From Pseudomonas floridensis (GTDB taxonomy: Bacteria > Pseudomonadota > Gammaproteobacteria > Pseudomonadales > Pseudomonadaceae): 64,000 nt of DNA. Every line of letters starts with the position of its first letter. Within the stretch, counting starts at the first letter, position 1. Where the stretch lies: the NCBI RefSeq assembly GCF_002087235.1, contig NZ_MUIO01000044.1, forward strand, positions 1 through 64,000, written 5' to 3'. A program made the translations under genes and the position numbers. Under the pieces are notes generated by a model, which was not told the origin of the DNA, ran no database searches, and worked only from the letters and a program-made list of their open reading frames with translations. Below, piece after piece: positions 1 to 64,000 of the stretch.

Positions 1-52
1 TTAAGTGAACAGCATTAGGATCCTGTCCGGGCTTTTCATTATCGCGTCGCGT

Positions 53-493
53 TCACTCCTGCTTCTTGAGGCGTACCGCCAATACATCGCAGGGTGCGCC
101 GTGCAGTACGTCGTTGGCAGTCGAACCCAGCAGCAGGGCCAGGCCGTGACGGCCGTGGCTGCCTACGACAATCAGGTCGCAGTGCTGGGTCTTGGCCAAT
201 TGATGAATTTCCTGGCGAGGCTGGCCGTACACCAGGTGACTTTCACCCTTTATCAATTGAGGGTGCTTTTGCTTGAGTCTTTCCAGCTTTTCCTTGGCTT
301 GGTCGAACTGTTGCTGCTGCAGCTGGGAGAGGTCCATCGGGACATCGCCGCCGAAAGCCATCGCCATCGGTTCCACGATGTGTACCGTCGACAGCTTCGC
401 GCCGCTGGCTTCGGCCAGCTCTCGAGCGCGGCGAATGACCGGGTCGCATTCGTCGGTGAGGTCAATGGCGACCAGAATATGTTGATACGACAT
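53..493 (-). CDS. Universal stress protein (UspA family)
   Basis: A 146-residue cytoplasmic protein with one Usp domain. It opens with the typical first strand (SYQHILVAIDL) and ends with a nucleotide-loop-like GSHGRHG...LLLGS stretch. The spacing there is G-2X-G-8X-G-S, one residue short of the classic ATP-binding signature. Usp proteins protect cells during starvation or oxidative stress; the ligand here is unknown. I chose the ATG at 493 over an upstream in-frame ATG at 580 because GGAGGA lies just before it and the family fold begins there. The gene is monocistronic and divergent from the next gene. Confidence 0.9.
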   Translation of the reverse strand: MSYQHILVAIDLTDECDPVIRRARELAEASGAKLSTVHIVEPMAMAFGGDVPMDLSQLQQQQFDQAKEKLERLKQKHPQLIKGESHLVYGQPRQEIHQLAKTQHCDLIVVGSHGRHGLALLLGSTANDVLHGAPCDVLAVRLKKQE

Positions 494-619
494 GAAGGTG
501 TCCTCCGAGAGGGTTGCGATGTGTGAGTATGGCGCTTTCGTTCGCATCTGGGCAGACCCCGTGCATGCCATTGTTTTCAACGTATTGTTTTAAGTCTGAA
601 TCAAGCGGGGGCAAGAAAT

Positions 620-1057
620 ATGACGGTCTGGATAGTCCTGTCAATCATTTGTGTCATGTTGAGCCCACTGGTCTGGCTGCGTCCGTCGCGTCGACAGAGT
701 GGCCGGATGGCGTTGCGCATGGAGGCGCGGCGTATCGGCATGGCGATGCAGCTGGCGCCTCAGGAGTGGCCGCACTGGCTCGCCAAAGAGCCGCCCAGCC
801 CGTGCGCTCAGTACCATCGGCCGCGCAGAAGCGCCAAACCTGACGCCTGGGTCTACTGGCAGCGTGAGCCGGGTGCCTGGGTCAACCGCTGGCGAGAACC
901 TTGTGAAGACAGTGTTTTGCTTGATCATTTCAGCACGCTGCCTGCCGACGTCTTCAAAGTGGAGGCGGACTCGCAGATGATCGCGGTGTATTGGGCTGAG
1001 CGCGGTGAGGCAGAAGTGTTGCAGCGTATTAATGCGGTGCTCAAGGCGCTGGCCTGA
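620..1057 (+). CDS. Small membrane-anchored conserved hypothetical protein
   Basis: A 145-residue protein with one N-terminal hydrophobic helix (about residues 3-20, ending in WLRPS). The rest is a soluble, Arg- and Trp-rich domain with no motif I can assign. It resembles proteins in Pseudomonas genomes that are sometimes loosely labelled YajC-like, but I cannot support a role in protein export. It probably sits in the inner membrane with a cytoplasmic tail. It is divergent from the universal stress gene and is followed by a hairpin whose T-tract lies on the opposite strand. Confidence 0.75.
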   Translation: MTVWIVLSIICVMLSPLVWLRPSRRQSGRMALRMEARRIGMAMQLAPQEWPHWLAKEPPSPCAQYHRPRRSAKPDAWVYWQREPGAWVNRWREPCEDSVLLDHFSTLPADVFKVEADSQMIAVYWAERGEAEVLQRINAVLKALA

Positions 1058-1077
1058 ACGCCGGTCAAATCGCAGGC

Positions 1078-1220
1078 AATAAAAAGCCCGATAACAACAT
1101 CGGGCCGGGGTTGGCCAGGCAGGCCGTAATCCTTGTGTGCCGGCACCCAGATTGCTGAATGCCGGTTATCACCGCTGCGCACCTGTGATCAGCTTCATCA
1201 CAGGCCTCTTGTGGCGCAGT
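1078..1220 (-). ncRNA. Candidate structured sRNA, possibly P16/RgsA-like
   Basis: On the minus strand, GCGACA and TAGAGT (complement 1227-1232) are separated by 17 bases. The sequence after them folds well: CCTGTGAT/ATCACAGG nested inside CTGCGC/GCGCAG, then CCGGCA/TGCCGG, then a rho-independent terminator at 1086-1105 followed by TTTTTATT. The predicted transcript is about 140 nt and has no convincing ORF. The -10 read as CTAGAGT resembles RpoS promoters, and a TGTAAG half-site of the GacA type lies upstream (complement of 1272-1277). Both would fit the Pseudomonas sRNA P16/RgsA. The structure is seen; the family name is a guess. Confidence 0.5.
1086..1105 (-). terminator. Rho-independent terminator read leftward
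   Basis: A perfect 7-bp stem GCCCGAT/ATCGGGC with a 6-nt loop. On the minus strand it is followed by TTTTTATT. Its orientation cannot serve the plus-strand gene ending at 1057, so it implies a leftward transcript starting in the 1100-1250 region. Confidence 0.7.
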
Positions 1221-1482
1221 GCGCTGACTCTAGCCTTTCTGCTCCGTTTTGTCGCGTTTTTCCCGCCGCTTCTTACAAATGAGCCTCAACGGTGCAAAAT
1301 CTGCGGACTTTGGGCCAAATCGCGCACTATCATTTCAGTGAATCATGGCAAATCAAACATCGGTTAGCTGGTCAGGAATCGCTTGTGCCTTTTGCAATCG
1401 ACCGTTTTTATTGACGTTTTGGCGAATTGACAATTATCCGGTTTTGCCTGATGGTGTGCGTACCCAAATCAAACGGGCGTAT

Positions 1483-1496
1483 GAAATGAGCGTTTG
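1483..1496. promoter_or_regulatory. Putative PsrA-type operator upstream of fadB
   Basis: GAAAT-N4-GTTTG differs by one base from the GAAAC-N2-4-GTTTG pattern described for PsrA. A second CAAACG element lies just upstream at 1470-1475. PsrA is known to control fadBA in P. aeruginosa, and psrA itself is in this window with a perfect site. The region 1233-1646 otherwise holds no credible gene. Confidence 0.4.
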
Positions 1497-1586
1497 GTCG
1501 TCAGACGGCTCTGACAGAATCCTGGCTACCACGTCGCAGCGGATGTACGTGTGATTTGGCGTGTTCATCGACGGCGACGTCGTAGT

Positions 1587-1612
1587 CTCGCCGAGCGCTG
1601 ATGCTCGGCGAG
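1587..1612. promoter_or_regulatory. fadB leader hairpin
   Basis: A perfect 10-bp inverted repeat CTCGCCGAGC/GCTCGGCGAG with a 6-nt loop, ending 34 bases before the fadB start. No T-run follows, so it is more likely a 5' leader structure than a terminator. Confidence 0.45.
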
Positions 1613-1646
1613 TATTGTTCAGCTTCCATACTGTGGAGATCAGTTG

Positions 1647-4993
<3,347 letters not shown>

Positions 4994-5010
4994 TTGCCTG
5001 GCGTGATGCA

Positions 5011-5037
5011 AGCCGGGGCTTGATGCCCCGGCTTTTG
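5011..5037 (+). terminator. fadBA terminator
   Basis: A 9-bp perfect stem AGCCGGGGC/GCCCCGGCT with loop TTGAT, followed by TTT. It sits 17 bases after the fadA stop. Confidence 0.85.
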
Positions 5038-5096
5038 TATTTTTGAAAAAGCAGTTTTTACCAAATGTTTTGAATGTGTTTCACGAGGGCTGCACC

Positions 5097-5333
5097 ATGC
5101 AACTGCAACCAGGGCTCTATCGCCATTACAAAGGCCCGGAATACCGGGTGTTCAGCGTGGCCAGACACTCCGAGACCGAAGAGCAGGTCGTGTTCTATCA
5201 GGCGCTGTACGGCGATTTCGGCCTGTGGGTTCGCCCTCTGGAGATGTTCCTGGAGTCCGTCGAGGTTGACGGCGAGCAAGTCCCGCGCTTTGCTTTGGTC
5301 CAGGCCGAACCCAGCCTGTTTTCCGGTTCGTGA
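5097..5333 (+). CDS. DUF1653 family small protein
   Basis: A 78-residue protein matching DUF1653: the start QLQPGLYRHYKGPEYRV, the central EEQVVFYQALYG and then WVRPLEMF are the family core. Function is unknown. I use the ATG at 5097, preceded by GAGGG and matching the family N terminus, over an upstream in-frame ATG at 5043. It lies after the fadA terminator and before the topA promoter, so it probably has its own weak promoter. Confidence 0.85.
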   Translation: MQLQPGLYRHYKGPEYRVFSVARHSETEEQVVFYQALYGDFGLWVRPLEMFLESVEVDGEQVPRFALVQAEPSLFSGS

Positions 5334-5358
5334 AGCGGAAATTCACAACAGGCTGTGC

Positions 5359-5387
5359 TTGACCTCACCTTGTAGCCACTATATATA
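5359..5387 (+). promoter_or_regulatory. Sigma-70 promoter of topA
   Basis: TTGACC (5359-5364) and TATATA (5382-5387) are separated by 17 bases. The site is 60 bases before the topA start and is followed by a pyrimidine-rich leader. Confidence 0.7.
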
Positions 5388-5446
5388 GCGTGGCCTTTAC
5401 ACGCTCCTCATTGTCTTTCATCTAGTATTCAGGAATTTTCTGATCC

Positions 5447-8059
5447 ATGGGCAAATCGCTGGTCATCGTGGAATCCCCGGCTAAGGCCAAGACCATCAAC
5501 AAGTATTTGGGCAACCAGTACGTGGTGAAGTCGAGTATCGGCCATATCCGAGACCTGCCCACCAGCGGTTCGGCCAGTGCTGCCAAAGAGCCTGCCGCCA
5601 AGCGGGGCAAGGCCACCGCAGGTGAAGGCCCGGTACTGACGCCGAAAGAAAAGGCGCAGCGCCAGTTGGTCTCGCGCATGGGGGTCGATCCGGAACATGG
5701 CTGGAAAGCCAAGTACGAAATCCTTCCTGGCAAGGAAAAGGTCATTGAAGAGCTGCGCAAGCTCGCCAAGGATGCCGACACCATCTATCTCGCGACGGAC
5801 TTGGACCGCGAGGGGGAGGCCATTGCCTGGCACCTGCGCGAAGCCATCGGTGGGGATGACAGCCGCTTCAAGCGCGTGGTGTTCAACGAAATCACCAAGA
5901 AGGCCATTCAGGAAGCTTTCTCCAAGCCAGGCGAGCTGGATATTGCCCGTGTCAACGCCCAGCAAGCGCGTCGCTTCCTGGACCGCGTTGTGGGCTACAT
6001 GGTTTCACCCCTGTTGTGGCAGAAAGTGGCTCGTGGTCTTTCCGCTGGCCGCGTGCAATCGGTCGCCGTGAAGCTGGTCGTGGAGCGTGAGCGTGAAATT
6101 CGTGCGTTCAACCCTGAAGAGTACTGGGAAATCCACGCCGATCTGGGTACTGCCAAAGGCGCGAACGTGCGTTTTGAGGTGGCCCGTGAAAATGGCGAGG
6201 CGTTCAAGCCGCTGAACGAAGCGCAGGCGATGGCCGCGCTGGAAAAGCTCAAGGCGTCCAGTTACAGCATCGTCAAGCGTGAAGACAAGCCGACCAGCAG
6301 CAAGCCGTCGGCGCCGTTCATCACATCGACCCTGCAGCAGGCGGCGAGCAATCGTCTCGGCTTCGGCGTGAAGAAGACCATGATGATGGCTCAGCGCTTG
6401 TATGAAGCGGGCTACATCACGTACATGCGTACCGACTCGACCAACCTGTCGGCCGACGCAGTCAGCATGGCGCGCGACTACATCGAAACCGAGTTCGGCA
6501 AGAAGTACCTGCCGGAATCGCCAAATGTGTACAGCAGCAAGGAAGGCGCGCAAGAGGCGCACGAAGCGATTCGTCCCTCCGACGTCAACATGCACCCCTC
6601 CAGGCTGTCGGGCATGGAGCGCGATGCCGAGCGCCTTTACGAGCTGATCTGGCGTCAATTCGTCGCTTGCCAGATGCCGCCTGCGCAATACCTGTCCACC
6701 ACAGTCAGCGTCGCGGCCAGCGATTTCGAACTGCGCGCCAAGGGCCGTATCCTCAAGTTCGACGGTTATACCCGCGTGCTGCCGCAAATGACCAAGCCGG
6801 GTGACGACGACGTTCTGCCGGACATGGCTCAGGGTGAGAGCCTGAAACTGAACAAGCTCGACCCGACTCAGCACTTCACCAAGCCGCCTGCGCGTTATTC
6901 CGAGGCGAGCCTGGTCAAAGAGATGGAAAAGCGCGGTATTGGACGTCCTTCGACTTACGCAGCGATCATTTCGACCATTCAGGACCGTGGCTATGTCGCG
7001 CTACACAACCGTCGTTTCTATTCGGAAAAGATGGGCGATATCGTCACCGGACGTCTGTCCGAGAGCTTTGCCAACCTGATGGACTACGGCTTCACCGCCG
7101 GCATGGAAGAAAATCTCGACGACGTTGCACAAGGTCAGCGGGACTGGAAAAACGTGCTGGACGAGTTCTACGGCGATTTCCGCAAGAAGCTGGACGTGGC
7201 CGAAGCGCCTGACAGCGGCATGCGCGCCAATCAGCCGGTCATGACCGATATTCCGTGCAAGGTGTGTGGTCGTCCGATGCAGATCCGGACGGCCTCGACA
7301 GGCGTATTCCTCGGCTGCTCCGGCTACAGCCTGCCGCCCAAGGAGCGCTGTAAGGCCACCGTCAACCTCACGCCCGGCGACGAGATTGCCGACGACGATG
7401 AGGGCGAGTCCGAGTCCCGGGTTCTGCGCGGCAAGCATCGCTGCCCGATCTGCAGCACAGCGATGGATGCCTATCTGCTGGACGAGAATCACAAGCTGCA
7501 CATCTGCGGTAACAACCCGGATTGCACCGGTTACGAGATCGAAAAGGGTACCTATCGCATCAAGGGCTATGAAGGTCCGAGCCTGGAGTGCGACAAGTGT
7601 GGTAGCGAGATGCAGCTCAAGACCGGCCGTTTCGGCAAGTTCTTCGGTTGCACCAACCCCGATTGCAAGAACACCCGCAAGCTGCTCAAAAGCGGCGATG
7701 CGGCACCGCCCAAGATGGACCCGGTCAAGATGCCGGAGCTCAAATGCGACAAGGTCGATGACACCTACATCCTGCGCGATGGCGCTTCCGGGCTGTTTCT
7801 GGCTGCCAGCCAATTCCCGAAAAACCGCGAAACCCGCGCACCGCTGGTGATCGAGATCGCGCCGCACAAGGACGAGATCGATCCGAAGTATCATTTCCTT
7901 TGCGAGGCGCCGAAGAAGGATCCGGATGGTCGTCCAGCGGTGATCCGCTACAGCCGCAAGACCAAGGAGCAGTACGTGCAGACCGAAGTCGAAGGCAAGC
8001 CTACCGGCTGGCGTGCGTTCTACGATGGCAGTGCCTGGAAGGTCGAGGACAAGCGCTGA
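5447..8059 (+). CDS. topA: DNA topoisomerase I
   Basis: An 870-residue type IA topoisomerase that relaxes negative supercoils. The Toprim domain starts [14 protein letters not shown] and carries the acidic metal-binding [17 protein letters not shown] (around residues 105-121). The active-site tyrosine is in [13 protein letters not shown] (about residue 325). The C-terminal third holds CxxC zinc-ribbon repeats ([24 protein letters not shown]). Length is normal for the family. A strong sigma-70 promoter lies directly upstream, and the gene is probably transcribed alone. Confidence 0.98.
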
Positions 8060-8065
8060 TCGATC

Positions 8066-8094
8066 GGCATCCGGCACCCCAGGTGTCGGATGCC
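8066..8094. other. Long intergenic hairpin after topA
   Basis: A 13-bp stem (one G-T wobble) with a 3-nt loop CCA, arms 8066-8078 and 8082-8094, starting 7 bases after the topA stop. No T-run follows. It may protect the topA 3' end or attenuate read-through. Confidence 0.5.
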
Positions 8095-8155
8095 TGACTG
8101 GCGCAATGCTGTCAGGCTATGCTGGTGTTTATTCGAAGTGATGGAGGGGCTCGTC

Positions 8156-8677
8156 ATGGCTCATGAACTCTATACCCGCACTAACCAGAAAATTTACTTC
8201 GCCGGACTTGCGCTCGAGGCTTTGGGCAAGGCTGAAAAAGGTCTGGCCATGAACGCGCAGGCGCTGCAGCAGGCCGAGCGTGAATCGGTGCTGTTTCACC
8301 TGTACGGCGCATTGTTGGGGCTGTGTCACGAGATCGCCGGGTTCTATCGCCTGCCTCAGGCGAATGCTCCCCGTGCAGAACAGTTGCTGACGCAGGATGT
8401 GCTGGACGCTATCGCGATTCCGGAAATGGCTGAGCTGGTCGAACTGGCGCAGCATCGGGAAACCTGGCTGGCCAGACTTTTGGCGGCCTACAACGCGTTG
8501 TTTCAGCCACCTCGTGCTCCGGTAAAGCCCAAAGGTGACGTGACTCAACCCATGATTGTGGCTGTTAATCTGGATGCCGAGCCTGAGCCGGAGCTGACCC
8601 GCGAAGAGCTGGAAAGCTGGCGACAGCAGCTGAAAAGTCTGGCCGTTCGTTTCCGTGAAGGTTTGAGCGAGTGCTGA
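8156..8677 (+). CDS. DUF6586-like conserved hypothetical protein
   Basis: A 173-residue, mainly helical soluble protein starting MAHELYTRTNQKIYFAGLAL. The first 110 residues are rich in heptad-like helices; an acidic linker (DAEPEPELT) precedes a last helix. It occurs beside topA in pseudomonads, and I know no function. The ATG at 8156 is preceded by GGAGGGG and is preferred over an in-frame ATG at 8090 that overlaps the topA hairpin. The next gene starts 64 bases downstream. Confidence 0.8.
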   Translation: MAHELYTRTNQKIYFAGLALEALGKAEKGLAMNAQALQQAERESVLFHLYGALLGLCHEIAGFYRLPQANAPRAEQLLTQDVLDAIAIPEMAELVELAQHRETWLARLLAAYNALFQPPRAPVKPKGDVTQPMIVAVNLDAEPEPELTREELESWRQQLKSLAVRFREGLSEC

Positions 8678-8741
8678 AAAGCAATACTGGATGGGCTGGC
8701 AGGCTGTTACAATGCCGGCCTATTGCGGAGTAACTGTACTG

Positions 8742-8975
8742 ATGCCTACCTCTTTTCTAGAAATTGTCGAACTGCCTGACGGCCGCATTGAACTGCGTCG
8801 CGCCGATGACGAAGGCTCGCTGGTCACGCTGGATTTCTCGGCAGACGCCAAGGCATTCATGCAAGGACAGCACGTCGAAGTTGCCAAGGCCATGCTGAGC
8901 GTAGGCGTGCAAATGGCAGGGCGTCTGGCTGAAGGCGAAGTCGAAAAAGATGAAGTGCCGCACGTTCTGCACTGA
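8742..8975 (+). CDS. Small conserved hypothetical protein
   Basis: A 77-residue acidic protein (TSFLEIVELPDGRIELRRAD...). It shows two short beta-like segments followed by a helix (KAFMQGQHVEVAKAML), with no catalytic motif. It is conserved at this position next to sulA-lexA in pseudomonads, as far as I recognise the neighbourhood. The ATG at 8742 follows a GGAG motif; the frame is open further upstream but without a good start. It may be cotranscribed with the gene upstream. Confidence 0.8.
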   Translation: MPTSFLEIVELPDGRIELRRADDEGSLVTLDFSADAKAFMQGQHVEVAKAMLSVGVQMAGRLAEGEVEKDEVPHVLH

Positions 8976-9003
8976 TCGATGGCGTTGAACAGCGACCGGG
9001 CAT

Positions 9004-9474
9004 TCAGCCCAGTCTGATATTCAGGCTCTGTGCTTCCCCGACCTTCGCTGCATTGATCAACTGCTGACGTGCCGATGTGCCAAGCGGATTGATCCAGCTC
9101 ACCACCGTATGGCTGCGCCCCAGTCGCAGCGCTTCGCGAGTCAGCTCCAGCGCACTTTGAGTGCCGCGTGGCTGAAGCAGAAGAATGCGTTCCCTGTTCA
9201 ATCCCGCATCACGCAGCCAGGCCTGGGTCAGGCTCGATGGCGGCGCAATGAGTGTGAGCCAGCGCGCGTCGGCATCCTGGCTCAGTTCGCGGAGGATGGG
9301 GGCGAGGAGGTTCAGGCAGTTCCCGGCGGCACCACGCAAGGACAGTTCGCTGAAAGGCTCCGGCTCGTTGCTCCAGGGCGTTTCGACGATATCCGTGAGC
9401 ATCGGGGCGATGGGCTGGGCCATGAACGCCTCGAACAGTGGCAATTGCGAATGCGGTGCTTGATGGAACTGCAT
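9004..9474 (-). CDS. sulA: SOS cell division inhibitor SulA
   Basis: A 156-residue SulA-family protein. In the SOS response it binds FtsZ and blocks Z-ring assembly until DNA is repaired. The core is recognisable: LTLIAPPSSLTQAWLRDAGLN, then RILLLQPRG, then TVVSWINPL. It lies 14 bases after lexA on the same strand and should be cotranscribed from the LexA-controlled promoter. In many gamma-proteobacteria sulA is separate; the lexA-sulA pair is typical of Pseudomonas. Confidence 0.93.
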   Translation of the reverse strand: MQFHQAPHSQLPLFEAFMAQPIAPMLTDIVETPWSNEPEPFSELSLRGAAGNCLNLLAPILRELSQDADARWLTLIAPPSSLTQAWLRDAGLNRERILLLQPRGTQSALELTREALRLGRSHTVVSWINPLGTSARQQLINAAKVGEAQSLNIRLG

Positions 9475-9488
9475 AACGTCTCCTTAGC

Positions 9489-10097
9489 TTAGCGGCGTAT
9501 GACGCCGACGCTCAAACCTTCGATCACCAGATCCTGATCCTTGAGGTCGACCTCGATAGGGGCGAACTCCGGGTTTTCAGCCAGCAGCCATACTTTGCTG
9601 CCTTCGCGCTTGAAGCGTTTGACCGTCACCTCATCGCCAATCCGGGCAACGACGATCTGGCCGTTGCGAGCCTCACGCGTGGTGTGAACCGCCAGCAGAT
9701 CGCCGTCGAGAATACCGATGTCCTTCATGCTCATGCCGTGTACGCGCAACAGGTAGTCGGCACTGGGATGGAAGAAAGTCGGGTTGATGTTGCAGGATTC
9801 TTCGATGTGCTGCTGCGCGAGAATGGGTGCGCCGGCTGCGACCCGGCCGATGATCGGCAGGCTGCTTTCGTCGGGTTTGGCTTCGAAGCCGGGAATACGA
9901 ATACCGCGTGATGCACCGGGCGTCATCTCGATGGCGCCCTTGCGGGCGAGTGCCTTGAGATGCTCTTCGGCGGCATTCGGCGATTTGAAGCCCAGTTCCT
10001 GAGCGATCTCAGCACGCGTCGGTGGGAATCCGTTGTCTTCAAGACAGCGTTTGATGAAGCCCAGGATCTCGGCCTGGCGTGGCGTCAGTTTAATCAT
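9489..10097 (-). CDS. lexA: LexA repressor
   Basis: A 202-residue SOS repressor. It has an N-terminal winged helix ([13 protein letters not shown] to about residue 65) and a C-terminal S24 self-cleavage domain. The Ala88-Gly89 scissile bond is in GRVAAGAP, the catalytic Ser123 in GMSMKDIG and Lys160 in DEVTVKRF. All key residues are intact. Two CTG-N10-CAG boxes directly upstream indicate autoregulation. sulA follows in the same operon, and psrA is divergent. Confidence 0.98.
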
Positions 10098-10107
10098 GTC
10101 GAGCGCT

Positions 10108-10123
10108 CTGTCTTTTTATACAG
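10108..10123 (-). promoter_or_regulatory. lexA: LexA (SOS) box 1
   Basis: CTGTATAAAAAGACAG on the minus strand is a CTG-N10-CAG LexA operator, 11 bases upstream of the lexA start. Confidence 0.9.
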
Positions 10124-10126
10124 TGA

Positions 10127-10142
10127 CTGGGATTATATACAG
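10127..10142 (-). promoter_or_regulatory. lexA: LexA (SOS) box 2
   Basis: CTGTATATAATCCCAG on the minus strand is a second CTG-N10-CAG box, three bases from box 1. Tandem boxes are typical of autoregulated lexA promoters. Confidence 0.9.
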
Positions 10143-10296
10143 TGAAAGCGCATTGGCAATCGTCTATTTCATTTTCAGCGCCGAGCGGTAGCAGAAATAG
10201 TGGCCGTGTGTGATTCCCCGGTTGCGCGACTGACGGGCGATTCGTCGTTTATGACGTGATTTCGTGACTGTCCGGCCACAAAATGAACGGGTTCGC

Positions 10297-10326
10297 TTGA
10301 CAATCGAGGCGTATGATACGTATGTT
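10297..10326 (+). promoter_or_regulatory. psrA: psrA promoter
   Basis: A perfect TTGACA (10297-10302) and TATGTT (10321-10326) with an 18-base spacer, 30 bases before the psrA start. The PsrA operator begins two bases after the -10. Confidence 0.6.
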
Positions 10327-10327
10327 T

Positions 10328-10341
10328 CAAACGTTCGTTTG
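10328..10341. promoter_or_regulatory. psrA: PsrA operator (autoregulation)
   Basis: CAAACGTTCGTTTG is a perfect CAAAC-N4-GTTTG palindrome matching the known PsrA pattern. It overlaps the expected transcription start, so bound PsrA should block its own promoter. Confidence 0.8.
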
Positions 10342-10355
10342 TTAGGCAGAGAGCC

Positions 10356-11075
10356 ATGGCCCAGTCGGAAACCGTTGAACGCATTCTTGATGCTGCCGAG
10401 CAGTTGTTCGCAGAGAAAGGTTTCGCTGAAACCTCGCTGCGCCTCATCACCAGCAAGGCTTCGGTCAATCTGGCAGCGGTGAACTACCACTTCGGTTCGA
10501 AGAAGGCGCTGATTCAAGCGGTATTCTCCCGCTTTCTGGGGCCTTTCTGCATCAGTCTGGATCGCGAGCTGGAGCGCCGTCAGGCTCGGCCCGAGCACAA
10601 ACCTACCCTCGAAGAACTGCTCGAGATCCTTGTCGAGCAGGCGCTGGTAGTGCAGCCGCGCAGTGGCAACGATCTGTCCATCTTCATGCGTTTGCTGGGC
10701 CTGGCGTTCAGTCAGAGCCAGGGTCACCTGCGACGCTATCTGGAAGACATGTACGGTAAGGTGTTTCGCCGTTACATGACACTGGTCAACGAAGCCGCCC
10801 CGCGAATTCCCCCCATCGAACTGTTCTGGCGTGTGCACTTCATGCTGGGTGCCGCCGCGTTCAGCATGTCCGGCATCAAGGCGCTGCGAGCCATCGCCGA
10901 GACCGATTTCGGCGTCAACACGTCGATCGAACAGGTCATGCGCCTGATGGTGCCGTTTCTGGCCGCCGGCATGCGTGCCGACACCGGTGTAACCGACCCG
11001 GCCATGATTGCCGCCCAGCTCAAGCCACGCAGCAAGAGCAGCAGTACGCCTGCACCCGTGGCAGCCAAGGTCTGA
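10356..11075 (+). CDS. psrA: TetR-family transcriptional regulator PsrA
   Basis: A 239-residue TetR regulator. The helix-turn-helix spans about residues 8-52 (ILDAAEQLFAEKGFAETSLRLIT, then VNYHFGSKKAL), followed by a helical ligand domain and a Ser/Pro/Ala-rich tail. In Pseudomonas PsrA senses long-chain fatty acids, represses itself and fadBA, and activates rpoS. The position divergent from lexA and before nagZ matches the known psrA locus. The perfect operator upstream supports the call. Confidence 0.93.
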   Translation: MAQSETVERILDAAEQLFAEKGFAETSLRLITSKASVNLAAVNYHFGSKKALIQAVFSRFLGPFCISLDRELERRQARPEHKPTLEELLEILVEQALVVQPRSGNDLSIFMRLLGLAFSQSQGHLRRYLEDMYGKVFRRYMTLVNEAAPRIPPIELFWRVHFMLGAAAFSMSGIKALRAIAETDFGVNTSIEQVMRLMVPFLAAGMRADTGVTDPAMIAAQLKPRSKSSSTPAPVAAKV

Positions 11076-11166
11076 CAGCTGTCCCGGCCCCTTCGGATTG
11101 CGCGGGGCCTCAGGATCAAGCACCATGCCCGCATTGAAATCGGGCACTGGTGTGTAAGGGTTTTTT

Positions 11167-12177
11167 ATGAGTTCTGGCCTGCAAGGCTCCCTGATGGTCG
11201 ATGTCGCCGGTACATGGCTGACCAGCGAAGACCGTCAGTTTTTGCGTCAGCCCGAAGTGGGCGGTCTCATCATCTTCGCTCGAAACATCGAGCATCCCCG
11301 TCAAGTCCGTGAACTGAGTGCGTCCATTCGCGCCATTCGGCCTGACCTGCTGCTCGCGGTGGATCAGGAGGGCGGACGCGTGCAGCGCCTGCGTCAGGGG
11401 TTCGTGCGTCTGCCGGCGATGCGGGCGATCGCCGAAAGACCGAATGCCGAGTCGCTCGCCGAACACTGCGGCTGGGTCATGGCGACCGAGGTTCTGGCGG
11501 TGGGGCTCGATCTGAGTTTTGCCCCTGTGCTTGACCTGGATTACCAGCGCAGTGCGGTGGTGGGCACTCGTTCCTTCGAAGGTGACCCCGAGCGTGCTGC
11601 GTTGCTGGCTGGCGCATTCATGCGTGGCATGAACGCTGCAGGAATGGCTGCTACCGGCAAGCATTTCCCCGGTCACGGCTGGGCGGAAGCCGATTCTCAT
11701 GTGGCCATTCCGGTGGACGAGCGCAGCCTTGAGCATATCCGCGCCAATGATCTGGTTCCGTTTGCCCGTCTGAGTCAGCAACTGGCCGCAGTGATGCCTG
11801 CCCACGTCATTTATCCCAAGGTCGATGCACAACCGGCCGGCTTCTCGCGACGCTGGTTGCAGGACATTCTGCGCGACGAACTGAAATTTGACGGGGTTAT
11901 CTTCAGCGATGACTTGTCGATGGCGGGTGCGCACGTGGTTGGTGATGCGGCGAGTCGCATCGAGGCGGCACTGACGGCCGGGTGTGACATGGGGCTGGTC
12001 TGCAACGACCGGGCAGCAGCAGAGCTGGCATTGGGCGCTGCACAGCGCCTGAAGGTCAAGCCTTCGCCGCGCATCGCCCGCATGCGCGGCAACGCGGTCG
12101 CCAGCACTGAATATCGACAGCACCCTCGCTGGCTGGCTGCTCTTGCGGCTCTGCGCAGCGCTCGATTGATCGACTGA
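11167..12177 (+). CDS. nagZ: Beta-N-acetylglucosaminidase NagZ
   Basis: A 336-residue GH3 hydrolase of cytoplasmic peptidoglycan recycling. It removes GlcNAc from GlcNAc-1,6-anhydroMurNAc muropeptides, which also feeds the signal for AmpC induction. The family signature KHFPGHG is at residues 165-171, followed by the His/Asp loop (AEADSHV). The nucleophile region FSDDLSMAG is near residue 248. Length is normal. It follows psrA by 91 bases and precedes the phosphorylase gene by 9, so those two are probably cotranscribed. Confidence 0.96.
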   Translation: MSSGLQGSLMVDVAGTWLTSEDRQFLRQPEVGGLIIFARNIEHPRQVRELSASIRAIRPDLLLAVDQEGGRVQRLRQGFVRLPAMRAIAERPNAESLAEHCGWVMATEVLAVGLDLSFAPVLDLDYQRSAVVGTRSFEGDPERAALLAGAFMRGMNAAGMAATGKHFPGHGWAEADSHVAIPVDERSLEHIRANDLVPFARLSQQLAAVMPAHVIYPKVDAQPAGFSRRWLQDILRDELKFDGVIFSDDLSMAGAHVVGDAASRIEAALTAGCDMGLVCNDRAAAELALGAAQRLKVKPSPRIARMRGNAVASTEYRQHPRWLAALAALRSARLID

Positions 12178-12927
<750 letters not shown>

Positions 12928-12952
12928 CAGCGGCCCATCGCATTCGTCGAAA

Positions 12953-12981
12953 CCCAAGGGCCCTCAACCAAAGCCCTTGGG
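12953..12981. terminator. Hairpin between convergent genes
   Basis: A 9-bp stem CCCAAGGGC/GCCCTTGGG with an 11-nt loop in the 60-base gap between two convergent genes. There is only a short TTT on the minus side, so terminator activity is plausible but not clear. Confidence 0.5.
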
Positions 12982-12987
12982 CGCGGT

Positions 12988-13527
12988 TCAGACCATGCGC
13001 CTTAGAGTGTTGTCTCTGCGCACGAGGTGGTGCCAGAACGCCGCGATCACGTGCAGTCCGATCACATAGTAGAAGATCGACCCCAACAGCTTGTGCAGGT
13101 CTTCGAAAGACTCGGCGGTCCGGTCCGAAGTTGCGAACGGCCAGGGTATCTGCACATCGGTGAAAGGGATTGGCAGCGCGCCTTTTTCCACCATGACCGT
13201 CAGCAGGCCCAACACCGGCTGGGTGAACAGAAAGGCGTAGAGCGCGTAATGCGAAGCGCTGGCGGCCATCCGCAGGACGCCCTCCAGTGGCGGGGGAATG
13301 CCCGGCGGACGATGCCTGCGTCGTTCGGCAATACGAAAGAACGCCAGGGTCAGGATCAGGATCCCGACCCAGAAATGGCTTTGCACCACCAGCAAGCGGT
13401 ATTCAGAGCCTTTGCCAAACTGAGTGCGGCTGAGAATCAAGGTGTACGCCAGTACGATCAGCGCGGCCATGATCCAGTGAAACCAGCGTGCGCGAGCGGT
13501 GTAACGTTGCGAAGTCGGTGCATCCAC
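12988..13527 (-). CDS. Cytochrome b561 family protein
   Basis: A 179-residue four-helix integral membrane protein of the prokaryotic b561 (CybB) type. Helices lie at about residues 17-33, 48-65, 90-112 and 147-166. Candidate haem-ligand histidines are in WFHWIMA, QSHFWVG and IGLHVIAAFWHH. It is thought to move electrons between quinol and periplasmic acceptors. No partner gene is adjacent. The 208-base gap to the next gene on the right contains only small inverted repeats, e.g. CTTAAGG/CCTTAAG at 13681-13695. Confidence 0.9.
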   Translation of the reverse strand: MDAPTSQRYTARARWFHWIMAALIVLAYTLILSRTQFGKGSEYRLLVVQSHFWVGILILTLAFFRIAERRRHRPPGIPPPLEGVLRMAASASHYALYAFLFTQPVLGLLTVMVEKGALPIPFTDVQIPWPFATSDRTAESFEDLHKLLGSIFYYVIGLHVIAAFWHHLVRRDNTLRRMV

Positions 13528-13735
13528 GGTTGAATTCCTTGTCGCTTTTTCAGGCTGTGTGCACGGAGATTCAGCACACAGCGTGAGAGTCGTTGAGCAG
13601 TGCTGCGGTTCACTCGCAACCTGCGCGTTTCAGCACAAATGCACGCAAGGCGTGCCGCTTTCCTGACGCGATTTTCGTTCCTTAAGGGCCTTAAGCAAAC
13701 CGTGTGCCTCAACGCGGCTTCATGGCTCCGTCCTG

Positions 13736-14188
13736 TCACTTCAAGGGATAGCTGAATGTTCCGCCGGTCTGCTCGCAATCGATTCGGGTTTGCGCTTGCT
13801 CCGGCATCTCGTAATACCAGGTGATTACCTTTGCGTCTGCGGGAATATCCAGCGTCGCCTGCCCAGGCTCCTTGCTGGTGGACCGCTCGTTGGCCAGCGC
13901 CTCTTGAGTCAGGGTGGCGCTACACGAGGCCGCCGCGCCTTGCGGGCAGGCATCGACCTTGCGCTTCTCGCGTGGCGTCGCCCCCTTGTCCTCATTACTG
14001 CACGACCAATCGATGCTGCCCTGCGGCATGCCGCTGAACTCATAGCAGGTGTGGCCCTGAACGACCGGCATTTGCGGGCTGGAGGGCATTGTCCTGACTT
14101 CGCAGGCCTCGCCCAAGACAAACCCCGTGTAAAAAAGGCAGGCAGCGATTCCCGCCCCGTTTCTCCACCATGACCTGCGCGTCATCAT
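13736..14188 (-). CDS. Secreted Cys-rich hypothetical protein
   Basis: A 150-residue protein with a twin-Arg-like N terminus (MMTRRSWWRNG) and a hydrophobic segment to about residue 27, consistent with export. The mature part has six or seven cysteines (e.g. TCYEF, WSCSNED, DACPQG, ASCSAT, RIDCEQ), suggesting disulfides in the periplasm. I recognise no family. The start has tandem ATGs after GGAAG. It is divergent from the ybhP-clsB-ybhN operon across a 178-base gap. Confidence 0.7.
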   Translation of the reverse strand: MMTRRSWWRNGAGIAACLFYTGFVLGEACEVRTMPSSPQMPVVQGHTCYEFSGMPQGSIDWSCSNEDKGATPREKRKVDACPQGAAASCSATLTQEALANERSTSKEPGQATLDIPADAKVITWYYEMPEQAQTRIDCEQTGGTFSYPLK

Positions 14189-14366
14189 CGTCTTCCTCGC
14201 CGGTTACGCTCACTGCCGTCAAAAAATCCGAATCAGTTGGCCGGGCGAAGTTCGGCGGTTTCGATGAATGGCCGTTCATGGCAAATACCTATCATCCGGG
14301 GCCAGTAACGGAACCTGTGCCAACCGCAGGCTTCATATACGTTGAATCTTCACCCAGGAGTCAGTC

Positions 14367-15152
14367 TTGACCAGTGCCAATACGCCCGTCGGCCAGGCAA
14401 CGCCGGTATCGGCCAGCATTTCTCTGAATGTACTGACCATGAACATGCACATGGGCTTCGGCATCTTCAACAGACGCTTCATCCTCCCCGAGTTGCGTGA
14501 GGCGGTTCGAAGTGTGTCGGCTGATGTGGTGTTTTTGCAGGAAGTGCATGGCGAGCATCAGAGTCATGCGCGGACCGTAAAGGACTGGCCGACCATTTCG
14601 CAGTACGAGTTTCTCGCGGACAGCATGTGGAGTGATTTCGCCTATGGACGCAATGCGGTTTACCCGGATGGCGACCACGGCAACGCACTGCTGTCCAAAT
14701 ACCCGATCGTCAGTCACGAGAATCTCGACATTTCCATCGACGGTACGGAGCAGCGCGGTTTACTGCATTGCATCCTGCAGGTGCCGGATTATGGCCAGGT
14801 TCACGCTGTCTGCGTCCACTTGGGGTTGTTTGAAAGCCATCGGCGCAAACAGCTCGGGCTGCTCGCCGAACTGATGGACCGGCTGCCGGAAGGGGCGCCT
14901 GTGATTGTCGCCGGCGACTTCAATGACTGGCGTCAGCGTGCCGACGCCTTGCTGCAAGGGACGGGGTTGCACGAAGCGTTCGTTCAGCGCTTCGGTGCCC
15001 CGGCAAAAAGTTTCCCGGCCCGTTGGCCACTGCTCAGGCTGGACCGGATTTATGTGCGCAACGCCACGACCCACAGGCCCAAGGTGTTGTCCAACCGACC
15101 CTGGTCTCATCTTTCCGATCATGCACCGCTGGCGGTGGAGGTGACCTTATGA
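14367..15152 (+). CDS. ybhP: Endonuclease/exonuclease/phosphatase family protein (YbhP-like)
   Basis: A 261-residue EEP-fold protein. Metal and catalytic motifs are visible: [30 protein letters not shown] and the C-terminal [10 protein letters not shown]. The substrate may be a phospholipid headgroup or a nucleic acid; this is unknown. The start is TTG at 14367, with AGGAG six bases before it and no better ATG. Its stop overlaps the clsB start (ATGA). The order ybhP-clsB-ybhN is the same as in E. coli and points to membrane lipid metabolism. Confidence 0.88.
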
Positions 15153-16411
15153 GCAACACCACAGAACGCAACAGGCAACCATGGCGCGACGGTAACTCGG
15201 TGGAGCTGCTGATCAATGGTGAAGACTTTTTCACCCGTGTTTTCGAGTGCATCCGTGCCGCTCGAACAGAAGTATTGATCGAGACGTTCATCATTTTCGA
15301 GGACCGGATCGGCGTCGGCCTGCAGCAGGCGGTGATCGAGGCTGCTCGTAATGGCGCGAAAGTCGTGATCACGGTGGACGACTACGGCACCTCCGACCTC
15401 AGCTCGACGTTTGTAAGGGCTATGATCGATGCGGGTGTGCAGATTCAACTGTTCGACCCGCGTCCGCGGTTCATGGGTATGCGTACCAACCTGTTCCGTC
15501 GCCTGCACCGCAAGGTGGTGGTGATCGATGGCGAGCTTGGTTTTATCGGCGGCATCAACTACAGCGTCGATCACATGACGGATACTGGCCTGACCGCCAA
15601 GCAGGATTACGCGGTGCTGGTCCGAGGCCCCATTGTACAGGACATTCATCGCAGCGCCGTGCACATGCTCAGTGATGCAGTGCGCGCCAAATTGACGCCG
15701 ATTACTCTCAAGCTGGAGCCGGCCGGCAATGCCCGGATGCTTTTGGCCGAACGCGATAACGCTGAACACACCACCGATATCGAAGAGCAGTATCTGGAGG
15801 CCATTCGCGGGGCGAAGCAACGCATTACCCTGGCGAACGCCTATTTCTTCCCCAGCTATCGTTTTCTGCGAGAACTGCGCAACGCCTCCCGACGTGGCGT
15901 CAAGGTCACGCTGATTCTGCAGGGCAAGCCGGACATGCCATTCGTGCGGGTCTGCTCGCGACTGACCTACACCTACCTGCTGCGCGATGGCGTGATCATT
16001 CATGAGTACAAACAGCGCGCGCTGCACGGCAAGGTCGCGCTGATCGATCAGGACTGGTCCACCGTCGGCTCCAGCAACCTGGATCCGCTTAGCCTGGCGC
16101 TGAATCTGGAAGCCAATCTGTTCATCCGCGATCCGTCGCTCAATGATCGGTTGCAGACGCACCTGATGGAACTTGCGGCAGCGCACAGCACCCAGATGAG
16201 TTTGAAAGGTGCGGCGCGCGGTCAATGGTGGCGTGCGCCGATGATCGTGTTGAGCTTCTTTTTTCTGCGCAGATTCCCGGCGATTGCCGGCCTGTTCCCG
16301 GTACATGGCATGCGTTTGAAGCCTCTGCGCGCCGGGGATGTGGTGCCGGAGGCAAAAGTCATCGAGCAGCAACAGGCGCACCACGAGCTGGATCAGGAGA
16401 AAACATCATGA
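15149..16411 (+). CDS. clsB: Cardiolipin synthase B (ClsB)
   Basis: A 420-residue phospholipase-D superfamily enzyme that makes cardiolipin from phosphatidylglycerol at the inner membrane. Both HKD motifs are intact: H120-K122-D127 (LHRKVVVID) and H293-K295-D300 (LHGKVALID). There are no N-terminal membrane helices, as in ClsB rather than ClsA; a hydrophobic patch lies near residue 365. I chose the ATG at 15149, which overlaps the ybhP stop and has GGAGG upstream. The reading frame is open 126 bases further upstream, but that part overlaps ybhP. Confidence 0.94.
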
Positions 16412-17418
16412 CTCAGGCGGCGAGCGCGTCCCCTCAGAGCGCAAAGGACGACAAGAAAAGTGACAAGTGGAAATGGGCGAAACGGGCGTTCAACCTGTTT
16501 TTCTTCATTGCCGTGCCGGTTTTGCTGTTCCTGCTGGTCAAGAACCTGGACTGGCAAGAGGTCAGGCAGGCGCTGCAGTCCTATAAGCTCAGTACCTTGC
16601 TGATGGCTGCGTTCGTGGCTTTGCTCAGCTATCTGACGTATTGCGGGTTCGATGTTCTGGCGCGGTATTACACCCGGCACAAGCTATCGATCCAGCAGAT
16701 CGTGCCGGTGACATTCGTCTGCTACGCCTTCAACCTGAATCTCAGCTCGTGGGTCGGCGGCATCGCGTTGCGCTATCGCCTGTATTCAAGGCTTGGTCTG
16801 GATGTGGCGACCATCACCCGTATCTTGAGTCTGAGCCTGATCACCAACTGGCTGGGTTACATGCTACTGGCGGGCTTCGTGTTTTCGATGCGTTTCCTGT
16901 CGCTGCCCAAGGAATGGTCGATCGGCACTGACACCCTGCAGTTGATTGGCTTTGGCCTGCTGGCGGTGTGTTTTGCCTACCTGATGGCGTGCCGTTTTTC
17001 CAAACGTCGCTCGTGGAAAATTCGCGATCAGGAATTCAATCTGCCTTCTTTGAAGCAGGCGCTGATGCAGGCGAGCCTGGGTGCCTTGAACTGGTCGCTG
17101 ATGGCGGCGGTGATCTACACGCTATTGCCGGACAAGGCATTTTATCCGGCGATTCTAGGTGTCTTGCTGATCAGCAGTATTGCCGGCGTCATCACTCATA
17201 TTCCGGCAGGACTGGGTGTACTGGAAACTGTGTTCATTACGCTGCTGTCGCATCAGTTTTCCAAGGGCAGTCTGCTGGCTGCGCTGATCGGCTACCGAGC
17301 CATTTACTTCCTGCTGCCGCTGTTGCTGGCGGTGATTGTCTACCTGGTACTGGAAAAGCGTGCCAAGAAGATGAACGAGAAGAATCAGCAGCGAATGGGT
17401 GATCAGGCCAAATCCTGA
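16408..17418 (+). CDS. ybhN: YbhN-like lysylphosphatidylglycerol-synthase-fold membrane protein (UPF0104)
   Basis: A 336-residue polytopic protein with about eight membrane helices starting at residue 29 (FNLFFFIAVPVLLFLLV). It has the UPF0104 hallmark (LSSWVGGIALRYRLYSRLG) and a late ITHIPAGLGVLE loop. These resemble the flippase part of MprF but lack the synthase domain. The start ATG overlaps the clsB stop (ATGA). Known from E. coli only as the third gene of the clsB operon; a lipid translocation role is inference. Confidence 0.88.
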   Translation: MTQAASASPQSAKDDKKSDKWKWAKRAFNLFFFIAVPVLLFLLVKNLDWQEVRQALQSYKLSTLLMAAFVALLSYLTYCGFDVLARYYTRHKLSIQQIVPVTFVCYAFNLNLSSWVGGIALRYRLYSRLGLDVATITRILSLSLITNWLGYMLLAGFVFSMRFLSLPKEWSIGTDTLQLIGFGLLAVCFAYLMACRFSKRRSWKIRDQEFNLPSLKQALMQASLGALNWSLMAAVIYTLLPDKAFYPAILGVLLISSIAGVITHIPAGLGVLETVFITLLSHQFSKGSLLAALIGYRAIYFLLPLLLAVIVYLVLEKRAKKMNEKNQQRMGDQAKS

Positions 17419-17439
17419 TCGCGCATGGTCAGCCTGGCG

Positions 17440-17862
17440 TCAATGACTGGCCAGGCTGGCGAACATTTTTACTGCCTCCACCGCGTGGCCGGTGCCTTCA
17501 CTGATCTGCACGATGGCATCACCGGCCTGATCCTCCAGGTTCACGCCTTTGGCGGCATTGGCGCGTGTGTTGTCCATGCTCTGGATCGCCTGGCGGGTCT
17601 CGTGCTGAATCACGCTAATCATCTCTGATATCTCTGCCGTCGAACGACTGGTGCGGCCGGCCAGTTGACGGACCTCGTCGGCCACCACCGCGAAGCCTCG
17701 ACCCTGATCGCCTGTCCGAGCGGCCTCAATGGCGGCGTTGAGCGCCAGCAGATTGGTCGATGGCCAGGAGCAGGCCTGTACAGTAGGCGGCTGAAAGGCT
17801 CCAGTTCCCTTGGTCTCCGATGCAAGCTCACCGATGCTCATCCTTGTGCTCAATGCTGGCAC
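17440..17862 (-). pseudogene. Remnant of a methyl-accepting chemotaxis protein
   Basis: From 17757 down to 17440 the frame encodes about 105 residues of an MCP signalling domain. The conserved tip is present ([32 protein letters not shown]) and then part of the descending helix ([19 protein letters not shown]). Everything before the tip (sensor, membrane helices, HAMP, ascending helix) is missing. The first 35 codons of the open frame are unrelated, and the end stops early at ASLASH. It lies between ybhN and the inositol regulator, suggesting a deletion or insertion breakpoint. Confidence 0.8.
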
Positions 17863-17916
17863 TATAGGTGGCTTCGATAATTCTCCAGCGATCGACCTCG
17901 AAAAGAACCTCCGTGA

Positions 17917-18825
17917 TCAGTCGTCGAATCCCACCTGCTCGTGGATTTCGTCGACTTTGAGTTCCAGGCGATACGCCACTGCGATGAACAGCGCCTGACA
18001 CAGGCACAGTGTTGCACTCAGGGAGCGGAACGCGAACGAGCTGCCCTCATTGACCAGCAACACCGAGTTGGCGCGCTTGGCCAGTGGCGACAGGTTGCTG
18101 TCAGTGATGATCAGGGTCTTGGCCTGATGATGCTGGGCGATGCGCAGGCAATGCTGGGTTTCCTTGCCGTACGGTGTGAAGCTGATGGCAATCACCAGAT
18201 CATTGGCCCGCACGCTGCGCATCTGCTCGCGATAACTGCCGCCAAGCCCCGATATCAGGTGGATGCGCTTGTTGGTGTGCTGCAGGTTGTAGACCAGGTA
18301 GTCAGCCACGGCGAATGAGCGACGCACGCCGACCACATAGATATTGTCGGCGTTGATCACCAGGTCCACGGCCTTGTCGAACTCTTCGTCGTCCAGGTCC
18401 GCACCCAGCCGCTCCAGCCCGGACAGGGTCGCGTGCACGCATTCACGCGCCAGATCACCGCCGCTGGCCTTGTGCGATTTGTTCGCGATCATGCTGCGGA
18501 TGCGCTGCTGGTAGTTCTGTACGGGCGTGGTTTTGTGCGTATAGGCCTCGCGGAACAACGCCTGCATCTCGCTGAAGCCGCTGAACCCGAAACGTTGCGA
18601 AAAACGCACGATGGCCGACGGATGCACCTCGCATTCACGTGCGATGTCGCTGATCCGGTCGACCATAATCCGGTCGCTCTGCTGGCTCATGTAGCTGGCA
18701 ATGCGCTTGAGCTGACGGGGCAGGGCGTCGTACTCGTCGGTGATCAGCCGCAACAGACCCTCGGCACTGCCTGGCGGCAGGTCGACATTGGCGTCAGGCA
18801 GAGTCGGCTGATCGGTGCTGTTCAT
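17917..18825 (-). CDS. RpiR-family regulator of inositol catabolism (IolR-like)
   Basis: A 302-residue RpiR regulator. The N-terminal helix-turn-helix covers about residues 30-105 (RISDIARECEVHPSAIVRFSQRFGFSG is the core). The C-terminal SIS sugar-phosphate-binding domain includes NIYVVGVRRSFAVADYL and DLVIAISFTPYGKE. It is divergent from iolC and probably represses or activates the cluster in response to an inositol intermediate. GGAA-N6-TTCC palindromes upstream of iolC and of the transporter fit the motif reported for rhizobial IolR. I chose the ATG at 18825, with AAGGA at ideal spacing, over an in-frame TTG at 18831. Confidence 0.88.
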   Translation of the reverse strand: MNSTDQPTLPDANVDLPPGSAEGLLRLITDEYDALPRQLKRIASYMSQQSDRIMVDRISDIARECEVHPSAIVRFSQRFGFSGFSEMQALFREAYTHKTTPVQNYQQRIRSMIANKSHKASGGDLARECVHATLSGLERLGADLDDEEFDKAVDLVINADNIYVVGVRRSFAVADYLVYNLQHTNKRIHLISGLGGSYREQMRSVRANDLVIAISFTPYGKETQHCLRIAQHHQAKTLIITDSNLSPLAKRANSVLLVNEGSSFAFRSLSATLCLCQALFIAVAYRLELKVDEIHEQVGFDD

Positions 18826-18956
18826 AGTCAATCCTTCTTACGTTTTTCCGGGGCATTCACGCATTGAGAGGCCCCCGACAATAAAGGCTGCCTCCGGCAG
18901 GATTGGGAACTATATCGCACCTGCCCGCCCAGTGTGCCAGCACTTGCGTTAGCATA

Positions 18957-18972
18957 TGGAAAAAATATTCCA
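18957..18972. promoter_or_regulatory. Candidate IolR operator upstream of iolC
   Basis: TGGAAAAAATATTCCA is an inverted repeat of GGAA-N6-TTCC in the AT-rich part of the divergent regulator/iolC gap. The related element AGAATAAAT follows at 18987-18995. The same two elements recur before the transporter operon. Confidence 0.65.
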
Positions 18973-19074
18973 CAAGAAAAAATTATAGAATAAATATTGA
19001 TTGATGCCGCAGGACGTTTTAGGCTTTATTCACAAAGGCATTGTGCGCACCTGATGCATGCAATGCAGGCTGAT

Positions 19075-19082
19075 AAAAATAA
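19075..19082 (+). promoter_or_regulatory. Hfq/Crc-type CA motif before iolC
   Basis: AAAAATAA (AANAANAA) lies one base upstream of the AGGAG ribosome site of iolC. Crc/Hfq binding here would block translation. Confidence 0.45.
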
Positions 19083-19093
19083 CAGGAGCCACC

Positions 19094-21031
19094 ATGGGCC
19101 AGACACGCTTTGCTACCGGGCGTCAGTTGGATCTTATCTGTCTTGGACGTCTGGGCGTCGATCTCTATGCACAGCAGGTGGGCGCCCGCCTGGAGGACGT
19201 TTCCAGTTTCGCCAAGTACCTGGGCGGTTCGTCGGCCAACATCGCGTTCGGCACGGCGCGTCTGGGCTTGAAGTCAGCCATGCTCAGTCGCGTTGGCGAC
19301 GATCACATGGGGCGTTTTCTGGTCGAGTCGCTGGCCCGCGAAGGCTGTGACGTCAGCGCGATCAAGCGCGACCCCGAGCGCCTGACCGCCATGGTGTTGC
19401 TGGGTTTGAAGGACCGTGAAACCTTTCCGCTGGTGTTCTATCGCGAGAACTGCGCCGACATGGCCCTGCGTGCCGAAGACATCGATGAACAGCAGATCGC
19501 ATCCAGCAAGGCGCTGCTGATCACCGGCACGCATTTTTCTACCGATCAGGTGTTCAAGGCCAGTATTCAGGCGCTTGATTATGCGCAGAAGCATCACGTT
19601 CACAGAGTGCTGGACATCGATTACCGCCCGGTGCTCTGGGGGCTTGCCGGTAAAGCCGATGGCGAGACCCGCTTCGTCGCCGATCACACTGTCAGTCAGC
19701 ATGTTCAGCGGATTCTGCCGCGTTTCGACCTGATCGTCGGCACCGAAGAAGAGTTCCTGATTGCAGGCGGCGCACCCGATCTGCTCACGGCCTTGCGAAC
19801 CGTGCGTGAACTCACTGCCGCAACCTTGGTGGTCAAACTCGGCCCGCAGGGTTGCACGGTGATTCACGGCGCGATTCCTGCGCGTCTCGAAGATGGCGCG
19901 ATTTACCCGGGCGTTCGCGTCGAGGTGCTCAACGTGCTGGGGGCGGGCGATGCTTTCATGTCCGGGTTTCTCAGCGGTTGGCTGAACGATGCCAGTGACG
20001 AGCGCTGCTGCCAACTGGCCAATGCCTGTGGCGGTCTGGTGGTGTCGCGCCATGCCTGCGCGCCTGCCATGCCGACACCTGCCGAACTGGATTATCTGCT
20101 CAACAGCCCGGAGCCGGTGACCCGTCCGGATCGGGACGTGAGCCTGCAACGTTTGCATCAGGTCAGCGTGCCGCGCAGACAATGGCGCCAATTGTTCATA
20201 TTTGCGTTCGATCATCGCGGACAGTTGGTCGAGCTGGCGCAGCAGGCGGGTCGGGACCTGAGCAGCATCAGTCATATCAAGCAGTTGTTCGTACAGGCGG
20301 TGGCGCAGGTCGAAAATGACTTGCGCAAGCGTGGCATCGAAGCCGATGTCGGGCTGCTTGCCGATCAACGCTTCGGGCAGGACGCCCTTAATGCCGCCAC
20401 CGGCCGAGGCTGGTGGGTGGCTCGTCCGGTGGAAATCCAGGGCTCCAGACCCCTGGCGTTCGAGCATGGTCGGTCGATCGGCAGCAACCTGATCAATTGG
20501 CCGCAGGAGCAGATCATCAAGTGCCTGGTGCAATACCACCCCGATGACGAGCCGATGTTGCGTCTCGAACAGGAAGCGCAGATCAAGGCACTCTATGACG
20601 CGTCCAGAGTCAGCGGGCATGAACTCCTGCTGGAAATCATCCCGCCCAAGGATCATCCCTCGACCTATGCCGACGTAATGCTGCGTGCGCTGAAGCGTTT
20701 GTACAATCTGGGCATCTATCCTGCGTGGTGGAAGATCGAAGCGCAGACTGCCGAGGTCTGGCAGCAACTGGATGCACTGATTCAGGAGCGCGATCCGTAT
20801 TGCCGTGGCGTCGTTCTGTTGGGCCTGAACGCGCCGGTCGAAGACCTGGCGGCCGGGTTTTCCGCCGCACGTCACAGTGTCACCTGTCAGGGGTTTGCCG
20901 TTGGCCGGACGATTTTTCGTGAACCGAGCCGGGCCTGGATGGCCGGTGAGATCGATGACGCCACCCTGGTCGCCCGAGTGCAGAGCACGTTCAACTGGTT
21001 GATCGAGTCCTGGCGAGAAAGCCGCGCCTGA
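19094..21031 (+). CDS. iolC: 5-dehydro-2-deoxygluconokinase fused to DUF2090 (IolC)
   Basis: A 645-residue fusion. Residues 1 to about 330 form a PfkB-type sugar kinase (KYLGGSSANIAFGTARLGL at the N terminus, VLGAGDAFMSGF near residue 290) that phosphorylates 2-deoxy-5-keto-gluconate. Residues from about 340 form a DUF2090 domain (FIFAFDHRGQLVELA) with an aldolase-like TIM-barrel look. No separate iolJ is present, so DUF2090 may split the product to malonate semialdehyde and DHAP; this is inference from family reports. The start at 19094 follows AGGAG. It is the first gene of the catabolic operon. Confidence 0.93.
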   Translation: MGQTRFATGRQLDLICLGRLGVDLYAQQVGARLEDVSSFAKYLGGSSANIAFGTARLGLKSAMLSRVGDDHMGRFLVESLAREGCDVSAIKRDPERLTAMVLLGLKDRETFPLVFYRENCADMALRAEDIDEQQIASSKALLITGTHFSTDQVFKASIQALDYAQKHHVHRVLDIDYRPVLWGLAGKADGETRFVADHTVSQHVQRILPRFDLIVGTEEEFLIAGGAPDLLTALRTVRELTAATLVVKLGPQGCTVIHGAIPARLEDGAIYPGVRVEVLNVLGAGDAFMSGFLSGWLNDASDERCCQLANACGGLVVSRHACAPAMPTPAELDYLLNSPEPVTRPDRDVSLQRLHQVSVPRRQWRQLFIFAFDHRGQLVELAQQAGRDLSSISHIKQLFVQAVAQVENDLRKRGIEADVGLLADQRFGQDALNAATGRGWWVARPVEIQGSRPLAFEHGRSIGSNLINWPQEQIIKCLVQYHPDDEPMLRLEQEAQIKALYDASRVSGHELLLEIIPPKDHPSTYADVMLRALKRLYNLGIYPAWWKIEAQTAEVWQQLDALIQERDPYCRGVVLLGLNAPVEDLAAGFSAARHSVTCQGFAVGRTIFREPSRAWMAGEIDDATLVARVQSTFNWLIESWRESRA

Positions 21032-21056
21032 AGCCAATCGTCACTGACGCTGTGAT

Positions 21057-21064
21057 AACAACAA
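21057..21064 (+). promoter_or_regulatory. CA motif before iolE
   Basis: AACAACAA, followed by AAAGG, lies 12 bases upstream of the iolE start, next to the ribosome site. Confidence 0.5.
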
Positions 21065-21076
21065 AAAGGTCCAGCC

Positions 21077-21976
21077 ATGCCCGCTTCCGTACCTAAAATC
21101 CGCATCGGCATCAACCCGATTTCCTGGAGCAACGATGACCTGCCAGCGCTGGGCGGTGAAACGCCGCTCAGTACCGCGCTGAGTGAAGGCAAAGCCATCG
21201 GCTACGAAGGGTTCGAGCTCAACGGCAAGTTTCCCAAAGACGCCAAAGGCGTCGGTGATGTGTTGCGTCCTTACGACTTGGCGCTGGTTTCCGGCTGGTA
21301 CTCCAGTCGGCTGGCGCGCCGCTCGGTTGCCGAAGAAATTGAAGCCATCGCTTCCCATGTCCAATTGCTGGCGCAAAACGGTGCTTCGGTGCTGGTGTAT
21401 GGCGAGGTCGCCGACTCGATTCAGGGTCAGCGCATTCCTCTGGTCGAACGCCCGCGCTTCCATACCGACGAAGCCTGGCGCGAATACGCCGACAAGCTCA
21501 CCGAACTTGCTCGCTTTACGCTGTCGCAGGGCGTACGTCTGGCCTATCACCACCACATGGGCGCGTACATCGAGTCGCCGCAGGACATCGATCGTCTGAT
21601 GGCGCTGACGGGCAGCGAAGTCGGTCTGCTGTTCGATTCGGGGCATTGCTACATGGGTGGCGGCGAGCCGCTCGAGGTTCTGAGCCGGCACATCGATCGT
21701 GTCTGTCATGTGCATTTCAAAGACGTGCGCAAGCCTGTCGTGCAACTGGCGCGTAACAATCTCTGGAGCTTTCCGGACTGCATTATCAACGGCACCTTCA
21801 CTGTGCCGGGTGATGGCGATATTGATTTTTCGGCGCTGCTGAACGTCCTGTTGAAGGCTGATTACAACGGCTGGCTGGTGGTCGAGGCCGAACAGGACCC
21901 GGCGGTCGCGCCCAGTTACATCTACGCCAGTAAAGGCTACGAGACACTGCGCCAGCTGCTGGCCGACGCTCGATAA
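21077..21976 (+). CDS. iolE: Myo-inosose-2 dehydratase (IolE)
   Basis: A 299-residue TIM-barrel protein that dehydrates 2-keto-myo-inositol to 3D-trihydroxycyclohexane-1,2-dione. It has the family start (IGINPISWSNDDLP) and the metal-site segments YHHHMGAYIES, LLFDSGHCYMGG and HVHFKDVR. Length is normal. It lies 45 bases after iolC and 13 before iolB, in the same operon. Confidence 0.95.
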   Translation: MPASVPKIRIGINPISWSNDDLPALGGETPLSTALSEGKAIGYEGFELNGKFPKDAKGVGDVLRPYDLALVSGWYSSRLARRSVAEEIEAIASHVQLLAQNGASVLVYGEVADSIQGQRIPLVERPRFHTDEAWREYADKLTELARFTLSQGVRLAYHHHMGAYIESPQDIDRLMALTGSEVGLLFDSGHCYMGGGEPLEVLSRHIDRVCHVHFKDVRKPVVQLARNNLWSFPDCIINGTFTVPGDGDIDFSALLNVLLKADYNGWLVVEAEQDPAVAPSYIYASKGYETLRQLLADAR

Positions 21977-21989
21977 GGAGGACTGGACA

Positions 21990-22799
21990 ATGAATCTGTT
22001 GATCAAAAGCAACGCTCAGGGTCGTGACGTTGTGGCATTGCCACAAGGCGCGCTCGACTACGTCGGGTTTGCGGCCTACCGTCTCGAAGCGGGAGAACGT
22101 CTGCCCTTGAGCGCTGGCGAAAAAGAGCTGTGCGTGGTGCTGCTTACCGGTCATGCCAGCGTCAGCGGCGAGGCACCGGGGCAGGGCGCGTTCAATTGGG
22201 AAAACATTGGCGATCGTCATTCTGTCTTCGAAGAGAAGTCGCCGTTCGCCGTCTACCTGCCACCCAACAGCCAGGCGCATTTCACCGCGCTGGGGCCGGC
22301 TCATCTGGCGGTTTGCGCCGCGCCTGGCGATAGCACCAAGCGAGTCCCGGCACGGCTGATCACGCCTGACAGCATGAAGCGCAGCGTGCGCGGCAAACAG
22401 GCCAACACCCGTTACGTGTGCGACATCTTGCCAGACACTGAAGTCGCGCATTCGCTGCTGGTGGTGGAAGTGCGTACGCCTTCGGGCCATTCGTCCAGCT
22501 ACCCGCCGCACAAGCATGACCTGGACAACTTGCCTCATGAGAGTTTTCTTGAGGAAACCTATTACCACCAGGTCAACCCGCCCCAAGGGTTCGTGTTTCA
22601 GCGCGTCTACACCGACGACCGCAGCATCGATCAGGCCATGGCCGTGGAAAACAGCGATCTGGTCGTGGTGCCCAAGGGCTATCACCCGGTGACCGTGCCT
22701 TACGGCTACGAATCCTATTACCTCAACGTGATGGCCGGTCCGACCCGTGCGTGGCAGTTCCATAACGATCCGCAGCACAGTTGGCTGCTGGAACTTTAA
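21990..22799 (+). CDS. iolB: 5-deoxy-glucuronate isomerase (IolB)
   Basis: A 269-residue bicupin that converts 5-deoxy-glucuronate to 2-deoxy-5-keto-gluconate, the IolC substrate. The metal-binding cupin motif is visible in SSYPPHKHDLDNLPHESFLEE and the later KGYHPVTVPYGYESYYLNVMAG. The start has a strong AAGGAGGA ribosome site. No CA motif precedes this gene, unlike most of its neighbours. Confidence 0.95.
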   Translation: MNLLIKSNAQGRDVVALPQGALDYVGFAAYRLEAGERLPLSAGEKELCVVLLTGHASVSGEAPGQGAFNWENIGDRHSVFEEKSPFAVYLPPNSQAHFTALGPAHLAVCAAPGDSTKRVPARLITPDSMKRSVRGKQANTRYVCDILPDTEVAHSLLVVEVRTPSGHSSSYPPHKHDLDNLPHESFLEETYYHQVNPPQGFVFQRVYTDDRSIDQAMAVENSDLVVVPKGYHPVTVPYGYESYYLNVMAGPTRAWQFHNDPQHSWLLEL

Positions 22800-22823
22800 T
22801 TTCCCTTTTTTGGAGTCAGTCAG

Positions 22824-24326
22824 ATGAGCGAGTCACCGGTGATCGGCCACTACATCAACGGACGCGTGCACAACGGCGATAGCGAGCGCTACAGCGACGT
22901 CTTCAACCCGGCGCTGGGCAGCGTGCAGGCCCGCGTTGCCCTGGCCAGTGTCAAGACCGTCGACGAGGCGGTCGCTTGCGCCAAGGCGGCTTTTCCGGGC
23001 TGGGCCGATCAGTCCTCGCTGCGCCGCGCGCGGGTGATGTTCAAGTTCAAGGAATTGCTGGACCGGCATCATGACGAACTGGCACAAATCATCTGTCGTG
23101 AGCACGGCAAGGTGTTGTCCGACGCACGTGGCGAAGTGGTGCGGGGCATCGAGATCGTCGAGTTTGCCTGCGGCGCACCGAGCCTGCTCAAGAGCGATTT
23201 CAGTGACAACATCGGCGGCGGCATCGACAACTGGAACCTGCGCCAGCCGCTGGGCGTCTGTGCCGGAGTCACGCCGTTCAACTTTCCGGTGATGGTGCCG
23301 TTGTGGATGATCCCCATGGCGCTGGTCACTGGCAACTGCTTCATTCTCAAGCCGTCCGAGCGCGATCCTTCGGCCAGCCTGCTGATGGCCCGCCTGCTCA
23401 AGGAAGCCGGACTGCCCGATGGCGTATTCAATGTGGTGCAGGGCGACAAGGTGGCGGTCGATGCGTTGTTGCAGCACCCGGATATCGAAGCGGTGTCCTT
23501 TGTCGGTTCGACACCGATTGCCGAATACATTCATCGCCAGGGTACCGCGCACGGCAAACGTGTGCAGGCGCTGGGCGGTGCCAAGAACCACATGATCGTC
23601 ATGCCTGACGCCGACCTGGACCAGGCCGCCGACGCACTGATCGGTGCCGCCTTCGGCTCGGCCGGCGAGCGCTGCATGGCGATCTCCATCGCTGTGGTGA
23701 TCGGCGATGTCGGGCAGGCGCTGATCGACAAACTGTTGCCGCGCATCGACCAGCTCAAGGTCGGCAACGGCATGAACGCCGACTCGGACATGGGCCCGCT
23801 GGTCACCGCCGTGCACAAAGCCAAGGTCGAGGGTTACATCGAGCAGGGCGTAAAGGAAGGCGCGAAGCTGATCGTCGATGGGCGCAATTTCAAGGTGCCA
23901 GGTGCCGAGAAGGGCTTTTTCGTCGGCGCGACGCTGTTCGATCAGGTCACGCCAGATATGCAGATCTACAAGGAGGAAATCTTCGGACCGGTACTGGGCA
24001 TCGTGCATGCGCCTGACTTCGCCAGCGCGGTCGAGCTGATCAACGCTCACGAGTTCGGCAACGGTGTGTCGTGCTTCACCAGCGACGGTGGCGTGGCGCG
24101 CGCGTTCGCCCGCTCAATCAAGGTTGGCATGGTGGGCATCAATGTACCGATTCCAGTGCCCATGGCGTGGCATTCGTTCGGCGGCTGGAAGCGCTCGCTG
24201 TTCGGTGACCACCACGCCTATGGTGAAGAAGGCCTGCGCTTCTACAGCCGCTACAAGAGCGTCATGCAGCGCTGGCCGGACAGCATCGCCAAGGGGCCTG
24301 AATTCAGCATGCCGACTGCCAAATAG
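22824..24326 (+). CDS. iolA: Methylmalonate/malonate semialdehyde dehydrogenase (IolA/MmsA)
   Basis: A 500-residue CoA-acylating aldehyde dehydrogenase. It turns malonate semialdehyde into acetyl-CoA at the end of the inositol path. The catalytic Cys is in [12 protein letters not shown] (about residue 287), and the fold has [11 protein letters not shown] and [10 protein letters not shown]. MmsA from valine degradation is the same family; the position inside the iol operon argues for the inositol role. A GGAG ribosome site precedes the ATG. Confidence 0.95.
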
Positions 24327-24349
24327 CGTTTCCTCAGCAGACTGTGGAG

Positions 24350-24357
24350 AACAACAA
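24350..24357 (+). promoter_or_regulatory. CA motif before the IolI-like gene
   Basis: AACAACAA fills the space between GGAG (24346-24349) and the ATG at 24360, so a bound repressor would directly cover the start site. Confidence 0.55.
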
Positions 24358-24359
24358 TA

Positions 24360-25187
24360 ATGAGCCAACCTTTGCGTTTTGCCCTCAACCGAATGGTTGC
24401 ACCGCACCTGCCGCTGACCGGATTCCTCGACCTGGCGGTCAGGCTGGGCAGTGATGCCATCGAGATTCGCAACGACCTCAAAGGCGTCGAGACCGAGGAC
24501 GGCTCGCCCGCACACCAGGTGCGGGAACAGTGCGCGGCCAAGGGCGTGCAAGTGCTGTCGATCAATGCGCTGTACCCGTTCGATGTCTGGAACGAGGAGC
24601 GTCGCGTGCAGGCGACGCAGCTTGCGCAATACGCACGCGATTGCGGTGCACAGGGGTTGGTGCTTTGCCCGCTCAACGACCGTGCCGACCCGCGCAACAG
24701 TGCCCGGCGTGCCGCCGGTCTGCGTACTGCGTTGACGGCGCTGGGACCGATCCTGCGCGAGCATGGCCTGTTGGGTTTCATCGAGCCGTTGGGGTTCGAG
24801 GAGTGCTCGCTACGCCTCAAGCGCCAGGCTGTCGAAGCGATCCGCAACGTTGGCGGGCTGGATGTGTTTCGTCTGGTTCACGACACTTTTCACCATCATC
24901 TGGCGGGTGAAGTCGAGTTGTTCCCGGAGCTGACGGGCCTGGTGCACATTTCCGGTGTCGAGGATGCCGAGGCCCCGCTCAACAGCATTCGCGACGGCCA
25001 CCGGGTACTGGTCGGCGAAGCGGATATTCTGGGTAACGCGGCGCAGATCGGGCGATTGCTGGGGGGTGGCTATCGCGGCTATTTATCCTTCGAGCCTTTC
25101 GCCGACAGTGTTCATGCGCTGGACGACATCGAGCACGCGGTATCGGCGAGCATGGCGCATCTGTCCCAAAGCGTTTCTCCGGTCTGA
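24360..25187 (+). CDS. Sugar phosphate isomerase/epimerase, IolI/IolH-like
   Basis: A 275-residue TIM-barrel of the xylose-isomerase-like family. The sequence shows the usual acidic and His residues at strand ends (DAIEIRNDL, GFIEPLGFEE, VHDTFHHHLAG, VHISGVED, SFEPFAD). In the inositol context it most likely interconverts inosose isomers (IolI) or acts as IolH. I cannot separate these by eye. It is 33 bases after iolA and 78 before iolD. Confidence 0.8.
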   Translation: MSQPLRFALNRMVAPHLPLTGFLDLAVRLGSDAIEIRNDLKGVETEDGSPAHQVREQCAAKGVQVLSINALYPFDVWNEERRVQATQLAQYARDCGAQGLVLCPLNDRADPRNSARRAAGLRTALTALGPILREHGLLGFIEPLGFEECSLRLKRQAVEAIRNVGGLDVFRLVHDTFHHHLAGEVELFPELTGLVHISGVEDAEAPLNSIRDGHRVLVGEADILGNAAQIGRLLGGGYRGYLSFEPFADSVHALDDIEHAVSASMAHLSQSVSPV

Positions 25188-25245
25188 CGATCCCAGGAGC
25201 AACTCCCGCAACATGGCGGTGCAATCAACGACACCTTCCACCTCA

Positions 25246-25256
25246 AACAACAACAA
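25246..25256 (+). promoter_or_regulatory. Double CA motif before iolD
   Basis: AACAACAACAA gives two overlapping AANAANAA matches, ending 9 bases before the iolD start. Confidence 0.55.
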
Positions 25257-25265
25257 GGTGCAAGC

Positions 25266-27203
25266 ATGAGTACCACCCGACTGACCATGGCACAGGCTCT
25301 GGTGAAGTTTCTCGATAACCAGTACGTCGAAGTCGATGGCGTGCAGAGCAAGTTTGTCGCTGGCGTGTTCACCATTTTTGGTCACGGCAACGTGCTGGGT
25401 CTGGGCCAGGCACTGGAGCAGGACAGCGGCGATCTGGTCGTCCATCAGGGCCGCAACGAGCAGGGCATGTGCCACGCGGCGATCGGTTTTGCCAAGCAGA
25501 ACCTGCGGCGCAAAATCTACGCCTGCACGTCGTCCGTCGGGCCTGGCGCGGCCAACATGATAACGGCTGCGGCCACGGCGTCGGCCAATCGCATTCCGTT
25601 GTTGCTGTTGCCCGGCGATGTCTACGCCAGCCGCCAGCCGGATCCGGTGTTGCAGCAGATCGAACAGTTCCACGACCTGAGTATCAGTACCAACGACGCG
25701 TTCAAGGCTGTCAGCAAATACTGGGACCGGATCAATCGTCCGGAGCAGTTGATGAGCGCAGCCCTCAATGCCATGCGCGTGCTGACCGATCCGGCCGAAA
25801 CCGGTGCGGTGACGCTGGCGCTGCCGCAGGACGTTCAGGCCGAAGCCTGGGACTACCCCGACAGCTTCCTGAGCAAGCGCGTGCATCGCATCGACCGTCG
25901 TCCGCCCAGCAAGGCCATGCTCGACGACGCGCTGACGCTGCTCAAGGGCAAGCGCAAGCCGATGCTGATCTGCGGTGGCGGTGTCCGTTATTCCGGCGCC
26001 GCACAGGCGTTGCAGGCGTTCGCCGAGCGTTTCGCCATTCCCTTCGCGGAAACCCAGGCGGGCAAAAGTGCCATCGTTTCGGCACATCCATTGAACCTGG
26101 GCGGCATTGGCGAGACCGGCACGGTGGCGGCCAACCGTCTGGCAAGGGAAGCCGATCTGATCATTGGCGTGGGCACCCGCTACAGCGATTTCACCACCGC
26201 GTCAAAATGGCTGTTCCAGAACCCGGACGTGCAGTTTCTCAACCTCAACGTCGGCGCGTTCGACGTGCAGAAGCTGGACGGCGTGCAAGTGCTGGCGGAT
26301 GCGCAGCTCGCCTTGCAGGCGCTGACGGAAAGCCTGCAGGCTTCAGATTACCGGGCGGCCTGGGGCGATGCACCGCGCGCTGCCAAGGCCGAGCTGGATG
26401 CCGAGGTCGACCGGCTCTACGCCGTCGAATATCAGAACCAGGACTTCGTCCCGGAAATCAACGACCACATGGACCCGGCGGTGTTGCGCGAATTCATCGA
26501 GCTAACCGGGTCTTGCCTCACGCAAAGCCGGGTGCTGGGTATTCTCAACCACAACCTGCCCGAAGACGCGGTGATCGTTGCCGCCGCGGGCAGCCTGCCC
26601 GGTGATCTGCAACGCGCCTGGCGCAGTACCGGCGTGGACACCTACCACGTCGAATACGGTTACTCCTGCATGGGTTACGAGGTCAACGCCGCATTGGGCG
26701 TGAAGCTGGCCCAGCCGGACCGTGAAGTGTTCGCGCTGGTAGGGGACGGCTCCTACATGATGCTGCATTCGGAGCTGGCCACCTCCATCCAGGAGCGGCG
26801 CAAGATCAACATTGTGCTGCTGGACAACATGACCTTCGGGTGCATCAACAACCTGCAGATGAACAATGGCATGAACAGTTTCGGTACCGAATTCCGGTTT
26901 CGCAACGCGCAGACCGGCCAACTGGACGGCGACTTCGTGCCGGTGGATTTCGCCATGAGCGCAGCGGCCTACGGCTGCAAGACCTACAAGGTCAGCAACG
27001 CCGAGCAGTTGCACGAAGCGCTGCTCGACGCGCAACGCCAAAGCGTCTCGACGCTGATCGACATCAAGGTTCTGCCCAAGACCATGATTCACAACTACCT
27101 GTCGTGGTGGCGGGTCGGTGTGGCCGAGGTCTCGATCAACGGTGCTGCCGAGCAGGTTCACCAGCAACTCACCCGGCAACTGGCCAAGGCCCGCCAGTAT
27201 TGA
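25266..27203 (+). CDS. iolD: 3D-(3,5/4)-trihydroxycyclohexane-1,2-dione acylhydrolase (IolD)
   Basis: A 645-residue thiamine-diphosphate enzyme that opens the inositol ring to 5-deoxy-glucuronate. It has the acetolactate-synthase layout: N-terminal PYR domain with the activating Glu region ([13 protein letters not shown]), a central domain ([14 protein letters not shown]), and a C-terminal PP domain with the ThDP motif [10 protein letters not shown]...NIVLLDN. Length is as expected. The ATG at 25266 begins [16 protein letters not shown], the family start. Confidence 0.96.
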
Positions 27204-27231
27204 TTCCACACTTTTGTGCAGACCGTCTTCG

Positions 27232-27242
27232 AACAAGAACAA
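27232..27242 (+). promoter_or_regulatory. CA motif before iolG
   Basis: AACAAGAACAA holds two overlapping AANAANAA matches, 21 bases before the iolG ATG. Confidence 0.5.
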
Positions 27243-27263
27243 TCATTCATACAGGACAGTGAA

Positions 27264-28274
27264 ATGACTTTGAAACTAGGTGTGATCGGTACAGGCGCAA
27301 TCGGTCAGGATCATATCCGGCGTTGCAGCCGAACCCTGCTCGGCAGTCAGGTGGTGGCGGTCACCGACATCGATCTGGTGCAGGCGGCCAGGGTCGTCAG
27401 TGATCTGGGCATCAGCGCCGAGGTGTACAGTGACGGCCACGCGCTGATCGCCGCGCCGGATGTGGACGCGGTGCTGGTCTGTTCCTGGGGCGCGACCCAC
27501 GAAGAATATGTGCTGGCCGCCATCGCTGCGGGTAAACCGGTGTTCTGTGAAAAGCCGCTGGCCGTGACCGCGGCCGGTTGCCGCCACATCGTCGAAGCTG
27601 AGATTGCCAGCGGCAGACGTCTGGTACAAGTCGGTTTCATGCGCCCGTACGACCAGGGTTATCGTGCGCTGAAGGCGGTAATCGACAGCGGTCAGATCGG
27701 CGAGCCGCTGATGCTGCACTGTGCGCATCGCAACCCCAGGGTTGGCGAGAACTACAAGACCGACATGGCGATTACCGACACCCTGATTCATGAGCTCGAT
27801 GTGCTGCGCTGGTTGCTCAACGATGACTACGTATCGGTGCAGGTGGTGTTCCCGCGCAAGACCAGCAAGGCACTTTCGCACATGCGTGATCCGCAGATTG
27901 TGATGCTGGAAACCGCGCGCGGCACCCGCATCGATGTCGAAGTCTTCGTCAATTGCCAGTACGGCTATGACATTCAGTGCGAAGTGGTCGGCGAGACCGG
28001 TATTGCGAAACTGCCGGAGCCTTCGCAAGTGCAGCTGCGTAGCCAGGCCAAGTTGTCCAATGCGATTCTGATGGACTGGAAGGACCGCTTCATTGCCGCC
28101 TATGACGTCGAGCTGCAGGCTTTCATTGATGGGGTCAGTGCAGGCACTATCAACGGCCCTTCGGCGTGGGACGGTTATTGCGCTGCGGTCGCCGCCGATG
28201 CGTGCATCGAGGCGCAGGGCAGTGGAGCGATCGTACCGGTCAATCTGGAACAGCGACCCGCGTTCTACCGCTGA
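27264..28274 (+). CDS. iolG: Inositol 2-dehydrogenase (IolG)
   Basis: A 336-residue Gfo/Idh/MocA enzyme that oxidises myo-inositol to 2-keto-myo-inositol, the first catabolic step. The NAD fold is [12 protein letters not shown]; the family lysine is in FCEKPLAV; the substrate site includes [16 protein letters not shown]. The ATG at 27264 is used because the upstream 16 codons (from 27216) cover the CA motif and do not match the family. Confidence 0.93.
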
Positions 28275-28344
28275 CCAGTGTCTGTGCGACGCACATGTCG
28301 GCCAGGGCCTACGTTTTTTGACTATTGCTGGACAGGAGAAAGCC

Positions 28345-29364
28345 ATGCGAGCAGGACTGGTGGGCTACGGCAAGGGAGGGCGTTACTTTCATGCGACGCT
28401 GCTTTCGAGTCTACCCGGCGCAACCTTCGTGGGCGTGGTGACGCGTTCGCCCGAGCGCAGGCAGGAAGTGGCCGGTGATCATCCTGGCCTGGCCACGTTC
28501 GACACGCTGGCTGATCTGGTCGCTGCCGGAGTTGATGTGGTGGTGATTTCAACGCCGCTGGCGGCGCGACCGGCCTTGATACTGGAGGCCATCGAACTGG
28601 GCGTCGGCGTGGTCAGTGACAAGCCGTTTGCCAACGATGCCGCGCAGGCACGAATGCTGGTCGAAGCCGCCGAGCGGCGTGGCGTTCTGCTCAGCGTTTA
28701 TCAGAATCGACGCTGGGATTCGGATTTCCTTACCGTGCGCAAGTTGATCGACAACCAGGTACTGGGCGCGATCAGCCGCTTCGAGTCGGGCATCGAGCGC
28801 TATTCGCCACGCTCGGTCGGCAAGGCCAGTGGCGGTGGCGTGCTGCGTGATCTGGGCAGCCATCTGGTGGATCAGGCGCTGGTGCTGTTCGGGCCGGTGG
28901 ATCGGGTGTATGCCGAACTGCAGTTCGCCGCTCCAGACGATGAACTGGATCACACGTTCTTCGTCTCACTGACCCATGCCAGTGGTGTGGTTTCCCACCT
29001 GTCCGGCAGTTGCCTGCAGAACACCCCCAAGCCACGCTTCCGGGTCAGCGGGTCCCAGGGCTGCTACAGCGTCGAAGGACTGGACGGTCAGGAAGCAGCG
29101 GCCTTCGCCGGGCTGACGCCCCGTTCAGAAGGCGAGCGCTGGGGCGTGGAGGAACACCGGCGCTGGGGCTGGTTCGAACAGGGCGATCATCGCGAGAGGG
29201 TGCCGTCCGAGCGTGGCTGCTGGCTGGAGTTCTATCGCCAATTGCAGGACGCCTTTGAGGGTCAGGGGGCTTTACCGGTGGACGCGAAGGATGCGGTGGC
29301 TTCTGCAGTGGTCATGGACGCGGCGCGGTTGAGCGCTCGTCAGGGATGTGTCGTGGTTCTGTAA
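28345..29364 (+). CDS. Gfo/Idh/MocA oxidoreductase, scyllo-inositol dehydrogenase (IolW)-like
   Basis: A 339-residue NAD(P)-dependent dehydrogenase with the fold GLVGYGKGGRYFH and the lysine in VVSDKPFAND. The stretch YQNRRWDSDFLTVRKLI is typical of the IolW/YvaA branch, which interconverts scyllo-inositol and scyllo-inosose with NADP. This would widen the cluster to scyllo-inositol. It is the last gene before a terminator. The ATG at 28345 has an AGGAG site; the open frame upstream overlaps iolG. Confidence 0.85.
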   Translation: MRAGLVGYGKGGRYFHATLLSSLPGATFVGVVTRSPERRQEVAGDHPGLATFDTLADLVAAGVDVVVISTPLAARPALILEAIELGVGVVSDKPFANDAAQARMLVEAAERRGVLLSVYQNRRWDSDFLTVRKLIDNQVLGAISRFESGIERYSPRSVGKASGGGVLRDLGSHLVDQALVLFGPVDRVYAELQFAAPDDELDHTFFVSLTHASGVVSHLSGSCLQNTPKPRFRVSGSQGCYSVEGLDGQEAAAFAGLTPRSEGERWGVEEHRRWGWFEQGDHRERVPSERGCWLEFYRQLQDAFEGQGALPVDAKDAVASAVVMDAARLSARQGCVVVL

Positions 29365-29393
29365 CGATTCGAGCCACCAGTGCGCATTTGGTT

Positions 29394-29426
29394 AGCCCGG
29401 CACCCTCAAGGGCGTCGGGCTTTCTT
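29394..29426 (+). terminator. Terminator of the iol catabolic operon
   Basis: Stem AGCCCG/CGGGCT, with an inner CCC/GGG stem and TCAA loop, followed by TTCTT. It lies 30 bases after the last dehydrogenase gene. Confidence 0.8.
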
Positions 29427-29454
29427 GCATTCAAGGAACGGCAGAAGAAAAAAC

Positions 29455-29466
29455 AGAATAAATTCT
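29455..29466. promoter_or_regulatory. Secondary inverted repeat AGAAT-AA-ATTCT
   Basis: A perfect 5-bp-arm repeat upstream of the transporter operon. It shares AGAATAAAT with 18987-18995 before iolC, so it may be an auxiliary regulator site. Confidence 0.4.
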
Positions 29467-29478
29467 AAAACCAGTTGA

Positions 29479-29498
29479 ATTGGAAAATATTTTCCAAT
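29479..29498. promoter_or_regulatory. IolR operator upstream of the inositol transporter
   Basis: A perfect 20-bp palindrome (ATTGGAAAATATTTTCCAAT) containing GGAA-N6-TTCC. It is the second copy of the element found before iolC and the best match to the rhizobial IolR motif. Confidence 0.7.
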
Positions 29499-29573
29499 AG
29501 AGTCTTTTTCAGGTTACCGACTATCGAATCATCCGGGCTGTCAGACGCGTCTGAACATCACCGGGGACACGCC

Positions 29574-29585
29574 AACAAAAACAAG
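29574..29585 (+). promoter_or_regulatory. CA motif in the transporter leader
   Basis: AACAAAAACAAG contains AANAANAA matches, directly before a GATAGG stretch and the small ORF at 29599. Confidence 0.4.
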
Positions 29586-29598
29586 ATAGGTACTGTCG

Positions 29599-29769
29599 AT
29601 GAAAACCCCCAGCCCTGACGCTCGCGCCAACCGTTTTGTTCCCTCTGCATTCTGGATCCGGCTCATGGAGCGATTCCTGACCGTCGTCGCGCGTGGCATG
29701 TGCGTGCGCCACAAGGATGCGCTGCTGTTCTGCATTCCCGGTGCAACCGGCGTTCGTTTGCCGGAATAA
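29599..29769 (+). CDS. Candidate 56-residue leader ORF
   Basis: An uninterrupted ATG-to-TAA frame of 56 codons between the operator and the binding-protein gene. The peptide begins MKTPSPDARANRF, is basic, and has two cysteines near the middle and end. I recognise no family. It is preceded by a weak GATAGG site and a CA motif, as the real genes here are. It may be a leader peptide or only chance; it occupies an otherwise empty 476-base gap (29365-29840). Confidence 0.3.
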   Translation: MKTPSPDARANRFVPSAFWIRLMERFLTVVARGMCVRHKDALLFCIPGATGVRLPE

Positions 29770-29809
29770 CGCGCTCTACAGCTTCATTGCTACGTCTTTA
29801 CCAAGTCCG

Positions 29810-29823
29810 AACAACAACAAGAA
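29810..29823 (+). promoter_or_regulatory. Triple CA motif before the binding-protein gene
   Basis: AACAACAACAAGAA contains three overlapping AANAANAA matches, just upstream of TTGGAG, the ribosome site of the gene at 29841. Confidence 0.6.
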
Positions 29824-29840
29824 TTTGGAGACAGACCCTC

Positions 29841-30770
29841 ATGAAGACCCCGATTCGCTTCACCTCTCTGGCCCTTGCGCTGATGCTGGGCAGCGGAGCC
29901 GCCCTGGCCGATGTCAAGGTTGGTGTAGCCATGTCTCAGTTTGACGACACCTGGCTGACTTACCTGCGTGAGGACATGACTGCCAAGGCCAAGACCATGC
30001 CCGATGGCGTGACCCTGCAATTTGTCGATGCCCGGGCCGATGTGAACAAGCAACTCGACCAGGTGCAGGAACTGATCGGCAAGAAAGTCGACGCATTGAT
30101 CGTCAACCCGGTCGACACGGCGGCCACCGCCAGGATCACCAAGATAGCGGTCGCTGCCGGTATTCCGCTGGTGTACGTCAACCGCCGTCCGGATGATCCG
30201 AAGCTGCCGGAGGGCGTCGCAACTGTAACGTCCGATGACATGGAAGCGGGCCGCCTGCAAATGCAGTACATCGCCGACAAGATGGGTGGCAAGGGCAGTG
30301 TAATGATTCTGCTGGGCGATCTGGCGAACAATTCCACGAAAGGCCGGACCGATGGCGTAAAGGAAGTTCTGAAAAAATACCCGAACATCAAGATCGACCA
30401 GGAGCAGACTGGCACCTGGCTGCGTCAGAAAGGCATGGACCTGACCAACGACTGGATTACTCAAGGCAAGGAATTCAACGCCGTACTGGCCAATAACGAC
30501 GAAATGGCGATCGGTGCCGCGATGGCCCTGAAACAGGCTGGCATCAAGAAAGGCACCGTGTTCGTGGCGGGTGTCGATGGCACGCCCGACGGGCTCAACG
30601 CCGTGAACAGAGGCGACCTGACCGTCTCGGTTTATCAGGACGCCAAAGGGCAGGCCAATGGCGCAGTGGACGCCGCAGTGAAAATGGCCAAAAAGGAAAA
30701 GCTCGAGTCCCAGGCCATTGTCATTCCGTACCAACTGATAACGCCTGAAAACGTCGTTTCTTTCAAATAA
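29841..30770 (+). CDS. Inositol/sugar ABC transporter periplasmic binding protein
   Basis: A 309-residue type I periplasmic binding protein of the ribose/inositol family. A signal peptide (residues 1-23, ending GAALA) precedes the mature start [13 protein letters not shown]. The ligand-binding lobes include [31 protein letters not shown] and [11 protein letters not shown]. The context right after the iol operon, with its own IolR-like operator, makes inositol the likely ligand (compare IbpA of Caulobacter). The ATG at 29841 is the only start giving a proper signal peptide. Confidence 0.9.
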
Positions 30771-30831
30771 AAACAGCCGACGGGTCCGGTGGCCTTCGGG
30801 CCATCGCCTGTCGCTCGAGGAGCTTGTCACC

Positions 30832-32409
30832 ATGTCCGGTTCAGCTACTGCCACCACGCCCGTCAAGCGCGACTCGTCTTCCGGTAGTGCAGGTCACGAC
30901 GCCTCGCAGCCCCAGCCGCCTTACCTGCTGGAAATCAGCAACATCAGCAAGGGGTTCCCCGGCGTCATTGCGCTCAATGATGTGCAACTGCGAGTCCGCC
31001 CCGGCAGCGTGCTGGCGCTGATGGGTGAGAACGGTGCCGGTAAATCGACCCTCATGAAAATCATCGCCGGCATCTATCAACCCGACGCCGGTGAGATTCG
31101 TCTGCGCGGCAAGCCGGTCACGTTCGACACGCCGCTGGCGGCGCTGAAGTCCGGCATCGCCATGATCCACCAGGAACTCAACCTGATGCCGTTCATGAGC
31201 ATCGCCGAGAACATCTGGATAGGCCGCGAACAACTCAACGGCCTGCACATGATCGACCACCGGGAAATGTTTCGCTGCACCGCCGAATTGCTCGAGCGCC
31301 TGCGCATCAAGCTTGATCCGGAAGAGCTGGTGGGCAATCTGAGCATTGCCGAGCGGCAGATGGTGGAGATTGCCAAGGCGGTGTCCTACGACTCCGACGT
31401 GCTGATCATGGATGAACCGACGTCGGCGATCACCGAAACCGAAGTCGCGCATCTGTTTTCGATCATTGGCGACTTGCGAGCGCAGGGCAAGGGCATCGTT
31501 TACATCACGCACAAGATGAGCGAGGTGTTCGAGATCGCCGATGAGGTGGCGGTGTTTCGGGACGGCTGCTACATCGGCCTGCAACGTGCCGAGAGCATGG
31601 ATGGCGACAGCCTGATCTCCATGATGGTGGGCCGCGAGCTGACCCAGCTGTTTCCCGAGCGTGAAAAACCGATGGGTGATTTGCTGCTTTCCGTGCGCGA
31701 TCTAAGGCTGGACGGCGTTTTTCAGGACGTTTCGTTCGACCTGCACGCTGGCGAGATTCTCGGGATTGCCGGGCTCATGGGCTCCGGCAGGACCAACATT
31801 GCCGAAACCCTGTTCGGCATCACGCCCAGCGATGGCGGGGAAATCCATTTTGATGGCGCGGCGGTGCGCATCGCAGACCCTCATCAGGCCATCGGCCTGG
31901 GATTCGCGCTGCTGACCGAGGACCGCAAGCTGACCGGGCTGTTTCCCTGCCTTTCCGTGATGGAAAACATGGAAATGGCGGTGCTGGCCAATTACGCCGG
32001 TAACGGTTTCGTCAAACAGAAGGCCTTGCGCGCACTTTGCGAGGACATGTGCAAGAAACTGCGGGTCAAGACGCCGTCGCTGGAGCAGTGCATCGACACC
32101 CTGTCCGGCGGCAATCAGCAGAAAGCCTTGTTGGCACGCTGGCTGATGACCAATCCCCGAGTGTTGATCCTCGACGAACCGACACGCGGCATCGACGTCG
32201 GGGCCAAGGCCGAGATCTATCGGCTGATCTCGCTGCTGGCCAGCGAAGGCATGGCAGTCATCATGATTTCATCGGAGTTGCCTGAGGTGCTGGGCATGAG
32301 CGACCGGGTGATGGTCATGCATGAGGGCGAAATGATGGGCATTCTGGCGCGCGGTGAAGCGACCCAGGAAAACGTCATGCATCTGGCGTCCGGCCATCGG
32401 GTCCAGTGA
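30832..32409 (+). CDS. Sugar ABC transporter ATP-binding protein (two ABC domains)
   Basis: A 525-residue RbsA/MglA-type ATPase. The first cassette has Walker [10 protein letters not shown], signature LSIAERQ and Walker [11 protein letters not shown]. The second has the usual degenerate Walker [10 protein letters not shown], then LSGGNQQK and [11 protein letters not shown] 30-residue Ser/Thr/Pro-rich N-terminal extension precedes the first domain. It energises import with the binding protein and permease on either side. Confidence 0.94.
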
Positions 32410-32441
32410 CTACGCAGGACCGGCCTTTCGACGAACGCCAG

Positions 32442-32452
32442 AACAAGAACAA
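32442..32452 (+). promoter_or_regulatory. CA motif before the permease gene
   Basis: AACAAGAACAA holds two overlapping AANAANAA matches immediately before GAGGG, the permease ribosome site. Confidence 0.5.
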
Positions 32453-32465
32453 GAGGGTAGACACC

Positions 32466-33491
32466 ATGAGCAACGCAATCCTGCAGAACAAACCGGCGCT
32501 GTCGCCGACCAAGAGCAAACGACGACTGCCGACCGAGCTGAGTATTTTTCTGGTGCTGATCGGCATCGGCCTGATCTTCGAACTGTTTGGCTGGATCGTC
32601 CGCGACCAGAGCTTCCTGCTCAATTCGCAGCGGCTGGTGCTGATGATCCTGCAAGTGTCGATCATCGGTCTGCTGGCGATCGGTGTGACGCAGGTGATCA
32701 TCACGACCGGCATTGACCTGTCGTCAGGCTCGGTGCTGGCCCTGTCGGCGATGATTGCCGCAAGCCTTGCGCAAACCTCGGATTTCTCCCGCGCCGTATT
32801 TCCTTCGCTGACCGATCTGCCGGTCTGGATACCCGTCGTAGTCGGCCTTGGGGTCGGATTGCTGGCCGGTGCGATCAACGGCAGCATCATTGCCATTACC
32901 GGTATTCCACCCTTCATCGCCACGCTGGGCATGATGGTGTCCGCTCGCGGTCTGGCGCGTTTCTACACCGAAGGCCAGCCGGTCAGCATGCTGTCGGACT
33001 CCTATACCGCGATCGGTCAGGGGGCCATGCCGGTGATTATCTTCCTGGTGGTCGCGGTGATCTTTCACATCGCGTTGCGTTACACCAAGTATGGCAAGTA
33101 CACCTATGCCATCGGCGGCAACATGCAGGCAGCGCGTACTTCCGGGATCAACGTCAAGCGCCATCTGGTCATTGTCTACAGTATTGCCGGACTGCTGGCC
33201 GGGCTGGCCGGCGTGGTCGCATCGGCGCGGGCCGCCACCGGTCAGGCCGGCATGGGCATGTCCTATGAGCTGGACGCCATCGCCGCGGCAGTGATCGGTG
33301 GCACCAGCCTGGCCGGCGGCGTAGGGCGTATCACCGGCACCGTGATCGGTGCGCTGATTCTCGGCGTCATGGCCAGCGGGTTCACGTTCATCGGCGTGGA
33401 CGCCTACGTTCAGGACATCATCAAGGGGCTGATCATTGTCGTGGCGGTGGTGATCGATCAGTACCGGAACAAGCGCAAGACCAAACGCTAA
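32466..33491 (+). CDS. Sugar ABC transporter permease
   Basis: A 341-residue RbsC-type inner-membrane permease with about nine or ten helices. It has the conserved loop GIDLSSGSVLAL and the ATPase-contact region YAIGGNMQAARTSGINVKRHL. It ends with a basic tail (QYRNKRKTKR). It completes the three-gene importer. The start is the ATG at 32466 after GAGGG; the frame is open from 32406, but that overlaps the ATPase end. Confidence 0.94.
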   Translation: MSNAILQNKPALSPTKSKRRLPTELSIFLVLIGIGLIFELFGWIVRDQSFLLNSQRLVLMILQVSIIGLLAIGVTQVIITTGIDLSSGSVLALSAMIAASLAQTSDFSRAVFPSLTDLPVWIPVVVGLGVGLLAGAINGSIIAITGIPPFIATLGMMVSARGLARFYTEGQPVSMLSDSYTAIGQGAMPVIIFLVVAVIFHIALRYTKYGKYTYAIGGNMQAARTSGINVKRHLVIVYSIAGLLAGLAGVVASARAATGQAGMGMSYELDAIAAAVIGGTSLAGGVGRITGTVIGALILGVMASGFTFIGVDAYVQDIIKGLIIVVAVVIDQYRNKRKTKR

Positions 33492-33503
33492 AACACGCGA
33501 TGC

Positions 33504-33535
33504 GCACATAAGGGCCTGTCAGGCCCTTTTGTGCG
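33504..33535 (+). terminator. Terminator of the inositol transporter operon
   Basis: An 8-bp stem AAGGGCCT/AGGCCCTT with loop GTC, extended by GCACA/TGTGC around a T-T mismatch, with TT after the inner stem. The remaining sequence to 33795 shows no gene, only a GC-rich imperfect hairpin near 33675-33705. Confidence 0.85.
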
Positions 33536-33795
33536 TTATAAGGAAGCTGGAACCGATGGGGGTTGCGCCGGTCAGACCCTCATCGAACCGATGGCAATAA
33601 TGGTTTGGTGCCCGTTTTTCAGGGGCGATCCCGCAATTGTTGCTCAAAATGCCTTCAATTGTGTTGCCGAGTGCGCGAGGCGGCCTTAGACTGCCGCCCC
33701 TCGTAAATTGAGTGCCTGGTGGCGCTTGGAGATCATGGCGCTTGTACGGCAACGTTGAGCCGCTCCTCAATGCACGTTTTTTTATAGAGAAATCA

Positions 33796-34200
33796 ATGAC
33801 AAAGGAAAAGTTGCTGGCCATGCCGGCCGATGACTACATGAACGCCGAGCAGCACGCTTTCTTCGTCGAGCTGTTGCAGAACATGAAGGTCGAAATCCAC
33901 GAGCGAATCGAGCAAAGCCGCATTGCCATCGAGAGCCTGGATACACCTGCAGACCCTGCCGACGCTGCTTCGGTGGAAGAAGAGCGTCACTGGCTGGTCA
34001 ACGTGATCGATCGTGATCAGCGCATGCTGCCTCAACTGGAAATGGCGCTGACGCGTATCGCCGAAGACACCTTTGGCTGGTGCGACGACAGTGGCGAGCC
34101 TATCGGCCTGAAGCGCCTGTTGATCAGCCCGACGACCAAGTATTGCATCGAAGCGCAAGAGCGCCACGAGCAGATCGACAAGCACCAGCGTCAGGCCTGA
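33796..34200 (+). CDS. DksA-like RNA polymerase-binding protein with partial zinc site
   Basis: A 134-residue DksA/TraR family protein. The coiled-coil tip motif DxxDxA is present (D53-P-A-D56-A-A). In the zinc-finger region only Cys96 and Cys117 remain; the other two positions are Ser99 (WCDDSG) and Ala120 (YCIEAQ). The length is that of the zinc-independent DksA2 type of P. aeruginosa rather than the standard DksA. It likely binds the polymerase secondary channel and works with ppGpp, perhaps under zinc limitation or oxidation. I see no Zur box upstream. A strong terminator follows. Confidence 0.88.
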   Translation: MTKEKLLAMPADDYMNAEQHAFFVELLQNMKVEIHERIEQSRIAIESLDTPADPADAASVEEERHWLVNVIDRDQRMLPQLEMALTRIAEDTFGWCDDSGEPIGLKRLLISPTTKYCIEAQERHEQIDKHQRQA

Positions 34201-34238
34201 TTCCGAGGCGCAAGCCTGAATCAGCTCAGTGCGTAATG

Positions 34239-34270
34239 AACCGGGAGGCCTTAATGGCCTCCCGGTTTTG
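34239..34270 (+). terminator. Terminator after the dksA-like gene
   Basis: A perfect 12-bp stem AACCGGGAGGCC/GGCCTCCCGGTT with loop TTAAT, followed by TTG. Confidence 0.9.
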
Positions 34271-34392
34271 TTGTGCCTGCAATTTATTGACGTGAATCTC
34301 GTCCATTACCACTAATGGCTCATGGCACATGGCCGGTTTCTGTCGTTTAATGAGGACAAATAACGATAGGTAACAACCTGGGGTGACGCAGC

Positions 34393-35970
34393 ATGACCGA
34401 GCACGTATCCGTGGCAAACCGCTCCTGGGTCCCTGTCGTGCAGAGCATCGCGCTTTGTCTGATGCTGGCGGCAATCGCCTTCGCCAGTCTGTCTGTCTAT
34501 TTCGCTATACCGATTGCCCTCTTGCTGATCTGGCTGCCGCGTCTGCTGCCCGCTCACACCGCGCAAGGCCTTGCCGAGCCTGATGATAATGCCCTGGCGC
34601 GGCTGACACAGGATCTGTCCCGTACCACCAGCCATAACGCGCTGTCGGCCGCGCAAGTAGCGTTTTCCGTCCGCCAGTTGGCGGGTAAGGTGCAATCGCA
34701 ACTCGATGCGGCGGAGCAGGTCGTCAGCAGCGCCGACGTCATGATCGCTACCGAGCAACAGACTGCCCAATTGAGTCGCCAGGCACTCAGTGCCGCCAGT
34801 CAGGCTAGACAGCGCAGTGATGCCGGCAGCGCGGTGTTGAATGAATCCATCCAGCGCATGCACCGGCTCAGCCAGGGTGCGGTGGACAGTCGCGAGTTGA
34901 TCGAAGCGTTGAACCAGCGCAGCGAAGAAATCCAGCGGGTCACGCTGGTGATTCAGTCCATCGCCAGCCAGACCAATCTGCTGGCGCTCAATGCTGCCAT
35001 CGAAGCTGCCCGCGCGGGCGAGCACGGCCGGGGGTTCGCCGTGGTCGCCGATGAAGTGCGCGGACTGGCCGGGCGTACCGCGAGCGCAACGCAAGAGGTC
35101 GGGCAAATGGTTGCCGACATTCAGCAGCGCACCTCGCAGGTTGTCGAACAGATTCGCCAACTGTCTGCCGACCTGAACAGCGGCGTGGAGCAAGTGGAAC
35201 TGACCGGCCAGCACCTTGAAAATATCGCCCGGCTGGCGGTTGAGGTGGAGAGTCAGGTGGGTGAAATTGCTCATGGTGCCCAGACCAATCAGGACCAGTT
35301 GGCGAGCCTGTTCACGGCCGTCGAGCGCATGCGCAGCGATCTTGCAATCAGCGATGAGCAGACCCGCCATCTGGCCAGGTCCGCAGTGCAGATGGAAGGG
35401 CAGGCCGAAACCATCAGCCAGCGCCTGGCGCAGGTCGGACTGGACGATTATCACCAGCGTATCTATGACCTCGCCCGAGAGGGTGCGCAGCAGATCGCGG
35501 CAAAATTCGAGGCCGATATCGAGCGCGGGCACGTCAGCCTCGACGATCTGTTCGACCGCCAGTACAAACCGATCCCCAATACCTCGCCGACCCGTTTCAC
35601 CACTCGTTTCGACCGCTACACCGATCAGGTCCTGCCCGCAGTGCAAGAGCCGCTGCTGTCGCGTCATGAAGGCCTGGTGTTCGCCATCGCCTGTACACAA
35701 CAGGGCTACGTGCCGACACATAACAACGCATTCAACCAGCCCTTGACCGGCGACCCCGCCGTGGATAACGCGCGCAATCGCAGCAAGCGCAAGTTCGACG
35801 ATCGCACCGGCATCCGCTGCGGCAGCCATCAGCAGCCGGTGTTGCTGCAAACCTATACCCGCGACACGGGTGAGCTGATGCACGATCTCTCCGTGCCGAT
35901 CATGATCAAGGGCCGACATTGGGGCGGTCTGCGACTGGGTTACAAGCCAGAAGGCGGAGCCTTGAAATAA
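34393..35970 (+). CDS. Methyl-accepting chemotaxis protein with C-terminal extra domain
   Basis: A 525-residue chemoreceptor-like protein. Two closely spaced hydrophobic segments at about residues 15-53 anchor it, with almost no periplasmic part and no clear HAMP. The signalling hairpin covers about 90-340, with the tip [20 protein letters not shown]. The last 180 residues form a separate domain ([43 protein letters not shown]) seen at the end of some Pseudomonas receptors; it may sense a cytoplasmic cue. The gene is monocistronic. Confidence 0.88.
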
Positions 35971-36233
35971 CAGAGGGTCTGTTAGTGGTTGAAGTTAGTT
36001 CAAATGCTGCGCACTCAATCTGAATGGATTGAATGATGTAGACAAGTACGTGCTGTGTGAGGTTTTTGAACTTCAGCAGTTAACTGTGCTGGGTTTTATA
36101 TTGTAGGAATGTTCCGAAAATTCTTTCCGTGCCTTGACTGTTTGCGACTGCTGAGCAAGCTATTTGAATCAACGTAATAATTTGTTGATTTAAAGGCGAC
36201 CTTCACAGGGTTGCATCTAAGGACGGAAATAAT

Positions 36234-37718
36234 ATGAAAGATACAGGGAATGTGAGCAACGCCAGCGTCGTTTCGGATGCGGCTTTATTGCAGGTGACAG
36301 TACGTGCGGGAATATTCTTCGACGGAACGGGAAATAATCGTCTCAACAGTCGAGTCGGAGCTGATTGTCAGGCGCTCATGGAGGTCAATGGCGATCGTCA
36401 CATCAGAGAGTGCGCAGGGCGGCATGCGGACCCCGGAAGTAGCTACAGCAATGATTTGACCAATATTGCCAGGCTTGTCGAACTTTATCGCGATCAGCGG
36501 GTTGCGGTGAATGATGGTTGTGGGTTGCGCGTTTACTGGCCCGTGTATGTCAGTGGCGCAGGGACGACCTCCGGTGGCCGGGATTCACTCTGGCCTGGCC
36601 AGAGTTTTGGTCGTGGTCTCACGGGGGTTGTGGCCAAGGTCGAGCGGGCTGTCAGAAAGCTGGACGCGTGCTTCAGGACGTTTGCGCAGGACAATCCCGG
36701 CTGCGTCATCAAGGCGATTGAACTGGATGTATTCGGCTTCAGTCGCGGCGCTGCGTCCGCTCGGCATTTCGTCAACGAGGTGCTCAAGCAGTCCGGGGGT
36801 CTGCTAGGGCCGGTACTGGCAAGCAGAAAGGTCCCGGTGAGCGACGGCTTCAGCTGGAAGGCCGATAACGTTCTGATCAAGGTGATCGGCCTGTTCGACA
36901 CGGTCGCTGCCATTGGCAGTTTCAAGGACCTGGGCAATGTCAGTGATTCGGTCAATCGACGCGTGAATCTCTACCTGCCGCCGGGGTGTGCCCAACAGGT
37001 CTTGCACCTTGTCGCTCGAGATGAGTTGCGGCGCAATTTTGCACTTAACAGCATCCGGCCGGTGTGGCCACGCGAGATCGTGCTGCCCGGAGCGCACGCA
37101 GACATTGGCGGAGGCTACCTGCCGCAGATGGAAGAGAACGTGCTGTTGACGCGACCACGGATGACCACGGTATACGGCGATGATCCAGAAGTTGCCACAT
37201 CGGCATGGCTGCAAGCACAGGCCGAACTGGACAGCATGGACTCGTCACGCTGGATCGATCCGCTGGACACGCAGGCTTCCCTGCAGGTGCGCGCGTGCGA
37301 GGATCAATACCGGCCGCGAAGCAGGGCGGCGTTGGGCGGTCGTTCAACAATCGTGGCCGTCACCCTGCGACGTTTAGTGTTCGGACATCTGTCACGCGTG
37401 TATTTGCGTGTCATGCACGCGCTGTCCTGCGATGAGGGCGTACCGTTCGGGGCTGTGCCAACTGATCAGGAATTTGCTTTGCCCCCAGAGCTTGAAGGGA
37501 TTGCGCGCAAACTGACCGACTACGCTCGAGGTGGGCCGTACGACTTGAGCGAGCATGAAGAACAGATCTTGCGCTGGCGGTACATTCACCGCTCCGCGCA
37601 CTGGAATGCTGCGATTGGCAAGCTGGGCAGCATCAGCGATGCGGTGTTCGTGCACGCGCCGGAAGTTGGCGGGAGAGTGCTGCATCCTAATATCGGTCAG
37701 TCGGGCTATCCGCAGTAG
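36234..37718 (+). CDS. DUF2235 alpha/beta hydrolase, Tle1-like phospholipase (putative T6SS effector)
   Basis: A 494-residue protein with the DUF2235 hallmark FDGTGNN (residues 29-35) and the serine-hydrolase elbow GFSRGAAS (Ser170). Likely partners are Asp222 (GLFDTVAAIG) and His288 (LPGAHADIGGGY). This family includes Tle1 type VI lipase effectors. There is no signal peptide. No vgrG, hcp, PAAR or immunity gene is adjacent, and the 263-base leader (35971-36233) is AT-rich, both of which suggest acquisition by transfer. An antibacterial role is inference; a housekeeping lipase is possible. Confidence 0.75.
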   Translation: MKDTGNVSNASVVSDAALLQVTVRAGIFFDGTGNNRLNSRVGADCQALMEVNGDRHIRECAGRHADPGSSYSNDLTNIARLVELYRDQRVAVNDGCGLRVYWPVYVSGAGTTSGGRDSLWPGQSFGRGLTGVVAKVERAVRKLDACFRTFAQDNPGCVIKAIELDVFGFSRGAASARHFVNEVLKQSGGLLGPVLASRKVPVSDGFSWKADNVLIKVIGLFDTVAAIGSFKDLGNVSDSVNRRVNLYLPPGCAQQVLHLVARDELRRNFALNSIRPVWPREIVLPGAHADIGGGYLPQMEENVLLTRPRMTTVYGDDPEVATSAWLQAQAELDSMDSSRWIDPLDTQASLQVRACEDQYRPRSRAALGGRSTIVAVTLRRLVFGHLSRVYLRVMHALSCDEGVPFGAVPTDQEFALPPELEGIARKLTDYARGGPYDLSEHEEQILRWRYIHRSAHWNAAIGKLGSISDAVFVHAPEVGGRVLHPNIGQSGYPQ

Positions 37719-37729
37719 CCGGGCCTATT

Positions 37730-37764
37730 CAGAAGATGCAGGCCAATGATGCCTGCATCTTCTG
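37730..37764. terminator. Strong bidirectional hairpin between convergent genes
   Basis: A perfect 14-bp stem CAGAAGATGCAGGC/GCCTGCATCTTCTG with a 7-nt loop, just after the hydrolase stop and before the DUF2789 stop. It has no long T-run. Confidence 0.65.
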
Positions 37765-37769
37765 TCCGG

Positions 37770-38006
37770 TCAGGCAGGGTTGTGCAGCAGCACGTTCAGT
37801 TCGTCGACTACGGGAGCCCATTCCGCATCTTTGCGCAGTTCTTCCTGAAGAAAGGCCGCCTGCTGAGGGGTCCAGAAATCAGCGTCGATCAGCTTGACGC
37901 CGTCTGGCAGCCGGTGGGCAGCAGCGAATGCATCGATACTTGGTTGATCGTTCTCCAGACCCAATTGGGTAAACAGACCTGGCAAATCGGGGTTGGGCAG
38001 TTCCAT
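37770..38006 (-). CDS. DUF2789 family protein
   Basis: A 78-residue acidic protein matching DUF2789 (LFTQLGLENDQPSIDAFAAAHRL, then DADFWTPQQAAFLQEELRKDAEWAPVVDELN). Function is unknown. The start has AGGAG five bases upstream. It is convergent with the hydrolase gene and does not look like its immunity protein, because this family is widespread without such effectors. Confidence 0.88.
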   Translation of the reverse strand: MELPNPDLPGLFTQLGLENDQPSIDAFAAAHRLPDGVKLIDADFWTPQQAAFLQEELRKDAEWAPVVDELNVLLHNPA

Positions 38007-38449
38007 GTCATCTCCTCGACGAGGGCAAGCCCCGTGCTGTCAGTGGTCCTTCATCGGAGTCACCGACACGGGCAAGAGTTCGATGGATTTTGCCGGCGAG
38101 GTCATTCAGCCTTTTTCATGCGCGAGGCAAGTGCTATGTTTGTTCAGGTACCGAGCCATTTTTCAAGGCCACGGCACGTCTCACGCAACCCTCCGGCGAA
38201 CGCTGTGTCTTCCTTCTTCCGAAGGTGGCGCGTGTGCGACATCGTTTGTACAAAAGGTATATATCCCGTTGACGCCGTGAGCCGGTAGAATCCGTCGCCA
38301 GCCTGCACAGGGTTCGTGGTGGCCGGTCCGGCACCCCGCAGTGCAGCGCGTCAGCAGGTCTTGGCCGCGCCATGCGGCAACACGGATGAACGACTTTCAA
38401 CTGCCCGCATACCGGGCAGCATCATTTATCACGTTTGAGGGTTTGTACT
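38007..38449. other. 443-base intergenic stretch, no gene seen
   Basis: Several short frames exist but none has family likeness or a good ribosome site. A promoter-like AT-rich patch (TTTGTACAAAAGGTATATAT, about 38244-38263) could drive the gene at 38450. I saw no tRNA fold or terminator with a T-run. Confidence 0.4.
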
Positions 38450-38917
38450 TTGGCTGTAAGCAACCTGGATACCCATGCGTTATTCGTGCTCGGCGATTTG
38501 CGGGCACAGTTGGTCAAGCAGTTTCAGTCACGTTTTGTCTATGTCACCGAACAATCGGCCGAAGGCATTTATATCGCAGAAATCGACACTGAAACAGCAC
38601 TGGTGGTCGATGACAAACCGCGCCTTGAGCTCAAGGTTGGCGATCATTTTCGCGCCTCCGTGTTGCCGAGTCGTGAAGGCGGCAAACTGGAAATCAGGTT
38701 TCGTGAAATCAAGCTGACCGTCTATGGTCTGGGTGACTACGCATTCATCGACACGGCCGAAGGTCATGGCATCGTGTTCAGAGAGTCTCACACGGTCTTC
38801 ATGGTCTTCGCCGCCAGCGAACAGCTTCAGGCTGGCATGAGCAAGACATTGAAAACCGCAGTCGGCAAGGCTGCCAAATGGCGCAAGGGCGAACTGACGT
38901 TTAAGGCCAGCGAGTAA
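38450..38917 (+). CDS. Conserved hypothetical protein
   Basis: A 155-residue soluble protein starting AVSNLDTHALFVLGDLRAQLVKQF. The second half is beta-rich (GKLEIRFREIKLTVYGLGDYAFID) and the tail is basic. I do not recognise the family. No ATG fits; I chose TTG at 38450, with GAGGG eight bases before it. An in-frame TTG at 38435 has no site. It is convergent with the mrp operon. Confidence 0.65.
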   Translation: MAVSNLDTHALFVLGDLRAQLVKQFQSRFVYVTEQSAEGIYIAEIDTETALVVDDKPRLELKVGDHFRASVLPSREGGKLEIRFREIKLTVYGLGDYAFIDTAEGHGIVFRESHTVFMVFAASEQLQAGMSKTLKTAVGKAAKWRKGELTFKASE

Positions 38918-38937
38918 CACCGGTATTTTTTGCCGGT

Positions 38938-39318
38938 TCAGCCTCCGGCAGACTCGCCCTCTGTACGCCCGCCGCTGACTTCCGGCGGCACATCATCCCC
39001 GGCCATGCGTTTGCGGAACAATGCGGTTCGCGCCAATAGCAGGGTGGTGACCGGGACGGTGATTGCCAGCAGGACAGGAATCAGCCAGGCATGTATCACC
39101 GGCTCTGACTTTAGCGCGGAAAAATAGACGATCGACGCCAGTGCCACGCACCAGGCACCGAGCGTCGAGGCCAGGGCCGGCGGGTGCATGCGCTGGAAAA
39201 AATCTTTCAGGCGCAGCAGTCCCAGCGCGCCGGTCAGGGTGAACAGGCTGCTGGCAACCAGTAGCACAGCAGTGAGCACTTCAGCCCAGAAGGGTACGTC
39301 AGTCGGTAACGCTGTCAT
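38938..39318 (-). CDS. mrpG: Mrp/Pha antiporter subunit G
   Basis: A 126-residue protein with three membrane helices and the MnhG/PhaG core (LFTLTGALGLLRLKDFFQRMHPPALASTLGAWC). It is the last subunit of the monovalent cation/proton antiporter. The C terminus is a soluble Gly/Glu-rich tail. Its start overlaps the mrpF stop by four bases. Confidence 0.93.
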   Translation of the reverse strand: MTALPTDVPFWAEVLTAVLLVASSLFTLTGALGLLRLKDFFQRMHPPALASTLGAWCVALASIVYFSALKSEPVIHAWLIPVLLAITVPVTTLLLARTALFRKRMAGDDVPPEVSGGRTEGESAGG

Positions 39319-39593
39319 TCGATGACTTCTCCGCGCAGCAGGAATTTGGCCAGGGCGAACGAGCCGACGAAGCCGAACAGGGCGATTAGCATGGCGGCTT
39401 CGAAATAGGTGTCGCTGGCGTAGCGGATGCCGAGTACCAGCATCATCAGCATGGCTGTGATGTACAAATAGTCCAGCGCCAGCACACGATCCTGGGCAGA
39501 CGGTCCCTTGAGCAGCCGGATCAGCGTGATGACCATGGCCAGCGCAAAGATCAGCAGACTGATCAGAATGGCATTGTCGAGCAGGGCACTCAT
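39315..39593 (-). CDS. mrpF: Mrp/Pha antiporter subunit F
   Basis: A 92-residue, three-helix protein with the MrpF motif (LIRLLKGPSAQDRVLALDYLYI) and a late LIALFGFVGSFALAKFLLRGEVIE. It is part of the hetero-oligomeric antiporter. It overlaps mrpE and mrpG by four bases each, so translation is coupled. Confidence 0.94.
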   Translation of the reverse strand: MSALLDNAILISLLIFALAMVITLIRLLKGPSAQDRVLALDYLYITAMLMMLVLGIRYASDTYFEAAMLIALFGFVGSFALAKFLLRGEVIE

Positions 39594-40078
39594 TGGAAGA
39601 TCTCCATCAAGGGGCGCTCATAAGTGGTTTTGAAGTGCTCGATGAATTGCGCCTCGTCTTCCAGATCGAAGACGTGCATCAGCAGTACGCTGCGATCCAG
39701 CGCCAGCTCAGACCAGACCGTTCCAGGCACCACCGTGGTCACCATCGCCAGTGCGGCGAGACCGTGGGCGTCATGCAGCTCAAGCGGCACACGCACGAAA
39801 GCCGAGCGCGGCGGACGACGCTTGAGTGTCCACACGCTCAGGCCGACCTGAACATTGGAGACCACCACATCACGTCCGATCATCAGCAGAAACTTGAAGA
39901 TCGTACCCGGTTTGCGGATACGTACCGGCAGCGGCCGCAGCGGTGCCATCAGCAGCGGGGCGAGAAATCCCAATACCGCGCCGAGCAGCAGATGGCCCGG
40001 GCTTACCGACAGGTTCAGCACCAGCCAGAGCACCCACAGCGCCAGCGAAAACAACGGTGCAGGGAGCAGGCGTTTCAT
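39590..40078 (-). CDS. mrpE: Mrp/Pha antiporter subunit E
   Basis: A 162-residue MnhE-type subunit. Two N-terminal helices (SLALWVLWLVLNLSVSPGHLLLGAVLGFLAPLL) lead to a cytoplasmic part with HDAHGLAALAMVTTVVPGTVWSE, the family signature. It overlaps mrpD by four bases. Confidence 0.93.
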   Translation of the reverse strand: MKRLLPAPLFSLALWVLWLVLNLSVSPGHLLLGAVLGFLAPLLMAPLRPLPVRIRKPGTIFKFLLMIGRDVVVSNVQVGLSVWTLKRRPPRSAFVRVPLELHDAHGLAALAMVTTVVPGTVWSELALDRSVLLMHVFDLEDEAQFIEHFKTTYERPLMEIFQ

Positions 40079-41760
40079 GGTTGGACCTCCGGCGCACCGG
40101 CATTGCTGGCAGGGCCAGGCACCGGTCGTGCAGCCAGCACCGACTGCACGTACTGTTTGGGTTCATGCAAGGCCGCTGCGGTGTCCTGGGTATAACGCAG
40201 CAACGGTTCGGCCTTGAACGTCAGGGCCACGCATAGGCCCAGCAGAATGATGATTGGCAGGCATTCGTTGCGACGCAGGATGGGCGATGGACGCTCGTAG
40301 GGTGTCCAGAAGCGCTGGGTGCCCAGCCTGGAGAACGCGATCAGCGATGCCAGCCCGGAAAAAATCAGCAGGCTGATCAACATCCACGACGGTGTCGATA
40401 ACGCCTCGTCCTGCGCGACGTCCAATCCGAGCGGATTCATCAGTGCGCTGAGCAGCGTCAGCTTGCCGATGAAGCCTGACAGCGGCGGCATGCCGATGAT
40501 CAGCAGCGCACTGATCACGAAACTCAGCCCCAGAAAGGCCATGGTGACCGGAATGACCTGACCGACCACGACTTTCTGCTGTTCATCCAGGTTGGTGCCG
40601 GGTGGCGGATGCAGCGACTCAAGCGCACGAGGCAACTGGTCGGCGTCTTCCTCCAGTGGAATCTCGTTGGCCGAACGCGAACGCTCGATCAGTTCGGCCA
40701 GCAGGAACATCGCACTCAGCGCCAGTGTCGAGCTGACCAGATAGAACAGCGCGCCGGAGGTCAGGCTGGGTTGCGCAAAGCCGATCGCCGACAGCAGGAT
40801 GCCGGCCGATACCAGAATGCTCAGGCTGGCCATGCGCTCCAGGCGCTGCGCAGCAATGATCGCGATGGCCGCAGTGACGATGGTTGCCATGCCGCCGTAG
40901 ATCAGCCAGTCGCCACCGAAGAACGCCGACGCGCCCGCCTGGCCCGAAAACAACAGTGTCCACAGGCGCAGCAGGGTATAGACGCCGACCTTGGTCATGA
41001 TGGCGAACATCGCCGCCACCGGCGCGCTGGCGGCGGAGTAGGCGGGCACCAGCCAGAAGTTCAGCGGCCACATGCCTGCCTTGGCGAGGAAGGCGGTGGC
41101 CAGAATCGCCGCGCCAGCATGGAGCAAGCCCTGATCGGCCTCGGACACCTGCGGAATCTTTATCGCCAGGTCGGCGAAATTCAGCGTGCCGGTGACGCCG
41201 TAGATCAGCGCAGCGCCAATCAGAAACAGCGAGGACGCCAGCAGGTTGATGGAAATATAATGCAGACCCGCCGTGACCCTCGCTCGCCCCGAGCCGTGCA
41301 GCATCAGACCGTAGGATGCGGCCAGCAGTACTTCGAAGAACACGAACAGGTTGAACAGGTCGGCGGTCAGGAATGCGCCATACAGGCCCATCAACTGAAT
41401 CTGGAACAGCGCATGGAAACTCGCCCCTGCCTTGTCCCAGCGAGCGAGGGCGAACAGCAGCGCGCAGACCCCGACAATACCGGTCAGCACCATCATCAGG
41501 GCCGACAGGTGATCCACGACCAGCACGATGCCGAACGGTACACCCCAGTTGCCTGGCAGGTAGACGCCGATGGAACCGGTACTGCCGGTTTTTTGTACCC
41601 AGAGAAACAGCACGATGGAAATGCCCAGCCCGAGCATGCTGGACAACAGGTTGATGCGTCCCTTGAGGGAACGGTGTTTCTCGCCCAGCCAGAGCATCAG
41701 GCCGGCGGTCAGCAGCGGCAAAAGAATCGGCGCGATGATCAGTTGGTTCAGCCAGCTCAT
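40075..41760 (-). CDS. mrpD: Mrp/Pha antiporter subunit D
   Basis: A 561-residue, about 14-helix subunit homologous to NuoM/NuoN of complex I. The conserved proton-channel parts are QLMGLYGAFLTADLFNLFVFFEVLLAASYGL, a Lys-bearing FLAKAGMWPLNFWLVPAYSAASAPVAAMFA and GGMATIVTAAIA. A cytoplasmic loop rich in charged residues (about 385-415) is longer than in many MrpD proteins. It overlaps mrpC by four bases. Confidence 0.95.
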   Translation of the reverse strand: MSWLNQLIIAPILLPLLTAGLMLWLGEKHRSLKGRINLLSSMLGLGISIVLFLWVQKTGSTGSIGVYLPGNWGVPFGIVLVVDHLSALMMVLTGIVGVCALLFALARWDKAGASFHALFQIQLMGLYGAFLTADLFNLFVFFEVLLAASYGLMLHGSGRARVTAGLHYISINLLASSLFLIGAALIYGVTGTLNFADLAIKIPQVSEADQGLLHAGAAILATAFLAKAGMWPLNFWLVPAYSAASAPVAAMFAIMTKVGVYTLLRLWTLLFSGQAGASAFFGGDWLIYGGMATIVTAAIAIIAAQRLERMASLSILVSAGILLSAIGFAQPSLTSGALFYLVSSTLALSAMFLLAELIERSRSANEIPLEEDADQLPRALESLHPPPGTNLDEQQKVVVGQVIPVTMAFLGLSFVISALLIIGMPPLSGFIGKLTLLSALMNPLGLDVAQDEALSTPSWMLISLLIFSGLASLIAFSRLGTQRFWTPYERPSPILRRNECLPIIILLGLCVALTFKAEPLLRYTQDTAAALHEPKQYVQSVLAARPVPGPASNAGAPEVQP

Positions 41761-42101
41761 GCCTTGGGCTCCCGGCCATCAACGTGGTCGGTGCCGGTCA
41801 GGCCGCGTGACGCCAGCAGGACCACCAGAAACAGCGCGGTCATAGCGAAACTGATCACGATGGCCGTCAGCACCAGTGCCTGGGGCAGGGGATCGGTGTA
41901 GTTGAGCAAGTCCTGAGGCACGCCGTCCTTGATGATCGGCTCGCGACCGATGAACAGGCTGCCCATGCTGAAAATGAACAGATTCACGCCGTAGGACAGC
42001 AGGCACAGCCCCATCACGACCTGAAAGGTCCTTGGCCGCAGCATCAGCCAGACACCCGAGGCGGCCAGCACACCGATGGCGATTGCGATGACTTCTTCCA
42101 T
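41757..42101 (-). CDS. mrpC: Mrp/Pha antiporter subunit C
   Basis: A 114-residue, three-helix NuoK-like subunit (IGVLAASGVWLMLRPRTFQVVMGLCLLSYGVNLFIFSMG, then DPLPQALVLTAIVISFAMTALFLVV). It overlaps mrpD by four bases and touches mrpA by one base. Confidence 0.95.
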   Translation of the reverse strand: MEEVIAIAIGVLAASGVWLMLRPRTFQVVMGLCLLSYGVNLFIFSMGSLFIGREPIIKDGVPQDLLNYTDPLPQALVLTAIVISFAMTALFLVVLLASRGLTGTDHVDGREPKA

Positions 42102-45019
42102 CAGAGGGCTCCTTGCGGGTTGGCGACAGGCTTGGGCAATGGGGTCGGGCGATGGCTGCGCACGGACTGGTGAGCCAGTGCGGTGAGGATCAGCAGCGTC
42201 GCCCCAACGACGACGGCGTAGACGCCGACATCGAAGAACAGCGCGCTGGCGAAGTGAATGTCACCCAGGACCGGCAGGTGCAAGTGGGCTGTGTGGGTAG
42301 TCATGAACGGGTAACCCAGCGCCATGGAACCTGCTCCGGTCAGCACCGCGCACAGCAGGCCGGTGCCCATCCAGCGCAAGGGGCGCAGGCTCATCTGGGC
42401 TTCGACCCACTGCGTGCCCGCCACCATGTATTGCAGGATGAACGCCACGGACATCACCAGGCCGGCGACGAAGCCGCCGCCCGGCTGGTTATGACCGCGC
42501 ATGAACAGATACATCGACACGATGAACGCGATCGGCAGCAGCAGGCGCACCAACGCGGCCGGCACCATCATGAATCCGAGCGCCGTGTCGCTGGCGCTGC
42601 GCGGGTTGATCAGGTCGGTGACCACATCGCGGGCCAGCAGGCGCTGTTGCGCAGGCAGCGGGATACTTTCCTTGGGCGGACGGAAGCGGCGCAGCAGGGC
42701 GAACACTGTCAGGGCCACCGCCGCCAGTACGGTGATCTCGCCGAAGGTATCGAACCCGCGGAAATCCACCAGCATCACGTTGACGACATTGGTCCCGCCG
42801 CCTTCCGGCAGGGCGCGGCTCAGGTAGAACGACGAAATGGCGTTGGGGGTCTGGCGGGTCAGCATGGCGTAGGACAGCGTCGCCATGCCCAGGCCGACCA
42901 TGACGGCGAGGATGAAGTCGCGAATCCTGCGGGTCCGTGCCCGCAGGCGCGTGCTGATTGCCGCGACTTCTTCGCTGCGGCGCGGCAGCCAGCGCAGCCC
43001 CAGCAGGATCAGTACGGTGGTGACGACCTCCACCACCAGCTGGGTGAGCGCCAGGTCCGGTGCCGAAAACCACACGAATGTGATGCAGGTCATCAGTCCG
43101 CAAACGCTGACCATTACCAGTGCCGCCAGACGGTGGTACTTGCCCTGCCATGCCGCGCCGAGGGCGCAGACAATTGCGATCAGCCAAAGGGTCACGAATA
43201 CCCCGGAACCCGGAATCTTCGGACGATCGCCCCAGGTCAGACCGCTGAAAAACATTGGAATGAAACCGCCCAGCACTGCCGCCAGTACCAGCAAAAACAA
43301 TTGCGGCTGCAACCGGCGCGTGCTGACCTTGCGCTCGAAACGTCGCGCCCAGTGCATCACCACCACCAGACTGCGCTCGAAGAAGCGTTTGCCGTTCAGA
43401 CGTCCCACCAGTGGCGGCACCGGGAAACGGTCCTTCTTCAGTGAGTTGCGCAGCAACAGGTACAGGAGGATGCCACCGGCCATCGCGACCAGGCTCATGA
43501 TCATCGGGGCGTTCCAGCCGTGCCAGATCGCCAGGCTGTATTCGGGCAGCGTGCCCCCGACGACTGGCTGCGCCGCAGCGGCCAGCAGCGGGGCGACCGA
43601 TTGTGAAGGGAAGATCCCGACGATCAGGCAGGCCAGTACCAGAAACTCGACCGGCGCGCGCATCCAGCGTGGCGGTTCATGCGGCAGGTGCGGTAGATCC
43701 TTGGCCGCCGGACCGAAAAACACATCGACGGTGAAACGCAGGGAGTACGCCACGCTGAACACGCCCGCGATGGTCGCCACCACTGGCAGGGCGATCTCGA
43801 CCCAGGCGGTCGCGGAAATGAACACCGTTTCTGCGAAGAACATTTCCTTGGACAGAAAACCGTTGAGCAGTGGTACGCCCGCCATCGACGCACTGGCGAC
43901 CATCGCCAGCGTGGCGGTGTAGGGCAGCAGTTTTATCAGCCCGCTGAGGCGCTGGATGTCTCGCGTCCCGCTCTCATGGTCGATGATGCCCGCAGCCATG
44001 AACAGCGAGGCCTTGAAGGTGGCATGGTTAAGGATGTGGAAGACCGCAGCGACTGCCGCCAGCGGGCTGTTCAGGCCCAGCAGCAGGGTGATGAGACCCA
44101 GGTGGCTGATGGTGGAATAGGCCAGCAGACCTTTAAGGTCATTCTGGAAGATCGCAGCATAGGCACCGAGAATCAGGGTGCAGGCGCCAGCACCGCTGAC
44201 GATCCAGAACCACTGTTCGGTGCCTGACAAGGCCGGCCAGAGACGTGCCATGAGAAACACACCGGCCTTGACCATGGTTGCCGAGTGCAGATACGCCGAC
44301 ACCGGAGTGGGGGCGGCCATCGCGTGAGGCAGCCAGAAATGGAATGGAAACTGGGCGCTCTTGCTCAAGGCGCCGATCAGGACCAGCGTCAGCATCACCG
44401 GGTACAACGCATGGGCACGAACCGCGTCGCCGGAAGCCAGTACGCGGTCCAGGTCGTAACTGCCGACGATGTGACCCAGCATCATCATCCCCGCCAGCAG
44501 CGCCAGCCCGCCTGCGCCGGTGACCATCAGCGCCATATAGGCGCCGCGTCGGGCGTCGGCGCGATGGTGCCAGTAGCCGATCAACAAGAACGAGAAGACG
44601 CTGGTCAGTTCCCAGAAGAACACGATCTGAATCAGGTTGCCGGACATGACCAGCCCGAGCATGGCGCCCATAAAGGCCAGGAAGAAGGCGAAAAAGCGCG
44701 GCACCGGATCATCCGGCGACATGTAATAGCGCGCATACAGTGACACCAGTGCGCCAATTCCCAGCACCAGCATCGAAAACAGCCACGCGAAGCCATCGAC
44801 CCGCAGCACGAAATTCAGTCCCAGGCTGGGCAGCCAGACATATTCCTCACGAATGACCCCGCCGTCTGCGATCTGCGGAAACCACAGGGCCATCTGCACA
44901 GCGCCAATCAGGGCGACAAGACCGGCAAGAAGGGATTCCGCGTTACGCGCATTGTGCGGCAAAAAGGCCGCCAGACAGCTGCCGATGAAGGGCAGAAGCA
45001 GTAGAACTATCAGGGACAT
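42101..45019 (-). CDS. mrpA: Mrp/Pha antiporter subunit A, with fused B domain
   Basis: A 972-residue NuoL-like subunit. The N-terminal 500 residues carry the proton-channel helices (FFWELTSVFSFLLIGYWHHRADARRGAYMALMVTGAGGL; KSAQFPFHFWLPHAMAAPTPVSAYLHSATMVKAGVF). The last 150 residues (from about 810, LGFMMVPAALVRLLLPIAFIVSMYLFMRGHNQPGGGFVAGL) are the MrpB part, fused as in the six-gene pha/sha type. The system exports Na+ or K+ in exchange for protons. A candidate sigma-54 promoter precedes it. Confidence 0.96.
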   Translation of the reverse strand: MSLIVLLLLPFIGSCLAAFLPHNARNAESLLAGLVALIGAVQMALWFPQIADGGVIREEYVWLPSLGLNFVLRVDGFAWLFSMLVLGIGALVSLYARYYMSPDDPVPRFFAFFLAFMGAMLGLVMSGNLIQIVFFWELTSVFSFLLIGYWHHRADARRGAYMALMVTGAGGLALLAGMMMLGHIVGSYDLDRVLASGDAVRAHALYPVMLTLVLIGALSKSAQFPFHFWLPHAMAAPTPVSAYLHSATMVKAGVFLMARLWPALSGTEQWFWIVSGAGACTLILGAYAAIFQNDLKGLLAYSTISHLGLITLLLGLNSPLAAVAAVFHILNHATFKASLFMAAGIIDHESGTRDIQRLSGLIKLLPYTATLAMVASASMAGVPLLNGFLSKEMFFAETVFISATAWVEIALPVVATIAGVFSVAYSLRFTVDVFFGPAAKDLPHLPHEPPRWMRAPVEFLVLACLIVGIFPSQSVAPLLAAAAQPVVGGTLPEYSLAIWHGWNAPMIMSLVAMAGGILLYLLLRNSLKKDRFPVPPLVGRLNGKRFFERSLVVVMHWARRFERKVSTRRLQPQLFLLVLAAVLGGFIPMFFSGLTWGDRPKIPGSGVFVTLWLIAIVCALGAAWQGKYHRLAALVMVSVCGLMTCITFVWFSAPDLALTQLVVEVVTTVLILLGLRWLPRRSEEVAAISTRLRARTRRIRDFILAVMVGLGMATLSYAMLTRQTPNAISSFYLSRALPEGGGTNVVNVMLVDFRGFDTFGEITVLAAVALTVFALLRRFRPPKESIPLPAQQRLLARDVVTDLINPRSASDTALGFMMVPAALVRLLLPIAFIVSMYLFMRGHNQPGGGFVAGLVMSVAFILQYMVAGTQWVEAQMSLRPLRWMGTGLLCAVLTGAGSMALGYPFMTTHTAHLHLPVLGDIHFASALFFDVGVYAVVVGATLLILTALAHQSVRSHRPTPLPKPVANPQGAL

Positions 45020-45046
45020 AGGCTTCTAATCTGCAGGGAAATATCA

Positions 45047-45062
45047 AGCATCATACGTGCCA
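45047..45062 (-). promoter_or_regulatory. Candidate sigma-54 promoter of the mrp operon
   Basis: On the minus strand TGGCACGTATGATGCT matches TGGCACRNNNNTTGCW with one mismatch and exact GG-N10-GC spacing. A start 12 bases downstream would leave a short leader of about 17 bases before mrpA. Confidence 0.5.
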
Positions 45063-45175
45063 GAGACTTCGATACCAAAGGGACAGTTTTTCAAATTCTG
45101 TACAAAAAGTGTCTGGCAGCGCCGTGTCAGCCATCTTCACAGGGATTGATGTCAGTTGCAGCGTCAGGGTGCGCC

Positions 45176-46099
45176 TCAGTCCGCTTCTTCCACGCCTTCC
45201 CGTTCCACGTCCATCCGATCGACCGGTACCGGGCGACGCTTCATCTCGCTCACGATCACGCCCATGACGATCAGCGCGGCGCCCAGCAGGGCGATACCCG
45301 GCAAACGCTCGCCAGCCAGTCGTCCGACAATGCCTGCCCACACGGGTTCACCCGCGTAGATCACGGTCGCGCGGGTTGGCGAGACACTTTTCTGCGCCCA
45401 GTTCATGGCCACCTGAATCACTGCGCTCATCACGCCCAGGCCGATCGCGATGAACACCAGCGTCCAGGAGAAATCCGGCAGGCGCTCCTGGGTGGGTACG
45501 ATCATCAGAAATGCCAGAAACGAGGCGGTCGCCAGTTGCACGACCGTGACCCGGCGCACATCGACCTTGCCCGCGTAGGCACTGATCAGAATGATTTCAG
45601 CGGAAATGGCTACGGCACTGATCAGGGTCGCGATCTCACCGGAGCTCATGTGCAGCGAGGTGCCCTGCGGATCGGAGAGCAAGATCAGTCCGGTAAAGGC
45701 CAGCACGATCCCCAGGCTTGGCATCAGCCCTGGACGTCGCCCCAGCACCAGCCATTGCAGCAGCGGCACGAAAGGCACGTAAAGCGCGGTAATAAACGCC
45801 GACTGACTGCTGGGAATGGTTTGCAGGCCGATGGTCTGCAAACCGTAGCCGAGCATGATCGCCGTGCCGATCAGTACACCGGCCTTGAGTTCGACCAGCG
45901 TCAGCCCGCGCATCACTTTCATGGAACACAACGCAACGATAAGGGCCGCGGCGGCGAAACGCAGACCGACGAAGAACATTGGCCCACTCACAGTCATGGC
46001 GTATTGCACGAGCAGAAACGTTCCGCCCCAGAGCATGGTGATGAAAATGAGCACGGCTTCTGCCTTGCTGATACGGGGTGTACGGCTGATAGACTTCAT
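45176..46099 (-). CDS. EamA/DMT-family transporter
   Basis: A 307-residue inner-membrane protein with ten helices in two EamA repeats (LIFITMLWGGTFLLVQY at the start of repeat 1; APLATSF-like second repeat near SAVAISAEIILISAY). Such proteins usually export amino acids or metabolites; the substrate is unknown. It is divergent from an XRE-cupin regulator, a common arrangement that suggests the regulator controls it. The start is the ATG at 46099; the longer open frame to 46792 overlaps the regulator and is not coding. Confidence 0.88.
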   Translation of the reverse strand: MKSISRTPRISKAEAVLIFITMLWGGTFLLVQYAMTVSGPMFFVGLRFAAAALIVALCSMKVMRGLTLVELKAGVLIGTAIMLGYGLQTIGLQTIPSSQSAFITALYVPFVPLLQWLVLGRRPGLMPSLGIVLAFTGLILLSDPQGTSLHMSSGEIATLISAVAISAEIILISAYAGKVDVRRVTVVQLATASFLAFLMIVPTQERLPDFSWTLVFIAIGLGVMSAVIQVAMNWAQKSVSPTRATVIYAGEPVWAGIVGRLAGERLPGIALLGAALIVMGVIVSEMKRRPVPVDRMDVEREGVEEAD

Positions 46100-46171
46100 G
46101 TCGGATCCAGATCCCACGGCCTTGCTTGTGACAAGAGGGTCGACACACAATGGCGTCGCAAAAGTGTGCAG

Positions 46172-46177
46172 TATAAT
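46172..46177 (+). promoter_or_regulatory. -10 element for the XRE-cupin gene
   Basis: A perfect TATAAT 28 bases before the start at 46205. The -35 is weak (near 46148-46154), suggesting activator dependence or overlap with an operator. Confidence 0.4.
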
Positions 46178-46204
46178 GCGCAACTGGTTCAGATGAGCAC
46201 TCCC

Positions 46205-46774
46205 ATGGATAAAGAAAATTCCCAGCGCGCGCCGGTATTGCAGCATGTCAGTCAGAACGTGCGCCGCCTGCGCAACGCTGCCGATCTGAGTCAGACCGCG
46301 TTGGCAGAAAAGTCCGGTGTCAGCCGGCGGATGCTGGTGGCCATTGAGGCCGGAGAAAAGAACGTGAGCCTGGCGACGCTGGACCGCGTGGCCGAAGCGC
46401 TGGAAGTAGCGTTCAGCGACCTGATTCAAGCGCCCGATGTTCGTGATCACAGCCGTATCAATGAACTGGCCTGGGCGGGTACGATTCAGGGCAGCAAGGC
46501 TGTGCTGCTGGCCAAGGCCAATGCCCGGCGGGAAGTCGAGCTGTGGGAGTTCTGCCTGGCACCGGACGACCTGTATGCAGCCGACGCCGACCCCGAAGGC
46601 TGGAGCGAGCAGGTCTATGTCGTGGAAGGGCACCTGATTATTCGCTTTAGCGACGCGGTCGCGCCACGGCATGTCGGGCCCGGCGAGTTCTACATGTTCC
46701 CCAGCAGCCAGCCGCACCGCTATTGCAACGAAGGCACCGTCACGCTGCGCTTCGTGCGCAACGTGGTGCTGTAA
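46205..46774 (+). CDS. XRE-family regulator with C-terminal cupin domain
   Basis: A 189-residue one-component regulator. The helix-turn-helix spans about residues 14-70 (VRRLRNAADLSQTALAEKSGVSRRMLVAIEAGEKNVSLATLDRVAEAL). The C-terminal cupin (about 110-189) has VEGHLIIRFSD and PGEFYMFPSSQPHRY, with metal-type His residues. It may sense a small metabolite and regulate the divergent EamA gene. An in-frame ATG at 46193 is also possible, but 46205 has a better upstream TGAG. Confidence 0.88.
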   Translation: MDKENSQRAPVLQHVSQNVRRLRNAADLSQTALAEKSGVSRRMLVAIEAGEKNVSLATLDRVAEALEVAFSDLIQAPDVRDHSRINELAWAGTIQGSKAVLLAKANARREVELWEFCLAPDDLYAADADPEGWSEQVYVVEGHLIIRFSDAVAPRHVGPGEFYMFPSSQPHRYCNEGTVTLRFVRNVVL

Positions 46775-46819
46775 GCTTCCAGTCCCACTCACGCGGCACC
46801 AGTGCGAGGCCCTGATCAG

Positions 46820-48226
46820 ATGATCGATAACACCCTTCCCATAGCGGACATTTTGATCATCGGTGGAGGCCTGAGTGGCACCATGCTGGCGGTGCAGCTG
46901 TTACGCAGACCGGGGGCGCGGCGGATCCTGATTGTCGAAACCCGTGAGGAGCTGGGCCGCGGCGAAGCCTACAGCGCGACCGAGCCTGGGCACACGCTCA
47001 ATGGCAACGCGGCGCGCATGAGCGCCGACGCGGATGACGCCGACGACCTGACGCGCTGGCTGACCCAATACCTGGCTACAGGCGGCTGGCCCGAGGCTGC
47101 CGGGCAGCGTGTTCCGGTTGCCGAATTGTTCCCGCCACGCGGGGTGTTCGGGCTCTATGTCCAGCAACGATTGAGGGAGGCTCAGTCCGTCGGTGCCGCG
47201 CAGGGCTCCACTGTCGAGCATGTGTGCGCAGAGGCCGTGGATATCCAGACCCAGGCTGAAGGCGTGCAGGTAACGCTGGCCGACGGGCGAACCCTGCACG
47301 GCCATGTCGCGGTCCTGGCCACCGGCATGTATGCCGCGTCACGCACGCCGCAGCGCGAGTCGAACGGGCTCAATGCGGCGGCTCTCGACCCGTGGGACGT
47401 CGCCGCGATGCGCCAGCTCGATCCGCAGGCGCGAGTGTTGATCATCGGCTCGGGGCTGACCATGGTCGATGCGGTCGTCTCGCTCGAACAGTCCGGACAT
47501 CGTGGTCCGATTCAGGTCTATTCCCGTCACGGGCTGCTGCCGCATGTTCGTCGTCAGCCGCCGGAATGGCCGGATTTCCTCAGCCAGGACCCCGGTATTC
47601 GCAGCACCCGGCAACTGGTTCGCAAGGTGCGCGAACAATGTGAGCTGGCCATCGAAAGCGGGATCGACTGGCAGGCGCCGCTGGACACCGTGCGCGCCAA
47701 CATAGGACGGCTCTGGAACCAGGCCACCGACCTTCAGCGTCGCCAGTTCGTTCGTCACGTGCGGCCCTGGTGGGAGAGCCACCATCATCGCTCGCCGCCG
47801 CCGAGCGCCGCGTTGCTGGCGCGTCTGGTCAAAGAGGGGCGACTGACCCTGCGCGCTGCCTCGCTGCAAGGTGTTGCACCTCTGCCGTCCGGGCAGGTAC
47901 AGATCAGCCTGCGTTACCGTGGCGAGGAACAACCGTCGCGGATTACGGGAGATGCGCTGATCAATTCCACCGGCATTGAATACGACTGGCGTCGCGTGGA
48001 CCGTTCATTGCCACGACAGTTGCTGGCGCGGGGACTGATAAAGCCCGGCCCTCTGGCGCTGGGCATTGCGGCCGATCCGGGCGGTGCGGTGATGGATGCG
48101 CAAGGACATTGTTCATCACGACTGTTCGCCATGGGACCGCCGCTGCGCGGCATGTGGTGGGAGAGCACGGCGGTGAACGATGTGGCGAGTCAGGCCAAGG
48201 CGCTGGCGATTCGTCTCACGGAGTGA
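46820..48226 (+). CDS. FAD/NAD(P)-binding protein
   Basis: A 468-residue flavoprotein of the NAD_binding_9 type. The FAD loop is ILIIGGGLSGTMLAVQLL (about residues 12-29), and a second Rossmann loop VLIIGSGLTMVDAVVSLE is near residue 210. It resembles siderophore N-hydroxylase-like and uncharacterised HcaD-like proteins; the substrate is unknown. It ends 42 bases before the convergent sfnR gene. The open frame begins with GTG at 46802, but the ATG at 46820 gives a clean family start. Confidence 0.82.
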   Translation: MIDNTLPIADILIIGGGLSGTMLAVQLLRRPGARRILIVETREELGRGEAYSATEPGHTLNGNAARMSADADDADDLTRWLTQYLATGGWPEAAGQRVPVAELFPPRGVFGLYVQQRLREAQSVGAAQGSTVEHVCAEAVDIQTQAEGVQVTLADGRTLHGHVAVLATGMYAASRTPQRESNGLNAAALDPWDVAAMRQLDPQARVLIIGSGLTMVDAVVSLEQSGHRGPIQVYSRHGLLPHVRRQPPEWPDFLSQDPGIRSTRQLVRKVREQCELAIESGIDWQAPLDTVRANIGRLWNQATDLQRRQFVRHVRPWWESHHHRSPPPSAALLARLVKEGRLTLRAASLQGVAPLPSGQVQISLRYRGEEQPSRITGDALINSTGIEYDWRRVDRSLPRQLLARGLIKPGPLALGIAADPGGAVMDAQGHCSSRLFAMGPPLRGMWWESTAVNDVASQAKALAIRLTE

Positions 48227-48268
48227 CGCAGGTATCGACTCGTCCTTGAGCGATAGCGATGCAAGGGC

Positions 48269-49375
48269 TCAGACCGACAAGTGCAGCATGCGGTCGCCCT
48301 GGAGATTTTCACCGGGCCTGCGCTTGTTGACGGCCAGTTCGCCGATGCGGATCAGTCGCGTGCGCGTGACATTGCGGGTCAGGCCCAGCAGGCTGGCGGT
48401 GTGCACTTGGTTGTGGTGGCAGAACCGGTAGGCCGCTCTGAGCAGTGCGTCTTCGACCTTCTCGTGCAGCGCACCGGCCTGCTCTTCGAACAGTTTCTGA
48501 AAAGCCCGCCCTAGCAGTTGTTCGGCCGACTCATCTACCGGTGCGCCGTCATCCTGTCGCTCGATGCGCAGGTTGGACATGCGCAGGTCATCACGCTGAA
48601 TCACGCCGTCACGGCAGACCAGCAGGGTGTGATGAATGACGTTTTCCAGCTCGCGAATATTGCCCGGCCAACTATAGGTGCGCAGCTTGTGCTCCGCTTC
48701 GGCACTCACCCTGACCGGGCCGTGTCTCAGGCGCTGGCTATAGACATCAATGAAATGCAACGCCAGTGGCAGGATGTCACCGGGCCGTTCACGCAACGGG
48801 CTCAACTCCAGGTTGACGACGTCCAGCCGGTAATACAGGTCCTCGCGGAAATGCCCGGCATTGATCGCCTTTTCCAGTTGCACGTTGGTGGCAGCCAGCA
48901 CCCGGACATCGATCGGAATACTTTTACGTGAGCCCAGGCGCACCACTTCACGCTCCTGCAGCACACGCAGCAGCTTGACCTGCAGGCTCATGGGCAGATC
49001 GCCGATCTCATCGAGAAACAGCGTGCCGCCGTTGGCTTCTTCGAACCAGCCAGCCTTGGCGCCAACGGCTCCGGTGAACGCGCCTTTTTCGTGGCCGAAC
49101 AGTTCGGCCTCGATCAGGTTTTCCGAAAAGGCTCCGCAGTTGACTGCCACGAAGGGTTTGTCGCGGCGTGCGCTGAGTGCATGCACATGCCGGGCGACCA
49201 GCTCCTTGCCGGTGCCGGTTTCACCAATGATCAGTACGCTGGCATCGCTGGGTGCGACCTGTCGAACGTGTTCCAGCAATGCTCTGGATTTGGGGTCTTC
49301 GAACACCTGCGCGGTGGCCCTGATCGAGGTGGCCAGCGCAGGCGAGTGGGGCAGGGTCAGCAGTTGCACTGACAT
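48269..49375 (-). CDS. sfnR: Sigma-54-dependent activator, SfnR type
   Basis: A 368-residue enhancer-binding protein without an N-terminal sensor domain. The AAA+ domain has Walker A GETGTGKE (51-58), the sigma-54 contact loop GAFTGA (98-103) and Walker B TLFLDEIGD (118-126). A Fis-type helix-turn-helix ends the protein (NQVHTASLLGLTRNVTRTRLIRIG). SfnR proteins activate sulfone and sulfonate use when sulfate is scarce. The ATG overlaps the msuD stop (TGATG); a GTG three bases earlier is also open. Confidence 0.88.
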   Translation of the reverse strand: MSVQLLTLPHSPALATSIRATAQVFEDPKSRALLEHVRQVAPSDASVLIIGETGTGKELVARHVHALSARRDKPFVAVNCGAFSENLIEAELFGHEKGAFTGAVGAKAGWFEEANGGTLFLDEIGDLPMSLQVKLLRVLQEREVVRLGSRKSIPIDVRVLAATNVQLEKAINAGHFREDLYYRLDVVNLELSPLRERPGDILPLALHFIDVYSQRLRHGPVRVSAEAEHKLRTYSWPGNIRELENVIHHTLLVCRDGVIQRDDLRMSNLRIERQDDGAPVDESAEQLLGRAFQKLFEEQAGALHEKVEDALLRAAYRFCHHNQVHTASLLGLTRNVTRTRLIRIGELAVNKRRPGENLQGDRMLHLSV

Positions 49376-50514
49376 CACTTGGCCTGCGGCGGCAGGTCGT
49401 TGGCGATCATTTCGCCAAACGGGCCGGTCAGGTTGGTGATGCCGCGTCCGGCCAGGCTGGCGTACGGTTCTGGCAACAGCGGGAACACCAGTTCGGCGAA
49501 ACGATAGGCTTCTTCCAGATGCGGGTAGCCCGAGAAGATGAAGCTTTCGATGCCCAGGTCTGCGTATTCCTTGATGCGTGCGGCCACTTCCTGCGGATTA
49601 CCGACCAGTGCGGTGCCGGCACCGCCACGTACCAGCCCGACACCGGCCCACAGGTTGGGCGCGATTTCCAGATTGTCACGGCGTCCGTCATGCAGCGCGG
49701 CCATTCGGCGCTGGCCTTCGGAGTCAAAGCGCGAAAAGGATTTCTGTGCAGCCGCGATGGTGTCGTCGCTGATGTGTTCGATCAGAGTGCTGGCGGCTTT
49801 CCACGCCTCTTCGCTGGTTTCGCGAACGATGACGTGCAGGCGAATACCGAACTTCACGGTCCGACCCTTGCGCGCCGCTCGCTCACGCACATCGGCCAGC
49901 TTCTGCGCAACAGCGGCGGGTGGCTCGCCCCAGGTCAGGTACACATCGACCTGATCGGCGGCCAGGTCGTGGGCCGCGTCCGAAGAGCCGCCGAAGTACA
50001 ACGGCGGGTAGGGTTTCTGGATCGGCGGGTACAAGGCCTTGGCATTCTGTACGCGCAGGTGCTTGCCTTCGAAGTCCACCGCTTCGCCCTGCAGGACGCG
50101 ACGCCAGATTTTGAGGAACTCGTCGGTGACTTCGTAACGTTCACTGTGGTCGAGGAAGCTGCCGTCGCCACGGTTCTCGTCAGGGTCGCCGCCGGTCACC
50201 ACGTTGATCAGCAGCCGACCGCCCGACAGTCGATCCAGTGTGGCGGCCATGCGCGCCGATACAGTAGGGGAAATGATCCCTGGACGAATCGCCACCAGGT
50301 ATTTCAACTTCTCGGTAAGCGGCACCAGCGCCGAGGCGATGACCCAAGAGTCTTCGCAGGAGCGTCCGGTCGGAATCAGCACCCCGTAGTACCCCAGATC
50401 GTCCGCCGCCTGCGCCACCTGCTTGAGGTAGTTGAGCGTGACCGGGCGCGCGCCTTTGGTGGTGCCCAGATAATGGCCGTCGCCGTGAGTGGGAAGAAAC
50501 CAGAAAACGTTCAT
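49375..50514 (-). CDS. msuD: FMNH2-dependent alkane/methanesulfonate monooxygenase (MsuD)
   Basis: A 379-residue luciferase-like monooxygenase that releases sulfite from methanesulfonate or small alkanesulfonates. Family signatures are [41 protein letters not shown] and [13 protein letters not shown]. The ENRGDG variant and the sfnR neighbour fit MsuD better than SsuD. The FMN reductase (msuE) is not in the window. The start at 50514 follows AAGGA; the open frame to 50607 lacks a site. A TATAAA stretch upstream (about 50608-50613, minus strand) may be its -10. Confidence 0.9.
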
Positions 50515-50807
50515 GAAAAATCCTTGAGTGGTCAGCCGGGTCAGAGTCGCTGCGGGCAACTGTTGGATTACGGACAGCGGGCCAACAGCGTTTGGAAGTG
50601 ACGCCATTTATAGACACTCAGATTTATTCCGTAAAAGAACCTTAATCCATATTTTTAGACTTATAAGCTATATGGCTGGTCGGCCAGGGTTGCTCAAGGG
50701 AGCGAGCACCCTTCTTTCAGCGATGGATGCGGGTCCGCGCTCGTCTGCCAGCCGAAACTTTGTTCTTGCGGGCCGGTCACCTTTCTAAGTTCAAAGGGAG
50801 TCAGGCA

Positions 50808-51740
50808 ATGGCAAGGGCAATCTGGAAGGGCGCGATCAGCTTCGGACTGGTACATATACCAGTGGCACTGATCTCGGCGACGTCGTCCAAAGGCGTCGAT
50901 TTTGACTGGCTCGACAAACGCAGCATGGACCCGGTGGGGTACAAGCGCATCAACAAAGTCACCGGCAAGGAAGTGTCCAGCGAGAACATCGTCAAGGGCG
51001 TGGAATATGAGAAGGACCGTTACGTGGTGCTCAGCGAGCAGGAAATCCGCGCCGCGCACCCTAAGTCGACCCAGACCATCGATATCTTCGGTTTCGTCGA
51101 CAGCCAGCAGATCCCTTTGCAGAACATCGATACGCCTTATTTTCTAACGCCCGACAAGCGCGGTGAAAAGGTCTATGCCCTGCTGCGCGAAACCCTGCAC
51201 GACACCAAGAAGGTCGCGCTGGCCAATGTGGTGCTGCACACCAAGGAACACCTGGCTGCGGTCATGCCGCTGGCGTCGGCGCTGGTCATGGTTATTCTGC
51301 GCTGGCCCGCCGATGTGCGCGAGCTTGATGACCTGGACCTGAGCGATGCGGTGACCGACGTGCAGTTGAACAAGAGTGAGCGTGACATGGCCAAGCGTCT
51401 GGTCAAGGACATGAGCGCCGACTGGCAGCCTGAGGATTACCGCGACACCTTTCAGGAAAAGATCATGCAACTTGTCGAAACCAAGGCGCGCGAGGGCAAG
51501 ATCGAGGAGGTCGAAACCGATCCCGGCGAGGAAGAGCGCAAGAGTGCCGATGTCATCGACCTGACTGATCTGCTGCGCCGCAGTCTGGCGGGCAAGGGGG
51601 GCGCCAGCAAGAGCAAGGCGGGCAAACCGGCCGCCAAACCCAAGGCGGCCGCCAAGGCGGATGACAGCGAAGGTGCCAAGACCAAACCGCCTGCCAAGCG
51701 CCGGGCGCCCGCTCGCAAGAAAACCAGCAAGGCTTCCTGA
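50808..51740 (+). CDS. ku: Non-homologous end joining protein Ku
   Basis: A 310-residue bacterial Ku homodimer subunit that binds DNA ends and recruits LigD. It starts with the conserved RAIWKGAISFGLVHIPVAL and contains DLSDAVTDVQLNKSERDMAKRLV. The last 60 residues are a Lys/Ala/Pro-rich tail typical of pseudomonad Ku and probably bind DNA. AAAGGGAG precedes the ATG at 50808. ligD follows 20 bases later. Confidence 0.96.
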   Translation: MARAIWKGAISFGLVHIPVALISATSSKGVDFDWLDKRSMDPVGYKRINKVTGKEVSSENIVKGVEYEKDRYVVLSEQEIRAAHPKSTQTIDIFGFVDSQQIPLQNIDTPYFLTPDKRGEKVYALLRETLHDTKKVALANVVLHTKEHLAAVMPLASALVMVILRWPADVRELDDLDLSDAVTDVQLNKSERDMAKRLVKDMSADWQPEDYRDTFQEKIMQLVETKAREGKIEEVETDPGEEERKSADVIDLTDLLRRSLAGKGGASKSKAGKPAAKPKAAAKADDSEGAKTKPPAKRRAPARKKTSKAS

Positions 51741-51760
51741 GCCGTACGGAGCTGCCGACG

Positions 51761-54349
51761 ATGGCCAAGCCTGTCAGTGAATACACGCGCAAACGCAATT
51801 TCGACATCACTTCCGAACCTGCGGAGGCGGGCAGCACCCGGCGCAAGGCCAAGGCCCATGCATTGAGCTTTGTCATTCAAAAGCACGATGCGCGTAACCT
51901 GCATTACGATTTTCGTCTGGAACTGGATGGCACGCTCAAAAGCTGGGCGGTGCCCAAGGGGCCGAGCCTGGATCCCACGCAAAAGCGTCTGGCGGTGCAT
52001 GTCGAAGATCACCCGCTGGGTTATGCGAGTTTCGAAGGCAGTATTCCCAAAGGGCAGTATGGCGGCGGCGATGTCATCGTCTGGGACCGTGGGGTTTGGG
52101 AGCCGCACGGTGACCCGCACGAGACCTATGCCGAGGGCAAACTCAAATTTACCCTGGTCGGCGAGAAGCTGACCGGGGACTGGGCATTGGTGCGCACCCG
52201 GCTCAAGGGCAGTGGCAGCAAGGAACAGTGGCTGCTGATCAAGGAAAAGGATTCCGTGGCCAGGCCTGCCGCTGAGTACGACATTACCGAACAGCAGCCG
52301 CAGAGTGTCGTCAGCGGCGCGCACGTCGGCGTCGGTCGGGTTCCAGCCGCCAAAAAGACACGCCCGGCCACCCGCAAGACCCGCGCTGTGCCGGCAAAAT
52401 CGTCTCGCGCTGCAGCGAAACCCAAAACGGCGCTTCCCGAACTGTTGACCCCGCAACTCGCCACCCTGGTCGATGCTCCACCTGCCGGTGAGTGGCTGTA
52501 CGAGATCAAATTCGACGGCTACCGGATTCTGACCCGCATTCAGGGTGATGAGGTGCGCCTGTTTACCCGCAACGGCCATGACTGGAGCGATCGTCTGCCC
52601 GAGCTGGTCAAGGCGCTCAAAGGCCTGAAACTGGAGGACACCTGGTTCGACGGCGAAGTCGTGGTGCTCAACGATGAAGGCCTGCCGGATTTCCAGGCGT
52701 TGCAGAACGCATTCGAGACGGGTGGCAGCAAGGACATCGTCTACTACCTGTTCGACATGCCTTATCTGAGTGGCGAGGACCTGCGCGAGATTGCCATCGA
52801 GCAACGCCGCGATGCCCTCAGGCAGGTGCTCGGCAAGCAGCGCAGTCGTCTGTTGCGGTTCTCGGACGCGTTTCGCTCCGGGCACAGGGATATTATTGAG
52901 AGCGCCAGCGCCATGGGCCTGGAAGGCGTGATCGGCAAGCGGGCAGGCAGCCCGTATGTCAGCAAGCGCAATGCAGACTGGATCAAGCTCAAATGCCGGT
53001 TGCGTCAGGAGTTCGTGATTGTCGGCTACACCGCACCGCAAGGCAGCCGTTCTTCATTTGGTGCCTTGCTGCTGGCGGTCCACGATGATCAGGGGCTGGT
53101 TTATGCCGGGCGGGTGGGCACTGGATTCAGTAGCGTGACACTCAAGCAACTGCACGAGCAACTGCAGCCACTGCAACGCGATACCTCGCCACTGGACAAG
53201 CAACTTACCGCCATGCAGGGGCGAGGCGTGCACTGGCTGGAGCCGCAGCTGATCTGTGAAGTGGAGTTCGCCGAATGGACCCGTGAAGGCATTCTGCGTC
53301 AGGCGGCGTTCATTGGACTGCGCAGCGACAAGCCCGCCAGTGAAGTGATTCGCGAGTACCCGCGGCCGGTCGAGCCCGCCAGCCGGCCCAAAGCAACGAA
53401 AAAGCCCGCCAAGGTGGCAGACGTTCCTGCGCCGCACAAGGCCGCGAAGGGGAAGGTCAATGTGGCGGGCGTCGGGATCAGTCATCCGGAGCGAGTCATC
53501 GACACCAAAATTGCTACGCAAAAGATCGAGCTTGCGCAGTTTTACGAGTCGATTGCCGAATGGATTCTGCCTTACCTCAACAATCGTCCGGTGGCACTGC
53601 TGAGGTGCCCGGAAGGCATCGATGGCGAACAGTTCTTCCAGAAGCATTCCGAACGCCTTGCGATTCCGCACATCAGGCAACTGGACCGTAAGCTCGATCC
53701 GGACCATGCAGCACTGATGGAGATCGACACGGTGCAGGCCCTGGTTGGTGCCGCGCAGATGGGCACAATCGAATTTCACACGTGGGGCGCCACCAGCGAT
53801 CGGATCGAAACGCCGGATCATCTGGTTCTGGACCTTGACCCGGATCCGGCGCTGCCTTGGCGCAGCATGATCGAGGCGACACAGATGGTTCTTGCGGTAC
53901 TGGAAGAACTGGGACTTGACGCCTTCCTGAAAACCAGCGGCGGCAAGGGCATGCACATCATCGTGCCACTCGCCCGGCATGCTGACTGGGATACGGTAAA
54001 AGGCTTTGCCAAGGCCATCGCCGAGTTCGTCGCCCGGCAACTGCCCGAACGCTTTACGGCGACCATGGGACCGAAGAACCGGGTCGGCCGGATTTTCGTC
54101 GATTACCTGCGCAACGGCCGGGGTGGCAGTACGGTCACGGCCTATTCGGTACGCGCTCGTCCCGGACTGCCGGTCTCGGTGCCCATTGCCCTTGATGAGC
54201 TGGCAGGGCTGACATCGTCCGCGCAGTGGGACATCACTAACCTTGAGCAGCGCTTGCGCAAGCTGAGAGGCGATCCGTGGAAGGGCTACGCCAACCGACA
54301 GAGAATCACCCAGAAAATGTGGAAGCAACTGGGCGCGAAACGGCCGTAG
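51761..54349 (+). CDS. ligD: ATP-dependent DNA ligase LigD (PE-ligase-polymerase)
   Basis: An 862-residue multidomain repair enzyme. Residues about 30-165 are the 3'-phosphoesterase (KHDARNLHYDFRLELDG; HVEDHPLGYASFEG). A basic linker leads to the ligase domain with the adenylated Lys250 in YEIKFDGYR and then the OB fold. The C-terminal archaeal primase-type polymerase starts near residue 575 (ERVIDTKIATQKIELAQFY) and includes DHLVLDLDPDPALPW. The order matches P. aeruginosa LigD. It joins double-strand breaks with Ku in non-dividing cells. Confidence 0.96.
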   Translation: MAKPVSEYTRKRNFDITSEPAEAGSTRRKAKAHALSFVIQKHDARNLHYDFRLELDGTLKSWAVPKGPSLDPTQKRLAVHVEDHPLGYASFEGSIPKGQYGGGDVIVWDRGVWEPHGDPHETYAEGKLKFTLVGEKLTGDWALVRTRLKGSGSKEQWLLIKEKDSVARPAAEYDITEQQPQSVVSGAHVGVGRVPAAKKTRPATRKTRAVPAKSSRAAAKPKTALPELLTPQLATLVDAPPAGEWLYEIKFDGYRILTRIQGDEVRLFTRNGHDWSDRLPELVKALKGLKLEDTWFDGEVVVLNDEGLPDFQALQNAFETGGSKDIVYYLFDMPYLSGEDLREIAIEQRRDALRQVLGKQRSRLLRFSDAFRSGHRDIIESASAMGLEGVIGKRAGSPYVSKRNADWIKLKCRLRQEFVIVGYTAPQGSRSSFGALLLAVHDDQGLVYAGRVGTGFSSVTLKQLHEQLQPLQRDTSPLDKQLTAMQGRGVHWLEPQLICEVEFAEWTREGILRQAAFIGLRSDKPASEVIREYPRPVEPASRPKATKKPAKVADVPAPHKAAKGKVNVAGVGISHPERVIDTKIATQKIELAQFYESIAEWILPYLNNRPVALLRCPEGIDGEQFFQKHSERLAIPHIRQLDRKLDPDHAALMEIDTVQALVGAAQMGTIEFHTWGATSDRIETPDHLVLDLDPDPALPWRSMIEATQMVLAVLEELGLDAFLKTSGGKGMHIIVPLARHADWDTVKGFAKAIAEFVARQLPERFTATMGPKNRVGRIFVDYLRNGRGGSTVTAYSVRARPGLPVSVPIALDELAGLTSSAQWDITNLEQRLRKLRGDPWKGYANRQRITQKMWKQLGAKRP

Positions 54350-54406
54350 CCAGGTTTTCTCGCGAGCCCGGCAACCAGAGCAGGACAGATAGATAAGGAG
54401 AACGTC

Positions 54407-55393
54407 ATGACGCCACCCCATCACCTGACCCGCAGAAGACTGCTTACCCTCGCGGCAGGCGTGGGCGCGGCGTTGGTGTTCGACAGCGCCGCCGGTGGCG
54501 ACAAGCCGCCGACACTGTCATCACCTGTTTCTCCCTCATCACTTCCCCCCAAACTGAGACCCGGAGGCAAACCCATGCTGACCCGAGCGATTCCCTCCAG
54601 TAACGAGCCGCTGCCTGTCGTCGGCCTCGGCACCTATCGCGGTTTTGACGTGGCCACGTCCAGCGCGGCCTACAAACAGCTGCGCCCGGTGCTCGACGCG
54701 CTGTTCGCGGCTGGTGGCAGCGTCGTCGACAGTTCTCCGATGTATGGAAGGGCGGAGCAGACCACTGGTGAGTTGCTGTCGATTCACGAGCCGCGTTCGC
54801 CCGCCTTTCTGGCGACCAAGGTCTGGACCCGGGGGCGCCGGGAGGGCATCGAGCAGATGGAGGAATCGTTCAGGCTATTGCAGACCGACCGGATCGACCT
54901 GATGCAAATTCATAATCTGCTGGACTGGAAGACGCATTTGCCGACTTTGCGCCAGTGGAAGGATCAAGGGCGTATCCGGTATATCGGCATCAGCCACTAC
55001 ACGTCTTCAGCTTATGCGGATGTGGAGGCGGTGCTCAGGCAGGAGCCCCTGGACTTTCTGCAAATCAACTACGCGCTGGACGACCGCGAGGCCGAAAAAC
55101 GCTTGCTGCCCTTGTGTCGCGAGCGTGGCGTGGCGGTGATCTGTAATCGGCCGTTTGGCGGCGGCGGGCTGTTGTCACGGCTCAAGGACAAGCCGTTGCC
55201 AGGCTGGGCGGCACAGGTGGAGGTCAACAGTTGGCCGCAACTGGCCTTGAAGTTCCTGCTGGCCCATCCGGCCGTCACCTGTGTGATCCCCGGCACCGGC
55301 AACCCGCGCTACATGGCTGAAAACGTGGGCGCAGGTTTTGGACCGACGCTGACCGATGCTCAGCGTCAGCAGTTGATCTCACTGGCAGGCTGA
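54407..55393 (+). CDS. Tat-exported aldo/keto reductase
   Basis: A 328-residue protein. The N terminus (TRRRLLTLAAGVGAALVF) is a twin-arginine-like signal followed by a Pro/Ser-rich linker; the AKR barrel starts near residue 60. The catalytic set is visible: Asp and Tyr (SVVDSSPMYGR), Lys (FLATKVW) and His (LMQIHNL). Export of an NADPH enzyme is odd, but the same build is known in Pseudomonas. The gene is 57 bases after ligD, on the same strand, and convergent with pssA. A 7-bp hairpin (55414-55437) separates them. Confidence 0.86.
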   Translation: MTPPHHLTRRRLLTLAAGVGAALVFDSAAGGDKPPTLSSPVSPSSLPPKLRPGGKPMLTRAIPSSNEPLPVVGLGTYRGFDVATSSAAYKQLRPVLDALFAAGGSVVDSSPMYGRAEQTTGELLSIHEPRSPAFLATKVWTRGRREGIEQMEESFRLLQTDRIDLMQIHNLLDWKTHLPTLRQWKDQGRIRYIGISHYTSSAYADVEAVLRQEPLDFLQINYALDDREAEKRLLPLCRERGVAVICNRPFGGGGLLSRLKDKPLPGWAAQVEVNSWPQLALKFLLAHPAVTCVIPGTGNPRYMAENVGAGFGPTLTDAQRQQLISLAG

Positions 55394-55455
55394 GTCAAAG
55401 GGCCAGCGGTAGGCGCTCGCAACACTGGCCGCGAGCGTCATGACCTCAGGAGCGC

Positions 55456-56799
55456 TTACAGAATCCGGTACAGCAGCCGTTCGACCCTGACCCGGCTGAC
55501 GCGCCGTAGAAACTTGCGCACGCCTTCGGGGTAGTTGGCCAGAGTGTCCAGCTCATCGTACTGGCTGACGCGTTGCGTGTTGCGCATCAGGTGCGCAATC
55601 TCCGCCTCTCGCGGCGCGGCCCACTGACCTTGCGGATCGTCGATCAGCAGACCGTTCTCCAGATCGAGGTTGAACGCCCGCGGATTGAGGTTGTTGCCGG
55701 TCAATAGCGTATAGCGGTTATCGACCCAGATACCTTTTAGGTGAAACGTGTTGTCGCCATGCTTCCACAGGTGCACGTTCAGGCGATGCTGGGCGATGGC
55801 CTTGCGGTGCTTCTGGGTGAAGCGGCGCAGGCTTATCTCGTACAGATAGGGCAGAGCCGAGATCACTTTGAACGGCTCGTCCGGGTGGATGAAGAAGTCG
55901 TTGGCGGTCTTGTCACCAATGATGATGTCAACGTTCACACCCCGCTTGAGCGCGCGATTGATCTCACGGGTCACCGCTACCGGCAGGTTAAAGTAGGGCG
56001 TGCAGATCGTCAGCTGGATCTTGCTCGACGCGATCAGGTCGCAGATGGTGCGATTAAGGCTGTTGCGCGGCCCAACACCGAGCAGGGGCACGACGCGCAA
56101 TTCACCGTTTTCCTTTTCGCCCGCCGATGTGTCATAGGCCACGCGCTTGAGATGGCTGCGAAACGCACGAATCTCGCCGCGCAGGCTGCGCGAACTCGGT
56201 GGCGATTGCAGGTCCAGTCGATGCACGGCCGGTGACGACAGAATTTCGCCCTGCACCATGCCCACGAAGCTGTCCGCCAGCGGCGCGCTTTCGATCAGGT
56301 GATAGCGGTCCAGTCGGTACTTGTCGAGCTTGTGCAGATACACGTTGTTGATGCTGGCACCGCTGTAGATCACGCAGTCATCGATGATGCTGCCCTTCAG
56401 GTGCAACACGCCAAACAGCTCGCGAGTCTGGACCGGCACGCCGTAGATTGGCACTTCCTGGTCGTATTCCAGATTCTGCGCCTGATACCAGGTCGAGTTG
56501 CCCGGCTGCCGTCCGGCACCGATCAGGCCGCGCTGGGCGCGAAACCAGTCGACCAGCACGACCACCTCCAGTTCGGGGCGTGCCGTCTTGGCCGTGTATA
56601 ACGCGTCGAGGATTTCCTGGCCCGCTTCATCCTGCTGCAGATACAACGCGATGATGTAGATGCGGCGGGTCGCCGAGGCGATCCTTTCCAGCAGGCAGCG
56701 CCGATAGTCGGCAGCAGAGGGGAGGATGGAGATTGCATCGCTCGGCAGGGCAAAACCGCGGAGCGCCGCGAGGGTCGAGCGTCGGAAGTTGGACTGCAT
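55456..56799 (-). CDS. pssA: CDP-diacylglycerol--serine O-phosphatidyltransferase (PssA, type I)
   Basis: A 447-residue PLD-superfamily enzyme that makes phosphatidylserine, the precursor of phosphatidylethanolamine. Both HxK motifs are in HLKG form: HLKGSIIDDCVIYSGASINN near residue 133 and HLKGIWVDNRYTLLTGNNLNP near 354. Length and order match E. coli PssA. No membrane helix is evident, as expected for a peripheral enzyme. The start is the ATG at 56799. Confidence 0.95.
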   Translation of the reverse strand: MQSNFRRSTLAALRGFALPSDAISILPSAADYRRCLLERIASATRRIYIIALYLQQDEAGQEILDALYTAKTARPELEVVVLVDWFRAQRGLIGAGRQPGNSTWYQAQNLEYDQEVPIYGVPVQTRELFGVLHLKGSIIDDCVIYSGASINNVYLHKLDKYRLDRYHLIESAPLADSFVGMVQGEILSSPAVHRLDLQSPPSSRSLRGEIRAFRSHLKRVAYDTSAGEKENGELRVVPLLGVGPRNSLNRTICDLIASSKIQLTICTPYFNLPVAVTREINRALKRGVNVDIIIGDKTANDFFIHPDEPFKVISALPYLYEISLRRFTQKHRKAIAQHRLNVHLWKHGDNTFHLKGIWVDNRYTLLTGNNLNPRAFNLDLENGLLIDDPQGQWAAPREAEIAHLMRNTQRVSQYDELDTLANYPEGVRKFLRRVSRVRVERLLYRIL

Positions 56800-56976
56800 A
56801 GGCCTCTCGATGGGATAACCAACAGCGCATGAGCTTACACCAGAGTCAGCATCAGGTCGCCGCCACTGTCCTGTTTCCAGGTGTGAGCATGCGTTTCAAG
56901 GCATTTCCTGGCGACACCGGTCAGCTATCTCCTCGCCTTTCGTCGTGAAAACCGCCATGTAGCCGTTTGCATACAA

Positions 56977-56995
56977 ATAAACGATAACCGTTCCC
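56977..56995 (+). promoter_or_regulatory. Possible Fur box before the siderophore receptor
   Basis: The sequence around GATAA at 56983-56987 matches about 11 of 19 positions of the Fur consensus. It lies about 95 bases upstream of the TonB receptor start. The rest of the 289-base gap shows no gene. Confidence 0.35.
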
Positions 56996-57088
56996 AGTCA
57001 CACCTGATAGCATTTCGCATTCACATATAAGGGCGCAGTCATGGAAGGACACTGCCCGGCCCACACTATCGTTTAGCAGGACCTCTTC

Positions 57089-59278
57089 ATGAACACCTCG
57101 CCGTTTCCTTTCCGTCTCACGCTGGTAGCGTTTTGCTGTTCCTTTGGTTTGCCCGTCTGGGCCGCTGGCGAGACGGCTGTCTCGCCAGGCGGTGCTCTGG
57201 TACTGGGCGAAACGGCAATCAGTGCCGACAAGGTCGATCCGCAAGCGCCGCCGCCGGTCTACGCCGGTGGCCAGGTCGCGCGCGGCGGACAGCTCGGCGT
57301 GCTGGGCAATTCGGACATCATGGACGTGCCGTTCAGCATGACCAGCTACACCGAGCAACTGATCGAGGACCAGCAGGCCGAGGACATCGGCGAGGTGCTG
57401 CTCAATGACGCATCAGTGCGCCAGTCGTCCGGTTACGGCAATGCTTCGCAGGTCTTCGTGATTCGCGGTTTTGCATTGAATACCGACGACATTTCCTATA
57501 ACGGCCTTTATGGCGTGCTGCCCCGACAGATCATATCCACCGATGCGCTGGAGCGTGTCGAAGTCTTCAAAGGCCCCAACGCGTTCATCAACGGCGTAAC
57601 GCCTACCGGCTCTGGCATCGGCGGTGGCGTGAACCTGCAACCCAAGCGCGCGGGTGACACGCCGACGCGACGTTTCACCACTGACATCAGCAGCGATGGC
57701 CGGGTTGGCGAGCACCTCGATCTGGGCCAGCGGTTTGGCGAAGACAATCGTTTCGGTGCGCGCCTGAATCTGGCACAGCGAGAAGGCGAAACGGGCATCG
57801 ATGACGAGGAACATCGCAGCAAACTGTTTGCCTTGGGGCTGGATTATCGAGGCGACAACTTCCGCCTGTCCGGCGATTTCGCGTACCAGAAGCAGCGCAT
57901 CAATCAGAGCCGCAACATGGTGTTCGTCGGCAGCGGTCTGACCAGCGTGCCACACGCACCGGACGCTGATACCAATTACGCGCCCAACTGGACCTGGACC
58001 GAAACCGAAGACACCTTCGGCATGAGCCGGCTCGAATACGACCTCAACGATGACTGGATGCTGTACGCCGCCGCCGGTGCGAAACACACCCGTGAAACCG
58101 GTATCTATGGATCCCCGACGATCAACGATGCCGCCGGAAACATCACCGCGACACCGTCCTTCATCCCCCATGACGAGGATAACAAGACCGTCATGGCAGG
58201 CATCAACGGCAACCTGCAGACCGGGCCGGTTAGCCATAAGGTCAATTTCGGCCTGTCGGGAATCTGGACCGAGCAACGCAACGCCTACCTGTTCGGCGGC
58301 AGCAGCGCCGGCAGCAACCTGTATGACCCGGTTTCCACTGCTCGCCCGGCATTGAACGGCATCACCGCAGGTGATCTGAACGATCCAGGCATCACCGGCA
58401 AGAGCCGCATGCGCAGCGCGGCGTTCTCCGACACCCTGGGTTTCTTCGACGATCGTCTGCTGGTCACAGCAGGTCTGCGCCGCCAGCAACTTCGCGTCCA
58501 GGGTTATGCCTATGGCAGCGGCCCGCGCACCTCACTGTACGACGAGGCGATCACCACGCCGATCTATGGCGTGGTATTCAAACCGTGGCGCAACGTGTCG
58601 TTCTACGCCAACCGCATCGAAGGCCTGGCGCAAGGGCCAACTGCTCCGAACAACGTGACGATCAATCCCGGCGAAATTTTCCCCCCTGCACGCTCCAGGC
58701 AGGTCGAGGCGGGTGTGAAACTGGACATGGGCACCTTTGGCGCAAGTCTGGGTGTGTACCGTATCGAGCAACCGGCTGACGGTTATCGCGTTCAGGAAGG
58801 CACGGCCACGCGCTATGTACGTGATGGCGAACAGCGTAATCGCGGCGTGGAAATGAATGTGTTCGGTGAGCCTGTCAGCGGCTTGCGTCTGCTGGCCGGT
58901 CTGACCCTGATGGACACCGAGTTGAGCGGCACCGCTGGCGGCAGCAACGATGGCAACGACGCGGTAGGCGTTCCGACCTTCCAGTTCAATGCCGGGGCTG
59001 ACTGGGACATTCCCGGTATCGAAGGCGCGGCAATCAACGCGCGGATGCTGCGCACCGGTGGCCAATACCTCGATGCAGCCAACAACCTGAGCATTCCGAC
59101 CTGGAACCGTTTCGATCTGGGCGCACGCTACACCTTCAACGTGGCGCAGAAGGACGTGACGCTGCGTGCCAACGTCGAAAACCTGATGAACAAGGACTAC
59201 TGGGCGTCAAGCTACGGCGGTTTTCTGACTCAGGGCGAGCCGCGCACGCTGAAGGTGTCAGCCACCCTCGACTTCTGA
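57089..59278 (+). CDS. TonB-dependent siderophore receptor
   Basis: A 729-residue outer-membrane receptor. After a signal peptide (residues 1-25, ending VWAAG) comes the plug domain (DIMDVPFSMTSYTEQLIEDQQAEDIGEVL; VFVIRGF; LERVEVFKGPNAFING). The beta barrel ends in Phe (VSATLDF), as needed for assembly. There is no N-terminal signalling domain, so it should not control its own sigma factor. FhuE/FcuA-type hydroxamate or ferrichrome uptake is most likely; the ligand is uncertain. Confidence 0.9.
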   Translation: MNTSPFPFRLTLVAFCCSFGLPVWAAGETAVSPGGALVLGETAISADKVDPQAPPPVYAGGQVARGGQLGVLGNSDIMDVPFSMTSYTEQLIEDQQAEDIGEVLLNDASVRQSSGYGNASQVFVIRGFALNTDDISYNGLYGVLPRQIISTDALERVEVFKGPNAFINGVTPTGSGIGGGVNLQPKRAGDTPTRRFTTDISSDGRVGEHLDLGQRFGEDNRFGARLNLAQREGETGIDDEEHRSKLFALGLDYRGDNFRLSGDFAYQKQRINQSRNMVFVGSGLTSVPHAPDADTNYAPNWTWTETEDTFGMSRLEYDLNDDWMLYAAAGAKHTRETGIYGSPTINDAAGNITATPSFIPHDEDNKTVMAGINGNLQTGPVSHKVNFGLSGIWTEQRNAYLFGGSSAGSNLYDPVSTARPALNGITAGDLNDPGITGKSRMRSAAFSDTLGFFDDRLLVTAGLRRQQLRVQGYAYGSGPRTSLYDEAITTPIYGVVFKPWRNVSFYANRIEGLAQGPTAPNNVTINPGEIFPPARSRQVEAGVKLDMGTFGASLGVYRIEQPADGYRVQEGTATRYVRDGEQRNRGVEMNVFGEPVSGLRLLAGLTLMDTELSGTAGGSNDGNDAVGVPTFQFNAGADWDIPGIEGAAINARMLRTGGQYLDAANNLSIPTWNRFDLGARYTFNVAQKDVTLRANVENLMNKDYWASSYGGFLTQGEPRTLKVSATLDF

Positions 59279-59287
59279 CCGTCACCA

Positions 59288-59314
59288 GGCGGGCCGCGCT
59301 CAATGCGGCCCGCC
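59288..59314. terminator. Hairpin between convergent receptor and glpQ-like genes
   Basis: A perfect 10-bp stem GGCGGGCCGC/GCGGCCCGCC with a 7-nt loop in the short convergent gap. It has no T-run, so it may act on both strands. Confidence 0.55.
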
Positions 59315-59326
59315 CGATGCCAGGCA

Positions 59327-60480
59327 TCAGTAGCCGTTGCGCTTGAGGATGGTCTCGATGCTTTCACTGGCCGGGCGGCCATAGAACTTCAGCAGTTCGG
59401 CGGTCCGGTTGGTGAAGAAGCCGTCTGCGCCGTCCTGGCTGATGCGCTTGAAGTCCGCCGGGTCATCCACGGTGTATGGGTGAACGATCATGCCTTTCTC
59501 GTGGGTGAGGTGTTCATCCACGGTTTGACCAGGTCCATGTAGCTCTGGTCGCCACCCTTGGCCAGTTGCGATGCCGGGCCGGTGCCGATGGCGCCATGCG
59601 CCTTGGCCCAGTTGATCCAGCTTTCGAACGCCTCTGGCGACTTGACCTCCTGCGCCGCGTAATAACTGGCCTTGTCCTTGAAGCCTGAATCGGCGAACGC
59701 CACGTCGGACTTGGGTTCGATCGAGCCTTTGCCGATCCACAGCAGCATGACCTTGGGCACCTTCGGCATTTCTTTCTGCAGCAGTTCCAGGCTCTGTTTT
59801 TCAAAGGTCTGCAACACCACGCGGCCCGGCATGTGCGCTACGTTCACATGACCTGGCGCGGCGGCAGGGCGTTCAGTCAGCCAGCCACGCTTGGCCAGCA
59901 CTTTTTTCAGGTCGGCTTCGACACCGGGAAACTGCGAAGGCACCTTGGTTTCGATATACAGCCCCGGCTTGTTCGCGCCGCCTTCGGCGATGTCGATCAC
60001 CTCATCCAGCGTCAGGATCTGCAACCCGGCGTAGCTGTCACGGGCGCGGTCCGGGTAAGCCTTGTTGAACCAGGAACCGGCGTCCAGTTGTTTGAGCTCG
60101 TCCAGGGTAAAGGTGCTCACCGGATCCTTGGCCCGCTTCGGGAAGACTTCGGCAATGTTGGTGGTGCGTTCCAGTACATCGTCATGCAGCGCAATCAATA
60201 CGCCGTCCCTGGTGCGCTGGATGTCCATTTCCAGATAGTCCGCGCCCAGATCCCGCGCCAGTGTGTAGGCCGGGATGGTTTCCTCGGGCGCGTCGAACGA
60301 TGCGCCACGGTGGGCCACAATCGCAGGCCACGGCAGACCGAGTTTCTCGCTCAACACTTTGCCCGGCGCCTGCGCTGCCGACGCCGCGCCCGGCGACAGC
60401 ATCACACCCGCCAGCGCGGTCGCGACCAGCAATCGGGCCAACGGAGTCTTTTTGAACCGGGTGGTGGAAAATCCTTGCAT
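59327..60480 (-). pseudogene. glpQ: Glycerophosphodiester phosphodiesterase, frameshifted (GlpQ-like)
   Basis: The first frame encodes about 320 residues: a signal peptide (ATALAGVMLSPGAASAAQA), then the GDPD core (IVAHRGASFDAPEETIPAY; YLEMDIQRTRDGVLIALHDD). It then ends as DLVKPWMNTSPTRKA. The next frame continues the family exactly (VDEHLTHEKGMIVHPYTV to ETILKRNGY). The shift lies at about 59513-59524, by the repeat GTGG. Restoring one base (or four) gives about 384 residues, the normal length. The intact enzyme would release glycerol-3-phosphate from periplasmic phosphodiesters. A sequencing error cannot be excluded. Confidence 0.85.
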
Positions 60481-60781
60481 GGGCTGATGGTTCCTTGAAT
60501 TGAGAAAACGATTGATCGCCTCGCGCACGGCGACGAGGGCGCACCCTGAAGCATTAACAGCATCGCCTTCGGTACGGCAAGTGGCATGTCGTTCCTCGTC
60601 CGAGAATGTCGTGCTCGAAGGCGATGTCACGCAGGCAACCTCGACGCCGGGCTGAGCGATGAAGTCTGACCGCTGAATGCGACGGCCATATGACCCCGGG
60701 CTTTCCATTTGGCAATTGCCTCTGCCCAAGCCCGCCGACTCGGGTTACTGTCAGGCTTTTGATCATCGGGCAGGAGTGGGC
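60481..60781. other. 301-base divergent gap, nothing definite seen
   Basis: The region between the glpQ-like gene and the dehydrogenase should hold two divergent promoters. A single CTGTCA (about 60748) hints at a Pho half-site, but no second repeat with proper spacing is present. Confidence 0.3.
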
Positions 60782-61714
60782 ATGACGACGGTATTGGTGC
60801 TGGTGGAAAATCTGAATACCTATTTGCCGATTCTGGAAAACAGCGGCTTCGAGCTGATTCGGGCACCCACGCCCGCGCAGCGTGCCGAAGCCATTGCCGC
60901 TCATGGGCAGTCCATCAGCGCAGTGGTGACCCGCGGTCCGTTGGGCTTTTTCGCCGACGAAATGGACGCATTGCCAAACCTGCGCATCATCTGCGTGAGC
61001 GGCGCAGGTTATGAAAAGGTTGATCTGCAGGCCGCTCAGTTGCGGGGCATCACGGTCACCAATGGTGCGGGCGTCAATGCCGCAACCGTGGCAGATCATG
61101 CGCTGGCCTTACTGTTGTCGCTGGTGCGGGATATCCCACAGGCCGATGCTTCAGTGCGCCGCAGTGAATGGCGCAAAGCGGTACGCCCTTCGATGGCGGG
61201 CAAGCGCCTGGGAATTGTCGGGCTGGGCGCCGTCGGACTGGCGATTGCCAGACGGGCCGAGGGGTTTGATATGAGCATTGGCTACCATAATCGCACTGCT
61301 CGCCCTGACTGCACTTACACCTGGCATGCCACGGTGCAGTCGCTGGCCGAGGCGTCGGATTTTCTGGTGATCGCCACACCGGGCGGCAGCAGTACCCATC
61401 ATCTGGTCGATGTCTCCGCGCTCCAGGCGCTGGGGCCTGAGGGTTTCCTGGTCAATATCGCGCGTGCCAGCGTTGTCGACACCGATGCCTTGGTCGCGGC
61501 GCTGCAAGATCAGCGCATTGCCGGTGCCGCGCTGGATGTGTTCGATGATGAGCCCAGCGTGCCGGATGTCTTCAAAACCCTGAACAATGTGGTGCTCACG
61601 CCACACGTGGCCGGTCTATCCCCTGAAGCCTCGAAAGACAGCGTACAGATGGTCAACGACAACCTGCTGGCGTTCTTCGCGGGCCGCCCGGTGCTCACGC
61701 CGGTCAACCGCTGA
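60782..61714 (+). CDS. D-2-hydroxyacid dehydrogenase (glyoxylate/hydroxypyruvate reductase-like)
   Basis: A 310-residue NAD(P)-dependent enzyme. The cofactor loop is GIVGLGAVGLAIARRAEGFD (about 146-165). Catalytic residues are Arg in VNIARASVVDTDAL, Glu in FDDEPSVPD and His in VVLTPHVAGLSPEA. It most likely reduces glyoxylate or hydroxypyruvate. AGGAG precedes the ATG at 60782; the earlier in-frame start lacks a site. Confidence 0.88.
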   Translation: MTTVLVLVENLNTYLPILENSGFELIRAPTPAQRAEAIAAHGQSISAVVTRGPLGFFADEMDALPNLRIICVSGAGYEKVDLQAAQLRGITVTNGAGVNAATVADHALALLLSLVRDIPQADASVRRSEWRKAVRPSMAGKRLGIVGLGAVGLAIARRAEGFDMSIGYHNRTARPDCTYTWHATVQSLAEASDFLVIATPGGSSTHHLVDVSALQALGPEGFLVNIARASVVDTDALVAALQDQRIAGAALDVFDDEPSVPDVFKTLNNVVLTPHVAGLSPEASKDSVQMVNDNLLAFFAGRPVLTPVNR

Positions 61715-61824
61715 CGGACATTGCATGGCTGCACGCAATCCTTGTCCAGTCGCCTATTCTGTCTGCGTCTGTGCCTGTCTATAGTCGCGCCCATCGACGC
61801 ATGACATTGACGAGGGAGCAAGGC

Positions 61825-62550
61825 ATGGACGTAGTAACGGGAACGGGCGAGGACGTGCGAATCGGTCTGGTGGGTGATTTCGACGTGCAGGTCACAGCGC
61901 ATCGGGCCATCGCGCTGGCGTTGCAGACGGTGGGCGACGCTTTGCAGATCAGGGTCAGCGCAGAGTGGTTGCCGACGACGGAAACTCTCGATACAGATCG
62001 ACTGTCGGCGTTTGACGGCCTGTGGTGCGTACCGGGCAGCCCGTACCGGAACATGCAGGGCGCGCTGAGGGCGATCCGATTCGCTCGCGAGCGACGGATG
62101 CCGTTTCTCGGCACCTGCGGCGGCTTTCAACATGCGCTTCTGGAATTTGCACGCAACGTGTTGGGCTGGTCCGACGCGGAGCATGGCGAATCCGCTCCGG
62201 ATTCGCCGCACGTCATCATCGCCCCGTTGAGTTGCTCACTGGTGGATGCGCAGTCTTCGATTCGGCTTGTGCCGGACACGCTGATCGCCCGCGCCTACGA
62301 CAGGCTCGACATCGAAGAGCGTTATCATTGCCGCTACGGCCTGCGCCGTGAGCTGGAACCGGCGTTGTTCAGCGAGGGGCTGACCGTCACTGGTCGGGAT
62401 CCCGGAGGTGAAGTGCGCAGCATGGAGTTGCACGGACATCCGTTCTTTGTCGCCACCCTGTTTCAACCCGAGCGTGCCGTTCTGCAGGGTGTCATGCCGC
62501 CGCTGGTCAAGGCGTTGGTTCAGGCCTGCCGCAGCGGTGAAGCCCAATGA
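61825..62550 (+). CDS. Stand-alone class I glutamine amidotransferase, CTP-synthase C-terminal-like
   Basis: A 241-residue protein that resembles only the glutaminase half of CTP synthase. It shows RIGLVGDFDVQVTAHRAI, FDGLWCVPGSPYRN, the nucleophile elbow FLGTCGGFQHALLEFARN (Cys near residue 99) and a C-terminal HGHPFFVATLFQPE with His/Glu. No synthetase domain is present. The acceptor reaction is unknown. I chose the ATG at 61825 after GGAGCAAGG; in-frame ATGs at 61801 and 61771 are possible. The stop overlaps the next gene (ATGA). Confidence 0.82.
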   Translation: MDVVTGTGEDVRIGLVGDFDVQVTAHRAIALALQTVGDALQIRVSAEWLPTTETLDTDRLSAFDGLWCVPGSPYRNMQGALRAIRFARERRMPFLGTCGGFQHALLEFARNVLGWSDAEHGESAPDSPHVIIAPLSCSLVDAQSSIRLVPDTLIARAYDRLDIEERYHCRYGLRRELEPALFSEGLTVTGRDPGGEVRSMELHGHPFFVATLFQPERAVLQGVMPPLVKALVQACRSGEAQ

Positions 62551-62903
62551 TGGCCTCGCGATTTCCCACGCCGTATTACGCCGTGGTGTTCACCTCGCTG
62601 CGCACTGCCGATGACGGGCACGACTATGGTGCCGCTGCACAACGAATGATCGAGCTGGCCCGGCAGCAATCGGGATTTCTTGGCGTCGAATCGGCGCGTG
62701 ATGAAAGCGGGCTGGGTATTACCGTGTCCTACTGGACTGATGAGCTCGCCATCCGGGCCTGGAGGCAGCACGCCGAACACGCCGAAGTGCGCGAACAGGG
62801 ACGCGCCTGCTGGTATCAGGCATTCAGCACTCGGGTCTGCAAGGTCGAACGGGACTATTCGTTCCAGGCACAAGGTATTCAGGAGCTGGGCAACGGGGGG
62901 TAA
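62547..62903 (+). CDS. Antibiotic biosynthesis monooxygenase (ABM) domain protein
   Basis: A 118-residue single ABM-fold protein (YYAVVFTSLRTADD; FLGVESARDESGLGITVSYWTDELAIRAWRQHAEHAEVREQGR). Such proteins are usually small cofactor-free oxygenases or haem-binding proteins; the substrate is unknown. The ATG overlaps the amidotransferase stop, so the two are translationally coupled. A MarR-type gene follows 86 bases later on the same strand. Confidence 0.85.
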   Translation: MMASRFPTPYYAVVFTSLRTADDGHDYGAAAQRMIELARQQSGFLGVESARDESGLGITVSYWTDELAIRAWRQHAEHAEVREQGRACWYQAFSTRVCKVERDYSFQAQGIQELGNGG

Positions 62904-62989
62904 AGACCCTGAAACAGAGAATGCGACCCAAGGTGCTGTTTCAATTTGCGGGGATATGCCAGCATTGGGCTCTCAACCCGGGAGCCCTT

Positions 62990-63481
62990 ATGAATCACGA
63001 CCTGACCCCGAACGGCACGCTGCGCATTCCTGAAGGCCTGAACGTTCCTGCGCAGGTGATCTGTCATGCCACCAGCCTGCGCAGGGCAAGCCGCCGCATC
63101 TGCCAGCTGTACGACGCGGTCATGGCGCCGTGTGGCTTGCGTTCCACGCAGCGCTCGATCCTGATGCAGATCGCGCGCCATCAGGCACCGACCATGACCG
63201 AGCTGGCCACGATACTGGTCATCGACCGCTCGGCGCTGGCACAGAATCTCAAGCCGCTGGAGCGCGAAGGGTTGGTGTCGGTAGATGTCGATCCCAACGA
63301 CAAGCGCAGCCGTCTGGTGCGCCTGACGCAGGCCGGTATTGAAAAACTGCTTGAATCCCAGGCGCTCTGGGAGCAGGCCCAACAGTGTTACGAAACGGCG
63401 CTTGGCGCTGAGCTGGCGCTGGAATTACGCACGTTGCTGGCCCAGGTCGCGGCGGCGGACTACGGCGATGAGCCCGCCTGA
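62990..63481 (+). CDS. MarR-family transcriptional regulator
   Basis: A 163-residue winged-helix regulator. The recognition region is TMTELATILVIDRSALAQNLKPLEREGLVSVDVDPNDKRSRLVRLT (about residues 65-110). It may control the ABM/amidotransferase pair or the transporter gene convergent with it. The ligand is unknown. The ATG at 62990 follows GGGAG; the open frame to 62921 lacks a site. Confidence 0.9.
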   Translation: MNHDLTPNGTLRIPEGLNVPAQVICHATSLRRASRRICQLYDAVMAPCGLRSTQRSILMQIARHQAPTMTELATILVIDRSALAQNLKPLEREGLVSVDVDPNDKRSRLVRLTQAGIEKLLESQALWEQAQQCYETALGAELALELRTLLAQVAAADYGDEPA

Positions 63482-63496
63482 GCCGCGAGCGGCACG

Positions 63497-64000
63497 TTAT
63501 CCCGGCATCATCGGCGGTGTGTAGGTGAGCGTGGTGCCCAGTGCCCAGAGCAGGAACAGCACTAACGGCGTGTGCACCAGCAATTGCACGAACGAGAAGC
63601 CGATCAGGTCACGCGCCTTCAGGCCCAATACGCCCAAAAGCGGCAACATGTAGAACGGATTGATCAGGTTGGGCAAAGCCTCGGCTGCGTTATAGATCTG
63701 CACCGCCCAGCCCAGATGATATTGCAGTTCATTGGCAACCTGCATGACGTAGGGTGCCTCGATGATCCACTTGCCTCCGCCCGACGGGATGAAGAACCCG
63801 AGTACCGCCGAGTACACGCCCATCAACACCGCATAGGTGTCGTGCGAGGCGATGCTGGTGAAGAACGTCGAGATGTAATGCGCCAGCGTCTGCGCATCAC
63901 CGCCCTTGACGGTGGTCAGCAATGCCGCGATCGAGCCGTACAGCGGAAACTGAATCAGCACACCGGTGGTGGTGGGCACGGCACGTGCCACGGCGTCGAG
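63497..64000 (-). CDS. Short-chain fatty acid transporter (AtoE-like), partial
   Basis: The C-terminal 168 residues of a polytopic membrane protein; the 5' part lies beyond the right edge of the window. It has the AtoE hallmark GFFIPSGGGKWIIEAPYV and QIYNAAEALPNLINPFYMLPLLGVLGLKARDLIGF, then a last helix. The family takes up short-chain fatty acids such as acetoacetate or butyrate. It is convergent with the MarR gene. Confidence 0.88.
   Translation of the reverse strand, partial: LDAVARAVPTTTGVLIQFPLYGSIAALLTTVKGGDAQTLAHYISTFFTSIASHDTYAVLMGVYSAVLGFFIPSGGGKWIIEAPYVMQVANELQYHLGWAVQIYNAAEALPNLINPFYMLPLLGVLGLKARDLIGFSFVQLLVHTPLVLFLLWALGTTLTYTPPMMPG

Follow-up and report, generated by a model that had tools for sequence, protein, structure and literature searches.

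RsmX, RsmY and RsmZ are characterized by repeated GGA motifs and a GacA box (TGTAAG-N6-CTTACA), and RsmA-binding sRNAs carry several GGA motifs in loops. A different class is formed by the type I 3′-UTR-derived sRNAs, among which MicL, DapZ and RsmW have been tabulated (PMC7821165). The stages in the birth of an sRNA are, in our view, rarely visible together, so that its origin is hard to trace. A single locus of Pseudomonas, fixed by its neighbouring genes, shows such stages together: a protein gene followed by a conserved module, a decayed gene followed by the module, and the module with a promoter motif. In the window, by which we mean the whole 64,000-nt stretch of P. floridensis DNA that was analysed, it is quite likely that this locus specifies a regulatory RNA of some kind; judging from sequence comparisons, it is also likely that this is an independent sRNA gene with a 3′ half inherited from the 3′ UTR of a lost gene for a protein of ca. 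270 aa.

The predicted sRNA gene in the window

The predicted sRNA, of ca. 140 nt, would be transcribed from the minus strand (1080–1220), with its 5′ end placed from the -10 and its 3′ end from the terminator. It is situated between two plus-strand genes used as syntenic markers, one coding for a 145-aa protein (620–1057) that belongs to no family above cut-off, and another (1644–3794), also used for the tree, which we take to be fadB following the original prediction. That prediction included a promoter-like pair, stems and a terminator, all of which were found again. The pair consists of a -35-like hexamer, GCGACA (1250–1255), and TAGAGT (1227–1232), separated by a 17-nt spacer on the minus strand, the latter forming part of an RpoS-like -10, CTAGAGT (1227–1233). 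Scored by eye it matches the sigma-70 consensus at 8 of 12 positions, and it was missed by the promoter scan because this needs 9 of 12; nevertheless, a -35-like xxGACA plus the -10, with the spacing kept, recurs in those syringae/graminis-type relatives that lack the ca. 270-aa gene (hereafter, gene-less). The clade labels syringae-, graminis-, fluorescens- and putida-like are used here as assumptions. The predicted sRNA is probably transcribed by RpoS.

The sequence 1223–1080 folds with -66.1 kcal/mol (z -4.28), a value as good being obtained in 0 of 200 shuffles. The predicted fold contains a composite 5′ hairpin (1175–1219) and a second, long hairpin (1135–1172), which make up a lineage-specific 5′ domain, followed by a small hairpin in the core and by the terminator, all on the minus strand. 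The core, CGGCCTGCCTGGCC (1113–1126), could form a 4-bp GGCC-UGCCU-GGCC hairpin; this 14-mer has one exact copy in its own genome and 14 places with one mismatch. The intrinsic terminator stem (1085–1106) is followed by TTTTATT, with a T-tract to about 1078, although a scan over 6 kb found seven terminators against a shuffle mean of 6.1, so that a terminator by itself is weak proof.

Two other conserved stretches are located towards fadB. The inverted repeat CAAACG-N15-CGTTTG (1470–1496), upstream of fadB and presumably resembling the half-sites of PsrA-type fatty-acid regulators, lies within a highly conserved block of an alignment of 30 gaps. Additionally, the ca. 30 nt preceding the fadB start (1611–1643) are nearly invariant in 30 relatives, as if this leader were under RNA-level control.

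Conservation and covariation of the 3′ module

A BLAST search with 203 nt identified matches in 123 of 199 genomes of the genus, mostly to just the last ca. 50 nt, and the best 30 loci were all flanked by the 145-aa gene and fadB. Among 48 named loci fetched via the 145-aa protein, a strict pattern found the module in 44 and a plain pattern found the core in 47, the exception being L073. Thirty gene-less loci were used to build R1, a covariance model for the final 59 nt; it covers the core and the terminator, and scores 82.8 bits on the window (1079–1137, minus strand). R1 matched 341 of 398 Pseudomonas genomes at E ≤ 1e-3 and, by hand count, 271 at E ≤ 1e-10. Among the 70 genomes with weaker matches, some of those fetched had them at the locus together with the ca. 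270-aa gene (L128, L129, L132); since other weak matches, of 21–30 bits, were situated away from fadB (six inspected: L130, L133–L137), weak matches are no proof. Within the order there was some match in 61 of 194 genomes, three of them in the genus; the best score outside Pseudomonas was 26.1 bits and these matches look like generic terminators. The core is flanked on either side by one-base indels, which speak against a shared reading frame, and protein coding was discarded.

Two-sided changes occur in seven of the eight modelled pairs of the terminator stem (53 distinct rows), in an alignment that leans towards the model because it was fitted to R1; it included one stray match, L050, without which there are still seven of eight pairs (52 rows), two of these changing in one row each. 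The four pairs of the core are invariant in all aligned rows, and thus covariation is unable to show that they pair as RNA. Among the 38 pairs predicted for the 5′ domain, 7 changed on both sides within 15 syringae-clade rows, with some in each of its two hairpins, and five pairs were broken in one to three rows.

Searching its own genome with the core, allowing up to two mismatches, identified 164 forward and 156 reverse places, compared with 79 and 88 for a control read backwards, which represents an about twofold excess (320 vs. 167). As for possible targets, 29 of these places, besides the core itself, were checked for starts nearby, and included five weak cases, none of them convincing.

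The ca. 270-aa gene and the promoter motif

The gap between the 145-aa gene and fadB measures 1278–1593 nt in some genomes (34 measured), versus 330–695 nt in gene-less loci (n = 84). The long gaps hold an extra minus-strand gene between the two markers, with the module directly after it. Its product, of ca. 270 aa and with an N-terminus resembling a signal peptide (by eye), did not match any Pfam or NCBIfam family above cut-off, and we assume it to be the counterpart of PA3015. Weaker relatives of this family (L119, 1571–2380, minus strand, and its orthologs) are found elsewhere in several genomes. Orthologs of the gene were present in 46 of 398 genomes of the genus (E < 1e-60, hand count), 27 of which also have the module at E ≤ 1e-10; hence, 244 of the 271 genomes with a strong module, including that of the window, do not carry the gene.

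We compiled 51 loci with an intact gene, representing 45 of the 46 genomes with an ortholog plus three of a related genus (48 genomes in all). The exact 13-mer core GGCCTGCCTGGCC was present after the gene in 33 of these loci (32 genomes), and the exact 14-mer CGGCCTGCCTGGCC in 31. The core was 15–61 nt from the gene in 32 loci and 226 nt in one, counting from the end of the tblastn match and not from a stop codon checked at every locus. In these 33 loci the module is placed as a 3′ UTR, behind a protein gene and bearing a terminator, although in three of them this is not full by the rule used; in the window the gene is absent, so the module is not behind a protein gene. The other 18 loci (16 of 48 genomes) were without core in a search that demanded a near-exact core and that thus counts diverged ones as absent. 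The core is missing from all three loci of the related genus (L153–L155, taken as P. aeruginosa-like), where the gene end adjoins the neighbour; the module thus either arose after that split or disappeared from this genus. In L209 and L212 the gene is decayed, with stops or frameshifts (profile E 1.2e-18 and 2.7e-15, respectively), while the exact 14-mer core is kept. No gene remnants were detected by profile in 85 gene-less rows.

The distribution of the gene was examined on a quick, single-protein tree of FadB containing 109 rows, with three genomes entered twice, in which 36 of 102 inner branches are weak. Loci L004–L032 were omitted, either because they nearly duplicate named loci or for reasons of space, as were L038, L073 and L213, which lack a usable fadB start. 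The root was placed on L153–L156, with L156 apart from the other three, so that the outgroup is not one side of a branch. The gene-bearing rows were paraphyletic around a single group of 54 gene-less rows (SH-aLRT 92), and the gene state changes at least three times on the tree. The gene-less rows outside this group were L156, from another genus, and L157, and the loci with a decayed gene, L209 and L212, were in a different part of the tree. Within the group, two rows had no core (L158, L161) and six had the core without the usual terminator.

The RpoS-like -10, written as CTANRBT, was searched for in up to 180 nt upstream of the core. Of the 52 distinct gene-less loci, 48 contained it, compared with a mean of 3.3 and a maximum of 7 over 50 rounds of shuffling, whereas it was present in only 4 of 30 loci with an intact or decayed gene (shuffle mean 3.8, maximum 10). 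This loose expression was, however, written after the sequences were seen, and the relatives are not independent, so that the shuffles overstate significance. Before removing duplicates the motif was in 49 of 53 loci, in 14 of 53 when reversed and in 6 of 53 when reverse-complemented. There was no enrichment upstream of the intact ca. 270-aa gene (4 of 46, against 4.5 by shuffle). The distance of the motif from the core depends on the lineage, being about -110, -100, -77 or -28, and in six loci (L080, L148, L150–L152 and L215) the sequence CTACACT is 17–30 nt before the core. Four basal gene-less loci without a CTA motif, L076–L079, have GGCGTATGATC or GGCGTATCATC nearby.

Some of these loci also differ after the core. 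The usual terminator is missing from L080, L148 and L150–L152, presumably putida-like, which have a long inverted repeat, ACGACAA...TTGTCGT, after the core. In L131/L215, from a single genome, seven T directly follow the core, as if its 4-bp hairpin alone were the terminator, and CTACACT is 27 nt upstream.

It seems fairly probable that a regulatory 3′-UTR element was orphaned by the loss of its protein gene, acquired RpoS-type promoter sequences and turned into a separate sRNA gene in the majority of Pseudomonas. The ancestor would have had the ca. 270-aa gene between the 145-aa gene and fadB, with a 3′ UTR consisting of the core and the terminator. The protein gene would have been lost in the ancestor of the large clade that includes the window and comprises the syringae-, graminis-, fluorescens- and putida-like groups, whereas the 3′-UTR module would have been retained, being now behind its own RpoS-like promoter, and a structured 5′ domain would have been added in the lineage of the window. 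The resulting RNA may be made by RpoS in stationary phase or under stress and held by Hfq via its U-tail, and its UGCCU loop and AACCCC linker could pair with target RNAs; we consider the chances of such a trans-acting, base-pairing mechanism for this predicted RpoS-class sRNA to be slightly better than even.

Alternative readings and comparison with known systems

The conservation of the core could also be due to a role as DNA, with the palindrome GGCC-N5-GGCC bound by a protein and the hairpin beyond it acting merely as a terminator. The core is indeed symmetric and invariant, which makes covariation silent on RNA pairing, and it is kept in putida-like loci without the usual terminator. Nevertheless, we find this unlikely, because in the examined loci the core appears in a single orientation, after a protein gene or before a terminator, with otherwise changed flanks; its asymmetric centre, TGCCT, is fixed as well, and its distance to the promoter motif ranges from 17 to 120 nt. 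The whole module might also be only a terminator blocking read-through into the 145-aa gene, with no trans-acting RNA. The most strongly fixed bases, however, do not belong to the terminator stem but to the core, which survives in the six loci without the usual terminator, and the promoter motif is present in 48 of 52 gene-less loci. This makes termination alone rather improbable, despite the convergent orientation of the 145-aa gene and the covariation of the stem.

The original prediction assigned the RNA to the RgsA/P16 type, linked to Gac and RpoS, on the basis of the RpoS-like -10 and of an upstream TGTAAG. With RgsA (RF00628) it shares the occurrence in Pseudomonas, a terminator and, in place of an RpoS-type promoter, an RpoS-like -10 motif. 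However, RF00628 was absent among the six Rfam matches at E ≤ 10 in 1040–1660, its cut-off of 88.4 bits not being reached at this locus, and the RgsA of this genome is on another contig (C218:23041–23234, 182.1 bits). This identity has virtually no chance of being correct, whereas the prediction of a ca. 140-nt minus-strand sRNA with an RpoS-like -10 is supported by the covariation, the wide conservation and the recurring -10. The TGTAAG does exist (1272–1277), but by eye it differs in relatives and no CTTACA comes after it. An RNA that sequesters RsmA is likewise very improbable: the single GGA (ACAAGGAUUA) within the RNA is replaced by GAA or AGA in most relatives, and the likeness to RsmX/Y/Z, also small structured Pseudomonas RNAs, extends neither to repeated or conserved GGA motifs nor to a conserved GacA box. 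For the matching gap of DC3000, between fadB and PSPTO_3518, a machine-learning paper from 2017 predicted an sRNA that regulates RsmA (PMC5568370); by the arrow in that paper, it is on the strand of fadB, opposite to the sRNA predicted here, and it may concern another stretch.

In the whole window no Rfam 15 family was found at its gathering score. The best sub-threshold match in 1040–1660 was the Tryptophan operon leader (RF00513; 25.9 bits vs. a cut-off of 41), a weak likeness with its paired columns chiefly in the terminator; here, in contrast, the gene beyond the terminator is that of the 145-aa protein and not a trp gene. Anti-hemB and the remaining matches were also below cut-off, and RF00629, P24, is located elsewhere and is not this RNA. 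A search of open papers turned up no description of an RNA on this strand at this position; the 13-mer GGCCTGCCTGGCC is printed in two papers whose titles deal with E. coli metabolism and with prostate cancer in mice.

The preferred reading, an sRNA gene derived from the 3′ UTR of a lost gene, would make this a conserved candidate stress RNA, widespread in Pseudomonas and without an Rfam 15 match at cut-off. If it is true, its living intermediates would allow the birth of an sRNA to be traced stepwise, and it suggests that bacterial RNA regulators may outlast their source genes. The predicted sRNA can be compared with the type I 3′-UTR-derived sRNAs, which it resembles in that, in the gene-bearing relatives, the module is behind a protein gene and has a terminator. 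It differs from them in that the promoter motif is not enriched in these gene-bearing relatives and in that 244 of the 271 genomes in which the module is strong no longer have the protein gene, the predicted RNA gene standing alone.
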